A stretch of 49,412 nucleotides of DNA. Origin: Actinomycetota bacterium. GTDB lineage: Bacteria; Actinomycetota; Actinomycetes; Mycobacteriales; Pseudonocardiaceae. The translations under genes and the position numbers were made by a program. Positions 1-49,412 of this stretch are shown piece after piece (position 1 is the first letter of the stretch; the number at the start of each line of letters is the position of its first letter). The DNA lies in the NCBI GenBank assembly GCA_021324675.1, contig JAJPIR010000132.1, positions 1 to 49,412 of the forward strand, written 5' to 3'. The notes under the pieces are model-generated. The model did no database searches. It was not told the origin of the DNA and worked only from the letters and a program-made list of their open reading frames with translations.

Positions 1-162
1 CCTGGGACTCCAGTTCCCACGCCGACTGCCAGTCCGACGCCGGTTCCTGGGACTCCAGTTCCCACGCCGACTGCCAGTCCGACGCCGGTTCCTGGGACTC
101 CGGTCCCCACGCCGACCACCACCCCGACGCCCATACCTGGGACGCCGACGCCCACGCCCGCA
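1..162 (+). repeat. 45-bp in-frame tandem repeat coding for a Pro/Thr linker
   Basis: Two identical 45-bp copies (1-45, 46-90), one diverged copy (91-135) and a partial copy (136-162). Each full unit encodes 15 residues of the PGTPVPTP type, so gain or loss of a unit keeps the frame and only changes linker length. The array starts at the window edge and probably extends upstream. Confidence 0.85.
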
Positions 163-486
163 CCTGGGGTAACGCCCACGACCACGGTCCTGCGGGCGTT
201 CCCGAGCCCTGCCTTCGAGGGCTTCCCCGTGATCCTCTTCGCGCAGGTGTCACCCCGAAACGCGGCCGGAAGCGTGCAGTTTAAGGACGGGACCACCCAG
301 ATCGGCGGACCGGTGATGGTATTCGACGGCTTTGCTCTCGGCTTTGCCCCGGGATTGAATGAGGGCGCACATGAGTTGACCGCAGAATTCACTCCTACTA
401 AACCGGAGGCCTACCAACCGTCGTCCGATTCCGAGCCGCTGACGGTGAAGTCGCTGTTCCATTGGCTGTTCACATTCCGGTGGTGA
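1..486 (+). CDS. C-terminal part of a Pro/Thr-repeat, Ig-like domain surface protein (5' truncated by window edge)
   Basis: The frame is open from base 1 and ends in TGA at 484-486. The first 54 or so residues are Pro/Thr/Val-rich repeats (PGTPVPTPTASPTPV type), a typical extended wall-spanning linker. They are followed by one bacterial Ig-like (Big_3 type) domain with the AAGSVQFKDG motif. The domain closely resembles the second Ig-like domain of the PstS-like protein ending at 4226, so the two genes are paralogous in this part. The protein ends in a short aromatic tail (SLFHWLFTFRW) with no LPxTG signal and no clear membrane anchor. The sortase-fold gene follows downstream on the same strand. 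An extracellular, possibly adhesive role is inferred; the N-terminal part is outside the window. Confidence 0.75.
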   Translation, partial: PGTPVPTPTASPTPVPGTPVPTPTASPTPVPGTPVPTPTTTPTPIPGTPTPTPAPGVTPTTTVLRAFPSPAFEGFPVILFAQVSPRNAAGSVQFKDGTTQIGGPVMVFDGFALGFAPGLNEGAHELTAEFTPTKPEAYQPSSDSEPLTVKSLFHWLFTFRW

Positions 487-674
487 CCGCTATCTGGCAA
501 CGCTCCTGAACGGAGCGGCGCGCGATATGTGATCCTACTCATAGCTTGTCAGGAGCTCCATGGAGCGACGTCCTGGGTTGCCGCCTTGCTGGCGCCGCGC
601 CAGGGCAACACTGACACCGATGACAGAGCAGATCGAGAACGGCCCTGCTCATGACTACTCGATGGGAGGTTCCT

Positions 675-1679
675 GTGGGCGGAGTCGCAGGCGATCATTC
701 AGACGCCTTCCGCCGAATCAGGAGCGATCCCGCCGATGGCCGGGGTCTCGGGCGGCAGGGTGGGCGCGGTGTGCATCAGCGGTCAGTGACAGATGTGGAG
801 CGACCCCGAGCATTGGTCGCTGACCGGAAGCCGAGCAGCCCTGAATATCGACTATTTGGCCAGGTGCTGGCCATTATTGCAGTGCTGGGATTGTCCTTCT
901 TAGTAGAGTTGGGTTTTTTGGGTAACCTTCGTCACGACCGGGATCAGGTCCAACTGGCCACGCAATTCCGGGGCGAGCTTATCAGAGGAATTGCGCCGAT
1001 TGGTCCGGTCGATGATGTAAATACGCCGTTGGCCTTGGGCGCGCCGGTGGCCCTGCTAGAGATCCCGCGGTTGAATTTGCGGGAAGTCGTCGTGCAAGGC
1101 ACGTCACCGGTTCTGATGATGTCGGGGCCGGGTCACCGGCGAGACACTCCGTTTCCAGGCCAGGTGGGGACTAGCGTGATCGCCGGGCGGCGGGCCACCT
1201 ACGGCGGACCGTTCCGATCGATTGATCAGCTGCGCGCGGGCGACCAGATCATGGTGATCACTGGGCAGGGTAAGCATACGTTTGTGGTGCTCGGGATACG
1301 GCGCAGTGGAGATCCGGTGCCACCCGCATTGACCTCGGGCGAAGGTCGCCTCACCCTCGTGACCACCGACGGACCGCCGTTGCGGCCAACTGACGTACTG
1401 CGCGTGGACGCGAAGCTGACTAGCCCTGCCCAACTCGCACCTGCAGCGTTGCCATCACAGGAACTGCTGGCTGCCGAGGCGGCGATGGCCGGTGACCGCT
1501 TAGCCCTGGTCGGTGTTGCCGGGTGGTCCATCTTGTTCGCCGTGGTGGCCGTCGCAACGGTGTGGTTGCGCTTTTACGGTGGGGCGTGGCCGGCATGGTT
1601 GATTGGCGCCCCTGTGCTGGTCTCGATTGACTTGGTGTTGGTCGATGAGATCGCTGCCCTGCTGCCGAACATATTGTGA
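675..1679 (+). CDS. Sortase-fold membrane protein (class E-like) without catalytic His and Cys
   Basis: About 334 residues. An N-terminal cytoplasmic stretch precedes a membrane segment (LAIIAVLGLSFLVELGFL), then an extracellular sortase domain (PVALLEIPRLNLREVVVQG, TSVIAGRRATYGGPF, GRLTLVTTDG, DVLRVDA), and two further C-terminal membrane segments. In active sortases the second block carries the catalytic His (AGHR type) and the fourth the catalytic Cys (TC). Here the codons are cgg (Arg) and acc (Thr), so transpeptidase activity is unlikely. A GTG start at 675 is preferred because GGGAGG lies five bases upstream; an ATG at 651 is the longer alternative. It sits between two genes for Ig-like surface proteins, neither of which shows an LPxTG signal in this window. 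A non-catalytic scaffold or anchoring role is inference. Confidence 0.8.
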   Translation: MGGVAGDHSDAFRRIRSDPADGRGLGRQGGRGVHQRSVTDVERPRALVADRKPSSPEYRLFGQVLAIIAVLGLSFLVELGFLGNLRHDRDQVQLATQFRGELIRGIAPIGPVDDVNTPLALGAPVALLEIPRLNLREVVVQGTSPVLMMSGPGHRRDTPFPGQVGTSVIAGRRATYGGPFRSIDQLRAGDQIMVITGQGKHTFVVLGIRRSGDPVPPALTSGEGRLTLVTTDGPPLRPTDVLRVDAKLTSPAQLAPAALPSQELLAAEAAMAGDRLALVGVAGWSILFAVVAVATVWLRFYGGAWPAWLIGAPVLVSIDLVLVDEIAALLPNIL

Positions 1680-2318
1680 ACCGGTAACGCTCTATGCGGT
1701 CACGCCCATGCCGGATATGCGGAAAGGTCCACAATCTGGCCGTGGACCTGCACGCGCTGTCTCACGCGGTCCAGCACCACGCCATCATGCTTCAACAGAG
1801 GCTGGTGTGTCAGCTTCGCCGTGCGACGAACTCGGCGCCATCTCCGCAGTTTCGCCGGCAGCGCCTTCTCGCGGTCAGTGCAGGCCGATCCGTTATCCGG
1901 CATCGTGGGTGCGCCATCTTGGGTGTGCGCATCGTCGGCCAGGTGCTGGTCCCCACAGACTGGCTCCTTGGTCAGCCGTTGAGGAGAAGTTCGGAAAACT
2001 TGCGCACAAACGGATGAGCACAGCTGATAGTGTCCGCAATTGAGGAACCGCTCGGAGCTCCGCCACGACGGGCATTCGGGTGCCGCTTCTTTCCGTAGCA
2101 GGTTGTCGAGGCTATTGCCGGTCACCGCACGGACTCGATGACGGTATTGCTCGACGCTTTTGCAAGTGCTCATTGCCTGCGATCGGCACGGTGACCAGGT
2201 GGCACTTAAGGCTCGACAGACGTCCCCTGTGGGCTTGGTCGTCACCTATGCACCGATTGTCGTTCATCTCCGCGGTGGAGCGTCACCACATCACACACCG
2301 TGGGAGCGTGGCAGGTGG
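1680..2318. other. Intergenic region with no supported gene
   Basis: About 640 bases between the sortase-fold gene and the PstS-like gene. Open frames exist on both strands (for example 1694-2017 plus and 1700-2245 minus), but none gives recognisable protein sequence and none has a convincing ribosome binding site. A single GTTCATCTCCG resembling one PHO half-site lies at 2262-2272, without a second copy beside it. The region may hold a long leader or decayed coding sequence; nothing firmer can be said. Confidence 0.4.
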
Positions 2319-4226
2319 ATGACAGCAATGCCGGGTAAGGTGCCGTGGCAATCCTGGCTGGCCGCGCTGGCCGCGCTGGCCGCGCTGCTCGCTGCCACGC
2401 TCGGCGCGCAGATCCTGCTTGCCCCAGGTGCCCAGGCCGCTGAATTCATTCCGATCAGCGGCTCCGGCTCCAATTGGAGCGCGAATGCGCTGAATCAGTG
2501 GCGGCAGGCTGTCAACAACCTCGACGGCATGATGGTGAGCTTTTCACCCGATGACTCGACGAATGGCCGTGATGACTTCCGGGCTGGTCGAGTCGACTTC
2601 GCCGTCTCGGACATGCCCTACGGCGGCAGCGAGGAAGGCATCCCTGACCCTCCGCCCGCGCGGCCTTTCGGATACCTGCCGATCGTCGCGGGCGGCACCG
2701 CGTTCATGTACAACCTCACGATCGGTGACAAGCGTGTCACCAACCTCCGGCTGTCCGGCGAGACCATCGCGAAGATCTTCACCCAGCTGATCACCAGCTG
2801 GGCTGATCCGGCGATCAAAGCCGACAATCCCGGGCTCGCCCTGCCCGCGCGCCGCATCGTGCCCGTGGTGCGGTCAGACTCCGCGGCCCCCACCGCACAG
2901 TTCACCGCCTGGCTGGCCAGCCAGTACCCGGCGATCTGGGACGCCTACTGCCAGCGCGCCGGTAGGCAGGTTGCACCCTGCGGGCCGACCTCGTCCTATC
3001 CGTTGGTGCCGAGCATGCAAGCGCTGGCGGGCTCATCCGGGGTGACCGGGTTCGTCGCCCAGGGTTCCACCGACGGCGCGATCACTTACGCCGAGTATTC
3101 CTACGCCCACAGGGCGGGTTTGCCCGTGGCCAAGGTGCTCAACGCTGCGAACTACTACGTCGAGCCCACCGCGAGCAATGTGGCCGTGGCCTTGCTCGCG
3201 GCAAAGGTTCGACCGGACCTGACTCAGGATCTGAGCCAGGTCTACAGCGATCCCGATCCTCGCGCCTACCCGCTGTCCAGCTACAGCTACATGATCGTTC
3301 CGCAGGTTCCGACTGCCAACTTCGGCACCGACAAGGGCCGCACGCTCGCTGAGTTCGCCTATTACGCAGTGTGCGATGGGCAGCAATACGCTGACGCGCT
3401 CGGGTATACGCCACTACCGGTTAACCTTGTCCAGGCCGCCGTCGCTCAGATCAACCAGATCCCGGGCGCCTCCCAAAAGATCAACAGCAATGACCTCAGC
3501 AACTGCCACAACCTGACGTTGTCAGCTGATGGTTCCGACCAGTTGATCAAAAGCGTGCCGCAGCCTTCACCCTGCGACCTCAGGTCGGCGCTGACCCAGT
3601 GCACCAGCGGTACCGGTGGTGCCACCGCGCCGACGCCCACCACGATCACGCTGGACATGTCTCCCGCTTCGCCGTTGGCGGCGAACACCGTGGAGACGCT
3701 GACCGCGACGGTCCGACCTTCCTCGGCAGCGGGCACGGTGCAGTTCAAAGATGGGATCAGCACCATCGGTGGTCCGGTGGCGGTCTCCGGCGGGACCGCA
3801 TCGACCACCACGACGTTGGTGCCGGGGAATCACTCGTTGACTGCGGTGTTCACCCCCGCAGACCTGTCGGATCTGAATGCATCAACGTCTCCGGCGATAT
3901 CCGGCATGGTCAATGCGCCGGCTGGTGCGGAGACCACCACGACCACGTTCACAGTGATTCCCAGCGGCCCGGTCATCCAAGGCGTCCCGGTGATCCTCGT
4001 CGCGAAGGTGGCGCCCGCAAACGCCGCAGGCACAGTCCAATTCATGGACGGGGATACCCCATTGGGCCCACCACGGCCGGTCTTCGGTGGTTTCGCGCTG
4101 ACGGTTACCTCGCAGCTGGCCAAGGGAACTCATGCACTGACCGCAACGTTCCTGCCGGCCAATCCGGCGACGTTCGCGCCCTCGACGCCGGCTCCTGTCT
4201 CACTGAGCGTAACTGGGCTGTCGTAG
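2319..4226 (+). CDS. Secreted PstS-like substrate-binding protein fused to two Ig-like domains
   Basis: About 635 residues. A signal peptide with an Ala/Leu core (LAALAALAALLAATLGAQ) is followed by AEF. A PstS-type periplasmic-binding domain spans about residues 40-415 (ISGSGSNWSANALNQWRQ, VDFAVSDMPYGG, IVAGGTAFMYNL, LSGETIAKIF, NPGLALPARRIVPVVRSD, EPTASNVAV). Two Ig-like repeats follow at about 445-540 and 545-635 (AAGTVQFKDG, AAGTVQFMDG). There is no lipobox, so it is secreted rather than lipid-anchored. The loop that reads RSDGSGTT in the genuine PstS of this window is RSDSAAPT here, removing the Ser-Gly-Thr phosphate contacts. It probably no longer imports phosphate and may be a surface binding protein. 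ATG 2319 is chosen because it directly precedes the signal peptide. Confidence 0.85.
   Translation: MTAMPGKVPWQSWLAALAALAALLAATLGAQILLAPGAQAAEFIPISGSGSNWSANALNQWRQAVNNLDGMMVSFSPDDSTNGRDDFRAGRVDFAVSDMPYGGSEEGIPDPPPARPFGYLPIVAGGTAFMYNLTIGDKRVTNLRLSGETIAKIFTQLITSWADPAIKADNPGLALPARRIVPVVRSDSAAPTAQFTAWLASQYPAIWDAYCQRAGRQVAPCGPTSSYPLVPSMQALAGSSGVTGFVAQGSTDGAITYAEYSYAHRAGLPVAKVLNAANYYVEPTASNVAVALLAAKVRPDLTQDLSQVYSDPDPRAYPLSSYSYMIVPQVPTANFGTDKGRTLAEFAYYAVCDGQQYADALGYTPLPVNLVQAAVAQINQIPGASQKINSNDLSNCHNLTLSADGSDQLIKSVPQPSPCDLRSALTQCTSGTGGATAPTPTTITLDMSPASPLAANTVETLTATVRPSSAAGTVQFKDGISTIGGPVAVSGGTASTTTTLVPGNHSLTAVFTPADLSDLNASTSPAISGMVNAPAGAETTTTTFTVIPSGPVIQGVPVILVAKVAPANAAGTVQFMDGDTPLGPPRPVFGGFALTVTSQLAKGTHALTATFLPANPATFAPSTPAPVSLSVTGLS
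2358..2384 (+). repeat. Three 9-bp repeats within the signal peptide
   Basis: CTGGCCGCG occurs three times in tandem and encodes Leu-Ala-Ala in the hydrophobic core of the signal peptide of the PstS-like Ig protein. Unit changes would keep the frame and alter core length by three residues. Confidence 0.7.
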
Positions 4227-4429
4227 CCTGCAATCTCTGCTGCAAGTGCACAGGGTGGCGGCTCCCGCACGGTAAGTGATTCACCGTAATGCCACGACGT
4301 GTCCTAGAGACAAACGTCGTGTACAAATGCAAGAACAGATGCAATCGCATATCCTCGCGCTACCTCACTTGGAGTGTTGACCGCTCTGGCTGGCTGCTCG
4401 CTGGCGGAGTTGATGGAGAGGTTCGATCG

Positions 4430-4657
4430 ATGTCGCTAGTCACAAACGGTATGCCTGCCGGGGGGTTGACGTGGAGAAAGAGCAGTCGTAGCAATCCCAA
4501 CGGCAACTGTGTGGAGTTGGCGGAGCTGGAACACGCCAAGATCGCCGTACGCAACTCCCGGCACCCGGCAGGCCCTACCCAGGTCTACAGCCGGGCCGCG
4601 ATGGCCGTATTTATCGGCGCGGTGAAGGGCGATGGATTCGCTTCCACGACCGGGTGA
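4430..4657 (+). CDS. DUF397 domain protein
   Basis: 75 residues covering a complete DUF397 domain: LTWRKSSRSNPNGNCVELAEL, IAVRNSRHP, then a C-terminal block with AAMAVFIGAVKGDGF. ATG 4430 is supported by GGAGAGG about eight bases upstream; the longer frame from 4289 has no such support. DUF397 proteins (the BldB family in Streptomyces) are small actinomycete regulators, typically encoded beside XRE/DUF5753 proteins and thought to act with them in development or antibiotic control. The XRE partner follows immediately on the same strand. A role as that regulator's partner is inferred from this pairing. Confidence 0.88.
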   Translation: MSLVTNGMPAGGLTWRKSSRSNPNGNCVELAELEHAKIAVRNSRHPAGPTQVYSRAAMAVFIGAVKGDGFASTTG

Positions 4658-4754
4658 TCCACTGACCCGGCACGGGGAAGCTCTAGCCGGGCTTTGCGAG
4701 GGTCTTACCGCGGTCTATGGTGAGACCATCCGTAGTGCTTCACCCGTAGGAGGA

Positions 4755-5657
4755 ATGGTGAGAGCGGCTCGGTCGGGTCACGATCCGGCCATAGGTCACG
4801 CTCCGGTACGACCGCAGGGGCCCACCGCGCTGCGTATCGTGTTGGGTAATCAGCTACGTCAGCTCCGAGAAGCAAGTGGGATCACTGCTGGAGCAGCTGG
4901 CCACGCGATTCGGGCGTCCCATGCCAAGATCAGCCGCATGGAACTCGGACGGGTCGGGTTCAAGGAGCGTGACGTGGCAGATCTGCTCACTCTCTATGGC
5001 ATTACTGACGAGCAGGAGCGCGGCGCGTTCCTGGCGTTAGCCCGGCGGGCCAATGTGCCCGGCTGGTGGCACCACTACAGCGATATCTTGCCGGCCTGGT
5101 TCGAGATGTATCTCGGCCTGGAGCAGGCAGCTTCGGTGATCCGTACTTACGAGCCGCAGCTCGTGCCCGGCCTGTTGCAAACCGAGGAAGGTGCGCGGGC
5201 TGTCTTCCAGCTTGGCCACCCGGACGCCAGCAGCGCTGATATCGAGCGTCGGGTCGCATTGCGGATGAAACGGCAGCGGGTGCTCACCCAGCCGGAAGCC
5301 CCCAACTTGTGGGCGGTGATCGACGAGGCCGCGTTATGGCGCCTCGACGGGCGCGCCGCGATGCGTAACCAGATCCAGCATCTGATCGACATGGCTGAGC
5401 TGCCCAACGTCACGCTGCAAGTAATGCCGTTCTACTCGGGTGCGCACGCAGCCGTCGGCGGTCCGTTCACGATCCTGCGGTTTTCCGAGCGCGATCTGCC
5501 CGACCTGGTTTACCTGGAGCAACTGACCAGCGCGCTGTATCTGGACAAGAACGAGGACGTCCAGCACTACCTCGTGGTCATGGACCGGCTTTGCGTGCAG
5601 GCCAAGTCTCCGGCAGAGACGATCAGGTTCCTGAACAGCACCCTCAAAGAAACCTGA
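4755..5657 (+). CDS. XRE-family regulator with DUF5753 domain
   Basis: About 300 residues. A helix-turn-helix domain (LGNQLRQLREASGITAGAAGHAIRASHAKISRMELGR) occupies roughly residues 25-80. A DUF5753 domain fills the rest, with the characteristic GLEQAASVIRTYEPQLVPGLLQTEEGAR, then LWAVIDEAALWR, HLIDMAELPNVTLQVMPF and DLVYLEQL. These proteins pair with DUF397 proteins such as the one just upstream. The start is uncertain: AGGAGG at 4748-4753 favours ATG 4755 or the adjacent GTG 4758, whereas the open frame reaches 4632, overlapping the DUF397 gene. The stop is 13 bases from the stop of the convergent methyltransferase gene. Confidence 0.9.
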   Translation: MVRAARSGHDPAIGHAPVRPQGPTALRIVLGNQLRQLREASGITAGAAGHAIRASHAKISRMELGRVGFKERDVADLLTLYGITDEQERGAFLALARRANVPGWWHHYSDILPAWFEMYLGLEQAASVIRTYEPQLVPGLLQTEEGARAVFQLGHPDASSADIERRVALRMKRQRVLTQPEAPNLWAVIDEAALWRLDGRAAMRNQIQHLIDMAELPNVTLQVMPFYSGAHAAVGGPFTILRFSERDLPDLVYLEQLTSALYLDKNEDVQHYLVVMDRLCVQAKSPAETIRFLNSTLKET

Positions 5658-5670
5658 TAGCGAGGATCAA

Positions 5671-6492
5671 TCAGGCCTTGCGGGCCAGCCCGCAATATTG
5701 GTGTACCTCGATGGGGACGCCGATTTCGCTGGGATCCGGGCGCCACATCGAGCACGACACGACGCCCGGTTCCAGCAGCTCCAGCCCGTCGAAGAAGCTG
5801 ATGACCTGTTGGCGGTTGCGGTGTCTGATCGGGGTGCCGCCGTTTTCGTTCCAATGCCGCATGGACGCATCCACCGCTTCGCCGTGAATTTCCGCGGTGG
5901 GGTGGGAGATGGCCAGGTAACTGCCGGAAGGCAGGGCGTCCAGAAGCCGCTTGACCACGGCATGCGCCTCGGCGTCATCGATGATGTAGTTGATGATGCC
6001 GAGCAGCATCAGTGCAATGGGCTGGCTGAAGTCCAACGTGTCCGCAGCCTGCCGCAGGATCTTTTCCGGGTGACGCACATCAGCGTCCAGATATGCGGTG
6101 GCGCCTTGTGACGTACTGGTCAGCAGCGCACGGGCATGCACCAGCACCAGCGGATCGTTGTCAACGTACACAATGCGGCATTGCGGCGCGGTCGCCTGGG
6201 CTACCTCATGGGTGTTGTTGGCCGTGGGTAGCCCGGTGCCAATGTCCAGCAGCTGGCGGATCCCTTGCTTACCGACCAGGTACTTGACGGCTCGCACGAG
6301 GAATCCCCGGTCGGCACGGGCAGCATCGCGTAGATCCGGATCGATGCGCAGAACCTGTTCCCCCACCGCGCGGTCGACCGGATAGTTGTCCTTACCCCCC
6401 AGCAGGTAGTCCCAGAACCGGGCCGAATGCGGAACGGTGGTATCGATGCCCGGAGGGGGCGTCCGTCCGGCCACGGACGAGCTTTCCGCCAC
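5671..6492 (-). CDS. SAM-dependent methyltransferase, Methyltransf_19 (DUF574) family
   Basis: 273 residues, full length for this actinobacterial family. Family features are TTVPHSARFWDYLLGGKDNYPVDR near the N-terminus, the SAM-binding LLDIGTGLPTANNTHEVAQ, the acidic VDNDPLVLVHARALL and LDADVRHPEKIL. The predicted start is GTG, with AGGAGA about seven bases upstream on the minus strand. The substrate of this family is not established. Genes of this type are often found near DUF397/XRE pairs in actinomycetes, and here it converges on one, so a shared regulatory role is possible but unproven. Confidence 0.92.
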   Translation of the reverse strand: MAESSSVAGRTPPPGIDTTVPHSARFWDYLLGGKDNYPVDRAVGEQVLRIDPDLRDAARADRGFLVRAVKYLVGKQGIRQLLDIGTGLPTANNTHEVAQATAPQCRIVYVDNDPLVLVHARALLTSTSQGATAYLDADVRHPEKILRQAADTLDFSQPIALMLLGIINYIIDDAEAHAVVKRLLDALPSGSYLAISHPTAEIHGEAVDASMRHWNENGGTPIRHRNRQQVISFFDGLELLEPGVVSCSMWRPDPSEIGVPIEVHQYCGLARKA

Positions 6493-6663
6493 GCGTCGTC
6501 TCCTACTGTGTGCGCCGATCCCCGACCCGAGGAAACTCTAACTTCCGGGCATCCCATCGAGCACTCTTCCGAACTGATGATCACGTACGCGGTCAACAGG
6601 ACTGCATAGGGTGATGTCGCATTTTCGCTAGCTTCGGCCCGCAGCCAAGGCGATGCTGGGAGC

Positions 6664-8133
6664 GTGCATGAGGACGTCGAGCGGTGCGTCCGCGCAGTCC
6701 AGTCGAAGGATGCGCGATTCGACGGCTGGTTTTTCGTCGCGGTGATCACGACCGGTATCTATTGCCGGCCGAGCTGCCCGGTGGTGCCACCCAAGCCGGA
6801 GAACATGCGCTTCTACCCGAGTGCGGCGGCGGCGCAGCTCGCCGGATTTCGAGCGTGCAAGCGGTGCCGCCCAGATGCCAGCCCTGGATCTCCGCAGTGG
6901 AACGAGCGTGCTGACCTGGTAGCTCGCGCAATGCGGTTGATCGCCGATGGGGTGGTCGACCGGGACGGCGTACCCGGGCTGGCCGCGCGGCTGGGATACA
7001 GCATCCGGCAGATCCAGCGGCAGCTGCTTGCCGAGCTAGGGGCCGGCCCGCTGGCGTTGGCGCGGGCGCAGCGCGCCCAGACCGCCCGGCTGCTGATCGA
7101 GACGAGCTCGCTCCCGATGAGCGACCTGGCCTTCGCCGCAGGCTTCGCCACGGTGCGGGCGTTCAACGACACTGTGCGCGAGGTTTTCGCCCTCACGCCG
7201 ACCGAGCTGCGCGCCCGTGCCGCGCGCAGGCAAGCGCCAGTAGCGTCCGGATCGCTGGTGCTGCGCCTGCCGTTCCGGGCGCCGCTGTGCCCGGACAACC
7301 TGTTCGGGCATCTGGCGGCGACCGCAGTACCCGGGGTAGAGGAGTGGCGTGACGGGGCTTACCGTCGCACCCTGCGGCTGCCGCACGGGTACGGGGTCGC
7401 GGCCTTGCGACCACTGCCTGATCACATCGAGTGCCGGTTGGTCTTGACGGAACTACGCGACCTGGCTACGGCGATTGCTCGCTGCCGGTGGCTGCTCGAT
7501 CTTGACGCGGACCCGGTGGCCGTCGACGAGCTGCTGCGCAGCGACCCGGTGCTCGCCCCGCTGGTGGACAAGAATCCCGGCCGCCGGGTGCCCCGCACCG
7601 TCGATGCGCCGGAATTGGCGGTACGCGCGGTGCTCGGTCAGCAGGTGTCAACCCAGGCGGCCTGCACCCATGCTGGGCGGTTGGTGGCCGCATACGGTGA
7701 CCCGGTGAACGATGCCGGAGGGGGCCTGACCCACCTGTTCCCCGATACCGCAGCGCTCGCCTCGCTGGACCCGGCTTCGCTTGCCGTACCGCAAGCGCGC
7801 CGCACCACGCTTACCTCCCTGGTCAGCGCCCTGACCACCGGTGAGATCGACCTCAGCCCCGCCAGTGATTGGCAACAGGCCCGTGCTCAGCTTGCTCGCC
7901 TCCCCGGTTTCGGTCCCTGGACCATCGAAACGATCGCGATGCGCGCGTTGGGTGACCCGGATGCTTTCGTTGCCGCCGATCTGGGGGTACGCCGCGCCGC
8001 CCGGAACCTCAACCTTCCGGTCAGCGCTCCGGGTCTAACCCGCCACGCCGCCGCATGGCGGCCTTGGCGCGCGTACGCCGTTCAGTACCTATGGGCATCC
8101 GGTGATCATCCGATCAACCGGTTGCCAGCGTGA
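6664..8133 (+). CDS. alkA: Ada-type activator fused to AlkA DNA-3-methyladenine glycosylase
   Basis: 489 residues with four parts. An Ada zinc domain carries Cys34, Cys38, Cys65 and Cys68 (GIYCRPSC, ACKRCRPDA); Cys34 is the expected methyl-phosphotriester acceptor. An AraC-type helix-turn-helix spans about 85-185. An AlkA N-terminal domain covers about 195-315. A HhH-GPD glycosylase domain runs from about 320 (VRAVLGQQVS, LPGFGPWTIETIAMRALG) with the catalytic Asp in FVAADLGVR. It senses alkylation damage, activates transcription, and excises alkylated purines. The GTG start opens MHEDVERCVRAVQSKDARFDGWF, the usual N-terminus of the family. The ogt gene follows 14 bases after the stop, consistent with one alkylation-repair operon. 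Confidence 0.95.
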   Translation: MHEDVERCVRAVQSKDARFDGWFFVAVITTGIYCRPSCPVVPPKPENMRFYPSAAAAQLAGFRACKRCRPDASPGSPQWNERADLVARAMRLIADGVVDRDGVPGLAARLGYSIRQIQRQLLAELGAGPLALARAQRAQTARLLIETSSLPMSDLAFAAGFATVRAFNDTVREVFALTPTELRARAARRQAPVASGSLVLRLPFRAPLCPDNLFGHLAATAVPGVEEWRDGAYRRTLRLPHGYGVAALRPLPDHIECRLVLTELRDLATAIARCRWLLDLDADPVAVDELLRSDPVLAPLVDKNPGRRVPRTVDAPELAVRAVLGQQVSTQAACTHAGRLVAAYGDPVNDAGGGLTHLFPDTAALASLDPASLAVPQARRTTLTSLVSALTTGEIDLSPASDWQQARAQLARLPGFGPWTIETIAMRALGDPDAFVAADLGVRRAARNLNLPVSAPGLTRHAAAWRPWRAYAVQYLWASGDHPINRLPA

Positions 8134-8147
8134 GGAGACAGACAACT

Positions 8148-8663
8148 GTGGAACATCGAGTACACACCATGGTGGACAGCCCGGTCGGCCCACTTACCCT
8201 GGCGGCCGTCGACGGCGTGCTCAGCGGCCTCTACATGAACCTGCAGCGGCACCGACCAATGGAAGAGACGTTCGGTGCCCCGGATCCCACCCCGTTCCAC
8301 GAGGTGATCAGGCAGCTAGCGGAGTACTTCGGCGGGCAACGAACCGACTTCGACGTGCCGATGACACTCGCTGGTACCCCGTTCCAGCGCACCGTGTGGG
8401 CGGCACTGCGCGAGATCCCCTACGGCCAAACGCGATCCTACGGCGAGCTGGCCGAGCAGATCGGCCGCCCGGGCGCCGCCCGTGCGGTCGGGCTGGCCAA
8501 CGGACGCAACCCGATCGGCATCATCGTGCCCTGCCATCGGGTGGTGGGCGCGACCGGCAGCCTTACCGGCTACGGCGGCGGTCTGGAACGCAAGCAGTAC
8601 CTGCTCGAATTCGAATACCGCAACCTTGCTCGCAACGGCGACAGCATGCTCCTGCACCCCTAA
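8148..8663 (+). CDS. ogt: Methylated-DNA--protein-cysteine methyltransferase
   Basis: About 171 residues. The N-terminal MGMT domain (TMVDSPVGPLTLAAVDGVL) precedes the DNA-binding and active-site domain (GTPFQRTVWAALREIPYGQTRSYGELA, ARAVGLANGRNP, IIVPCHRVVG). The Cys in PCHRV is the suicide acceptor that removes the methyl group from O6-methylguanine. GTG 8148 is preferred because GAGGAG lies ten bases upstream; the open frame also begins with a GTG at 8130 that overlaps the alkA stop. It is co-directional with and adjacent to the Ada-AlkA gene, so the two are likely co-transcribed. Confidence 0.95.
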   Translation: MEHRVHTMVDSPVGPLTLAAVDGVLSGLYMNLQRHRPMEETFGAPDPTPFHEVIRQLAEYFGGQRTDFDVPMTLAGTPFQRTVWAALREIPYGQTRSYGELAEQIGRPGAARAVGLANGRNPIGIIVPCHRVVGATGSLTGYGGGLERKQYLLEFEYRNLARNGDSMLLHP

Positions 8664-8695
8664 GTGCCGCGCGCCGGGTCGTGGCGTCGAATCTT

Positions 8696-8757
8696 GCAGT
8701 CTGGATGCAGACTGCTGTTTTTAAGCTCCCGAAGACAGCAGTCTGCATCCAGAACGC
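8696..8757. repeat. Nested palindromic element, copy 1
   Basis: The left arm at 8696-8715 is GCAGTCTGGATGCAGACTGC, itself a hairpin (8-bp stem, GATG loop). The right arm from 8738 is its reverse complement, with the last few bases diverged. Bases between the arms (8716-8737) are A/T-rich on the left. It lies 32 bases after the ogt stop, a position suited to transcription termination. Copies 2 and 3 lie near 31267 and 37639. Confidence 0.8.
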
Positions 8758-8770
8758 GGGATCACGGCAG

Positions 8771-8916
8771 ATGACCGTAGTGTGGGCCGTGGCCCTGCTC
8801 GGCGAGGCCAGCGTGCAGGTGGTACTGGCGTTTGTGATCTCGCCTGCGATGGTGCTGCTACCTCGCTGCTGCTCACCGCCGTGACTGGACCCGTGACCGC
8901 TGGGACCTTGCACTAG
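8771..8916 (+). pseudogene. Probable remnant of a small membrane protein gene (VC0807/DUF3159-like C-terminus)
   Basis: From ATG 8771 the frame reads MTVVWAVALLGEASVQVVLAF, a hydrophobic stretch resembling the C-terminal part of VC0807/DUF3159-type membrane proteins. Protein-like sequence then continues in another frame (ATSLLLTAVTGPVTAG, stop at 8914-8916), suggesting a frameshift. No upstream part survives. The family match is from memory of short motifs and is weak. Confidence 0.3.
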
Positions 8917-8940
8917 TGCGTCGTGCGAACAGTGAGGACG

Positions 8941-9039
8941 CTCGGAGATCGCTCGGAGATCGCTCGGAGACCACTCGGAGACCACTCGGAGATGACTCGG
9001 AAATGACTCGGAAATGACTCGGAAATGACTCGGAAATGA
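8941..9039 (+). repeat. Nine-unit 11-bp tandem repeat leading into a P450 start codon
   Basis: Nine contiguous 11-bp units begin with CTCGGA. Units 1-4 end in GATCG or GACCA, unit 5 in GATGA, and units 6-9 in AATGA. The last unit contains the ATG of the P450 gene. From 8992 each unit carries ATG with an overlapping TGA. Confidence 0.92.
8992..9039 (+). promoter_or_regulatory. Chain of four overlapping MTRK mini-ORFs coupled to the P450 start
   Basis: ATG codons at 8992, 9003, 9014 and 9025 each open a four-codon frame (Met-Thr-Arg-Lys) ending in TGA. Each TGA overlaps the next ATG as ATGA, and the last one overlaps the P450 ATG at 9036. The geometry matches translational coupling or reinitiation. 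Whether the mini-ORFs are translated is not known; only weak GGA elements precede them. Confidence 0.5.
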
Positions 9040-10241
9040 CACTGACGACCCCGACCAGCGACGAGCTGCCCCGCATGCCTTTCCCGCGGCCTAGCGTGCT
9101 GGATATCGCGCCGCTATCCCGGATGTTGCAAGCCACCGCTCCCATCACCCCGGTGCGCACCCCCGCCGGTGATGTCGCGTGGCTTGTCACCGGGTATGCC
9201 GAGGTCAAGGCTTTGCTGGCGGACCCCCGGCTCGGCCGTTCGCATCCCGATCCGGAACGCGCCGCCCGGTTTTCTGCTTCCGCGATCCTTGGCGGCCCCT
9301 CCGGCGACCCCGCCACGGAGGCTGCCGACCACGCCGTGATGCGCCGGCTGCTCACCCCGGCGTTCTCTGCTCGTCGCATGCGGGCGCTGCAGACACATGT
9401 CACCGAGCTGGTCGATACGCTGCTGGACCAGCTCGCTGGCCAGGGCAGTCCGGCGGACCTGCATGAGTCACTGTCTTTTCCGCTGCCTGTGCAGGTGATC
9501 TGCGAATTGCTCGGCGTGCCTTTCAGCGACCGGGACCAGTTCCGGATCTGGTCGGCCAGTGCCAGCAATGTCTCCGATCGCAAGGTCGCCACTGACGGGC
9601 TCAAGCAGCTAGTCGACTACATGCACCAGCTGATCACCCACAAGCGGGCCCATCCCGGCCAGGACGTGATCTCTGATCTGATCGCCGCCCAGGCCGATGT
9701 GCACCTCGGCGACGAGGGCATTGCCGGGCTAGCCGCCGCGCTACTGTTCGCTGGCCACGAAACCACCGTGACGCGCATCGACTGCGGCACCCTGCTGCTG
9801 CTCACCCATCCCGGCCAGTACGACGCCCTCCGGCACAATCCTGAGCTGGTCGAGGGCGCGGTCGAGGAGATCCTGCGGATGGCGGCTCCTGGCGGTGGGG
9901 GCCTACCTCGCTACGCCAAGGACGACATCGAGCTGGCCGGTGTGACCATCCGCGCGGGGGACGCGGTGCTGCTCAACGGTGTCGTCGCTAACCGCGACGC
10001 CGCCACGTTCCCGGATCCCGACCGTTTCGTCATCACCCGAGCCCCTAATCCGCACCTGTCTTTTGGACACGGCCCCCGATTCTGTATCGGCGCCAGTCTC
10101 GCTCGCCTCGAACTGCAAGCCGTGTTCACCGCGCTACCCCGGCGTTTCCCTCATCTCCAGCTGGCCGTCCCCTTGACGAAACTTCAACTGCGCACCGACA
10201 CGTTCATCGGTGGGTTCACCGCGCTACCGGTCAGGTGGTGA
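9036..10241 (+). CDS. Cytochrome P450 (bacterial class I type)
   Basis: 401 residues, normal length for soluble bacterial P450s. The I-helix motif is AALLFAGHETTVTR, the K-helix ERR-type motif is EEILRM, and the haem loop is FGHGPRFCIG with the axial Cys at about residue 350. MMR-like sequence at DHAVMRRLLTPAFSARRMRAL matches the C-helix. It needs external ferredoxin and reductase partners, none of which is encoded nearby, and no biosynthetic genes flank it, so the substrate is unknown. The ATG lies in the last unit of the 11-bp tandem repeat and overlaps a mini-ORF stop, so translation may depend on that array. Confidence 0.95.
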   Translation: MTLTTPTSDELPRMPFPRPSVLDIAPLSRMLQATAPITPVRTPAGDVAWLVTGYAEVKALLADPRLGRSHPDPERAARFSASAILGGPSGDPATEAADHAVMRRLLTPAFSARRMRALQTHVTELVDTLLDQLAGQGSPADLHESLSFPLPVQVICELLGVPFSDRDQFRIWSASASNVSDRKVATDGLKQLVDYMHQLITHKRAHPGQDVISDLIAAQADVHLGDEGIAGLAAALLFAGHETTVTRIDCGTLLLLTHPGQYDALRHNPELVEGAVEEILRMAAPGGGGLPRYAKDDIELAGVTIRAGDAVLLNGVVANRDAATFPDPDRFVITRAPNPHLSFGHGPRFCIGASLARLELQAVFTALPRRFPHLQLAVPLTKLQLRTDTFIGGFTALPVRW

Positions 10242-10406
10242 GCAAATCTCGGAGTAATGGCTGTACACCTCCGTGATTACATCGCCCGCCACCCGTATCA
10301 GTTGGCCGGCAATCTAGACCGTAGGCAGCCGGGTAGGGACCTGCCGTTCACACTCAGGCAAACCGGATGTCCATCTCAAGCAAGCCATATTAGGCAGTAT
10401 TGCGAT

Positions 10407-10973
10407 GTGGTCAAGCCAAGGGAAAAGCTCACGGAAAGACAGCGAACGCGTCGAGATCCTCGAACGGGCACCTCGCCGCGCCACCAGGAAGCTGACGCGC
10501 CGGCTAGGATTCGGCGCATCATCCTTATTTCTGCGGTGTTGGCTCTGGCCGTTGGCTGTTCTCAGGCGAAACCGGCATCGGACTCTTCCAAGCTCACCGC
10601 CGGGCAGGTCGCCATCCGGATGTCCGCGCACATCAAGTCGATCGCTGCGGTCGCTGACTACACGGCTGCCACTGACGACGAACACCTGCTCGGCCGTCCC
10701 GGTGGGTATCTCAGCAAGACGTTGCTGACCGACAACCGTGTCTCTGACAGCGGCAAGGCCACCACCCTGATTGATCATGGTGGGATCGTTGAGGTGTTCG
10801 CCGACGGTGACGCGGCCGCTGCCCGGGTCGACTCCCTTCGCAAGACCGTCACGAACCGTCCGGGGCCCAGCGAATACGACTATCTCCAGGGCCCAATAGT
10901 CCTGCGAGTCAGCAAGTTGTTGACCCCCAGCCAGGCCGCTGAATACCAGAAGGCCCTCACCGGCATCGGCTGA
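10407..10973 (+). CDS. Putative lipoprotein of unknown function
   Basis: About 188 residues. A hydrophobic segment (IILISAVLALAVGC) ends in a lipobox, so Cys51 would be lipidated and the rest exported. The mature part is mostly polar (KLTAGQVAIRMSAHIKSIAAV, YDYLQGPIVLRVSKLLTPSQAAEYQKAL) and I do not recognise the family. GTG 10407 is the latest start that keeps the whole signal sequence, but its n-region is long (about 35 residues). The frame extends to ATG 10257, where GGAG sits too close. It follows the P450 on the same strand after about 165 bases. Confidence 0.7.
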   Translation: MVKPREKLTERQRTRRDPRTGTSPRHQEADAPARIRRIILISAVLALAVGCSQAKPASDSSKLTAGQVAIRMSAHIKSIAAVADYTAATDDEHLLGRPGGYLSKTLLTDNRVSDSGKATTLIDHGGIVEVFADGDAAAARVDSLRKTVTNRPGPSEYDYLQGPIVLRVSKLLTPSQAAEYQKALTGIG

Positions 10974-11065
10974 CGTGCCTGTTTACGGCGCCCCGTGGTT
11001 GCGGAGATCTTTCACTTCGAACCGACCTGCGTACTGACGGTACACATACTGTGTCAACTGGATCC

Positions 11066-11401
11066 TCAGGTCTTGGGGCGGATGGTGACGGCCGTTCCGT
11101 ACGCCGCGACCTCGCTCATGATGTCACCGATCTCGTTGCAGTCGAACCGCATCGCGAGGACGGCGTTCGCGCCGCGCGCGGCGGCTGCCTCCTTCAGGCG
11201 CTCAGTAGCCTGATCGCGGCTGTCCATGAGCAGCTTGGTATAGCCTCTGGCCTCGCCCCCGACAATGGTCCGCAGGCCGGCACCGAGGTTTGAGAACACA
11301 TTGCGAGCGCGGACGATCAGCCCGTACACCTCGCCGTGCACCTGCACGACTTCATATCCGGGCACGTCATTCATTGTCGAAACCAGGACATCATCGCTCA
11401 T
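11066..11401 (-). CDS. YbjQ family (UPF0145, heavy-metal-binding domain) protein
   Basis: 111 residues, a complete YbjQ domain: VSTMNDVPGYEVVQVHGEVYGLIVRARN, GEARGYTKLLMDSRDQATERL, AAARGANAVLAMRFDCNEIG and YGTAVTIRP. The family forms small beta-rich oligomers of uncertain function; metal binding has been proposed from domain naming only. The start ATG has GAAAGG upstream and lies 16 bases after the stop of the sugar porter gene on the same strand, so the two are probably co-transcribed. No functional link to sugar transport is evident. Confidence 0.92.
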   Translation of the reverse strand: MSDDVLVSTMNDVPGYEVVQVHGEVYGLIVRARNVFSNLGAGLRTIVGGEARGYTKLLMDSRDQATERLKEAAAARGANAVLAMRFDCNEIGDIMSEVAAYGTAVTIRPKT

Positions 11402-11417
11402 AAGCGATTAACCTTTC

Positions 11418-12818
11418 CTACACCATGTCCTCGAGTTGCTTACCCTTTGTTTCCGGCACGAATTTTAAGACGAAAAGAAATGATAGCAGCGCGAAGAGTG
11501 TATAGAGACCGTAAGCCAGGCCCAGACTAACGTCGGCCAGTGCGGGGAACGTCGTGGAGACGACGAAGTTGCTGATCCACTGGGCGGAGGCGGCGAGACC
11601 CAGGGCGGCGGCTCGTATCCGGTTGTTGAACATCTCGCCGAGCAGCACCCAGACCGTCGGGCCCCAGGAGATACCGAAGAAGACGACGAAGGCATTGGCC
11701 GCGATGAGGGCAACCGTGCCGGTTGCGGCGGTGAGCTGCGGTTGCCCGTTGATGACGGGAGCGGTACCGAAGACGTAGCCCAGCGTCGCCAGGCTGATGA
11801 ACATGCCGGCCGAGCCGATCAGCAGCAACCGGCGCCGGCCGATCTTGTCGATCATCGCGATAGCCACCAGCGTGACGACGATATTCGTCACCGACGTCAG
11901 CACCGTGATGATCAGCGAGTCGGCCTCGGTGAACCCGACCTGCTGCCATAACGTCGACGAGTAATAGAAGATCACATTGATGCCGACGAACTGCTGGAAG
12001 ACCGAGAGCAGGATGCCCACCCAGACGATCGGTAGCAGGCCGAGTATCGGTCCCCGGAGGTCACGGAAGGACGACCGGGTGTCTTGGATGATGGTGCGGC
12101 TGATCTCGCGGATCCGGTCGTCGACCCCGCTTTTGAGGACCTGGGACAGGACGGCCCGAGCCTCGACAGCGCGCCCGCGGAACATCAGGTACCGCGGTGA
12201 CTCCGGTATCTGCAACGCGAGGATTCCGTAGGCCAGCGCGGGGACGGCCAGGGTGATGAACATCCACCGCCAAGCCGCTAACCCCAGCCATAGCTGCTTG
12301 GTTGCGCTTCCCGCGCTGGTGGCCAGGAAATAGTCCGACAACAACGCCACGAAGATGCCGGAGACGATGGCAAGCTGCTGCAATGAGCCGAGCCGGCCGC
12401 GTATCGAGGCGGGGGCGATCTCTGCGATGTAGGCGGGGGCGATAACTGATGCTGCTCCGACACCGAGGCCGCCGATAACTCGCCAGAAAGTCAAGTCGAA
12501 TGGTGAGTAGGCGAGCCCGGAACCGATCGCGCTGATAAAAAATAACGCGGCTGCCAGTACCATCACCCGGATACGGCCCACCCGGTCGGCCAGCCTGCCG
12601 GCGAGCCAGGCGCCCACCGCGCAGCCCAGCAGTGCGGAGGCGACCACGAAGCCGGTCAATCCGGGGCCGATCCGGAAGGTTTCGCGGATGGCCAGCACCG
12701 CACCATTGATCACGGCGGTGTCGAAGCCGAACAGGAATCCGCCGAGCGCCGCGACTGCGGCCAGCAAGACAGCCCGCGCAATGTCGTACCGCTCTGCTGC
12801 CGGTTCGATCGATGTCAT
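11418..12818 (-). CDS. Sugar porter family MFS transporter
   Basis: About 466 residues with 12 predicted membrane helices. Family signatures are clear: GGFLFGFDTAVINGA in helix 1, GRLADRVGRIR between helices 2 and 3, AYIAEIAPASIRGRL, PESPRYLMFRGR after helix 6, DKIGRRRLLLIG, and PETKGK at the C-terminus. These define a proton- or facilitative sugar uptake porter; the sugar is unknown. ATG 12818 is chosen because it directly precedes MTSIEPAAERYD, with GGGGGTG upstream; a TTG at 12878 would add 20 residues running through a hairpin region. YbjQ is encoded directly downstream. The leader holds mutually exclusive inverted repeats. Confidence 0.93.
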   Translation of the reverse strand: MTSIEPAAERYDIARAVLLAAVAALGGFLFGFDTAVINGAVLAIRETFRIGPGLTGFVVASALLGCAVGAWLAGRLADRVGRIRVMVLAAALFFISAIGSGLAYSPFDLTFWRVIGGLGVGAASVIAPAYIAEIAPASIRGRLGSLQQLAIVSGIFVALLSDYFLATSAGSATKQLWLGLAAWRWMFITLAVPALAYGILALQIPESPRYLMFRGRAVEARAVLSQVLKSGVDDRIREISRTIIQDTRSSFRDLRGPILGLLPIVWVGILLSVFQQFVGINVIFYYSSTLWQQVGFTEADSLIITVLTSVTNIVVTLVAIAMIDKIGRRRLLLIGSAGMFISLATLGYVFGTAPVINGQPQLTAATGTVALIAANAFVVFFGISWGPTVWVLLGEMFNNRIRAAALGLAASAQWISNFVVSTTFPALADVSLGLAYGLYTLFALLSFLFVLKFVPETKGKQLEDMV

Positions 12819-12842
12819 GGCACCCCCGCACCAATTCTCCCA

Positions 12843-12901
12843 CCCGACATGGGAAGTGTCGGGTTTTGCGGGTCGCAAAACCCGATATGTCTCGTGTCGG
12901 G
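12843..12901 (-). promoter_or_regulatory. Attenuator-like array of competing hairpins ahead of the sugar porter gene
   Basis: Read on the minus strand the order is CCCGACA (12901-12895), TATCGGGTTTTGCG (12887-12874), CGCAAAACCCGACA (12870-12857 region) and TGTCGGG (12849-12843). The middle two form a 12-bp perfect stem with a 3-base loop (12859-12885). The outer elements can pair with the same middle strands, giving alternative 1-2, 2-3 and 3-4 structures. The central hairpin may also terminate the upstream DHA2 gene. No T-tract follows directly. Confidence 0.55.
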
Positions 12902-12917
12902 ATTGCTGGTGGCGAGG

Positions 12918-14423
12918 TTACGAGGGCGAGCGGGTAGGGGGATGCAGTTGCGGGCCGGTAATTCCGCAGTGCGAGCAGCGCTCTACAGGGATGCGTTCGG
13001 TAGGGGTGGCAACGGGTGCTGGGCGCGGCTCGTGCAAAAGCACAGCGGCCAGCAAGGCACCCAGTGCCAGCAGGGTCGCGCTGATCAGCATCGCGGTGTG
13101 AAAGCCGGGGGCGAAGGACACCGGGTCGGTGTAGTCAGCCGTCGCCAGTCCCGCCGCCACGGGTATGACCGCAACCGCCAGCAGGCTGGCCGAACGCGCC
13201 ACCGCATTGTTGACACCCGATGCGGTGCCGGCGAAGCGGGGATCGGCTGAGCTGAGCACGGTTGCGGTGAGTGGCGCCACGGTCAGTGATAGTCCCAACC
13301 CCAGCACCACCACCGCGGGGAGCACATCACTCAGGTAAGACGCCCCGCGGCCGATCCGCAGCGTCAGCAGGAAACCTATGGCGGCCACCAGGGGCCCCAC
13401 CGACATCGGCAGCCGGGGACCGATCCGTTCGGCCAGTGCACCGGCTCGGGCGGACAGCAGCAGCATCAGCACAGTCACCGGAAGCAGGGCAGTGCCGGCG
13501 ACCAACGGCGAGAACCCGGCCACGATCTGGAGGTGCAGCACGAGCAGGAAGAAGAAGACGCCCAGCCCGGCGTACACGACCAGCGTGACCGCGTTGGCCA
13601 CGCTGAACCGGCGATCACCGAACAGTGCCAGGGGCACCAAGGGATGCGGCGAGCGCCGCTCGACGAGCACGAAGGCGACCAGCGCCGCGATGCCGCCGAC
13701 TCCGGCGGCGACCACGCCGGCACCACCGCCGGCGGTGCTCCCGAGGCTGGTCAGCGCGTACGTCACCCCGGCCAGCCCCGCCGCGGCGAGGATCGAGCCG
13801 ATCAGGTCCAGACCCGGGGGGCTTTGCGTGTCCGAGCTCTCCGGCACGTGCCGCAACGCCACGACCACGATGAAGGCGGCGACCGGCAGATTGATCAAAA
13901 AGACGGCCCGCCAGTCCAGCTGGACCAGGTAGCCGCCAAGGAAGGGGCCGACCGCGCCGGCAACCCCACCCAGCCCGGACCAGGCTCCCACCGCCCTAGC
14001 CCGGTCAGTGGCCGCAAATGACGACGAGATGATCGCCAGACTGCCCGGGGTGAGCAGGGCGCCCCCAATGCCCTGCAGCGCGCGGGCAGCGACAAGGACT
14101 TCTGCGTTCGGTGCCAGCCCGCACAGCAATGACGCGGCAGCGAACCACATCACCCCGACGATGAAGATCCGGCGCCGCCCGAAGTGATCTCCGAGTGCCC
14201 CAGCCAGCAGGATCAGAGCAGCGAGCGTGAGCGCATAGGCGTTGACGATCCATTGCAGCGTGCGGAATCCGGCACTGAACTCATGCCCGATCGCGGGCAG
14301 TGCGATATTGACCACGGTGGCGTCGAGCATGGCCATGCCCGAGCCCAAGATCGTCACCAGCAGCACCCACCGTCCGGCGGGCGTGCCCATCCTCGCTCCC
14401 GTCGAGGGAGGAGTCGTCACCAT
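12918..14423 (-). CDS. MFS drug exporter, DHA2 (EmrB/QacA) family
   Basis: 501 residues with about 14 membrane segments. DHA2 signatures are GSGMAMLDATVVNIALPAIG in helix 1, AYALTLAALILLAGALGDHFGRRRIF (motif A), ARALQGIGGALLTPGSLAII (motif C region) and GVAGAVGPFLGGYL. Such proteins export drugs or secondary metabolites using proton-motive force. The cytoplasmic C-terminal tail ends with VERCSHCGITGPQLHPPTR, a CxxC pair that could bind a metal. The gene diverges from the MaoC gene (95 bases between starts), and a strong hairpin follows its stop. The substrate cannot be inferred. Confidence 0.93.
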   Translation of the reverse strand: MVTTPPSTGARMGTPAGRWVLLVTILGSGMAMLDATVVNIALPAIGHEFSAGFRTLQWIVNAYALTLAALILLAGALGDHFGRRRIFIVGVMWFAAASLLCGLAPNAEVLVAARALQGIGGALLTPGSLAIISSSFAATDRARAVGAWSGLGGVAGAVGPFLGGYLVQLDWRAVFLINLPVAAFIVVVALRHVPESSDTQSPPGLDLIGSILAAAGLAGVTYALTSLGSTAGGGAGVVAAGVGGIAALVAFVLVERRSPHPLVPLALFGDRRFSVANAVTLVVYAGLGVFFFLLVLHLQIVAGFSPLVAGTALLPVTVLMLLLSARAGALAERIGPRLPMSVGPLVAAIGFLLTLRIGRGASYLSDVLPAVVVLGLGLSLTVAPLTATVLSSADPRFAGTASGVNNAVARSASLLAVAVIPVAAGLATADYTDPVSFAPGFHTAMLISATLLALGALLAAVLLHEPRPAPVATPTERIPVERCSHCGITGPQLHPPTRSPS

Positions 14424-14518
14424 CGCGTTCCAGTCTCGCGTAGACGCGCGGACTCCGGTAGGCAGAGGTGATGACCGCTAACCACCCACGGCCACCGAGA
14501 GCAGGGGAGTGATCGGCG

Positions 14519-14971
14519 ATGAGAGTGTTCACCGGAGCTGATGAGTTGCTCGCTGCAGCCGGCCAGCAGCTGGGCACGAGCGAGTGGATGACCATCGATC
14601 AGGAACGCGTCAACGCTTTCGCGGATGCGACTGAAGACCACCAGTGGATCCATGTCGACCCCCAGCGTGCTGCTGACGGTCCGTTCGGCACCACGATCGC
14701 GCATGGATTCCTCACCCTGTCCTTGCTGCCGTACCTGGTATTCCAGACCTACCGTGTCGAGGGTGCCGGGATGACCATCAACTACGGGCTGAACAAGGTG
14801 CGTTTCCCCGCTCCCGTGCCGGTCGGCTCCATGGTGCGAGCCGACGTCACCCTTGCCGAGGCCAATGAGGTGGCCGGTGGCGTGCAACTTGCGCTGCGCG
14901 CCATGATGCAGATCAAGGGTGAAGAAAAACCAGGCTGTGTAGCCGATTGGGTCACCCGGGTCTATTTCTGA
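14519..14971 (+). CDS. MaoC family (R)-specific enoyl-acyl hydratase-like protein
   Basis: 150 residues, a single hotdog-fold MaoC domain. The catalytic Asp/His region reads AFADATEDHQWIHVDPQRA, followed by GPFGTTIAHGFLTLSLLP and the strand INYGLNKVRFPAPVPVGS. It probably hydrates trans-2-enoyl thioesters (NodN-like subgroup). The start has GGGGAG about ten bases upstream. The 3' end overlaps the convergent GNAT gene by 20 bases. It diverges from the DHA2 exporter; no fatty-acid genes lie nearby. Confidence 0.92.
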   Translation: MRVFTGADELLAAAGQQLGTSEWMTIDQERVNAFADATEDHQWIHVDPQRAADGPFGTTIAHGFLTLSLLPYLVFQTYRVEGAGMTINYGLNKVRFPAPVPVGSMVRADVTLAEANEVAGGVQLALRAMMQIKGEEKPGCVADWVTRVYF

Positions 14972-15521
14972 CTGCGTTGGCCAGGTCGTCTGGCCGTAAC
15001 CGGAACACCTGCAATGACTGTCCGTGGTATTTGTCGCTTTCGCCGACCCACTCCATGCCGATCCGCTGCGCGGTGGCGGCCGCGCGGGTGTTATCCGGCG
15101 GGACGAGCGCGAAGAGCTCGACCAGAGAGTGCTCGAACGCCCATTGGGCTAACGCCCAGGCAGCCTCGGTGATATAGCCGCGTCCCCAGTACTCCGGTGC
15201 CAGCTGGCACTCCATCTCGACGTCTGCCTCGGGTACCGGCATCGGCAGCAGGCTGATGGCCCCGACGAGCGCGCCCCCGTCGAGCGCAACCAGTGCCCAT
15301 CGCCCCGTTCCCGGCGACATATCACGTTGTTCGGCGGCCCAGCGCTGCAGCACTTCTTGCATGACAGTGGCGTCGGGGCCGTCGGGGATGCCCGGGAGGT
15401 CAGCGATCTCGGGTGCCCAGCGCCGAAGGGCTTCGTGACCGAACAGTTTCAAAGCTGCCTCGGCATCGGCGGCGGACCAATCTCGCACGAGGAGCCGATT
15501 AGTCCGCAGCAGCTCCGCCAT
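14952..15521 (-). CDS. GNAT family N-acetyltransferase (RimJ/RimL-like)
   Basis: 189 residues. The N-terminus ELLRTNRLLVRDWSAADAEA is typical of the Acetyltransf_3 group. The acetyl-CoA binding segment is MECQLAPEYWGRGYITEAAWALAQWAF, followed by LVELFALVPPDNTRAAATAQRIGMEWVGE. It likely transfers an acetyl group to a small amine or protein N-terminus; the target is unknown. It converges on the MaoC gene with a 20-base tail overlap, and its start is about 50 bases from the next minus-strand stop-start gap. Confidence 0.93.
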   Translation of the reverse strand: MAELLRTNRLLVRDWSAADAEAALKLFGHEALRRWAPEIADLPGIPDGPDATVMQEVLQRWAAEQRDMSPGTGRWALVALDGGALVGAISLLPMPVPEADVEMECQLAPEYWGRGYITEAAWALAQWAFEHSLVELFALVPPDNTRAAATAQRIGMEWVGESDKYHGQSLQVFRLRPDDLANAVRNRPG

Positions 15522-15568
15522 GAGCTGAATTTACTCCCACTCGATGCATCACGGGGTGGCTGAAACGG

Positions 15569-16975
15569 TCACGGTTTTCCCAGCATGGCCGGTTTGATGT
15601 TTGCGTTCGTCTGGAACACGTTGTCCGGGTCGTAGCGCGCTTTGATCCGTGCCAGCTGCTGATACTTAGCTGGTCCGTAAGCGGCGTGCACGCGATCTGA
15701 GTCGTCATCGGCGAGGAAGTTGAGATAGCCGCCGGTGCCGCTGCTATGCGGAACGAGCACCTGCCACACCGATCGGGCCCAACCCCGGTCGGTGGCCAGT
15801 AGGTCGGCGTTCGGGGCGACCGCCACCATATTGACCACATACCGGGCTGCTCGGCTGCAACCGAAGGCAGTGTCCTGGTCCTTGACGGCAGCGAACGCGC
15901 CACCCAGTGGGAAGATCTGGATGAAAGACATGGGTGAGCTTTTGCGCGGTACCAGATCGGTGAGTGCGGCGATCGACTCATCGTTGAGCTCCCGCAAGCA
16001 CAGGCTTTTTTCGTAGGCGTGGCTGCCCCACGGCGCGGATTCGTCGAGGATCTTCTGCAGCTCGACGTAGGGCAGTGGCGTCACGAATTCGAACATCGGA
16101 GGCAGGGCGTCTCGGATGGGCGCAATCAATGCCGCATGCTCCTGCGCTGATCCGAACCCGGCGAGGAGCAGCCCGAACCCGGGTGTGCCGCGGTACCGGG
16201 CAGGTACATACGGTGCTGCCGGTGCGGTGAGGCCGGCAACCAGCAGCAGCCCCGCATCGCGAGGCAGGGCTGTCGCCACCTCGCGGCCGAGGTGGAGTAC
16301 TTCGGTGCCCTGGTCTAGCCCCCAGAAGAACACACCGAGGTAAACCAGCGGTCCCACCTCGTGCAGCCGGAACTCGAAGCCGGTGACGACGCCGAAATTG
16401 CCACCACCGCCGCGAAGTGCCCAGAACAGATCGGCGTACTCGTCGGCCGACACGCCCAGGATGCGCCCGTCAGCGGTGACGACCTCCGCGGCCAGCAGGT
16501 TGTCGATGGTCAGCCCGGCTTTATGGACAAGCCAGCCGAATCCACCGCCTAAGGTCAGGCCGCCGATCCCCGTGTGACTGATGGTTCCTCCGGTCACCGC
16601 CAGGCCGTGGCGCTGCGTGGCGACGTCGAGGTCAGCAATCGTGGCGCCGCCACCGCACCAGGCCCGCCGGCTGCCTGGGTCCACCGACACGCCCCGTAAC
16701 TCGCTGAGATCGATGACCAAGCCACCATCGGGCACTGCGGCTCCCCAGTAGCCATGCCCGCCGCCGCGCACCGAAATAGCCATCGCCTGCTCCAGACCGA
16801 AGGCAATCGCCGCCACCACGTCAGCAGGCCCGGTGCACCGGGCAATCACCGCAGGCTTGCGGTTGATTTCTCCATTCCATACCGCGCGTGCGGAGTCGTA
16901 GTCGGTATTCGACTCGTCAATTACCCGGCCGCTGAGTTGAGCGCGGAGCGCGTCGATTCCCGGCATACTCGTCAT
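15569..16975 (-). CDS. FAD-binding oxidoreductase with BBE C-terminal domain
   Basis: 468 residues. The PCMH-type FAD domain contains AISVRGGGHGYWGAAV (His74 is the expected 8-alpha-histidyl FAD attachment), GGTISHTGIGGLTLGGGFGWL and LFWALRGGGGNFGVVTGFEFRL. The berberine-bridge C-terminal segment is KARYDPDNVFQTNANIKP. Bicovalent members carry a Cys in the second block (GTC type); here it is Ile, so mono-covalent attachment is expected. The enzymes oxidise sugars, alkaloids or polyketide-type alcohols; this one's substrate is unknown. It ends 47 bases from the start of the GNAT gene on the same strand, so the two may be co-transcribed. Confidence 0.93.
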   Translation of the reverse strand: MTSMPGIDALRAQLSGRVIDESNTDYDSARAVWNGEINRKPAVIARCTGPADVVAAIAFGLEQAMAISVRGGGHGYWGAAVPDGGLVIDLSELRGVSVDPGSRRAWCGGGATIADLDVATQRHGLAVTGGTISHTGIGGLTLGGGFGWLVHKAGLTIDNLLAAEVVTADGRILGVSADEYADLFWALRGGGGNFGVVTGFEFRLHEVGPLVYLGVFFWGLDQGTEVLHLGREVATALPRDAGLLLVAGLTAPAAPYVPARYRGTPGFGLLLAGFGSAQEHAALIAPIRDALPPMFEFVTPLPYVELQKILDESAPWGSHAYEKSLCLRELNDESIAALTDLVPRKSSPMSFIQIFPLGGAFAAVKDQDTAFGCSRAARYVVNMVAVAPNADLLATDRGWARSVWQVLVPHSSGTGGYLNFLADDDSDRVHAAYGPAKYQQLARIKARYDPDNVFQTNANIKPAMLGKP

Positions 16976-17238
16976 CGCCGCACCTCCACGATAGGTGAAG
17001 TGGTGATCTAGCGAGGAGATGTTTTACGCAGAAACCCACTTCGAACTGCTTGGAAAGCACATCAGATTAGGCCGTCAGGGTTGCCGACGCGTCAGTCTTT
17101 CGGGTGAAAGGCTGGCCGACGTGATAGGTGCACGTTTGTCACTCTGCGCAATTCTCGATCGCAGCTTGTGCTCATTTGATCACTATGCTTACGTTGATGA
17201 CCGAGCGCAGCCGGATCATCCCCGGTAGACTTTTATCC

Positions 17239-17583
17239 ATGAACCAAGAGCGGAACCAGGCGCCACATCACGACAGCGCTCCCGCTGTTTCAAGTCAGGA
17301 TGAGTCACCGATCGGGGCCATGCGTGGCGGATTCGACGGCTGGACTCGGTGGAGCGAGGACGAGCACACCAAGACCGACATCAGAGAGTGCACGGATCAG
17401 CACTGTATGAACGTCGAGGTCAATTGCGGTTTCCAGGGGCTGATTCCCGACTCGCCGCTGTCTCAGTCTGCCGCTGTCAGTGACGAGCTCCGTGCTGCCT
17501 GGCGGGCGAAGCTGGCCAGCGAAGGCAAATCCACTTCAGGGGCTCAGAGCCTGCGAGACATCATCTTCGGCGGTAGCCGCTGA
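17239..17583 (+). CDS. Hypothetical protein
   Basis: About 114 residues, rich in charged and polar residues, with no membrane segment. Notable sequence is GGFDGWTRWSEDEHTKTDIREC, then three Cys (ECTDQHCMNVEVNC) and a C-terminal AQSLRDIIFGGSR. I do not recognise the family. The start is uncertain: ATG 17239 was chosen because protein-like sequence begins about there, but no clear ribosome binding site precedes it, and ATG 17197 and 17128 are in frame. It lies just upstream of the pst operon, separated from it by three hairpins and the PHO box. Confidence 0.6.
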   Translation: MNQERNQAPHHDSAPAVSSQDESPIGAMRGGFDGWTRWSEDEHTKTDIRECTDQHCMNVEVNCGFQGLIPDSPLSQSAAVSDELRAAWRAKLASEGKSTSGAQSLRDIIFGGSR

Positions 17584-17587
17584 GCCT

Positions 17588-17647
17588 TGCCGTCCGTGAC
17601 GGCACGCTTGCGGGGTGTCCCCACGGCAGCGCGTGTGCCGCACACGC
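17588..17647 (+). terminator. Three consecutive hairpins after the hypothetical gene
   Basis: TGCCGTC-CGT-GACGGCA (17588-17604), GGGG-tgt-CCCC (17612-17622) and GCGTGTG-CCG-CACACGC (17631-17647) follow the stop at 17583 within 65 bases. No T-tract follows. A rho-independent-like or stabilising terminator insulating the pst promoter is the simplest reading. Confidence 0.5.
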
Positions 17648-17739
17648 GTAGTGCATCTGCGCGCTGCCGCACCGACTGATCACGAAGCGTTCCGAGCGTT
17701 GCGCTGAACGAGCGACGTGTCTTTCTCTTGTGGGGGAAC

Positions 17740-17761
17740 GTTCATGAGCTGTTCATCTTCT
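17740..17761 (+). promoter_or_regulatory. PHO box (PhoP operator) upstream of pstS
   Basis: Two adjacent 11-bp direct repeats, GTTCATGAGCT and GTTCATCTTCT. This matches the direct-repeat-unit layout and the GTTCA core of Streptomyces PhoP operators. It lies about 105 bases before the pstS start, ahead of the only pst operon in the window. Control by PhoR-PhoP is inferred. Confidence 0.75.
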
Positions 17762-17798
17762 AAATAGCCCATGTCTACCTTAAAACCCCGCAAAATTT

Positions 17799-17804
17799 TA
17801 TAGG
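17799..17804 (+). promoter_or_regulatory. Possible -10 element of the pst promoter
   Basis: TATAGG in an A/T-rich patch, 38 bases downstream of the PHO box, with no consensus -35 at the right spacing. That is usual for activator-dependent promoters. Transcription would start near 17811, leaving a leader of roughly 55 bases. Confidence 0.4.
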
Positions 17805-17866
17805 TTGCGCCCGCGGCTGTTCGCTCGCGGTTGCGCTCAGGCTCGGTTCGGACATTCGGAGGTTTC

Positions 17867-18976
17867 GTGAAACGTCCACAGCGGCGGGTCGCGCTTGGCT
17901 CGCTGATTGGTGCGGGGCTGCTTCTGACCGCATGTGGCTCAGATACCGGCGGCAGCCCAAGCTCATCAACCAATCCCGGTGGCGCCGGTATCACCTGTAG
18001 TTCGGGATCACTTACGGCTGCTGGATCGACCGCGCAGCAAAATGCGATGGCGCAGTGGATCAAGGATTACCTCAACAAGTGTTCGGGCGCAAACATCAAT
18101 TACGGCGGCGGTGGCTCGGGACAGGGAGTGCAACAGTTCACTGACGGCAAGGTTGACTTTGCCGGTTCGGATTTCCCGTTGGCCGCGGGTGCTGAGCAGC
18201 AAGGCGCTGACGCGCGCTGCAAGGCCGGTCCCGCCATCAATATCCCGATGGTGGGTGGACCGATCGCCGTCGGTTACAACGTGCCGGGGGTCACGAAGCC
18301 ACTCAATCTGTCCGCCAGCAACCTGGCCAAGATTTTCACTGGCAAGATCACTAAATGGAACGATGGTGCGATTGCGCAGGACAACCCTGGTGTTGCGCTG
18401 CCAGCGCTAGGCATTCAAACTTTCCACCGCTCCGATGGCTCAGGAACGACGTACAACTTCACCAACTATCTTGCGCATGACGCCAAGGCGGACTGGACGT
18501 TCGGGGCCGACAAGAACTGGACCGCGCCGGGTGGTCAAGGAGCCAAGGGAAGCCAGGGCGTCGCCCAGGGAGTAAAATCCACTGCGGGTGGTATCGGCTA
18601 TTTTGAACTATCATTCGCGACGCAGAGCCAGATACCCTACGCCGCCGTCGGTAACGCCGAAGGAAAGTTCGTCTCGCTCACCCAGGATAACGCGGTTAAA
18701 TTCCTGTCCTACGCCAAGGTGGCCGGTACGGGAAGCGACTTGAAGCTGGACTTCGATTACGCCACTACCGATGCGTCTGCGTACCCGAACCTGCTCGTCA
18801 CCTACGAGATCGTGTGCTCGAAGGGCAACCCTGCGGACAAGATCCCGTTGCTGAAGAACTTCTTGGGATATGCAGCCAGCCCGGCAGGGCAGCAGGAACT
18901 TCCCGCTCAGGGATACATATCGTTGCCGGATAATCTGCGGCAGCAGGTGCAGCAGGCCGTGAATTCACTGGGCTAG
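17867..18976 (+). CDS. pstS: Phosphate ABC transporter substrate-binding lipoprotein PstS
   Basis: About 369 residues. The signal peptide LGSLIGAGLLLTAC ends in a lipobox, anchoring the protein to the outer face of the membrane. Phosphate-binding loops are intact: LTAAGSTAQQNAM, GGGGSGQGVQQF, VDFAGSDFPL and FHRSDGSGTTYNFTNYL. Further family sequence includes LAKIFTGKITKWNDGAI and GGIGYFEL. GTG 17867 is chosen because CGGAGG precedes it by four bases and gives a short signal peptide. It is the first gene of pstSCAB, controlled by the PHO box upstream. Confidence 0.97.
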   Translation: MKRPQRRVALGSLIGAGLLLTACGSDTGGSPSSSTNPGGAGITCSSGSLTAAGSTAQQNAMAQWIKDYLNKCSGANINYGGGGSGQGVQQFTDGKVDFAGSDFPLAAGAEQQGADARCKAGPAINIPMVGGPIAVGYNVPGVTKPLNLSASNLAKIFTGKITKWNDGAIAQDNPGVALPALGIQTFHRSDGSGTTYNFTNYLAHDAKADWTFGADKNWTAPGGQGAKGSQGVAQGVKSTAGGIGYFELSFATQSQIPYAAVGNAEGKFVSLTQDNAVKFLSYAKVAGTGSDLKLDFDYATTDASAYPNLLVTYEIVCSKGNPADKIPLLKNFLGYAASPAGQQELPAQGYISLPDNLRQQVQQAVNSLG

Positions 18977-18999
18977 AATGCTAGAAATAGGGATGCGGG

Positions 19000-20031
19000 A
19001 TGGACGAACCGGAAAGCGCGAAGATATCGATGACGCGCTCGTCCGAGGCGGTTCCGTCACCTGCGGGCCAGCCGCCGAAGACGAACGGAGCCCAATCAAA
19101 AGATATGCGCGGCCGGCCTCGCCGCCGGGCGGACGCAATCTTTCGCATGCTAGTCCAGGGTTCTGGTGTGGTGCTGCTCGTCATCATGGCGGCTATCGCG
19201 GTCTTTTTGATACTTCAGGCTATCCCCGCGCTTAAAGCAGATACCACTAACTTCCTCACCACGCTGAACTGGGCGCCAGACAGCACTCCGTCATCTTTCG
19301 GAATCGCCGCTCTGGCTTTTGGCAGTCTGCTGACGTCGCTGCTGGCCCTCGTGATGAGCGTACCAGTAGCAGTAGGAGTAGCGCTGGCAATCAGTCATTA
19401 CGCGCCCCGGTGGCTGGCCGGGCCACTTGCGTACGTGGTGGACTTGCTGGCGGCCGTGCCCAGTGTTGTGTTCGGATTGTGGGGATTGATCTATCTCGTA
19501 CCCAGCATCATAGGGCCCTCGAAGTTCCTCAGCACGTATTTCGGATTCATCCCACTATTTGAAACCAATGGCACATACGGAAAGTCGGTCTTTGCCGCCT
19601 CCGTGGTGCTCGCGGTGATGATTATTCCTATTATCGCTGCGATCTCCCGGGAAATCTTCGTGCAGACGCCACGTGATCATATTGAGGCGGCCTGGGCGAT
19701 CGGCGCGACCAAATGGGAGATGGTGCGCACGGCGATCCTGCCTTATGGCCGGTCTGGCGTCGTCAGCGCCACCGTGCTCGGCTTTGGCCGAGCGATCGGA
19801 GAGACGATCGCTGTCGCGTTGGTCCTCTCGGCAAATTACGAGATCTCGCTCCATATCCTCCAACCCGGGGGCAACACCATCGCAGCCAACATCGCCAACC
19901 GGTATGGGGAGGCTGGTGGCATTGGTCGAGGGGCACTGATCGCGTCGGGCTTGGTGCTGTTCGTCATCACCTTGATCGTGAACTTCGGCGCCCGCGCAAT
20001 CGTGCGGCGCGGCGAACGAGAAGGTGCCTGA
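19000..20031 (+). CDS. pstC: Phosphate ABC transporter permease PstC
   Basis: 343 residues with about six membrane helices after a 45-residue polar N-terminus. The EAA loop that contacts the ATPase reads DHIEAAWAIGATKWEMVRTAILP, and LAAVPSVVFGLWGLIYLVP is typical of PstC. It forms the membrane channel with PstA. The gene starts 23 bases after pstS, and its stop shares one base with the pstA start (TGATG), indicating translational coupling. Confidence 0.96.
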   Translation: MDEPESAKISMTRSSEAVPSPAGQPPKTNGAQSKDMRGRPRRRADAIFRMLVQGSGVVLLVIMAAIAVFLILQAIPALKADTTNFLTTLNWAPDSTPSSFGIAALAFGSLLTSLLALVMSVPVAVGVALAISHYAPRWLAGPLAYVVDLLAAVPSVVFGLWGLIYLVPSIIGPSKFLSTYFGFIPLFETNGTYGKSVFAASVVLAVMIIPIIAAISREIFVQTPRDHIEAAWAIGATKWEMVRTAILPYGRSGVVSATVLGFGRAIGETIAVALVLSANYEISLHILQPGGNTIAANIANRYGEAGGIGRGALIASGLVLFVITLIVNFGARAIVRRGEREGA

Positions 20032-21083
20032 TGGCACAGGCGGTCGAAGTCAAAGCTGGTAATTCGCGCCTGATCCGGGCACAGCTGTCCCGTCGTTTTC
20101 TGGCTGCCATCGCCGCTGGAGCGATTGCCGTGACGTTTGCGCTCTTCATTGCGACACCGTTGCACGGTCTGGTCGGCTTCGTGCTTGTCGCAGCGGTACT
20201 TTATGTCGTGGCGCAGACTGTCATCTCGAACGTTGTCGAAGGCCGGCGGGCCGCGATGAACCGGCTGGTGACCAGCGTCGTGGTGGTGTGCGCTTGCGCC
20301 GCTGTCCTGCCTCTGGTTGCCGTACTGGGATTCACGGTCATCAAGGGCTCGGCGGTACTCGACCTATCGTTTTTGACGCACACTATGCGCGGCGTTGCCG
20401 AGCAAGATCCGTATGGCGGCATCTATCACGCCATTATCGGCACGCTCGAGCAGGTGGGTTTGGCTACTTTGCTGGCTGTTCCGTTCGGCCTCCTCGTGGC
20501 GATCTATCTTGTGGAATACAGCACCGGTCGCCTGGGTCGGATCGTCAGCTTCTTCGTCGATGTGATGACCGGTCTTCCATCGATCGTAGCCGGGCTGTTC
20601 ATCTTCGCGCTGTGGATCCTGGCGTTGGGCCAAAGTTTTTCTGGCTTTGCCGGTTCGTTGGCGTTGGCGATTCTCATGTTGCCTACCGTCGTTCGTTCAG
20701 CAGAGGAGATGCTCAAGATAGTACCCGACAGCCTCCGGGAGGGCAGCTATGCACTGGGTATACCGAAATGGGTCACCGTGGTGCGCATCGTCTTGCCCAC
20801 GGCCCTGGCCGGAATTGTGACGGGAGTGATGCTCGCCATTGCGCGAGTCACCGGAGAGACCGCGCCGCTGCTGCTGACCGTGTTCGGTAACCCGGCCCTG
20901 AACTTCAACCCTTTCTCCGGAGCGCAGGCGTCGCTACCATTGTTCGTTTTCGGTGAAGCGGGCTTACCGAACGAGACGGCGATCAACCGAGCCTGGGCGG
21001 CGGCATTGGTGCTGATTCTGATCGTCTTGGTACTCAACATCATGGCCCGAGTGATCGCGCGTTTCGCGGGTGTCCGTAGCTAG
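20031..21083 (+). CDS. pstA: Phosphate ABC transporter permease PstA
   Basis: 350 residues, starting with the ATG that overlaps the pstC stop. The N-terminal third has two extra hydrophobic segments ([33 protein letters not shown]) before the core permease domain. The core includes [16 protein letters not shown], the EAA loop [29 protein letters not shown] and [16 protein letters not shown], all typical of PstA. It pairs with PstC. The stop is 20 bases before pstB. Confidence 0.96.
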
Positions 21084-21103
21084 CCGGCGATGTTGGAGCT
21101 GCC

Positions 21104-21880
21104 ATGGCGAAAAGTATTCAGATGAAAAACGTTGACATCTATTACGGTAAGTTTCACGCAGTTCAGGACGTGAACCTGTCGGTACCACCAAGGGCGGTGA
21201 CCGCGTTCATCGGTCCATCGGGTTGCGGAAAATCCACGGTGCTGCGCACAATGAATCGGATGCATGAGGTGATTCCAGGGGCCCGGGTTGAAGGCCGGGT
21301 CGAGCTCGATGGTGAGGATATCTACCGGCCAGCGGTGGATCCGGTAGAGGTGCGCCGTGCCGTGGGAATGGTGTTTCAGCGGCCAAATCCTTTTCCTACC
21401 ATGTCCATCCGGGACAACGTTGTGGCCGGCCTCAAACTGCAAGGGGTACGAAATAAGTCACATCTGGAGGAGGTGACCGAACGATCGTTACGTGGTGCGA
21501 ACCTGTGGAACGAGGTTAAAGACCGGCTCGGCCGACCGGGTGGCAGCCTGTCGGGCGGCCAGCAGCAACGGTTGTGTATAGCGCGGGCCATCGCGGTGCA
21601 ACCAGAGATTCTGCTCATGGATGAACCCTGCTCGGCGTTGGACCCAATCTCCACGCTGGCGATCGAGGAGCTCATGGGGGAGCTGAAGAAGGATTATACG
21701 ATCGTCATCGTTACGCACAACATGCAACAGGCTGCGCGGGTGTCTGACCAGACCGGGTTCTTTAACTTGAAGGCCGCGGGTCAACCCGGAAGGCTCATCG
21801 AGCTGGACAATACGGAGAAAATTTTTTCCAATCCAACGGAAAAAGCCACCGAGGACTATATTTCAGGACGGTTTGGCTGA
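21104..21880 (+). CDS. pstB: Phosphate ABC transporter ATP-binding protein PstB
   Basis: 258 residues, standard length. Walker A is GPSGCGKST, the Q-loop region is [15 protein letters not shown], the ABC signature is LSGGQQQR, Walker B is [13 protein letters not shown], and the switch His is in [19 protein letters not shown]. It powers PstCA phosphate import. The stop TGA shares its A with the ATG of the next gene, so that winged-helix gene is likely translationally coupled. Confidence 0.97.
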
Positions 21881-22278
21881 TGTCATCATCCGAGAGCTGG
21901 GGGACGACGAACACACCGGAGGCAAGCCGCTACTTGCCAGTCGATCCTCAGACTCTCGGCCGGTTGAGGATCTTGAAGATAGGGGATGTGGAGCTCCAGC
22001 TCGACGGCCACCGCCTACTTGTGCGAGGAACGCCCGTGCACCTGCCGCACAAGGAGTTCGTGATCCTGCGGCAGCTGATGGACAACGCCGGCCGCGTGGT
22101 CTCCCGGCGAGAATTGCTGGACAACGCGTGGGGCCCAGATCGGGCGGACGTCCGGAACTACCTGGAAGTGCACATCCGCCGGCTGCGCACCAAGATCGAA
22201 GATGATGTGGACAGGCCTACCCGGATCCGGACTGTTCGCGGGGTCGGTTACATCTTCGACCTACCCCAGGAGAATTAG
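21880..22278 (+). CDS. Receiver-less OmpR/PhoB-type winged-helix DNA-binding protein
   Basis: 132 residues. The Trans_reg_C domain occupies about 30-128: LRILKIGDVELQLDGHRLLVRG, LPHKEFVILRQLMDNAGRVVSRRELLDNAW, NYLEVHIRRLRTKIEDD and RIRTVRGVGYIFD. The N-terminal 30 residues are too short for a receiver domain, and the recognition helix looks intact. It starts on the last base of pstB. Its place in a PHO-controlled operon suggests that it acts on phosphate-regulated genes, as a constitutive activator, a competitor of PhoP or an autoregulator; this is inference. No histidine kinase gene is nearby. Confidence 0.88.
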   Translation: MSSSESWGTTNTPEASRYLPVDPQTLGRLRILKIGDVELQLDGHRLLVRGTPVHLPHKEFVILRQLMDNAGRVVSRRELLDNAWGPDRADVRNYLEVHIRRLRTKIEDDVDRPTRIRTVRGVGYIFDLPQEN

Positions 22279-22308
22279 CATCTCCCGGAGGTTCTCACCG
22301 GCATAGGT

Positions 22309-22551
22309 TCAGCCGGCTGGCGGTTTGTCCTGGTGGTGTGCCTGCGGAGTCTCCGCAGAGGGCGACTGACCGCCCGCCGTCGATGGCAGTTGCCCAGGGT
22401 CCTTCTCGCCGGACAGCGCGCGGGTCTCGGCTTTGAAGATCCGCATCGACTGGCCCACGGATCGGGCCATCTGTGGCAGCTTGTTGGCTCCGAACAACAG
22501 GATGAAGACCGCCACCACGATCAACAGATGCCACGGGCTGAACTCGCCCAT
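22309..22551 (-). CDS. tatA: Twin-arginine translocase subunit TatA
   Basis: 80 residues. The order is a short N-terminus (MGEFSPWH), one membrane helix ([21 protein letters not shown]), an amphipathic helix ([17 protein letters not shown]) and a polar Pro/Gln-rich tail. This is the TatA/E layout, with the conserved FG hinge after the membrane helix. TatA forms the pore of the Tat pathway for folded proteins. It stands alone here, converging on the pst operon and divergent from the APC permease. Confidence 0.93.
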
Positions 22552-22714
22552 CGCCGCCTCCCTGGTCAGCCCCGCACTGCTCGCTCACGCGATACAGGAG
22601 TGAACATACTCGGATGCCGGGATGCCGAGGGTGGCTCCGCGTGGCCCTCCCGGATTCCAGCCATCCAGAGGATACTGCTGCGAATCAGCCTTGCCGCCGA
22701 AGGGAAATGTGATC

Positions 22715-24349
22715 ATGGCGCGGGTGTCCGAGCGCAGCGAAGTATCCGGAGCCCGGCCCGGGTTTCGGCGCGACGTGGGCTTGATGGCGCTGATGTTCGT
22801 CTCGTTGGGATCGATCATCGGGTCGGGTTGGCTGCTGGGTGCATTGACGGCGGCGACGTCGGCTGGTGGGGCCTCGCTCGTGTCTTGGCTGCTCGCTGGC
22901 GTGATCATCGTGTTGCTGGCATTGGTGCACTCCGAGCTTGGTGCGGCCTACCCCCTCGCTGGCGGTACCGCACGTTGGCCGCGTTTGGCGTTCGGGTCGC
23001 TGGGTGGGTTCACGGCCGGATGGGTGGCCTGGCTGCAAGCGGTCACGATCGCACCGATCGAGGTTGAGGCTGCGCTGAGCTACCTGGACCACAAGTGGCA
23101 CGGATTGATCAACGAGGCGGGTGCGCTGACCACCACGGGATTGGGCGTGGCACTTGCGTTGATGTTGCTCTTCTCCATCATCAACGTCCTCGGCGTGCGC
23201 TGGCTTGCGGAGAGCAACCGGATCGCGGTGCTCTGGAAAGTGGCGGTGCCGGTCGTCACCGTCGGCGTCCTGATCGCCGTGTCATTCCATGTCTCCAACT
23301 TCACCGCGGGTGGCGGCTTCGCTCCCTACGGGGCGCACGGGGTGCTCGCCGCTTTGCCGCTCGGTGTGGTGTTCGCGCTACAGGGCTTCGAGCAGGCGGC
23401 GCAGATGGCCGGCGAGGCACGTGATCCGCAACGCAACGTTCCTCGCGCGGTGATCGGTGCCGTGATCATGGGCACGATCCTGTACGTGGCGCTGGAGATC
23501 GCTTTTATCGGGGCACTGGACCCCGGCAACCTCGTGCACGGCTGGGCCAACCCGGTGGGCAAGGGTGACTTCGGGCCTTACGCGACGATCGCCACCAGCC
23601 TAGGTCTGGCCTGGTTGGCGGCCATCCTCTACATCGATGCGTTCATCTCCCCAGCAGGTACCGGCCTGATCTACGTGGGCACCTCTGCGCGGTTGGCCTA
23701 CGCGCTGGGCCACTCCGGTTACGTGCCCAAGACCGTCACCCGGATCAGCAGCCGCGGCGTCCCCTACACCGCGATCATCCTGTCATTTGTGGTCGGGCTG
23801 ATCTGCTTCCTGCCTTTCCCCAGCTGGCAGAGCCTGGTCGGGCTGGTCACCTCGGCAACAGTGATCATGTACGGCTTCGCGCCGATCACCTTGTTGGCCT
23901 TGCGCAAGGCTGACCCCAACCGTAGCCGCCCCTACCGGCTGCCCGCCGCTGCCCTCCTGGCGCCGCTGGCTTTCATCGCGGCAAACGAGATCATTTATTG
24001 GACGTCGTGGGCCACGGTGGAAAAGTTGATGCTGGCCATCGTCGCCGGCTACGTGCTGTTTGCGATCGCCTATGCACTAGGCCACCCGCTCGAGCGGCCG
24101 CCGCTGGACCCGCGGTCGCTGGTCTGGATCGTTCCGTGGTTCGCCGGCCTTGCGCTGATCTCTTACCTCGGTCAATACGGTGGAAGGCGGCTCATTCCGG
24201 AGTGGATTGACCTCGGTGTCGTTGCCGCGTTCAGTCTCGTGATCTTCTACGTTGCTGTTCAGTTCAGCCTGCCCAGCCACCGGGTTGCCGCCGCCATGGC
24301 CACCGACGAGCATGAAGCAGCGGTGCAGGCCGAGCTCAAGACTGCGTGA
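22715..24349 (+). CDS. APC superfamily amino acid permease
   Basis: About 544 residues with roughly 12-14 membrane helices. The N-terminal substrate region LMFVSLGSIIGSGWLLGA is the APC helix-1 signature, followed by LLALVHSELGAAYPLAGGTARWP. FALQGFEQAAQMAGEARDPQRNVPRAVIGAV is typical of helices 6-7. It imports amino acids or polyamines; specificity is unknown. ATG 22715 is chosen with GAAGGGA upstream; the open frame extends to 22622, but that part has no transport features. The epimerase gene follows after 50 bases. Confidence 0.93.
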   Translation: MARVSERSEVSGARPGFRRDVGLMALMFVSLGSIIGSGWLLGALTAATSAGGASLVSWLLAGVIIVLLALVHSELGAAYPLAGGTARWPRLAFGSLGGFTAGWVAWLQAVTIAPIEVEAALSYLDHKWHGLINEAGALTTTGLGVALALMLLFSIINVLGVRWLAESNRIAVLWKVAVPVVTVGVLIAVSFHVSNFTAGGGFAPYGAHGVLAALPLGVVFALQGFEQAAQMAGEARDPQRNVPRAVIGAVIMGTILYVALEIAFIGALDPGNLVHGWANPVGKGDFGPYATIATSLGLAWLAAILYIDAFISPAGTGLIYVGTSARLAYALGHSGYVPKTVTRISSRGVPYTAIILSFVVGLICFLPFPSWQSLVGLVTSATVIMYGFAPITLLALRKADPNRSRPYRLPAAALLAPLAFIAANEIIYWTSWATVEKLMLAIVAGYVLFAIAYALGHPLERPPLDPRSLVWIVPWFAGLALISYLGQYGGRRLIPEWIDLGVVAAFSLVIFYVAVQFSLPSHRVAAAMATDEHEAAVQAELKTA

Positions 24350-24399
24350 CCTGGCCGCGCCGCGGGTTTCTGTCCTGCTCGGGTGGGTAGCTATACGGC

Positions 24400-25470
24400 A
24401 TGAGCGAAATACCGGCAAACGGTGCCCGGGTCGTCGTGGTGGGTGCGACCGGCAATGTCGGCACCAGCGTGGTGGCCGCGCTGGCCGAGGATTCGAGGGT
24501 GGCATCGATTCTGGGGGTGGCTCGGCGGTTGCCGCAGTGGTCGGTACCCCGGACCGAATGGGCCCAAGCCGACATCACACGCGACGACTTGGTTGGCCTG
24601 TTCCGCGGCGCGGATGCGGTTATCCACCTGGCATGGCTCATCCAGCCTTCGCACAGCCCGCTGATCACCTGGCGGGCCAACGTCGGAGGTTCGCTGCGGG
24701 TGTTCGAGGCCACGGCGCAGGCCGGGGTGCCGGCGCTGGTGTACGCGTCCTCGGTCGGCGCTTACTCACCGGGTCCCAAGGACACCGCGGTTGCCGAAGA
24801 CTGGCCGACCGATGGCTGGCCCACGGCGAGCTATACCCGGGAGAAGGCCTACGTGGAACGAAGCCTGGATGCATTCGAGCGTGGCCACCCCGATATCCGG
24901 GTGGTGCGGCTGCGCCCTGGCTTCATCTTCAAACGCGAGTCGGCCAGCGAGCAACGGCGCCTGTTCATGGGACCGTTAGTGCCCAACCAGCTGGTACGGC
25001 CCGGGCTGGTACCGATCATTCCCGACCTACCCGGCTTGCGCTTTCAAGCCGTGCACACCGCTGATATCGCCGAGGCATACAGGTTGGCAGCACTGCGCGA
25101 CGTGCAAGGCGCATTCAACATCGCCGCCGATCCAGTGGTTGATGCCAGCCTGCTGGCGGACATCTTCGGTGCCCGGACGGTGGCGCTGCCACGCTGGCCG
25201 GTACGCGCCGCGGTGTGGCTGGCCTGGCAACTGCATCTTGTTCCCGCTTCGCCCTACCTGCTCGACGCCTTCCTCCGATTGCCCATCATGGACACCAGCC
25301 GGGCCCGGACCGAGCTGGGCTGGTCGCCCCGGCGCAGCGCGCGGGAAGCTCTGGAGGAGTTCCTGGGAGGCCTGCGTGACGGTGCCGGCATGTCGACACC
25401 GCCGTTGACGCCCAGGATGCCCGGCGGTCGCGGGCACGAAATCCGTACCGGCGTCGGTGTACGACCCTGA
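24400..25470 (+). CDS. NAD-dependent epimerase/dehydratase family protein
   Basis: 356 residues, extended SDR fold. The NAD-binding motif is VVVVGATGNVGTSVV, followed by ADAVIHLAWLIQPS and LVYASSVGAYSPG. The catalytic pair is in SYTREKAYVE (YxxxK), with Ser in ASSV. The C-terminal half ends with ARTELGWSPRRSAREALEEFL. The substrate (nucleotide sugar or other carbonyl compound) is not evident. It is followed after 21 bases by the GCS2 ligase, so the two are likely in one transcript, possibly with the APC permease upstream. Confidence 0.93.
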   Translation: MSEIPANGARVVVVGATGNVGTSVVAALAEDSRVASILGVARRLPQWSVPRTEWAQADITRDDLVGLFRGADAVIHLAWLIQPSHSPLITWRANVGGSLRVFEATAQAGVPALVYASSVGAYSPGPKDTAVAEDWPTDGWPTASYTREKAYVERSLDAFERGHPDIRVVRLRPGFIFKRESASEQRRLFMGPLVPNQLVRPGLVPIIPDLPGLRFQAVHTADIAEAYRLAALRDVQGAFNIAADPVVDASLLADIFGARTVALPRWPVRAAVWLAWQLHLVPASPYLLDAFLRLPIMDTSRARTELGWSPRRSAREALEEFLGGLRDGAGMSTPPLTPRMPGGRGHEIRTGVGVRP

Positions 25471-25491
25471 GCCGGCTGAGCGCCAGAGCAG

Positions 25492-26577
25492 ATGGACGTG
25501 CGCAAGGTGGGAGTGGAAGAGGAACTGCTACTGGTCGACTCGGACAGCGGTCAAGCATTGGCCCTGTCCGCCGCCGTGCTCCGGCGCGTTCCGGCGTGTG
25601 ACGAGGTTGCTCTCACCTCGGAGCTGACGCGCCAGCAAATCGAGACCAACACCCAGCCCTGCACGTCCCTGGAGGACCTCAGGCGTGAAGTGCGGCGGTG
25701 GCGGCGTACGGCGGCTGAGGCCGCCTCCAGCCGCAATGCCGCCATCGCTGCACTGGCCACCTCACCGCTGCCGGTGCACCCGTCGATCACATCCACGACC
25801 CGTTACCAGCGGATGGTCGACGAGTTCGGGCTCACCGCGGAGCAACAACTCACCTGCGGCTGCCATGTGCATGTGGAGGTCGAGTCAGATGCCGAGGCAG
25901 TGGCGGTGCTCGACCGTATCCGCGGATGGCTGCCCTGCCTGCGGGCGCTCAGTAGCAACTCGCCGTTCTGGCAGGGGCAAGACAGCGGGTACGCCAGCTT
26001 CCGGTCACAGGTCTGGGGCCGCTGGCCATCCGCGGGGCCGACTGAGCTGTTCGGCACCCCGGAGACCTACCATGCCACCATCCAGGCCATGGTCGCGACG
26101 AAGACGCTGCTCGATCCGGGAATGGTGTACTTCGATGCCCGCCTCTCATTGGAGAATCCCACGGTCGAGGTCCGTGTAGCCGACGTGTGCCTGCTTGCCG
26201 ACGATGCGGTGTTGCTGGCCGCGCTGACCCGGGCGCTCGTGGAAACAGCGGCCCGGTCATGGCGGGCCGGGGAGCCACCCGCGCCGATCCGGGTGGAGCT
26301 GCTCCGACTCTCAGGCTGGCGAGCCGGCAGGTCTGGGCTCGAGGACGATCTGCTCGATGCCGATGGTCGGCCGGCGCCGGCCCCGCAGGTAATCCGCGCG
26401 CTACTTGATCACGTTGCGCCGGTGCTGGCTGAGCACGGCGAGCTCGACAGCGTCAAGGATCTGCTCGCCGCCGTGCTCGACCGTGGCACTGGGGCGGCCA
26501 CGCAACGCCGGATCTACCGGCAAAGCGGTCAGCTGGCCGATGTCGTCACCCACGCGGTCAAGGCCACCATGTCGTAA
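25492..26577 (+). CDS. Carboxylate-amine ligase, GCS2 (YbdK) family
   Basis: 361 residues. The N-terminus KVGVEEELLLVDSDSGQAL carries the ATP/Mg-binding glutamates. TSELTRQQIETNTQPC, CGCHVHVEV and SSNSPFWQGQDSGYASFRSQVWGRWP are signature blocks of the GCS2 family, followed by LENPTVEVRVADVC. Members ligate glutamate and cysteine weakly, or other carboxylate-amine pairs. The actinobacterial thiol is mycothiol, so a dedicated glutathione role is doubtful. It starts 21 bases after the epimerase gene. Confidence 0.92.
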   Translation: MDVRKVGVEEELLLVDSDSGQALALSAAVLRRVPACDEVALTSELTRQQIETNTQPCTSLEDLRREVRRWRRTAAEAASSRNAAIAALATSPLPVHPSITSTTRYQRMVDEFGLTAEQQLTCGCHVHVEVESDAEAVAVLDRIRGWLPCLRALSSNSPFWQGQDSGYASFRSQVWGRWPSAGPTELFGTPETYHATIQAMVATKTLLDPGMVYFDARLSLENPTVEVRVADVCLLADDAVLLAALTRALVETAARSWRAGEPPAPIRVELLRLSGWRAGRSGLEDDLLDADGRPAPAPQVIRALLDHVAPVLAEHGELDSVKDLLAAVLDRGTGAATQRRIYRQSGQLADVVTHAVKATMS

Positions 26578-26716
26578 CGGACTGCCCAGCGGAGGGGGAA
26601 CCGCGTGTGGTGTGCTTAACGTGGTGCGCAGCGGCCTGGGAAGCGGCGGTTGGTCGGCCGGTGCAGCACCAGCACAGCGGGTCGAATGACGCGGCAGGCA
26701 GGACGGGAGCTCGGAG

Positions 26717-27511
26717 TTGACACCGCGATGCAGCGCTTTGGTGACCAACGACGACGGCATCGATTCGCCAGGCGTGACGATCCTGGCGGCCGCAGCTGCG
26801 CGGGCCGGACTTGACGTCGTGGTGGCCGCGCCGGCGCAGGAGACCAGCGGCTCCAGCGCTGGGATCATCGCCACCACCCGGGAGGGCCGGCCGCTGATCG
26901 ACCGCCGGCAGCTGCCCGATCTCCCGGGCGTGGAGGCGTACGCGGTGCAGGCCCAGCCCGGTTACATCGTGCGTGCCGCGGTCCGTGGGTGGCTCGACCC
27001 GGCACCCCAGCTAGTGCTGTCCGGGATCAATCACGGAGCTAACGTGGGCCGGGCGGTCCTGCATTCTGGCACCGTGGGTGCGGCGCTGACGGCCGCGGTG
27101 AACGGGGTGCGGGGGCTGGCGGTTTCTCTCGACGTTGGCCTGTATCCGGCGCAGCCACCACACTGGGATACCGCCGCGCACCTGTTGCCCAAGGTCGTGG
27201 AGATCTTGATCGGTGCTCCGGAAGGCACGGTGCTGTCGCTCAACGTTCCCGATCGGCCGGTGGAGGCGCTACGTGAGTTGCGCCTGGCCACACTCGCGGC
27301 GTTCGGCACCGTGCAGACCAGGGTCGATCGGGTTGACGACGGGCACCTGCACCTTGCTCAGATACAGGTGGCCGCCCCCCTGGAAGACGGCACCGACCGG
27401 GCGCTGCTCGCCGCCGGGTACCCCACCCTGACTGCCCTGGAGCCGGTGTGCGAGGCATCCGGGCCAGTGCTGTCGGATTGGCTGGCGTCGGAGGTGCAAA
27501 CCATCGCGTAA
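26717..27511 (+). CDS. surE: SurE family 5'/3'-nucleotidase
   Basis: 264 residues. Metal ligands are visible in LVTNDDGIDSPG (Asp-Asp near residue 12), AAPAQETSGSSAG and LVLSGINHGANVGRAVLHSGTVGAA (Asn). These define SurE, a metal-dependent phosphatase of nucleoside monophosphates. The start is TTG, preceded by GGAGCTCGGAG; a nearby ATG at 26727 is out of frame. The C-terminus DWLASEVQTIA is complete. The DUF427 gene follows after 12 bases with its own AAAGGAG, so the two are probably co-transcribed. Confidence 0.93.
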   Translation: MTPRCSALVTNDDGIDSPGVTILAAAAARAGLDVVVAAPAQETSGSSAGIIATTREGRPLIDRRQLPDLPGVEAYAVQAQPGYIVRAAVRGWLDPAPQLVLSGINHGANVGRAVLHSGTVGAALTAAVNGVRGLAVSLDVGLYPAQPPHWDTAAHLLPKVVEILIGAPEGTVLSLNVPDRPVEALRELRLATLAAFGTVQTRVDRVDDGHLHLAQIQVAAPLEDGTDRALLAAGYPTLTALEPVCEASGPVLSDWLASEVQTIA

Positions 27512-27523
27512 AGGAGCAACCAA

Positions 27524-28285
27524 GTGAGTGACTACCCGAAAATGATCACTCCAGTGAATTCTGTTGAACCGGTACCTCGCCGTATCCGTGCCTTTCTGAG
27601 CAACGAAGTAGTCTTCGATACCACCGCAGCGTGGTATGTCTGGGAGTGGCCGTATTACCCGCAGTACTACATACCCATCGCAGATGTGCGCCGAGACCTG
27701 CTGATCCTCGAGGGTTCTCACCACAGCAGCCGCGGCCCGGTCGAGGTCTACGGCTTACGGGTCAAAGACGTGCATCGCCCGCACGCCGCCCGGCTGCTGA
27801 CCGACTCGTCAGTGGACGGGCTCAGCGGCACGGTGCGGTTTGAGTGGGCCGCGCTTGACGCCTGGTTCGAAGAGGACGAGCGCGTCTTCGTCCATCCCCG
27901 CAATCCCTACGCCCGGGTGGACGCCCTGCGGTCCACGCGCAGGCTACGCATCGAACTCGAGGGGGTTGTGTTGGCTGAGTCATCCTCGCCGGTCATGGTT
28001 GTCGAGACCGGGTTACCTACCCGCTACTACCTCAACCGCACCGAGGTCAACTTTGCGCATCTGATCCCGAGCGGCACCGTCACCGAATGTCCTTACAAGG
28101 GCACCACCAGCGCTTACTGGTCGGTACGGATCGGCGAGACGGTGTACCCGGATCTGGCTTGGTGCTACGACTTCCCGACCCGGCCACTGGCTCCCATCGC
28201 CGGTTTGGTGGCCTTCTACAACGAGAAAGTCGACATTGTCCTCGACGGCCAGCCACTGGGCCGACCAACCACCCACTTCTCCTGA
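27524..28285 (+). CDS. DUF427 domain protein (two tandem copies)
   Basis: 253 residues. The first DUF427 copy (about 20-110) has RRIRAFLSNEVVFDTTAAWYVWEWPYYPQYYIP. The second (about 140-245) has RIELEGVVLAESSSPVMVVETGLPTRYYL, CPYKGTTSAYWSV and DLAWCYDFPTRPLAPIAGLVAFYNEKVDIVLDG, which is the most conserved DUF427 block. The function of the family is not established. GTG 27524 is supported by AAAGGAG seven bases upstream. It directly follows surE; immediately after its stop lies a decayed gene. Confidence 0.92.
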   Translation: MSDYPKMITPVNSVEPVPRRIRAFLSNEVVFDTTAAWYVWEWPYYPQYYIPIADVRRDLLILEGSHHSSRGPVEVYGLRVKDVHRPHAARLLTDSSVDGLSGTVRFEWAALDAWFEEDERVFVHPRNPYARVDALRSTRRLRIELEGVVLAESSSPVMVVETGLPTRYYLNRTEVNFAHLIPSGTVTECPYKGTTSAYWSVRIGETVYPDLAWCYDFPTRPLAPIAGLVAFYNEKVDIVLDGQPLGRPTTHFS

Positions 28286-28619
28286 CGACGGTCAACTGCC
28301 AGGGGCTGATCCTCTGGTACGCCCTACTGCAAACTTTGCGCCCCCAGCGGATCGAGTCCTTGGTCTACGCCAATACCCCCGGCGGTGCGGTGCTGGTGGC
28401 AGCGATGTACACCATGGGCATCGACCAGGTCGACGCCGTTCCTCCCATGCCCGGCGGCTGTCTGACCCAGTGGCACTGCCACACCAACCTGTGCTTTTCT
28501 CAGGCCGCGGCGCGGTGGTCGGAGCAACGCGCCAAGGTGCGTGCGCTCCCGGATCGGTCCACCGGGTCACCCAGCCCATGATCCACGTCTGGCTCGCTCC
28601 CGTCCCGGACGGCCCCTGA
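28286..28619 (+). pseudogene. Truncated, frameshifted remnant of a conserved actinobacterial hypothetical gene
   Basis: In one frame the sequence reads PQRIESLVYANTPGGAVLVAAMYTMG and then GGCLTQWHCHTNLCFSQAA. After about 28500 similarity shifts frame to GACAPGSVHRVTQPMIHVWLAPVPDGP, ending in TGA at 28617-28619. The blocks LVYANTPGGPVLVAAMY, GGCLTQWHVHTNLCF, and a C-terminal HVW are familiar from an uncharacterised actinobacterial family. The N-terminal half is absent, because the DUF427 stop is immediately upstream. No functional product is expected. The family recognition is from memory. Confidence 0.6.
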
Positions 28620-28689
28620 CCAGCGACGTTTTATGGCGACAAGTTTTCATCGTCGAAGGCAGGAATCGTGCATGGACAACGGCACCATG

Positions 28690-29313
28690 TCACCAGGTAG
28701 CGCGGCGCACGATCTCTTCGATGGCTGCGCGGTCGGGCGTGGCCTGGCCCGGGTCGTCGGGCCACTGGTTGACCATGGTGGTTGCCCACTCAGCCCACCG
28801 CGCCACCATGGCGTAAAAGTCCGTCAAGAAGGCGCCGGCAAGCATGTGTTGGGCGAGTCGGTGCTGGAAGGGGCCCTCGCCCGCAAGGTAGGTGCGCGCC
28901 GCGGCCAGGTTGCCCTCGTTGCGTTGCTTGGCCCAGGCACGCGTGGCGGCCAGCGTCGATAGGGCGTCTGCCTTGGTGCCGCACTCGGCGAAGAAAATCT
29001 TGAGCAGCTGCTCGAACTCCAGGACTGGGCCCTCGCCTGGTTCCTGCAACCACGCGGCGAGAGCGCGCCGCCCGATCGGGGTGATCGAGTATGTCGTGCG
29101 TGGCCGTCTGCCCACCCGTTCTGCCGATGCCTCGGCCAGGCCGTATTCCACCAGCTTCTTGGGTTCCTCGTACAGCTTGCTCTGCGCGCGCGGCCACATC
29201 CGGCCCAGGCTGCGGTCCATCTGCCGGGTCAGCTCGTAGGTGCTCCACGACTTCACGGCGAGCAGGCCGAGGATCGCGTAGGAGGTCGTGGTGAGCGCGG
29301 AAGCTCTTGACAT
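28690..29313 (-). CDS. PadR family transcriptional regulator
   Basis: About 207 residues. The winged helix-turn-helix (TTTSYAILGLLAVKSWSTYELTRQMDRSLGRMWPRAQSKLYEEPKKLVEYGLAE) is followed by the wing RRPRTTYSITPIGRRALAAWL and a C-terminal vir-type dimerisation helix region. ATG 29313 is preferred over ATG 29319 because AAGGGG then sits six bases upstream. The gene diverges from a methyltransferase gene, with a dyad operator in the 58 bases between them. It probably represses both its own gene and the methyltransferase, as is usual for PadR divergons. The ligand is unknown. Confidence 0.92.
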   Translation of the reverse strand: MSRASALTTTSYAILGLLAVKSWSTYELTRQMDRSLGRMWPRAQSKLYEEPKKLVEYGLAEASAERVGRRPRTTYSITPIGRRALAAWLQEPGEGPVLEFEQLLKIFFAECGTKADALSTLAATRAWAKQRNEGNLAAARTYLAGEGPFQHRLAQHMLAGAFLTDFYAMVARWAEWATTMVNQWPDDPGQATPDRAAIEEIVRRATW

Positions 29314-29320
29314 TTTCATC

Positions 29321-29349
29321 CCCTTGGGAGCGATTATAATCCCAAAGGG
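29321..29349. promoter_or_regulatory. Dyad operator over a shared, palindromic -10 element
   Basis: CCCTTGGGA (29321-29329) and TCCCAAAGGG (29340-29349) form an imperfect inverted repeat. Between them lies GATTATAATC (29332-29341), itself a palindrome that offers TATAAT on both strands. The left arm also overlaps the padR ribosome binding site. A dimeric repressor bound here would block both divergent promoters. Regulator identity is inferred from position. Confidence 0.65.
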
Positions 29350-29371
29350 ACTATACGAGTAGGGGTTCGCG

Positions 29372-30244
29372 ATGGTGCAGCCGCAGTCCGTACCGGTCGA
29401 TCCGTCGAATGCTCAACAGCTGACGGCCTGGGATGGTGATCAGGGTGCGTACTGGGCTTCGCATGCCGAGCAGTTCGAGTTCGCAGTCGCCGGGTACGAC
29501 CGTCACTTGTTCGCCGCTGCCGCCATCAATGCTGGCGAACAGGTGCTCGATATCGGCTGTGGCAGTGGTCGGACCACCCTCGACGCTGCCCGCAGCGCTG
29601 CGCCTGGCTCAGCCCTGGGAATCGATCTGTCTGCTCAGATGATCGACGCGGCTCGCCGGGCGGCCGAGCGTGAGGGAATACCCAACGCGCGATTCGTCCA
29701 GGCGGATGCCCAGATCTACCCATTCCCTGAGCAGGCTTTCGATGTCGCCATCAGCCGGACCGGGGCCATGTTCTTCGGCGATCCGGTAGCTGCCTTCACC
29801 AACATTGCTCGGGCGATGTGCCCGGATGGGCGCCTGGTCCTGCTCGTGTGGCAACCGTTTGACCGCAACGAGTACATCGTTGCCATCACCAGTGCGCTGG
29901 CTGCCGGGCGTGACCTCCCGCTTCCCTCGCCCGACTCGCCGGGGCCGTTCTCCATGGCAGACCCGGCCAGGGTGCAGGCCGTGCTGACTGAAGCCGGATT
30001 CAGCACCCCGAGTTTCGTTGGCTGTACCGAGCCGATGTACTTCGGCCGCGACCCGCAGCACGCCTTTCAGTTCATGATCGGCCTGGCCGGATGGATGCTG
30101 GAGGGACTCGATGATCGTCGCCGCGCCCGCGCTCTGGAGGCGCTGCAGACCAGCATCCAGACCCACCACACCGCTCGAGGAGTGGCATACGGATCAGCAG
30201 CATGGCTTGTCACCGCCCGGTGTAAAGCTCAAATGCCGCGATGA
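29372..30244 (+). CDS. Class I SAM-dependent methyltransferase
   Basis: 290 residues. The SAM-binding motif I is QVLDIGCGSGRTTLDAARSA, motif II has ALGIDLSAQMIDAARRAAEREG, then NARFVQADAQIYPFPEQAFDVAISRTGAMFF and the post-motif MCPDGRLVLLVWQP. This is a Methyltransf_11/25-type small-molecule methylase. AGGGG precedes the ATG by six bases. It is divergent from padR and shares the operator region, so it is the likely regulated target. The substrate is unknown. Confidence 0.94.
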   Translation: MVQPQSVPVDPSNAQQLTAWDGDQGAYWASHAEQFEFAVAGYDRHLFAAAAINAGEQVLDIGCGSGRTTLDAARSAAPGSALGIDLSAQMIDAARRAAEREGIPNARFVQADAQIYPFPEQAFDVAISRTGAMFFGDPVAAFTNIARAMCPDGRLVLLVWQPFDRNEYIVAITSALAAGRDLPLPSPDSPGPFSMADPARVQAVLTEAGFSTPSFVGCTEPMYFGRDPQHAFQFMIGLAGWMLEGLDDRRRARALEALQTSIQTHHTARGVAYGSAAWLVTARCKAQMPR

Positions 30245-30385
30245 TTGCGCATTATTAGCGCAGCATTAAGTGGATCAAGTCGTTACCTCGATTTATCGTG
30301 ATGGTGGTTGCGTACCACACCGACGGTGGGCACGGTGGTAGGTGGACGGCATACCCAGCACCCCGAGAACCCGGGAGCAAACAGC

Positions 30386-30754
30386 ATGTCCACTCAGATC
30401 ACCAGCAACCGATGGGGCATCGACGCCCACGACGACATCAGTGGGCAGACCCGCGTCGCTGCGGACCCGACCGCCCAGCGAGCGCAAGATTCGATGGCCC
30501 AGCTCGTGCGCATGGGGCAAGATACTTCGCTCAGGTCGCTGCAGGTGTGGGCCGACCTGGCCCGCAAATTCGGCACCACCGCACCGGACCCAGCGGTGGG
30601 GGCGACGATGTGCTCCCTTGCGCACGATCCTTTCGAGAAGTTGCTCGTGGCTCAGCGGCAGATCGTCAACGAGCTTGTCGCCACTCAGCGTCAAATCACC
30701 CAACAACTCGTCGATGCCGCCGCCGTCGTCGACGACCATCCGGCCTGCCGGTAG
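30386..30754 (+). CDS. Hypothetical protein
   Basis: About 122 residues, no signal or membrane segment. The C-terminal half is strongly helical and Gln-rich (DPFEKLLVAQRQIVNELVATQRQITQQLVDAAA), suggesting a coiled coil or phasin-like amphipathic helix. ATG 30386 (MSTQITSNRWGID) is chosen with GGGAG ten bases upstream; the frame extends upstream to 30308. The same strand carries another small hypothetical gene at 30970. The function is not recognised. Confidence 0.65.
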   Translation: MSTQITSNRWGIDAHDDISGQTRVAADPTAQRAQDSMAQLVRMGQDTSLRSLQVWADLARKFGTTAPDPAVGATMCSLAHDPFEKLLVAQRQIVNELVATQRQITQQLVDAAAVVDDHPACR

Positions 30755-30887
30755 TACCCCGGCAGGCAACGCCTAGACTCCGGCTGATTCGGCCCCGGGC
30801 AACGACGCTCACAAAACCCGGCTTTGCTCGTGTGGCCTGTATGCACTGCGCGGCAAGCTGGCGCCTGCCCGCTTGGACGGCCGTCCT

Positions 30888-30908
30888 CAAGCGGCTTGTT
30901 GCCGCTTG
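30888..30908 (+). terminator. Hairpin between two small hypothetical genes
   Basis: CAAGCGGC (30888-30895) and GCCGCTTG (30901-30908) form an 8-bp perfect stem with a TTGTT loop. It lies about 130 bases after the upstream stop and 60 before the next start. There is no T-tract, so the termination role is tentative. Confidence 0.4.
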
Positions 30909-30969
30909 CGCTCCTTGCCGGTAGCGAATCGGCGACCTCAACAACGACTACCCAGAAGGTGGTTCCGCG

Positions 30970-31236
30970 ATGAGTACTCCCCTGCAACTCGCCCATCAGT
31001 GGTGGGAAACCCTCGATCAAACCGACCGGCAACGGGTCTGGAACGCGCGCCACAGCTACCTCGCAGGCGACCTCGTCGAGAGCATGGCCAAAGCTGGCGT
31101 TCCTGTGGTCAGCGACGGTCGCTGGTCGTGCGTCGGCGTTGGACCTACTGGTTTCACCGTGCCGGTGGCCCTTGAACAGCTCCTCGAGTGGTTGTCCCAG
31201 GCGCCCGACAGCGTTGGCGCGGGCGGTTTCCCCTAG
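30970..31236 (+). CDS. Small hypothetical protein
   Basis: 88 residues, soluble. The sequence STPLQLAHQWWETLDQTDRQRVWNARHSYLAGDL is helical; the second half (VVSDGRWSCVGVGPTGFTVPVALEQLLEWL) looks like a beta hairpin followed by a helix. I do not recognise the family. ATG 30970 has AGAAGG about 13 bases upstream. It converges on the PLP enzyme gene; a palindromic element lies between the two stops. Confidence 0.65.
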   Translation: MSTPLQLAHQWWETLDQTDRQRVWNARHSYLAGDLVESMAKAGVPVVSDGRWSCVGVGPTGFTVPVALEQLLEWLSQAPDSVGAGGFP

Positions 31237-31266
31237 CCAGACCCGCCGCAGCTCACCGTTATGGCA

Positions 31267-31330
31267 GCAATCTGGATGCAGACTGGTGTTTTCAGGCCCG
31301 GTTTCGCCGCAGTCTGCATCCAGACTGCGG
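31267..31330. repeat. Nested palindromic element, copy 2
   Basis: The left arm GCAATCTGGATGCAGACTGG (31267-31286) differs at a few positions from the consensus. The right arm GCAGTCTGCATCCAGACTGC (31309-31328) is perfect and is flanked by CC and GG, extending its own hairpin. The arms are separated by a T-rich then GGCCCGG-containing centre. It sits between convergent genes ending at 31236 and 31343, a bidirectional-terminator position. Confidence 0.85.
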
Positions 31331-31342
31331 GGTGGCCGGAGC

Positions 31343-32545
31343 TCACCGGTAAGCCGGGAGTGCGTTGGTCAGACGATCGAGTTCGTCCTCGGTGTTGTAG
31401 TAGTGGACCGAGGCGCGTACCAGTTCAGGCAGGCCTCGGCGGGGTAGGTCGAAGCGTGCGGAGCTGGCGTACGAGACGCTGGTATTGATCCCCGCCGCGG
31501 CGAGGCGGCGCTGCACTTCGCGGGCGGGCAGCCCGTCGACGGTGAACGTGACGATGCCGCAGCGACGCCGGCCCTGGTCATGAACCCGCACACCATCGAC
31601 AGCACGCAGCCGGTCGCGTAAGCCTTCGGCCAGAGCAGTGATCCGGGCTTCGATCGCGTCGACTCCCCAGGACAAGGCATAGTCGGCGGCTACTCCCAGC
31701 CCGATCTTGGCAGCGTAATTGGTCTCCCAGCTTTCGAACCGGCGCGAGCCAGGCTGCATCTCATAGTGCTCCGGAGCGGTCCAGGTGGCGGCGTGCAGGT
31801 CGAGAAACGGTGGCTCGACACGGTCGAGAACGGAGCTCCGCGCGTACAGGAAGCCGGTGCCGCGGGGTCCGCGCAGATATTTACGCCCGGTGGCGGACAG
31901 GAAGTCGCATCCGATGCGCTGGACGTCGAGGTGCAGCTGGCCGACCGACTGGCAGGCGTCGAGGAGGAACAGCACCCCAGCTTCGCGGGCGAGGGCGCCG
32001 ACCTCCTCGGCGGGGTTCACCAACCCACCCTGCGTTGGTACGTGGGTGATGGCGATGAGCTTCACGTCACCGCCTCGGGTGTCCCGGCCGCCCTGGCCTT
32101 CCAGCCGCCGCCGCAGGTCGGAGACGCACAGCTGGCCGTGCTCATCGTCGTCGACGACCTCGACGACAGCGCCGGTGCGGCGCGCGACCTGCAGGAAGGC
32201 GATAACGTTGCTGGCGTACTCAGCGTGGCCGGTGAGGATGCGATCGCCGGGCTGGAACGGTATGGCGTAGAAGGCCATATCCCAGGCCCGGGTCGCGTTC
32301 TCGGTGACTGCGATTTCGTCCGCCCGGCAACCGATCAATCTGGCTATCGCGCGGTACGTCGCCTCGACCTGCGCGGCGGCCGCTGCGGCGGCTTCGTAAC
32401 CGCCGATTGCGGCTTCCAGGCGCAGGTGCGCGATCACCGTTTCGGTCACTGGTGACGGTGGCAACGCCGCCCCAGCGTTGTTCAGATGCGCTACCCGGGC
32501 TGTTCCGGGTGTTTCACGCCGAGCGCGGGCAACATCAAAGGCCAT
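31343..32545 (-). CDS. Aminotransferase class V-fold PLP-dependent enzyme
   Basis: 400 residues. Family features are VAHLNNAGAALPPSPVTETV, TENATRAWDMAFYAI, AEYASNVIAFLQVARRTGAVVEVV, THVPTQGGLVNPAEEVGALA, FLLDACQSVGQLHLDVQRIGCDFLSATGRKYLRGPRGTGFLY. The Asp in LDACQSVGQ contacts the PLP ring and the Lys in GRKYLRGP forms the Schiff base. It resembles cysteine desulfurase-like and C-S lyase-like members; the substrate is not evident. The gene stands alone on the minus strand between two plus-strand blocks. Confidence 0.93.
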   Translation of the reverse strand: MAFDVARARRETPGTARVAHLNNAGAALPPSPVTETVIAHLRLEAAIGGYEAAAAAAAQVEATYRAIARLIGCRADEIAVTENATRAWDMAFYAIPFQPGDRILTGHAEYASNVIAFLQVARRTGAVVEVVDDDEHGQLCVSDLRRRLEGQGGRDTRGGDVKLIAITHVPTQGGLVNPAEEVGALAREAGVLFLLDACQSVGQLHLDVQRIGCDFLSATGRKYLRGPRGTGFLYARSSVLDRVEPPFLDLHAATWTAPEHYEMQPGSRRFESWETNYAAKIGLGVAADYALSWGVDAIEARITALAEGLRDRLRAVDGVRVHDQGRRRCGIVTFTVDGLPAREVQRRLAAAGINTSVSYASSARFDLPRRGLPELVRASVHYYNTEDELDRLTNALPAYR

Positions 32546-32764
32546 ACAGGGAACGTAATGGTCAATATCTATGTGGGCTGGCCGGCAGCTGTGCCGTGAC
32601 TGCGGCCCAGGCCATGCGGCCGGCGTGGTCTGATTGCCGGCAGGGCCGGCGCTGCCGGCGGGTGATCGTGATCAGCAGGAGACCCACCGCGCCCAGTAGC
32701 GGGCTACGCTAACGACACACAGCTTTCCGTACATTCTCCGGCAAGCCCGGTAAGGCACGCTGGT

Positions 32765-33688
32765 ATGTCCGGCGCGGCAGTGGGGGTGACCAGTCGGACG
32801 GACATGGTTTACGAAGAGAGACAGCAGCGGGCTGTGCGGCGTGATGGAGTGCCGCCGCAGCGTTCAGTGAGTCACATCCACCCGCTCCCCGGCGAGGACC
32901 GAGGTGGATGGCTGACTCCGCGCCTGATCATGCTGACGCTGACGATCATCCTGCTCGGTGCTGCAGCGGGGCTGGCCGGGGCGCTCGTGTTGCCGAAGAC
33001 CTACGGCGCCCGCGCAGAGATTCTGTATTCCGCCAGCCAACCCCAGCAAGGCGGTGATCCGCTCCAGCAGGACCGCCAGCTATCGACCCAGCTGGTGTTA
33101 CTCAAAAGCCGAGCCGTGCTCGGCCCGATCGCGCAGAAACAAGGCCGCTGGTACGAAGACCTCGACAAGGATGTCACCGCATCCATCCTGGAGAACAGCA
33201 ACGTCATCCAGGTCGAAGTGCACGCCTCCACCCAACCGGCCGCACTGCAGACGCTGCAGGCTGTCATGAATGCTTATCTGGCAGTGGCCGGTCAACCCAG
33301 CGGCGTCGCCCGCAACCTGACTACCCAGCTTGCCGAGACTCGCCAGAACACCGCCCAGCTTCAAACCCGGATCCCGCAACTCGTCTCAGCTGTCCTGGCC
33401 GGAACTGCCACCCAGGCCTCGCTCGACGATGCCCGGGCCCAGCTCGCCGCGTCACTGGACCGGGAGAAGGCGCTCCAGGCCCGGATCGACGAAATCACCC
33501 TCACAGGTCAGGCGGGCCCACCCGCCCAGGTGCTGACACCGCCGTACTCACTGCCGGACCCGGTCAGCCCGCGGCCGCCGATTGCCACCGGCATCGGTGC
33601 GCTGGTCGGTGCCGTCGTGGCTGGTGCCATGCTGACGATAGGTGCCCGGCGCGCGCACACCTCCACAACTCCTGGCAAATCCGGCTGA
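32765..33688 (+). CDS. Wzz-like chain-length determinant (polysaccharide co-polymerase) protein
   Basis: 307 residues with the PCP layout: a cytoplasmic N-terminus, a first membrane helix (LIMLTLTIILLGAAAGLAGALVL), an extracellular region with YGARAEILYSASQPQ near its start and long helices (ARNLTTQLAETRQNTAQLQTRIPQL), a Pro-rich stretch (YSLPDPVSPRPP) and a second membrane helix (GIGALVGAVVAGAMLTIGAR). No tyrosine-kinase domain is attached and no glycosyltransferase genes flank it, so its partner polymer is unknown. The large GAF/SpoIIE gene follows on the same strand. Confidence 0.8.
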   Translation: MSGAAVGVTSRTDMVYEERQQRAVRRDGVPPQRSVSHIHPLPGEDRGGWLTPRLIMLTLTIILLGAAAGLAGALVLPKTYGARAEILYSASQPQQGGDPLQQDRQLSTQLVLLKSRAVLGPIAQKQGRWYEDLDKDVTASILENSNVIQVEVHASTQPAALQTLQAVMNAYLAVAGQPSGVARNLTTQLAETRQNTAQLQTRIPQLVSAVLAGTATQASLDDARAQLAASLDREKALQARIDEITLTGQAGPPAQVLTPPYSLPDPVSPRPPIATGIGALVGAVVAGAMLTIGARRAHTSTTPGKSG

Positions 33689-33800
33689 CCTCCGTGGCCG
33701 GGGGCAGCTCGCGCGGCCGCTCGCCGATCGCCGTGCTCGGGGTTTACGTCCTTGTAGGGTGATTGCTGGCGGGTCCTATTCCTCTGCGAGCCGGTGGGCG

Positions 33801-36800
33801 GTGACGGTGGATCAGATCGCGAACACCGGCGAGCAGCGCGAGATCGCCTTAGCTCGGGCCGTACTTGATATCTGCCAGGTTGCCTGGGATGCCGAGTCAG
33901 TCGAAAGCGTTTACGACGCTGCACTGACGGCACTGGAGCGCGCCATCGGCGTGCAGCGCTCGTCCATTCTGGTGATGGACGGCCAGGGGGTGATGCGGTT
34001 CGGGGCCTGGCGTGGACTGTCTGACACCTACCGCAATGCGGTCGAAGGGCATAGCCCTTGGTCACCTGATGCGGCGGATCCTGAACCCGTCCTCGTGCCG
34101 GACGTTGCACTCGATCCGGAGCTTGCCCCGTTTGCTTCCGTGTTCGACGCCGAGCGCATCGCCGCACTGGCGTTCATCCCACTCGTGCACGGTGGTCGCC
34201 TGCTGGGCAAGTTCATGCTCTACTACGGTGCCCCCCGGTCCTTCGACGAGGATGAGATCCGCGTCGCATCGGCTATCGCGCGGTTCGTCGCCAACGCGAT
34301 CGACCGCAAACGCAACGAGGTCGACCTTCGCCGCAGCCGCGAACACCTCGCCCTCGCGCTTGCGGCGAGCGCGATGGGAACCTGGGAGTGGGACACGGCA
34401 ACCGGGGAAGTGATCTGCTCTCCCACGCTGGAGCGGATCTATGGGTTCGAGCCTGGGACTTTCCCTGGCACCATCGAAGCGTTCCATCGCGACATCGTCC
34501 CGGAGGATCTGCCCGGCGTGCTGGCCGCGATCCGCCAGGCGGCCGAAGGCGGCACCGCCTACCAGTTGCACTACCGGATCCGCCGTGCAGACGGACAGCT
34601 GCGGTGGATCCAGACCCAAGGAATCGTGGTGCGCGACGCAGCGGGCACCCGGGACCGGATGGTTGGAGTGTGCACCGACGTCACTGAGCGGCGGGCAGGT
34701 GAGGCGGAACGGGCGCGGCTGCTGGCGGCCGAGCGGGCAGCGCGGCTAGAGGCCGAGACGTCGGCGGCCCGCCTCGACACCCTGCAACGCGTCACCGCGG
34801 AGCTGTCTCGAGCCGTGGCGGTGGACGATGTCGTCGCCGTAGTGCTCGGCACGGCGGTACGCGAGATCGGGGGGCAAACCGGCTCGCTGTGCCTGGTCGA
34901 CGGAGACAACCTGGTCATCGCGCACGCCGTGGGATATCCCCATGAGGTCACCGAGCATTGGGGCCGGTTCCCGGTGGCGGCGGATCTGCCGGCGAGCGAA
35001 GCGATTCGGACTGGCCAGGCGGTGTTCATCGACTCGCCGGCGGAGCGCGATCGCCGGTATCCGATACTCGCCAGCGCGCCACTGGTTCCCGACCAGGCAT
35101 ACGCGGTCGTGCCACTGGCTGACCAGGATCCCAGCGGGTGTCTCGTGGTGGGTTTCGCCGAGCCCCGCGAGTTCTCCGCCCAGGACGAGGACTTCTTCTT
35201 CGTGCTTGCCAGCCGGTGCGGCACCGCGCTGGACCGCGCATGCCTGTTCGAGGAACGCGAGCACGCTTGGGCGTCCGCCGAAGCATCCCGAGCGGCGGTG
35301 GCGTTTCTCGCCGAGGCGTCGGCCATCCTGGTCTCCTCGCTGGACTACGAGCGCACTCTCACCCGGCTCGCGGACCTTGCCGTGCCGCGGTTAGCGGACT
35401 GGTGCGGCATCTATCTGACGCGCGACACAGGCGAGATCGAGCCAGTCGCGCTCGCGCATGGTGATCCTGCGCGGGTGAACCTTGCCCGCCAGCTGCTGGA
35501 GCGGTTTCCGGTGCGCTCCACCGATGCCGTCGGTGTGGCCGATGTCATCCGCACCGGCTGTCCACGGATCTATCCCGAGATCACCGACGATGTTCTGGTC
35601 GCCATGGCCCACGACGACGAGCATCTCGAGCTGCTCCGCAGCGTGGGATTCGGTGCAGGAATGGTAGTGCCGCTGCAAGCGCGGGGACGCGTCTTCGGGG
35701 CATTCTCGCTCGGCAACGACCGGGGCCGTCCCCTCAACCCCGACGACGCGTTGCTGATCGAGGATCTCGCGGCCCGAGCCGGCACCGCCATCGATAATGC
35801 GCGCCTTTTCGCCGACCGCACCTACGTTGCCCAGACATTGCAGCGCAGCCTGCTGCCAGGCCAGTTGCCCGAGTTCGATCGTCTTGCGCTCGCCGCACGC
35901 TACCTGCCCGGTACCCCTGACGTGGCCGCCGGTGGTGACTGGTACGACGTGCTGGCCCTTGACGCGAACCGGGTCGCGATCGTGGTCGGCGATGTCGTCG
36001 GTCGGGGCGCCGAGGCGGCTGCGGTGATGGGGCAGCTGCGCACCGCGCTGGCCACCGCGCTGCTGCACGGAGATTCGGCCGCTGCCGCGCTAGAGCACCT
36101 GGACCGGATGGCCGCGCGCATTCCCGGAGCGCTGGCTTCTACCGCGGTAGTAATGATCCTCGATCTGATGACCGGCGAGCTGTGCTGGTGCCGAGCCGGG
36201 CATCCACCGCCACTGCTGGTCGGCTCCCGGAACGCCTGCTACCTCATCGACGGCGCCGGCGGTCCACTCGGTATCCAGGGCCGGCCGCCGTACCCGCAGG
36301 CCTGCACCCATATCGAGCCTGGTGCGTGCCTGTTGCTGTATACCGATGGACTGATCGAGCGCCGTGGCCAGGTCATCGACGAAGGCTTGAATAATCTGGC
36401 CTCCACCGCGACCCAGCTCCGTGACCAGCCTCCCACGACGTTGATCGACGAGCTACTGGCCCGCGCGCTGCCCGCCACCGGCCCCGCCGATGACATCGCG
36501 CTGATCGCGGCTCGCTACCTGCCCGCGCCGCTGTACCAGCGGCTGCCCGCCGCGCCGGACCAGCTGTCCAGCGTGCGGCGCGCGGTGCATGACTGGGTCC
36601 AAGCCGGTGCCTTGCCGGCCGCGCTCGGCGAAGATTTGCAGCTCACCTTGGGGGAAGCCACCGCCAATGCCGTCGAGCATGCCTATGTCAACACCGAGCC
36701 CGGCGAGTTCACCTACCGGGTGACCCGCTGCCGCAGTGGCGCGCTTGACGTCGAGGTATGCGACTTCGGCCAGTGGCGCACCGAACGGCCCAACAACTAT

Positions 36801-37310
36801 CACCGCGGGCGTGGCCTGCCGATCATCCGTGAAATCGGCGCTGACGTCGTGGTCACCCCCAGCCCGGCCGGGACCCAGGTCCGTTTCCGCCTGCCCACCC
36901 CGACAGCCGGCCCGCCGCAGGGCATCCCAGCTCCGAATGACGCAACTCAGCACAGCGCCGCGCCGCCGCTGGTGGCCGCCGAGCTGCAGGTGCACTCCCA
37001 ACCCGACGGCGGGCGTCGCCTGGAATTGCGCGGCGAACTAGATCTGGACTCTGCCGGCACCGTGCGTGGGCCGCTACTGGACCAGCTCCGGTCCCCAGGA
37101 CCGGTGACTCTCGACTTGCGTGCGGTGGATTACCTCAGCAGCGCCGGCATTGCGCTACTCATCGACGCGATCCAAAACGCCGCGAAGCACAACACTTCGT
37201 TGCAGCTCCAGCTGGCTCCGCGCAGCCTCTCCGCGAGAATCCTGGCGCTGAGCGGTCTAGAACTCATCGTGCCAATGGTGACTGAGGCCACCCAATCCAC
37301 AGGCAGCTGA
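33801..37310 (+). CDS. Multidomain stress regulator: GAF-PAS-GAF-GAF-SpoIIE phosphatase-HATPase-STAS
   Basis: About 1169 residues. Domains in order are GAF (about 15-175), PAS (185-300, RIRRADGQLRWIQTQGIVV), GAF (325-480), GAF (500-665), a PP2C/SpoIIE phosphatase (685-900) with metal Asp residues in GGDWYDVL and GPADDIALIAARY, an anti-sigma-type HATPase (915-1030; LQLTLGEATANAVEHAYVN, GRGLPIIREIGADV) and a STAS domain (1060-1165) with the phosphorylatable Ser in YLSSAGIALLIDA. It thus joins RsbU-, RsbW- and RsbV-like activities in one chain, a partner-switching control of a sigma factor. GTG 33801 is chosen; the frame extends upstream to 33642. Confidence 0.93.
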   Translation: MTVDQIANTGEQREIALARAVLDICQVAWDAESVESVYDAALTALERAIGVQRSSILVMDGQGVMRFGAWRGLSDTYRNAVEGHSPWSPDAADPEPVLVPDVALDPELAPFASVFDAERIAALAFIPLVHGGRLLGKFMLYYGAPRSFDEDEIRVASAIARFVANAIDRKRNEVDLRRSREHLALALAASAMGTWEWDTATGEVICSPTLERIYGFEPGTFPGTIEAFHRDIVPEDLPGVLAAIRQAAEGGTAYQLHYRIRRADGQLRWIQTQGIVVRDAAGTRDRMVGVCTDVTERRAGEAERARLLAAERAARLEAETSAARLDTLQRVTAELSRAVAVDDVVAVVLGTAVREIGGQTGSLCLVDGDNLVIAHAVGYPHEVTEHWGRFPVAADLPASEAIRTGQAVFIDSPAERDRRYPILASAPLVPDQAYAVVPLADQDPSGCLVVGFAEPREFSAQDEDFFFVLASRCGTALDRACLFEEREHAWASAEASRAAVAFLAEASAILVSSLDYERTLTRLADLAVPRLADWCGIYLTRDTGEIEPVALAHGDPARVNLARQLLERFPVRSTDAVGVADVIRTGCPRIYPEITDDVLVAMAHDDEHLELLRSVGFGAGMVVPLQARGRVFGAFSLGNDRGRPLNPDDALLIEDLAARAGTAIDNARLFADRTYVAQTLQRSLLPGQLPEFDRLALAARYLPGTPDVAAGGDWYDVLALDANRVAIVVGDVVGRGAEAAAVMGQLRTALATALLHGDSAAAALEHLDRMAARIPGALASTAVVMILDLMTGELCWCRAGHPPPLLVGSRNACYLIDGAGGPLGIQGRPPYPQACTHIEPGACLLLYTDGLIERRGQVIDEGLNNLASTATQLRDQPPTTLIDELLARALPATGPADDIALIAARYLPAPLYQRLPAAPDQLSSVRRAVHDWVQAGALPAALGEDLQLTLGEATANAVEHAYVNTEPGEFTYRVTRCRSGALDVEVCDFGQWRTERPNNYHRGRGLPIIREIGADVVVTPSPAGTQVRFRLPTPTAGPPQGIPAPNDATQHSAAPPLVAAELQVHSQPDGGRRLELRGELDLDSAGTVRGPLLDQLRSPGPVTLDLRAVDYLSSAGIALLIDAIQNAAKHNTSLQLQLAPRSLSARILALSGLELIVPMVTEATQSTGS

Positions 37311-37508
37311 TCATGCTTCGTCAATCTCGTTAAGTCTGAAAGACACCGCACCGTGGTGGACATCATCCCTGCGTTGAAACGGTATACCTGCGCCCGAGCG
37401 ATATCTCCAACTAGGGAGGGGTACTGGTCAGCTGGCCTGCGGCCCTGGGTTTCGCGCCCATGACCGGGTCTGGCGGCAGGCTGACTCGGGAAGTGGAGAG
37501 GACTGGTT
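37311..37508. other. Intergenic stretch after the multidomain regulator gene
   Basis: About 200 bases (part of a 420-base gap to the next large gene) with no recognisable gene. It contains several in-frame stops in the frame of the small ORF that follows, and ends with GGAGAGG (37495-37501), a strong ribosome-binding-site-like sequence. Confidence 0.4.
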
Positions 37509-37616
37509 ACGATTCGTTGGGCACTATGGTTCTCGCTGGCGCTGGTGCTGGTCTTTGCAATCACCATGGGATACCACCTTGGCGTGCAATACGCCGAGCA
37601 TTTCTTCGATCAATGA
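37509..37616 (+). CDS. Possible 35-residue single-pass membrane protein with non-standard start
   Basis: The frame reads T/M-IRWALWFSLALVLVFAITMG, then YHLGVQYAEHFFDQ and TGA at 37614-37616: one membrane helix with a short amphipathic tail. GGAGAGG at 37495-37501 is spaced correctly for an ACG at 37509 or ATT at 37512, and no ATG, GTG or TTG lies in frame between the preceding stop (37482) and the helix. Either a rare start codon is used or the frame is a remnant. It sits between the SpoIIE-type regulator and palindromic element copy 3. Confidence 0.35.
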   Translation, partial: TIRWALWFSLALVLVFAITMGYHLGVQYAEHFFDQ

Positions 37617-37638
37617 GCTCGCCACCCGCCGCCTAGTT

Positions 37639-37704
37639 CCGCAGTCTGGATGCAGACTGCGGTTTTCGGCCCCGGTTTCACCGCAGTCTGCATCCAGACT
37701 GCGG
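37639..37704. repeat. Nested palindromic element, copy 3 (perfect)
   Basis: The left arm 37639-37662 has core GCAGTCTGGATGCAGACTGC and the right arm 37681-37704 has core GCAGTCTGCATCCAGACTGC, each flanked by CC and GG. The two 24-bp arms are exact inverted repeats, and each arm alone folds into a 10-bp hairpin with GATG or CATC loops. Eighteen bases separate them. It lies between convergent transcription units, as does copy 2. Confidence 0.9.
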
Positions 37705-37731
37705 TAGTGACCAGACCGCCGGCGCTGGCGG

Positions 37732-38280
37732 TTAACCGGTGATGAGGGGGAAGAGGTACCGATCGGCCACGAGTGCGAGCACTCGCCGCGCCGACTGCGG
37801 TGACTCTACGACAGCGCGCGGCACGCTGGTCCCCACCCGCTGATAGGCACGGCGCGCCAGCTCCTCAAGCAGTCCCGACAGCGCCGTGGCCAGCCGCTTG
37901 CGCCGCCCGGGACCCTCCGGGTCCACCGGTCCTTCGATGGTGGACAGCCGCAAGCCAGTAGCCTGCTGCAGCCGGGCGATCTCGACCAGACCAAGCGAGC
38001 GTTCGGCGTAGCCGGGAAATACGCCAGCCAGAAACAGGGCGCCGTCGCCGATGCGTCGCCACAGCCCGGGCTGCTCGTCCACCGGCAAGACCTGCCGCAA
38101 AGCAGCCAGGCAAGGCAGGTCCAGCTCGTCCCACCGCTGCCGTTGCCAGCCGTGCTCGCCGCGCTGCCACACCCTTCCCGGGGCCAGCCGGGCATAGGAA
38201 GCCAGCAGCTCGGCCAGAAACAGGCGATGCTGCGGCTTCGTGGCGAAGGACGCCAGCACCGGCCCGTCGAAGAGCGGCAA
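37732..38280 (-). CDS. Conserved hypothetical protein
   Basis: 182 residues, no signal or membrane segment. Arg- and Leu-rich, with FDGPVLASFATKPQHRLFLAELLASYARLAPGRVWQRG at the N-terminus, WRRIGDGALFLAGVFPGYAERSLGLVEIARLQQATG in the middle, and RRVLALVADRYLFPLITG at the C-terminus. The coherent helical sequence and convergent placement support a real gene, but I cannot name the family. The start at 38280 is about 75 bases from the divergent MBL hydrolase start. The stop lies just after palindromic element copy 3. Confidence 0.7.
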   Translation of the reverse strand: MPLFDGPVLASFATKPQHRLFLAELLASYARLAPGRVWQRGEHGWQRQRWDELDLPCLAALRQVLPVDEQPGLWRRIGDGALFLAGVFPGYAERSLGLVEIARLQQATGLRLSTIEGPVDPEGPGRRKRLATALSGLLEELARRAYQRVGTSVPRAVVESPQSARRVLALVADRYLFPLITG

Positions 38281-38356
38281 CCGGGTGCGCGGACGGGTCC
38301 GCGCGCCCCTGCCAATTCCGCGGCAATCCGTCCAGCCGAAGGGGCACGATTACCCG

Positions 38357-39295
38357 ATGAAGACTTGCCACCGGGATGACGGTTCGCCTGTCGCCGCCAG
38401 GGTTGAGGAGCTGGCCACGGGGGTATTCGCCTACATTCAGCCTGACGGTTCATGGTGGATCAACAACTCCGGCTTTCTGGCTGCGGGTGATCACACCGTG
38501 CTCATCGACACCTGCGCCACCGAGCAGCGCACTCGGCGCCTGCTCGACAAGGCCAGGCAGATGACCGGAACGGTGGTGAGCACTGTGGTCAACACCCACC
38601 ATCATGGTGATCACACCAATGGCAACTACCTCACGGGTGCGGCCACGATCATCGGGCACTGCAATACCCGGAAAGTGATGATCGACACGGGCATCCGGTG
38701 CTACGAGCAAGCTTTCGAGGGTGTCAACTGGGGACAGCTGCGGCTGCGGCCGCCGGATGTCACCTTTGACGAGGCGCTCACGCTGTATGCCGGCGATACC
38801 CGGGTGGAGCTGCGCTACGTGGGATGCCCCGCGCATACCACCGACGATGTGCTGGTCTGGCTGCCCGAGCACTCCGTCGTGTTTACCGGTGACCTGGTCG
38901 TCAATGGCGCAACGCCGTTTGCCCTGATGGGCTCAGTGGCAGGCTGGCGGGCCGTGCTGCAGCAGATTCGCCAGCTTGGAGCCCGCACCATCATCCCCGG
39001 ACACGGTGACGCGGGTGGCGCCGGCACCATCGATGTTGTCGATAACTACCTGGCGTTCGTCGAGCAGGCCGCCCATGCCGGGATCGCTGCCGGGCTGACA
39101 CCGTTGCAGCTGGCACAAGACCTCAATCTGGGCGAGTTCGCTGCGCTGAGCGACTGCGAGCGCATCGTAGCGAACCTTCACCGTGCGTATGCCGAGCTTC
39201 TAGGCCACCCCGCCGGCGCACCCGTCGATCTGCGGTCGCCGATCCACGACATGATCACCCTCAACGGCGGTCACCGTATCCGGTGCTGCGCCTGA
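38357..39295 (+). CDS. MBL-fold metallo-hydrolase
   Basis: About 312 residues. The metal-binding signature is STVVNTHHHGDHTNGNYL (HxHxDH), with further ligands expected in VGCPAHTTDDVLVWL, VFTGDLVVNGATPF and IIPGHGDAGG. The NNSGFLAAGDHTVLIDTCAT strand is typical of the fold. The substrate may be a thioester, lactone or phosphodiester; nothing nearby decides this. ATG 38357 is chosen because the fold begins shortly after; the open frame extends to 38240 across the start of the divergent gene. It converges on the SDR gene. Confidence 0.92.
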   Translation: MKTCHRDDGSPVAARVEELATGVFAYIQPDGSWWINNSGFLAAGDHTVLIDTCATEQRTRRLLDKARQMTGTVVSTVVNTHHHGDHTNGNYLTGAATIIGHCNTRKVMIDTGIRCYEQAFEGVNWGQLRLRPPDVTFDEALTLYAGDTRVELRYVGCPAHTTDDVLVWLPEHSVVFTGDLVVNGATPFALMGSVAGWRAVLQQIRQLGARTIIPGHGDAGGAGTIDVVDNYLAFVEQAAHAGIAAGLTPLQLAQDLNLGEFAALSDCERIVANLHRAYAELLGHPAGAPVDLRSPIHDMITLNGGHRIRCCA

Positions 39296-39328
39296 GTCCC
39301 ACGAGGACATGGCGCAGCCAAGGCACGC

Positions 39329-40069
39329 TCAGCGGGGATACGTCCCCCCGTCGATGCTGAATACCTGGTTGGTGATATAGCCGTTACGCAGGATGGCGAC
39401 GGCCAGATCGGCGACCTCTGCTGGGTGGCCGACCCGGCCCACGGGTGTGGTCTTGGCCAGCTGCTGCGGATCACCAGGAAGCATCGCGGTCTCGACCAAT
39501 CCCGGCGCCAGGACGTTAACGGTGACACCGTCTGCGGCCACCCGGCTGGCCAGAAAATGTGCAAGACCGTGCAGCGCAGCCTTCGAAGCGGCGTAGTCAG
39601 GACTGATGATGCCGCCCCGGAAGGCTGCCACCGAGGACATGAACAAGATCCGGCCGAAGCCACGTTCGCGCATCCCAGGCAGTACGCGCCGGGCGAGCAG
39701 GAACGGTGCCCGCAGGTTCACCGCGAGGGTGTGGTCGAACGCCGCGGCGTCGACATCTTCATAACGCGCCTGGCGCGCGACGCCATGATTGGCAACCAGG
39801 ATGTCAACCGGCCCCAGCACCGCTTCAACGTCGTCAATCAGCTGCCCGGGAGCAACGGAATCGGCCATGTCGCAAGCGAACGCCTGCGCTGCCCTGCCGC
39901 CGGAGACAATTTCAGCTGCCAGTGCTTCAGCCGGTTCGGCGTTGCTGCCGTAAGCAACGGCGATGCCAGCAACATCCTGAGCGAGCCGCCGGCAGATCGC
40001 GCTGCCGATGCCCCCGCTGGCTCCTGTCACTAGCGCGATGCGCCGTGCCAGATCGAGCTCCTCCGACAT
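39329..40069 (-). CDS. Short-chain dehydrogenase/reductase (FabG-like)
   Basis: 246 residues, classical SDR. The coenzyme site is ALVTGASGGIGSAI, followed by DILVANHGVARQ (NNAG position), Ser in LFMSSVAAF, and the catalytic YAASK. The C-terminus has PVGRVGHPAEVADLAVAILRNGYITNQVFSIDGGTYP, the usual FabG ending, so a 3-oxoacyl reductase-like activity is likely, but the true substrate is unknown. It lies 47 bases after the start-side of the XRE regulator stop on the same strand and could be its target or co-transcribed. Confidence 0.94.
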   Translation of the reverse strand: MSEELDLARRIALVTGASGGIGSAICRRLAQDVAGIAVAYGSNAEPAEALAAEIVSGGRAAQAFACDMADSVAPGQLIDDVEAVLGPVDILVANHGVARQARYEDVDAAAFDHTLAVNLRAPFLLARRVLPGMRERGFGRILFMSSVAAFRGGIISPDYAASKAALHGLAHFLASRVAADGVTVNVLAPGLVETAMLPGDPQQLAKTTPVGRVGHPAEVADLAVAILRNGYITNQVFSIDGGTYPR

Positions 40070-40116
40070 CGGGCGAGTTTATCGATAGACGACAGTCGCC
40101 CGACTTGCGCGGCGGT

Positions 40117-41313
40117 TCAGCTCGCCACCCGGTCGGAGTTGTCGGCCGGGGTGTCCGACGCGGCTGCGAGCAGGTCACGAGTCACCGAACGGGCGAGAGT
40201 CTGATGACGGATCCAGTCCGGCGACATGCCCTCTGCGGTGAGCAGCAATGCCAGCGCCTGCTCCTCCTGGCCAAGGTTCGCGTGCGCACAGGCTCGGTCG
40301 GTCAAGGGCCGGCAGCGGGAAGCGAGCGGCAGGCTCGGGTTGGTTGGCATCTCGGAAGCCGCCGCGATGGCCGCCGGGTAGTCCTCGGTAACCACGCTGA
40401 CGTCCACCGTCTGCATGGTGACCAGCGAAGGGCCGAACGGGATCTCGTAATCGATGCGGTCAGCGGCGGCTCGCTGGGCTACTTCACGGCCCAGCGCGAG
40501 GAAGTCCCGGGCGGTGTCGTTGCGACCGCCGCGGGCGGCGGCATTGGCCACCTGGACCAGCACCGAGCCGTACACCGACAGTTCCGGCGGCAGCACGTCC
40601 CCGTGGGGTTCGATACTCGCCGCGGTCCGCGCCGCCACCCGCTCGGCCTCGTCGAACCGGCCACTGACCAGCAGATGCCAACTCACCGACCCCTTCAACA
40701 CCGCGGCGAGCAGCGGATCGTCACCCTCGCCGACCAGATCCAAGGCGTGGCGCATCGCGAGGAACGCTGCGTCCGGCTGGTGAAGATGAGCCAGTGTGGA
40801 CGCGGCCACCGAGTAGCACCACGCCAGCTGCTCGGCGATCCTGGGCCTGGCGGTCACGTCGGCGGCGTGGAGGGTGGCGCGAAGCCCACGCAGCGCCTGC
40901 GGAAGCAGCCCGGCGAGCTGGTCCCACTTGCCGCTCCAGTACGTACCCCACAGGTAGGTGACCGACCGCTCGGCCTCCCGCAGCGACAGCGGCTCGCCCT
41001 CGACGTCGCCGAGGAGGTCGCCGACGTCGGCGACCGCCCGGCGCAGGGCCACCACGCCGGCATCCGGTGCCGCGCCGGGCATGTGATCCCGGCCGAGCAG
41101 CTCGCCGAGGTCGACATCGAGTGCGGTCGCGATGCGATGCAAACTGCTGATCGAGGCCGTGTGCCGCCGGCCCTGCTCCAGCTTGCGGATCAAGTCGGTG
41201 GACACCTCGGCCGCCGCGGCTAAGTCATCCTGAGTCATCAACACGTCGTTGCGCAGTCGCCTGATGTGTTCGCCGATGGTCGACTCTGCGCGGACGTCGT
41301 CCGTGCCAGCCAC
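40117..41313 (-). CDS. XRE-family regulator with C-terminal helical repeat domain
   Basis: 398 residues. A helix-turn-helix at about 13-70 (IGEHIRRLRNDVLMTQDDLAAAAEVSTDLIRKLEQGRRHTASISSLHRIATALDV) is followed by a long TPR-like helical region (LAWCYSVAASTLAHLHQPDAAFLAMRHAL, SGRFDEAERVAARTAA, ANLGQEEQALALLLTAEG). This matches the actinomycete XRE plus tetratricopeptide regulators. GTG is the start. An 8-bp-stem hairpin and a GTACC/GGTAC dyad lie within 80 bases upstream and may be its operator. The downstream SDR gene on the same strand is a possible co-regulated partner. Confidence 0.92.
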   Translation of the reverse strand: MAGTDDVRAESTIGEHIRRLRNDVLMTQDDLAAAAEVSTDLIRKLEQGRRHTASISSLHRIATALDVDLGELLGRDHMPGAAPDAGVVALRRAVADVGDLLGDVEGEPLSLREAERSVTYLWGTYWSGKWDQLAGLLPQALRGLRATLHAADVTARPRIAEQLAWCYSVAASTLAHLHQPDAAFLAMRHALDLVGEGDDPLLAAVLKGSVSWHLLVSGRFDEAERVAARTAASIEPHGDVLPPELSVYGSVLVQVANAAARGGRNDTARDFLALGREVAQRAAADRIDYEIPFGPSLVTMQTVDVSVVTEDYPAAIAAASEMPTNPSLPLASRCRPLTDRACAHANLGQEEQALALLLTAEGMSPDWIRHQTLARSVTRDLLAAASDTPADNSDRVAS

Positions 41314-41705
41314 AACAAACCCATTCCCTCGCCGGATCCCCCGCTGATGCCCCCGGGAGCGACCGGGGGCCTATGTACCAGCGAGGGGGTACGCACACCA
41401 GGCTAGACCGCCAGGGGGAGCAAGACAGCGCACATGTGGTCAACTACCCGGAAAACGGGGCTCTGAGTGTCTCAAACACATTTCACCCCGTGCCGCTCCG
41501 GTGTGACCTGTGAATATGCGTATTCTGCATGCCGCATAGGTTACTTAGAGTCGCCAACGAGCTCGATGAGCACTCGGCGCCGGTCCCGGCGGCTGTGCGC
41601 ACGGTGCACGTAGTCCAGCGTCATCAACACCATCCCCGCCGTGCGGCGATGCTGCGCAACCTGACGAACTGAGCGCGCGACGTGCCGAGTACGGGCATCA
41701 ATCAG
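41314..41705. other. Intergenic region with inverted repeats and a doubtful 47-residue ORF
   Basis: It holds GCCCCCGG/CCGGGGGC (41349-41370), GTACC/GGTAC (41375-41392) and GAATA-TGCG-TATTC (41512-41525), all in the presumed leader and promoter of the XRE regulator gene. A plus-strand ORF at 41529-41672 (MPHRLLRVANELDEHSAPVP) has no ribosome binding site and no recognised family, so I do not call it a gene. Confidence 0.45.
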
Positions 41706-42023
41706 TCAGGGTTCCTCGATCGACGCGATTCGGTATTTGTACACCTCGGCGCTGAGGATGCGCGCTTGCGTTGCCGCGTCGGGTCCCGATCCACGGAAGT
41801 TGGACAGCTCGGTGTCGGACGCCCACCGCTCATAGACGTTGACCCGTGCGGGGTCGAGTGGGTCGGCGGTCACGGCGAAATCCAGGCAGCCGGGAGCTCG
41901 CCGTGCTCGTTCAACGGCAATCGCGCAGTCGGTGACGTAACGGTTGCGGTCGGCTAGATCGACGATCAGGTGGCCAGCGATGATGAGCATGCTGTGAGGA
42001 CCATTGCCGGGCCCGGAACTCAT
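41706..42023 (-). CDS. Antibiotic biosynthesis monooxygenase (ABM) domain protein
   Basis: 105 residues, one ferredoxin-like ABM domain: MLIIAGHLIVDLADRNRYVTDCA, ARRAPGCLDFAVTADPLDPARVNVYERW and ELSNFRGSGPD. Family members oxidise polyketide quinones or act as stress proteins. Its ATG at 42023 overlaps the P450 stop as ATGA, indicating translational coupling; an internal ATG at 41990 begins the conserved part and is the alternative start. The coupling links it functionally to the P450. Confidence 0.9.
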   Translation of the reverse strand: MSSGPGNGPHSMLIIAGHLIVDLADRNRYVTDCAIAVERARRAPGCLDFAVTADPLDPARVNVYERWASDTELSNFRGSGPDAATQARILSAEVYKYRIASIEEP

Positions 42024-43282
42024 CGAATGACTCGGCGTCTAGCAGAAGCCGTGATGGGAAGCTGATCGAGGCCGCGGATGACGAATCCGGGCCGTTGCCG
42101 GGGCTGGCCGGCTAATTCGAGAGTGGGCAGGTGGTGGCATAGGGCCAGCAACGCAGCTTGGGCTTCGATGCGGGCCAGCGGAGCTCCGATGCAGTAGTGG
42201 ATTCCGGCTCCAAAGCCCAGGTGGGGATTGGGGGTGCGGCTGATGTCGAGGCGATCCGGTTGCACGAAGGCATGCGGGTCTCGTCCGGCCGAGCCGAGCA
42301 GGGCAGCGATTTTGCCGCCGGCCGGTACGGGGTAACCGGCGATAGTCACCCCAGTAGTGGCGGTGCGTTCGAACAATTGCAAGGGGCTGTCGTACCGGAT
42401 GAGCTCTTCCACAGCGGATGCGGTCAGGCCTGGGTTGTCGATCAGCCGCTGCCACTGATCGCGGTGGCGCATGAGCGCCAGCACTCCGTTGCCGACCACA
42501 TTTACCGAAGCCTCGAACCCGGCCATGAACAGCAGGACCACCGTGGCCACGAGCTCATCCTCACTCAGGTGGCCCCCGCCAACGTCGGTGACCGCGACCA
42601 GGTCGTTGATCAGATCGTTGCCGGGCTGGTGGAGCTTGCGTCGCTGGGTGAGTAGGTCGCGCAGGTAGGCGGTGAAATCAACGGCGGCTTGCTCGGCGTT
42701 GCGCTGGCCGGAGGGGTCGAGGTCGCTCTCATACATCTTCACGATGCTGTTGGACCACAGCTGCAGCATGGCCCGATCGGCTGCGGGGATGCCCAGTAGT
42801 TCGGCGATAACCTCGATCGGCAAGGGTGCCGCCAGGGTGGCCAGCAGGTCTGCGCAGTCCCCGGCGGCAATCTGCTCAGCCAGCTGGTTGACCAGTGTCT
42901 GGGCGCGCTGGGTCACCCAGGGCCGCAGACGTTCCACGTGCCCCCGGCTAAACGCCGCAGCAACCAGCCCGCGCAGCCTGCCATGGACGGGCGGCTCATT
43001 TTCCAGCAACGAGTTGCGATGCAGCAGGTTGAAAGCGGTGAACTGCTCCACCGGACGAGCATCCGCCCATACCCGGCCCAGTGAGCGGTGACGCAACACC
43101 GCCGAGCACGCCGCATGCGTCACCGCGACCGCGTACCCCAGCCGGGAATGCCAATGAACCGCAGCCTCGTGGCGCATTGCTGCGAATGCGGGATACGGAT
43201 CAGCCAGGAAGCTGCGATCAGCCGGATCGAACGCTGATCCGTCTGGTGTTGACCGCAGCGGCTTGCCGACGGTGTGGCCCAT
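42020..43282 (-). CDS. Cytochrome P450 with AGFEAS I-helix
   Basis: About 420 residues. The haem loop is FGAGIHYCIG and the K-helix is EELIRYDSPLQLFER. The I-helix reads LFMAGFEASVNVVGNG; the usual acid-alcohol Thr is Ala258 (codon at 42509-42511), followed by Ser. P450eryF has the same AGFEAS sequence and uses its substrate hydroxyl to help deliver protons. Related hydroxylation of an oxygenated substrate is plausible but not proven. ATG 43282 is chosen because an upstream start at 43387 would overlap the divergent peptidase gene. It is coupled to the ABM gene. Confidence 0.93.
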   Translation of the reverse strand: MGHTVGKPLRSTPDGSAFDPADRSFLADPYPAFAAMRHEAAVHWHSRLGYAVAVTHAACSAVLRHRSLGRVWADARPVEQFTAFNLLHRNSLLENEPPVHGRLRGLVAAAFSRGHVERLRPWVTQRAQTLVNQLAEQIAAGDCADLLATLAAPLPIEVIAELLGIPAADRAMLQLWSNSIVKMYESDLDPSGQRNAEQAAVDFTAYLRDLLTQRRKLHQPGNDLINDLVAVTDVGGGHLSEDELVATVVLLFMAGFEASVNVVGNGVLALMRHRDQWQRLIDNPGLTASAVEELIRYDSPLQLFERTATTGVTIAGYPVPAGGKIAALLGSAGRDPHAFVQPDRLDISRTPNPHLGFGAGIHYCIGAPLARIEAQAALLALCHHLPTLELAGQPRQRPGFVIRGLDQLPITASARRRVIR

Positions 43283-43357
43283 TGCCAGCGACGGTACCCA
43301 GCGGGGGGCAAGCGGTACGGCGGTGTGTCGAGGGCACGGTTTGGCAGGGTGGTCGGC

Positions 43358-44398
43358 GTGAGCATTCGCTACCCCGCCCCGCTGCAACCGGGCGACCGGA
43401 TCGCCGTGACCTCACCGTCGTGTGGTGTGGGTAGCCAGCTGCGGCCGCGGCTGGAGTTCTGCATCAAATACCTGCGCGATTTGGGCTATGAGGTGGTTGT
43501 TGGCGACTGCATGGACGGTGCGGGCGTGACCAGTGCCCCTGCGCCGGATCGGGCCGCTGAGCTCACCACGATGCTGGTCGACCCGGCGATCCGCGCCGTG
43601 GTGCCGCCCTGGGGTGGCGAGTTGGCCATCGACTTGCTGCCGCTGCTGGATTTCGAGGCGATCGGTGCGGCGCAGCCGACCTGGTTGGTGGGTTATTCCG
43701 ACCTTACGACGGTGATGGTGCCGTTAACCCTGCTTACCGGTATCGCGACGCTGCACGGCAGCAACTTGATGGACACCCCGTGTGCAGTCCCGGAGCCATT
43801 GATGCCGTGGTTGGCAGCAGCCACCGCACCCGCTGGAAGCACACTGCGGCAAGGCGCCGCCCGGGCATACCGCAGTGGCCGGCATAAGCACTATGCGTTC
43901 CACCCGCGGGCGCAGGAAATGACGTTCAATACCCCGGGGCGGTGGAAGCTGCTCGGCGCACCCGGCGAACCGGCGGCGCAGGTATCGGTGACGGGACGGC
44001 TCATCGGCGGCTGTTTGGAAACAATCTCGATGCTTCCCGGCACTCCCTATGGTGACGTTGCCGGTTTCGTTCTCGAACATGCACCTGAGGGGCTGCTTTT
44101 CTACGTCGAAGTCGCCGAGGCGGAGGCTGTCGCGGCAGCGCGGATGCTGCACCACTTGCGCCTGGCCGGATGGTTCGGTCACGCCAACGCCGTGCTCGTC
44201 GGGCGCTCGGCCGGTCCACCGTCTGGTCATTTCAGCCAGCATGATGCGCTCGTGCACGCCCTTGGCGAGCTGCCGATACCGGTGCTCTACGACCTCGACC
44301 TCGGACACATCCCCCCGCAGTTGGCGATCGTCAACGGTGCGGTGGGCACTGTCGAGCTCACGCCTGCCGCCGCCACCTTCGTGCAGTGCCTCAGCTAA
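43358..44398 (+). CDS. LD-carboxypeptidase (peptidase S66 family)
   Basis: About 346 residues. The N-terminal domain opens with RYPAPLQPGDRIAVTSPSCGVGSQLRPRLE, a family hallmark. VPPWGGELAIDLLPLLDFEAI and WLVGYSDLTTVMVPL (nucleophile Ser in GYSD) follow, then GRLIGGCLETISMLPGTPYG with the catalytic Glu and LDLGHIPPQLAI with the His. Such enzymes trim the terminal D-Ala from murein tetrapeptides or cleave microcin-type adducts (MccF group). GTG 43358 is chosen with AGGGTGG upstream. The gene diverges from the P450, with 75 bases between starts. Confidence 0.93.
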   Translation: MSIRYPAPLQPGDRIAVTSPSCGVGSQLRPRLEFCIKYLRDLGYEVVVGDCMDGAGVTSAPAPDRAAELTTMLVDPAIRAVVPPWGGELAIDLLPLLDFEAIGAAQPTWLVGYSDLTTVMVPLTLLTGIATLHGSNLMDTPCAVPEPLMPWLAAATAPAGSTLRQGAARAYRSGRHKHYAFHPRAQEMTFNTPGRWKLLGAPGEPAAQVSVTGRLIGGCLETISMLPGTPYGDVAGFVLEHAPEGLLFYVEVAEAEAVAAARMLHHLRLAGWFGHANAVLVGRSAGPPSGHFSQHDALVHALGELPIPVLYDLDLGHIPPQLAIVNGAVGTVELTPAAATFVQCLS

Positions 44399-44490
44399 AT
44401 CCGCACCACGAGGGTCAACTTCAGCAGGATCGTCAGATCTGTCCCCGGCAGGCTTCGTCGACTGGCCAGTTGCTGAGCCGCCAAGCGTAA

Positions 44491-44516
44491 GCTATCGAGA
44501 TAGATATCTCGATAGC
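44491..44516. promoter_or_regulatory. 26-bp palindrome, probable operator of the RHH-HTH gene
   Basis: GCTATCGAGATA (44491-44502) and TATCTCGATAGC (44505-44516) are exact inverted repeats with a 2-base centre. It ends 32 bases before the ATG of the RHH-HTH protein. Within it TATCGAGATA-like half-sites are themselves partly symmetric. A dimeric ribbon-helix-helix protein binding its own promoter is the simplest reading. Confidence 0.65.
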
Positions 44517-44548
44517 CCCCTGATCGAGCGACGGAAAGGTGATCGACG

Positions 44549-44923
44549 ATGACGCCCTCGCCCGAACCCACCCGTGCGGTGTATGCGCGCGTACCGCCAC
44601 AGGTTGCCGACAAGCTGGACCGTGCGGCCGCGAGGCTGGGCCTGTCCAAACGAGACGTGCTGGCAACCCTGGTCAGCGACCACCTCGACCTCGAGGGCGA
44701 GAACGTCGCCTGGCATCCACGCCCGACACCCAGAACCAGGATTATCAGCGGTGAGCTGCACGATGCAGTGCTTGACCTCACCGAGGCTGCTGAGCTGCTG
44801 CGCGTATCCGAAAACGACCTTTCCGCACTGGCGGAGTCCGGAGAGATTCCGGGACGCCGGATTGGCGGCGCATGGCGCTTTTCCCGGGAGGCGCTCCTGA
44901 ACTGGCTGGGCAGAAGTACCTGA
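44549..44923 (+). CDS. DNA-binding protein: ribbon-helix-helix N-terminus fused to an excisionase-type HTH
   Basis: 124 residues. The N-terminal part (VYARVPPQVADKLDRAAARLGLSKRDVLATLVSDHL) matches the ribbon-helix-helix fold. After a linker, LTEAAELLRVSENDLSALAESGEIPGRRIGGAWRFSREALLNWL is a complete HTH_17 (excisionase/MerR-like) domain. Either fold alone is common; the pairing suggests a two-site DNA binder. GAAAGG lies about nine bases before the ATG. The palindrome just upstream is a candidate autoregulatory operator. No integrase is nearby, so an excision role is not supported. Confidence 0.85.
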   Translation: MTPSPEPTRAVYARVPPQVADKLDRAAARLGLSKRDVLATLVSDHLDLEGENVAWHPRPTPRTRIISGELHDAVLDLTEAAELLRVSENDLSALAESGEIPGRRIGGAWRFSREALLNWLGRST

Positions 44924-45001
44924 CGACCTAGCTGTGCCAGGCGAGCTGCGCCCCATAGCCGCCGGTGGATGCTGGGCTCATGGTTGAGCGGTACCCAGCG
45001 G

Positions 45002-45133
45002 TGCCACCGCCGAGCCCCGCACCGGGCCTGGCCGGGTAGCCGGCTGGTGGTTGTGGAGGACGCCGGCCACGGCTGTGGGAGATTCACCAGCGAGCTCATC
45101 ACCGCGTTGAACGCGTACCGCATCCTGACCTGA
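45002..45133 (+). pseudogene. C-terminal remnant of an alpha/beta-hydrolase (prolyl aminopeptidase-like)
   Basis: The frame ending in TGA at 45131-45133 reads APHRAWPGSRLVVVEDAGHG, then CGRFTSELITALNAY. HRAWPGS followed by VVEDAGH matches the C-terminal block of prolyl aminopeptidase-type hydrolases, including the catalytic His in AGH. No start codon or N-terminal part is present, so this is a decayed gene end. It lies directly upstream of the FUSC gene. Confidence 0.45.
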
Positions 45134-45175
45134 ACCGCCCGTGCTGTCGCGGACCGATAGGCAGGAGGAAGCGGC

Positions 45176-46297
45176 ATGAGTGTGGCTGGTTGGCTGCGGA
45201 TCTCGGTCGACCATCTACGGCAGCGGTGGTTGCTTGTGGTCGAGTCGACCGCTGCCGCCACCGGTGCGTGGTTTTTGGCTACCCGGTTCGTTGGCCATCC
45301 CCAGCCGTTCTTTGCGCCGGCAGCGGCGATTATCGTGCTGGCGCAGGTGCGAGGTCAGCGGACACGGCGAGCAGTCGAGGTTGTCCTCGGTGTCGCGGGC
45401 GGCGTCCTGGTTGCCGACGTGGTCATCCAGGCTCTCGGTGCTCACAATGCGTGGACCATCTTCACGGTCATCCTGCTGACGCTCACCGTCGCGGTCGCGG
45501 TCGGGGCGAGCACGGTCGCGCTCGTCCAAGCAGCGGTATCTGCCGTGTATCTCGTGGTGGTTGTGCCGCCGACGCCGACCGCGGTGCCATTGCGGTTCAT
45601 CGACGCGCTGGTGGGTGGTGCGGTTGCGCTGCTGGCGAGTCAGCTCGCCGCAGGCCGGGACCCGGTCGCGCCGCTGGTCCGTGAATCAGGGCAAATCTTC
45701 GACGAGCTGGGTAGCGTGCTTGAACAGGTTGCCGCCGCGCTCGATCGGCAGGACGAGACCGCAGCCCGGGAAGCACTGGACCGCGCGCGACGTGCGGAGG
45801 ATGTGCTCGAGCGGCTGCAAACCGCGGTCCTGGCGGCGGGGGAGACGCTATCGCTGCAAGTATGGCGACGGCGGCGGCTCGGTGGGATCCATGCGGTTGA
45901 TGCGGCCACTCGTCAAGTGGACTATGCCGTGCGCAACGTGCGCGTGCTGGCACGTGCCGGAGTGACGCTGACCCGGCTGCCAGCAATGCCACCGCCGGCC
46001 CTGGGCGATGCACTGCGCTCGTTCGCCGCTGCGGTGGGTGCTGTCCATGATGCGCTGGCGGCTGACCTGATGGGGCCGGATGAGGCGATAAGGCGCCGTA
46101 CCGAGGAAGCCGAGACGACCGTGTTGAATGCTCTCAGGGTGGCTGTGCGTGCGCTTGCCGGGGACCCACCGTTACCGGTTGTGATGATCGTTGGCCAGTT
46201 GCGCTTGACGGCTATCGACCTCATGCGGGGAATCGGTGCAGACGACGTCGACATCCTGACCCGGGTCGACGAGGCGTTCGGCCTCCCACCGGTGTAG
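45176..46297 (+). CDS. FUSC family membrane protein
   Basis: 373 residues. About six membrane segments fill the first 160 residues (VVESTAAATGAWFLATRFV, FFAPAAAIIVLAQVRGQRTRRAVEVVLGVAGGVLVADVV, TLTVAVAVGASTVALVQAAVSAVYLVVVV), a FUSC-type half-unit. The cytoplasmic half is helical and Ala/Arg-rich (LDRARRAEDVLERLQTAVLAAGETLS). Relatives include aromatic-acid exporter subunits; the substrate here is unknown. GGAGGA precedes the ATG by about seven bases. Confidence 0.88.
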   Translation: MSVAGWLRISVDHLRQRWLLVVESTAAATGAWFLATRFVGHPQPFFAPAAAIIVLAQVRGQRTRRAVEVVLGVAGGVLVADVVIQALGAHNAWTIFTVILLTLTVAVAVGASTVALVQAAVSAVYLVVVVPPTPTAVPLRFIDALVGGAVALLASQLAAGRDPVAPLVRESGQIFDELGSVLEQVAAALDRQDETAAREALDRARRAEDVLERLQTAVLAAGETLSLQVWRRRRLGGIHAVDAATRQVDYAVRNVRVLARAGVTLTRLPAMPPPALGDALRSFAAAVGAVHDALAADLMGPDEAIRRRTEEAETTVLNALRVAVRALAGDPPLPVVMIVGQLRLTAIDLMRGIGADDVDILTRVDEAFGLPPV

Positions 46298-46398
46298 TCC
46301 GCACCCTTCAACTGGTCCCGCGGTCGGCACGCGTGGCCCGGTACTGAGCACGCGTAGTTGCGTGACAACCGGGCAGCCGGCGTAGAACGATCGTCGGC

Positions 46399-46551
46399 AT
46401 GGAGGTCGACGACATAGCTCAGACAGCACAAGCGCTGCGGACAGTGATCGCCGCCATTGACGCTGGCGAGGTGGCCGCGAGCGAGACGCAGCGTGCATAC
46501 CTGGCGAGCGCAGTCGACGTGCTGGCTGCACTGGCTGTACAGGACAGCTGA
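46399..46551 (+). CDS. Small conserved hypothetical protein (50 aa)
   Basis: The ORF reads MEVDDIAQTAQALRTVIAAI, then DAGEVAASETQRAYLASAVD and VLAALAVQDS, ending in TGA at 46549-46551. It is acidic and helical, with the IDAGEVAAS...AYLASAVDVL pattern seen in small actinobacterial proteins of unknown role. It has no membrane segment. It starts about 100 bases after the FUSC stop and ends about 45 bases before the leader peptide of the kinase. Confidence 0.6.
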   Translation: MEVDDIAQTAQALRTVIAAIDAGEVAASETQRAYLASAVDVLAALAVQDS

Positions 46552-46596
46552 TTCGCTGCCGCGTTCAATACGGAAACCACCGTTGGAGGGTGCACG

Positions 46597-46617
46597 ATGG
46601 GCTGGTCCGGGTGGTGA
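46597..46617 (+). promoter_or_regulatory. Six-codon leader ORF (MGWSGW) overlapping the kinase start
   Basis: GGAGGG (46585-46590) sits six bases before ATG 46597, the best ribosome binding site in the region. The frame encodes Met-Gly-Trp-Ser-Gly-Trp and stops at TGA 46615-46617, whose A is the first base of the kinase ATG. The layout implies that ribosomes reach the kinase by termination-reinitiation on the leader. Two Trp in six codons hints at possible Trp-tRNA sensing, which is speculative. Confidence 0.55.
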
Positions 46618-47603
46618 TGTGCATGTTCGCTGTCGTCGGTGAGGCACTTGTCGATCTGGTGGGTCAGCGGGGAGGTCGGACATTCGTGGCGCATCCGGGC
46701 GGTAGCCCGGCTAATGTTGCACTCGGTTTGGCGCGGCTCGGTGTTCCGGTGACGTTGATGACGCGCCTCGGCCAGGACGGGCTTGGCCAGATGGTGTTGG
46801 AACATCTGCGGTCCAGCGGCGTCCGGGTTAGCGCAGATCGCACCCAGGGAATGTCGACCAGCCTGGCCATTGCGACACTTGCCGCGGGTGTTGCGTCGTA
46901 CGACTTCCGGATCGAGTGGGACATGCCCGCTCTCGCGCCGCTGCCGCTTGAGACTCGCTGCTTGCACACTGGTTCGCTGGCGACCGCGCTGGCGCCCGGC
47001 GATGCCAATGTCGTGGACCTGGTCGAGCGAGAGCGCAAAAGGGGCCGGGTGACGATTTCTTATGACCCGAATGTACGGCCAGCGCTGCTGGGTGACGCGA
47101 CGCAGGCGCGTACAGGTATCGAGCATTTGGTTGCCCTTTCCGACGTTGTCAAGGTCAGCGACGAAGATCTTCGGTGGCTTTACCCCGACCAGCCCGATGA
47201 ACTCGTGGCACAGGATTGGCTGCAATCAGGACCGGCCCTTGTGGTGGTGACTCGCGGCGGGATGGGGGTCTACGCCGCGTGCGCCGGCCTTGAATTGCAC
47301 CGACCGGCCGTCCCGATCGACCTGGTGGACACCGTTGGCGCAGGCGATTCCTTCACCTCAGGGCTTCTCGAGGCGCTCTACCGGGCCGACCTGATCGGCG
47401 GTTCGCGCCGGGAGGCAGTAGCGGCGATCGACGAGTCGACCCTGGCCAGCGTCGTGGACGCGGCGGCTCTGACCGCAGCGATCACCTGTTCCCGGCCGGG
47501 CGCCGACCCGCCGACACGGGCCGAGGTGGACGCGTTGCTCGCGGCTCGGGGCTGCGCCGGCGACTCGACTGGCGCTGGACGCGGCGGTATGCCGACCATA
47601 TGA
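46617..47603 (+). CDS. PfkB family carbohydrate kinase (fructokinase-like)
   Basis: About 328 residues. The N-terminus AVVGEALVDLV and the PfkB signature 1 region (HPGGSPANVALGLARLGVPVTLMTRLGQDGLG) are followed by ISYDPNVRPALL, VVKVSDEDLRWLYP, VVTRGGMGVYA and signature 2 VDTVGAGDSFTSGLLEAL with the catalytic Asp in GAGDSF. It phosphorylates a ketose or related sugar; fructose is the most common substrate of this subgroup. ATG 46617 overlaps the leader ORF stop. The FucP-type permease follows after 66 bases, so uptake and phosphorylation are linked. Confidence 0.93.
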   Translation: MCMFAVVGEALVDLVGQRGGRTFVAHPGGSPANVALGLARLGVPVTLMTRLGQDGLGQMVLEHLRSSGVRVSADRTQGMSTSLAIATLAAGVASYDFRIEWDMPALAPLPLETRCLHTGSLATALAPGDANVVDLVERERKRGRVTISYDPNVRPALLGDATQARTGIEHLVALSDVVKVSDEDLRWLYPDQPDELVAQDWLQSGPALVVVTRGGMGVYAACAGLELHRPAVPIDLVDTVGAGDSFTSGLLEALYRADLIGGSRREAVAAIDESTLASVVDAAALTAAITCSRPGADPPTRAEVDALLAARGCAGDSTGAGRGGMPTI

Positions 47604-47669
47604 GGTCCGCCACCGACGTCGGCCAGCGGGCGCGACCCTGGCACGGCAGGCGGCGAAGGGAGAGCCGCG

Positions 47670-49013
47670 ATGAGCACAACCCAGCAGCCGGTGAACTCGA
47701 ACCCGGCGACCGCTCAGCCGTTTGTCTACAAGAACATGTTCGTGCTGTTCGCCGTCGTCGTCTGCTGCTTCACTGCCTGGGGGATTGCCGCGGACTTGAC
47801 TGCTCCCATGGTGGCGGCCTTCAAGCGGATCTTCACGATGAGCACTTTCCAAGCTTCGCTGGTGCAGTTTTCGTACTACGGGGCCTACTTCGCGCTTGCC
47901 CTTCCAGCGGCGTTTATCAACCAGCGGTTCGGCTATAAAGCCGGGGTGCTGACCGGGCTCGGACTGGCATCGCTGGGCGCACTGTTGTTCTACCCAGCGA
48001 GCAAGATTATGACCTACTCCGTGTTTTTGGTAGCGCTTTTTGCGCTCGCCGCAGGGTTGTCGATTCTGGAGACGTCGGCGAATCCTTATGTCATCTCGAT
48101 GGGTCCGGAAGCCAACAGCACGCGGCGGCTGAACCTGGCGCAGGCATTCAACCCGGTCGGCACCAATATCGGGGTCTTGCTCGCGACCGTTCTGGTGCTG
48201 CCCAAGCTGAATTCGCCCATTGACCGTGCATCGGTGACGCCCGGGCAGTTGCGCACGATCCAGGCCGAGCAGCTGAAGGCGGTGATGGTGCCCTACATCG
48301 GGTTGGCGATGTTGTTGTTGGTGATCTGGGTGGCCATCGCGGTCCAGAAGGCTCCGACGATCCGGGAGGAGTTTCCATCGGCGAGCCGCGGCGTAGGTTC
48401 GCGCGGCGAGATCATCGGGCGGCTCTGGGAAAACCAAGGCTACCGGTTCGGGGTCATCGCGCAGTTCTTCAACATCGGCGCCCAGGTGTGCACCTGGACG
48501 TTCATGATCCAGTATGTCGAGCAGGCCCTCCACGGGAGTCTTGAGCTAGGTGGTTTCGTACTGCAGATCAGCCTGCTTGTCTTTCTCGGCTCCCGGTTCC
48601 TGATGACGTGGTTGATGGGGTATTTCCGGGCCACGGCGCTCATGGCGGCCCTGGGCGCCTTGGCGATACTCCTGTGTATCTACGCGATGGCCAGCCCGAA
48701 CCTCAGTGGCGTCGTCGCGGTGGCCGCGCTGTCGCTTTGCCTGTCGCTGATGTTCCCCACCATCTACGGCGTTGCGTTGCGGGGACTGGGGCCGGCAACC
48801 AAGTTCGGCGCCGCCGGTCTGGTCATGGCAATCGTCGGTGGTGCGCTGATGCCATTGGTCCAGGGCAAGATCATCGACTGGACGAGCCCGGCGTTTTCGT
48901 TCATCGTGCCGGCCACCTGCTACGCGGTGGTGACGGCCTACGCGCTTTATGACCTCAAGGCGGCACAACCGGTCCGGTTCCGTTCGCCGCAGCCGGTACC
49001 TGCCCATACCTGA
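47670..49013 (+). CDS. FucP-type sugar:H+ symporter (MFS)
   Basis: 447 residues with about 12 membrane helices. FHS-family features are FVVCCFTAWGIAADLTAPMVAAFK-like helix 1, FQASLVQFSYYGAYFALALPAAFINQRFGYKAGVLTGLGL, LSILETSANPYVISMGPEANSTRRLNLAQAFNPVGTNIG, and a LMFPTIYGVALRGLGPATKFGAAGLVMAIVGGALMP block near the end. These match the L-fucose/glucose-galactose permease group. GGGAGAG lies upstream of the ATG. It lies between the PfkB kinase and an ABC sugar-binding gene, in one probable operon. Confidence 0.93.
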   Translation: MSTTQQPVNSNPATAQPFVYKNMFVLFAVVVCCFTAWGIAADLTAPMVAAFKRIFTMSTFQASLVQFSYYGAYFALALPAAFINQRFGYKAGVLTGLGLASLGALLFYPASKIMTYSVFLVALFALAAGLSILETSANPYVISMGPEANSTRRLNLAQAFNPVGTNIGVLLATVLVLPKLNSPIDRASVTPGQLRTIQAEQLKAVMVPYIGLAMLLLVIWVAIAVQKAPTIREEFPSASRGVGSRGEIIGRLWENQGYRFGVIAQFFNIGAQVCTWTFMIQYVEQALHGSLELGGFVLQISLLVFLGSRFLMTWLMGYFRATALMAALGALAILLCIYAMASPNLSGVVAVAALSLCLSLMFPTIYGVALRGLGPATKFGAAGLVMAIVGGALMPLVQGKIIDWTSPAFSFIVPATCYAVVTAYALYDLKAAQPVRFRSPQPVPAHT

Positions 49014-49050
49014 CCCATCGCGGTTTCTGCCGTCCCGAGGAGGATCGACC

Positions 49051-49412
49051 GTGACCTGCAAACGCCGCAGCGGCCTGGCGGTCCTGGCTGCCGGCCTCGC
49101 GCTCCTGCTCGCCGGCTGTAGCGGTCCAGCCTCAACGGCTACCAGCGGCTCCACCCGGAACCTTGAGATTCTGTCCTGGTGGACGTCAGGATCAGAGCGC
49201 GCTGCGCTGAACGTACTGTTGGGCGACTTCCGAACGGCTCATCCGGGCGTCGACGTCCGCAACGTAGCAGTCGCCGGCGGCGGAGGCAGCAACGCACACG
49301 TCGTCCTAGCCAACCGCCTGCTCGGTGGTGACCCACCCGATGTGTGGCAGACCCATCCCGGCGCCTCGATCAGGCAGTACATCGGCGGCGGACAGGTTGC
49401 CGACGTGAGCTC
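49051..49412 (+). CDS. ABC transporter sugar-binding lipoprotein (3' truncated by window edge)
   Basis: 120 residues are present. GTG 49051 has AGGAGG seven bases upstream. A signal peptide (RRSGLAVLAAGLALLLAGC) ends in a lipobox with Cys23, then LEILSWWTSGSERAALNVLLGDFRTAHPGVDVRNVAVAGGGG and DPPDVWQTHPGASIRQYIGGGQVAD follow, the usual opening of family 1 extracellular solute-binding proteins for sugars. The gene runs off the window. It follows the FucP-type permease after 37 bases, suggesting a second uptake route for the same or a related sugar. Confidence 0.92.
   Translation, partial: MTCKRRSGLAVLAAGLALLLAGCSGPASTATSGSTRNLEILSWWTSGSERAALNVLLGDFRTAHPGVDVRNVAVAGGGGSNAHVVLANRLLGGDPPDVWQTHPGASIRQYIGGGQVADVS

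Follow-up and report, generated by a model that had tools for sequence, protein, structure and literature searches.

A nested palindrome lies at positions 37639–37704 of a 49,412-nt stretch of DNA (here called the window) from an actinobacterial draft genome (G000; 5.63 Mb, 364 contigs). Is it a terminator, a mobile repeat, or both? The initial annotation described two hairpin arms in exact inverted repeat, present in three copies, and suggested a mobile terminator or REP-like family.

Anatomy and folding of the element

The element is a pair of inverted 20-nt arms separated by a spacer, usually of 22 nt, for a total of 62 bases. In copy 3, each arm is indeed a hairpin and the two are exact inverted repeats (Table 1); the arms, together with CC/GG outside and GGT/ACC inside, make up the stem of one long hairpin. 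All three reported copies (8696, 31267 and 37639) were located, but only copy 3 is perfect, copies 1 and 2 each being imperfect in one arm; arm 2 of copy 1 ends in AACGC in place of ACTGC. The arm pattern, allowing up to three mismatches, gave 12 strand-matches in the window (six arms read on both strands), against a mean of 0.03 in shuffled sequence. Spacers of the three copies are unlike one another and lack symmetry, and hence the claim that the element has the same form on both strands does not hold.

Table 1. Element copies and neighbouring genes in the window.
Feature	Position	Strand	Description
Methylated-DNA-cysteine methyltransferase (Ogt)-like gene	8130–8663	+	upstream of copy 1
Copy 1	8696–8757	+	arm 1 perfect, then TGTTTTTA; arm 2 imperfect
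Copy 2	31267–31328	.	arm 1 with two changes; arm 2 perfect
SufS/EgtE-like PLP enzyme gene	31343–32545	−	convergent on copy 2, 14 nt off
Copy 3	37641–37702 (stem reaches 37639–37704)	.	25-bp long-hairpin stem
Copy 3, arm 1	37641–37660	+	GCAGTCTGGATGCAGACTGC; 8-bp hairpin, 4-nt GATG loop; then GGTTTTC
Copy 3, spacer	37661–37682		22 nt
Copy 3, arm 2	37683–37702	−	exact inverted repeat of arm 1; 8-bp hairpin, 4-nt loop; − strand continues GGTGAAA, without T-run
ORF	37732–38280	−	convergent on copy 3, 29 nt off

Copy 1 starts 32 nt past the stop codon of the Ogt-like gene, in a gap between two + strand genes. Copies 2 and 3 occupy convergent gaps, so the earlier statement that the element occurs twice between convergent genes is correct. 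Copy 2 is flanked by a + strand ORF of 88 aa, taken from a mechanical ORF list, whose end is at 31236, and by a − strand gene that ends at 31343; for copy 3, the nearest callable + strand gene ends 330 nt away. Three further features of the window differ or recur among relatives. An 11-bp tandem repeat of nine copies (8941–9040), ahead of a P450 gene and adjoining copy 1, is much shorter in the congener G004. A 45-bp segment inside the ORF next to copy 3 (37879–37923) is 100% identical at G004:C64:61715–61759 and ∼90% identical in G008 and G001. At 45540–46359, G000 has ∼700 bp more than G004, and the site of change holds an element copy found in G004 alone.

Folded as RNA, 37639–37704 yields a long hairpin of −54.5 kcal/mol (z = −11.4), compared to −14.7 for either small hairpin folded together with its tail. 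To assess covariation, we tabulated 105 of 117 catalogued elements, namely those of 62-nt length with full flanks. Arm positions 3–4 and 17–18 are variable. Pairs 3–60, 4–59, 17–46 and 18–45 of the long hairpin are formed in 93, 94, 98 and 98 of the 105 elements (shuffled means 62, 62, 84 and 80), whereas pairs 3–18 and 4–17 of the small hairpins are formed in 77 and 74 (shuffled means 68 and 69). Covariation is strong across the long hairpin and weak across the two small ones, indicating that the long hairpin is the structure followed by evolution throughout the genus. Perfect small-hairpin arms are seen in 127 of 150 cases in G000 and G004, versus 15 of 84 in the five other carriers, with the caveat that exact arms were the selection criterion for the loci of G000 and for most of those of G004, which inflates arm perfection and lowers arm divergence. 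Kissing of the GATG and CATC loops, also envisaged initially, was rejected as an unsupported function. Inverting a hairpin arm yields complementary loops automatically, nothing was found beyond this trivial complementarity, and the long hairpin, which covariation favours, is far more stable.

Size, range and placement of the family

A genome search for the arm had been proposed as a test, and further copies were found. Counting pairs in which the 12-nt cores of both arms are intact, we obtained 74 in G000 and 38, 21, 14, 6, 6 and 2 in its congeners G004, G001, G008, G010, G002 and G009, respectively. There were none in congeners G003, G005, G006 and G007, and none among 286 sampled genomes from other genera of the same family (Pseudonocardiaceae). 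Strand counts for the arm at two to three mismatches were not used as copy numbers; they run to about twice the arm number, because a good arm also matches the opposite strand with two mismatches. An exact-arm search of a named genome collection returned 19 stretches, 18 from the Pseudonocardiales MAG CP_BM_RX_74 and one from the Pseudonocardiaceae MAG GZL_FP_2_bin.41. Judging by common element sequences, these MAGs are probably G004 and G010. The exact core-pair pattern was absent from viral contigs, and Rfam gave no match at gathering score across the window. We also discarded the idea of a known RNA family: the sub-threshold Rfam matches to a 161-base stretch were mostly microRNA hairpins, far below the cut-offs. 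In the literature searched, we found no match to the arm sequence and no account of such repeats in Pseudonocardiaceae or Pseudonocardia.

Our catalogue holds 117 distinct elements from seven genomes, 75 of them in G000 and G004 and 42 in the five other carriers. Every spacer was distinct among the first 40 aligned copies, and most were 22 nt long. In the wider catalogue, spacers of 19 to 34 nt also occur, and G001 (L118) and G010 (L033) have one spacer in common. One G001 locus, L132:1552–1654, carries a three-arm array made of two overlapping arm pairs with spacings of ∼41 and 42 bp.

Gene contexts were assigned with our own simple gene caller, based on G+C by frame, which misses small genes and trims starts. 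From 108 distinct elements, we excluded five at locus edges and three inside called genes. The remaining 100, from seven genomes and with both neighbours called, comprise 34 in convergent, 54 in tandem and 12 in divergent gaps. For background, we used element-free gaps of at least 30 nt in the same stretches, which had themselves been selected for holding an element; these number 30 convergent, 172 tandem and 66 divergent. Relative to this background, elements are enriched in convergent gaps (P = 2 × 10−6) and depleted in divergent ones (P = 0.009). The median distance from element to stop codon is 19 nt in convergent gaps and 17.5 nt in tandem pairs, and in 42 of 54 tandem pairs the element is closer to the upstream stop (31 of 54 with the longest possible downstream start). 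The suggestion of a dispersed REP-like family is thus borne out: the element is a genus-restricted, REPIN-like repeat family, intergenic and enriched in convergent gaps.

An outward excess of G over C was seen on both sides of the element, over 0–90 nt, with a skew of 0.53 in the first 10 nt and 0.06 at 90–150 nt; it has faded by 60–150 nt. The excess is alike whether a side faces the end or the start of a gene, irrespective of gene direction.

Shared sites, spread and comparison with REPINs

Syntenic DNA of G000 and G004 is ∼87–91% identical. For nine G000 copies (three in the window and two each in L063, L083 and L088), the corresponding G004 region was checked blind to its content. Seven are present, one of these at a synteny break, and the other two are absent or reduced to a remnant. 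No clean empty site was obtained: at the 8696 site, G004 keeps a short GCAGTCT remnant, and at L088:7043 the gap is ∼57 nt shorter and contains unrelated sequence. The copy at L083:9653 is absent from G008 and G001.

Of 16 pairs of loci examined, four were excluded as one flank did not align (L042/L094, L048/L064, L061/L030 and L032/L026). The comparison of arms with spacers lists 18 pairs, L063:3223/L158 being left out and L063:7402 compared by eye only. Five of the shared sites were selected with G000 as the sole criterion. Their arms show 9 changes over 200 positions, four of them in one rearranged copy, and identity is 0.85 for spacers and 0.77 for 30-nt flanks. Since the average alignment between unrelated spacers reaches 0.64, the spacer identity represents a modest signal. 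In ten pairs chosen for good arms in both species, 2 of 400 arm positions have changed, and spacers and flanks are 0.79 and 0.71 identical. Overall, arms at shared sites change about threefold less than spacers. These data show that the arms are conserved in sequence and pairing at sites common to species, and hence the element is probably kept for an RNA or DNA function at gene 3′ ends.

The spacer appears inverted in 2 of 15 G000/G004 pairs. For L030/L046, the match is 0.95 inverted versus 0.59 direct, which exceeds the 95th percentile for unrelated spacers (0.82); for L085/L035, the values are 0.77 and 0.55, within that percentile. Small loop inversions between inverted repeats have been reported for chloroplast DNA. 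Synteny between G000 and G004 breaks at one element copy (L088:3005–3066; L152; L153), the left flank and full element being on one G004 contig and the right flank and one arm on another. Copies may therefore act as recombination points.

Between G000 and G001, the orthologous site L065/L057 differs by the same two bases in both outer halves, so that an element's arms change in step. This coordinated difference would fit a site recognised by a sequence-specific protein that binds DNA or RNA, such as a nucleoid or 3′-end factor, reading TCTGGATGCAGA, with the arms 42 bp apart (four helical turns) setting the geometry of a dimer. The 12-nt core is nearly invariant beyond the needs of pairing, and most spacers are 22 nt, which also speaks for such a protein. 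However, the core was also our search key, so its invariance is inflated, and the range of spacer lengths noted above counts against it. We regard a binding site as a doubtful explanation.

Was the family mobile? On the positive side, spacers at different G001 loci share up to 21 of 22 bases, compared to a null maximum of 20 in 200 simulated sets; the best cross-locus spacer match in G000 is 20 (null maximum 21), and that in G004 equals its null maximum. Copies also differ in presence or absence between relatives. The near-identical G001 spacers and these presence/absence differences point to past spread, and to this extent the proposed mobility stands. No parent element came to light, the genome-wide search covering the Y1 family. 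We looked, as had been proposed, for a REP-type transposase, and found no RAYT (Y1_Tnp, PF01797) in any of 11 genomes of the genus (drafts, 87–98% complete), while 5 of 14 control genomes were positive. None of the 117 elements has abutting direct repeats of at least 4 nt. Abutting 2-nt repeats number 5 versus 2.1 in shuffled data (21 of 500 shuffles reach 5), and 5-mers common to both flanks within 12 nt number 6 versus 3.2 (45 of 500 shuffles reach 6). Nor is there a constant tag within 8 nt of the arm: GTAG occurs in 20 of 234 outward flanks and CGTC in 2. GTAG is nevertheless enriched beside the arm, with 2 and 4 occurrences in the next two 8-nt tiles.

A purely selfish REPIN- or MITE-like repeat could account for several of these features. 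Moved in trans by an unrecognised transposase, it would be tolerated near the ends of genes, insertion at other places being harmful. The near-identical G001 spacers, the presence/absence differences and the minority enrichment of GTAG, the usual REP tag, are all in its favour, and ordinary REPs are also biased to convergent and tandem gaps, as reported by Di Nocera 2013 (PMC3733652). Against it are the absence of Y1 transposase from the 11 congeners in the face of positive controls, the lack of clear target duplication, and the slower change of arms than of spacers and flanks at shared sites, which is unexpected for dead neutral copies. On balance we think this explanation possible, though on the unlikely side.

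In structure and placement, the family resembles known REP dimers. It has two REP-like inverted palindromes, a hairpin, conserved ends and a variable spacer, and its many copies are extragenic and away from divergent promoters, with only the three noted above inside called genes. REPINs are REP doublets that form hairpins (Bertels and Rainey 2011, PMC3116915). They share with our family two conserved inverted palindromic units, a less conserved spacer, a hairpin, an extragenic location and many copies; they differ in dimension, GI doublets having 71 bp between 16-mers versus an arm spacing of 42 bp here. Our family also departs from them in that no RAYT was found in 11 congeners and that two species have inward T-runs. 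REP dimers tagged with CGTC have been reported without a dedicated transposase, and REP dimers may fold separately or as a single large stem-loop (PMC3733652). The dimers in that account are like ours in being inverted pairs of small palindromes with no known transposase, in preferring convergent and tandem gaps, and in having some spacers of similar length and different sequence; they are unlike ours in their tag, CGTC and GTAG being confined here to the few flanks counted above. The family works most like a REPIN or REP dimer at gene ends, but no RAYT was found in the 11 genomes and there is no constant tag. With neither of these and no clear target duplication, we do not file it as a REPIN, and a RAYT-driven REPIN is rejected by the absence of PF01797 from those 11 genomes of the genus.

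Terminator-like form in two species

A G+C-rich hairpin followed directly by a T-run, the anatomy of an intrinsic terminator, is present in G000 and G004. In a core-selected sample (50 of 74 G000 pairs, 7 of 38 G004 pairs and 28 of 49 pairs from the five other species), T-runs of at least four lie inward of the arm at 54 of 114 exits in G000 and G004 versus 0 of 56 in the five relatives. By the terminator rule of our scanner, 60 of 150 inward exits pass in G000 and G004 versus 6 of 150 outward exits; of the 75 elements, 50 pass on one side or both, 10 of them on both. The five other carriers have no passing inward exit among 84 and a single passing outward exit among 84, and none of their 42 elements passes on an inward side. 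Termination is therefore not a role common to the whole family, and the proposal of a terminator holds, as anatomy, for one lineage.

Selection for directional terminators was tested with a negative result, the T-runs ignoring gene direction. In 32 tandem cases, the mean T count is 3.97 on both the sense and the antisense side, with runs of at least four in 16 versus 12, and exits facing a stop codon are no richer in T than other exits (P = 0.94). This lack of direction favours the selfish repeat, whose T-runs would simply have come with the master copy behind the G000/G004 subfamily.

The anatomy of the G000 and G004 copies nonetheless makes a terminator function plausible. They look like intrinsic terminators facing both ways: two predicted terminators, placed back to back within a single long hairpin. 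In these species, each arm would most likely serve as an intrinsic terminator for transcription arriving from its own side. The first arm would fold once made, RNA polymerase would stop in the T-run, and the second arm would serve the opposite direction. In RNA read through both arms, the long hairpin would form instead and shield the 3′ end. Bidirectional intrinsic terminators are known, and the DNA-uptake-sequence terminators of Neisseria and Pasteurellaceae are an example of a shared repeat doing this. Like these, the G000/G004 element has a hairpin and T-run readable from both strands and lies between convergent genes; it differs in that each direction has its own hairpin within a larger hairpin, with a role that is predicted from sequence.

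The explanation that we prefer as a whole, a genus-restricted REPIN-like family of long hairpins behind genes that doubles as two-sided intrinsic terminators in G000 and G004, has in our estimate about an even chance of being right. It would entail a family with a present or past ability to spread for which no RAYT-type transposase is recognisable. Several findings count against it: the T-runs ignore gene direction, no inward exit passes in the five other carriers, a terminator scan of the window flagged copy 1 and not copies 2 and 3, and 12 of the 100 copies occupy gaps called as divergent.

A genome from a sister genus (g3; G012, L163–L187; one contig of 5.55 Mb, of which 500 kb were read) offers a parallel. 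There, 23 of 56 convergent gaps of at least 30 nt contain a hairpin with 12-bp arms, and most of the 14 listed are unrelated in sequence. Such hairpins might suggest that our elements, too, are ordinary independent actinobacterial terminators, alike by chance or convergence. Occurrence of the same 20-nt arms at dozens of loci, set against the shuffled expectation per window given above, refutes this, and we give the idea almost no credence.

The same genome contains a second paired-arm family, whose GATCTTGAGGCGTTGTGG arms are spaced by 30 bp and give 54 and 49 strand matches over the whole genome; the arm had no match in the literature searched. Thirteen elements fall in the 500 kb, seven in convergent, six in tandem and none in divergent gaps, an enrichment in convergent gaps, and three G012 congeners give strand matches of 25/27, 3/3 and 0/1. 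Y1 transposase has no match in the complete G012 genome and one match each in two of these three congeners. Compensatory stem changes occur in the GATCTTGAGGCGTTGTGG family, members of which lie, for example, at G012:C1:93351–93398 and 304727–304774. Like our element, this family has an inverted arm pair, one long hairpin and no Y1 match in G012; it differs in its unrelated arm sequence, a 12-nt spacer and the lack of T-runs in the 13 elements seen. A broader idea, which we offer tentatively and consider rather improbable, is that hairpin repeats with no recognisable transposase form a recurrent host system in this actinobacterial family, with genus-specific arms changed in concert over the loci by a sequence-specific factor or by recombination, and that one lineage turned them into genome-wide double-sided terminators.

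What appears to be new here, as far as sequence comparison can tell, is a repeat of the REPIN kind without a recognisable transposase, together with a lineage-specific terminator-like form. The family adds a REPIN-like case in an actinobacterial genus where no RAYT was found, and its orthologous copies display, among related species, arm conservation, apparent spacer inversion and T-runs confined to one lineage. Should these copies prove to be terminators, they would illustrate how a dispersed repeat becomes recruited as a standard transcription stop.
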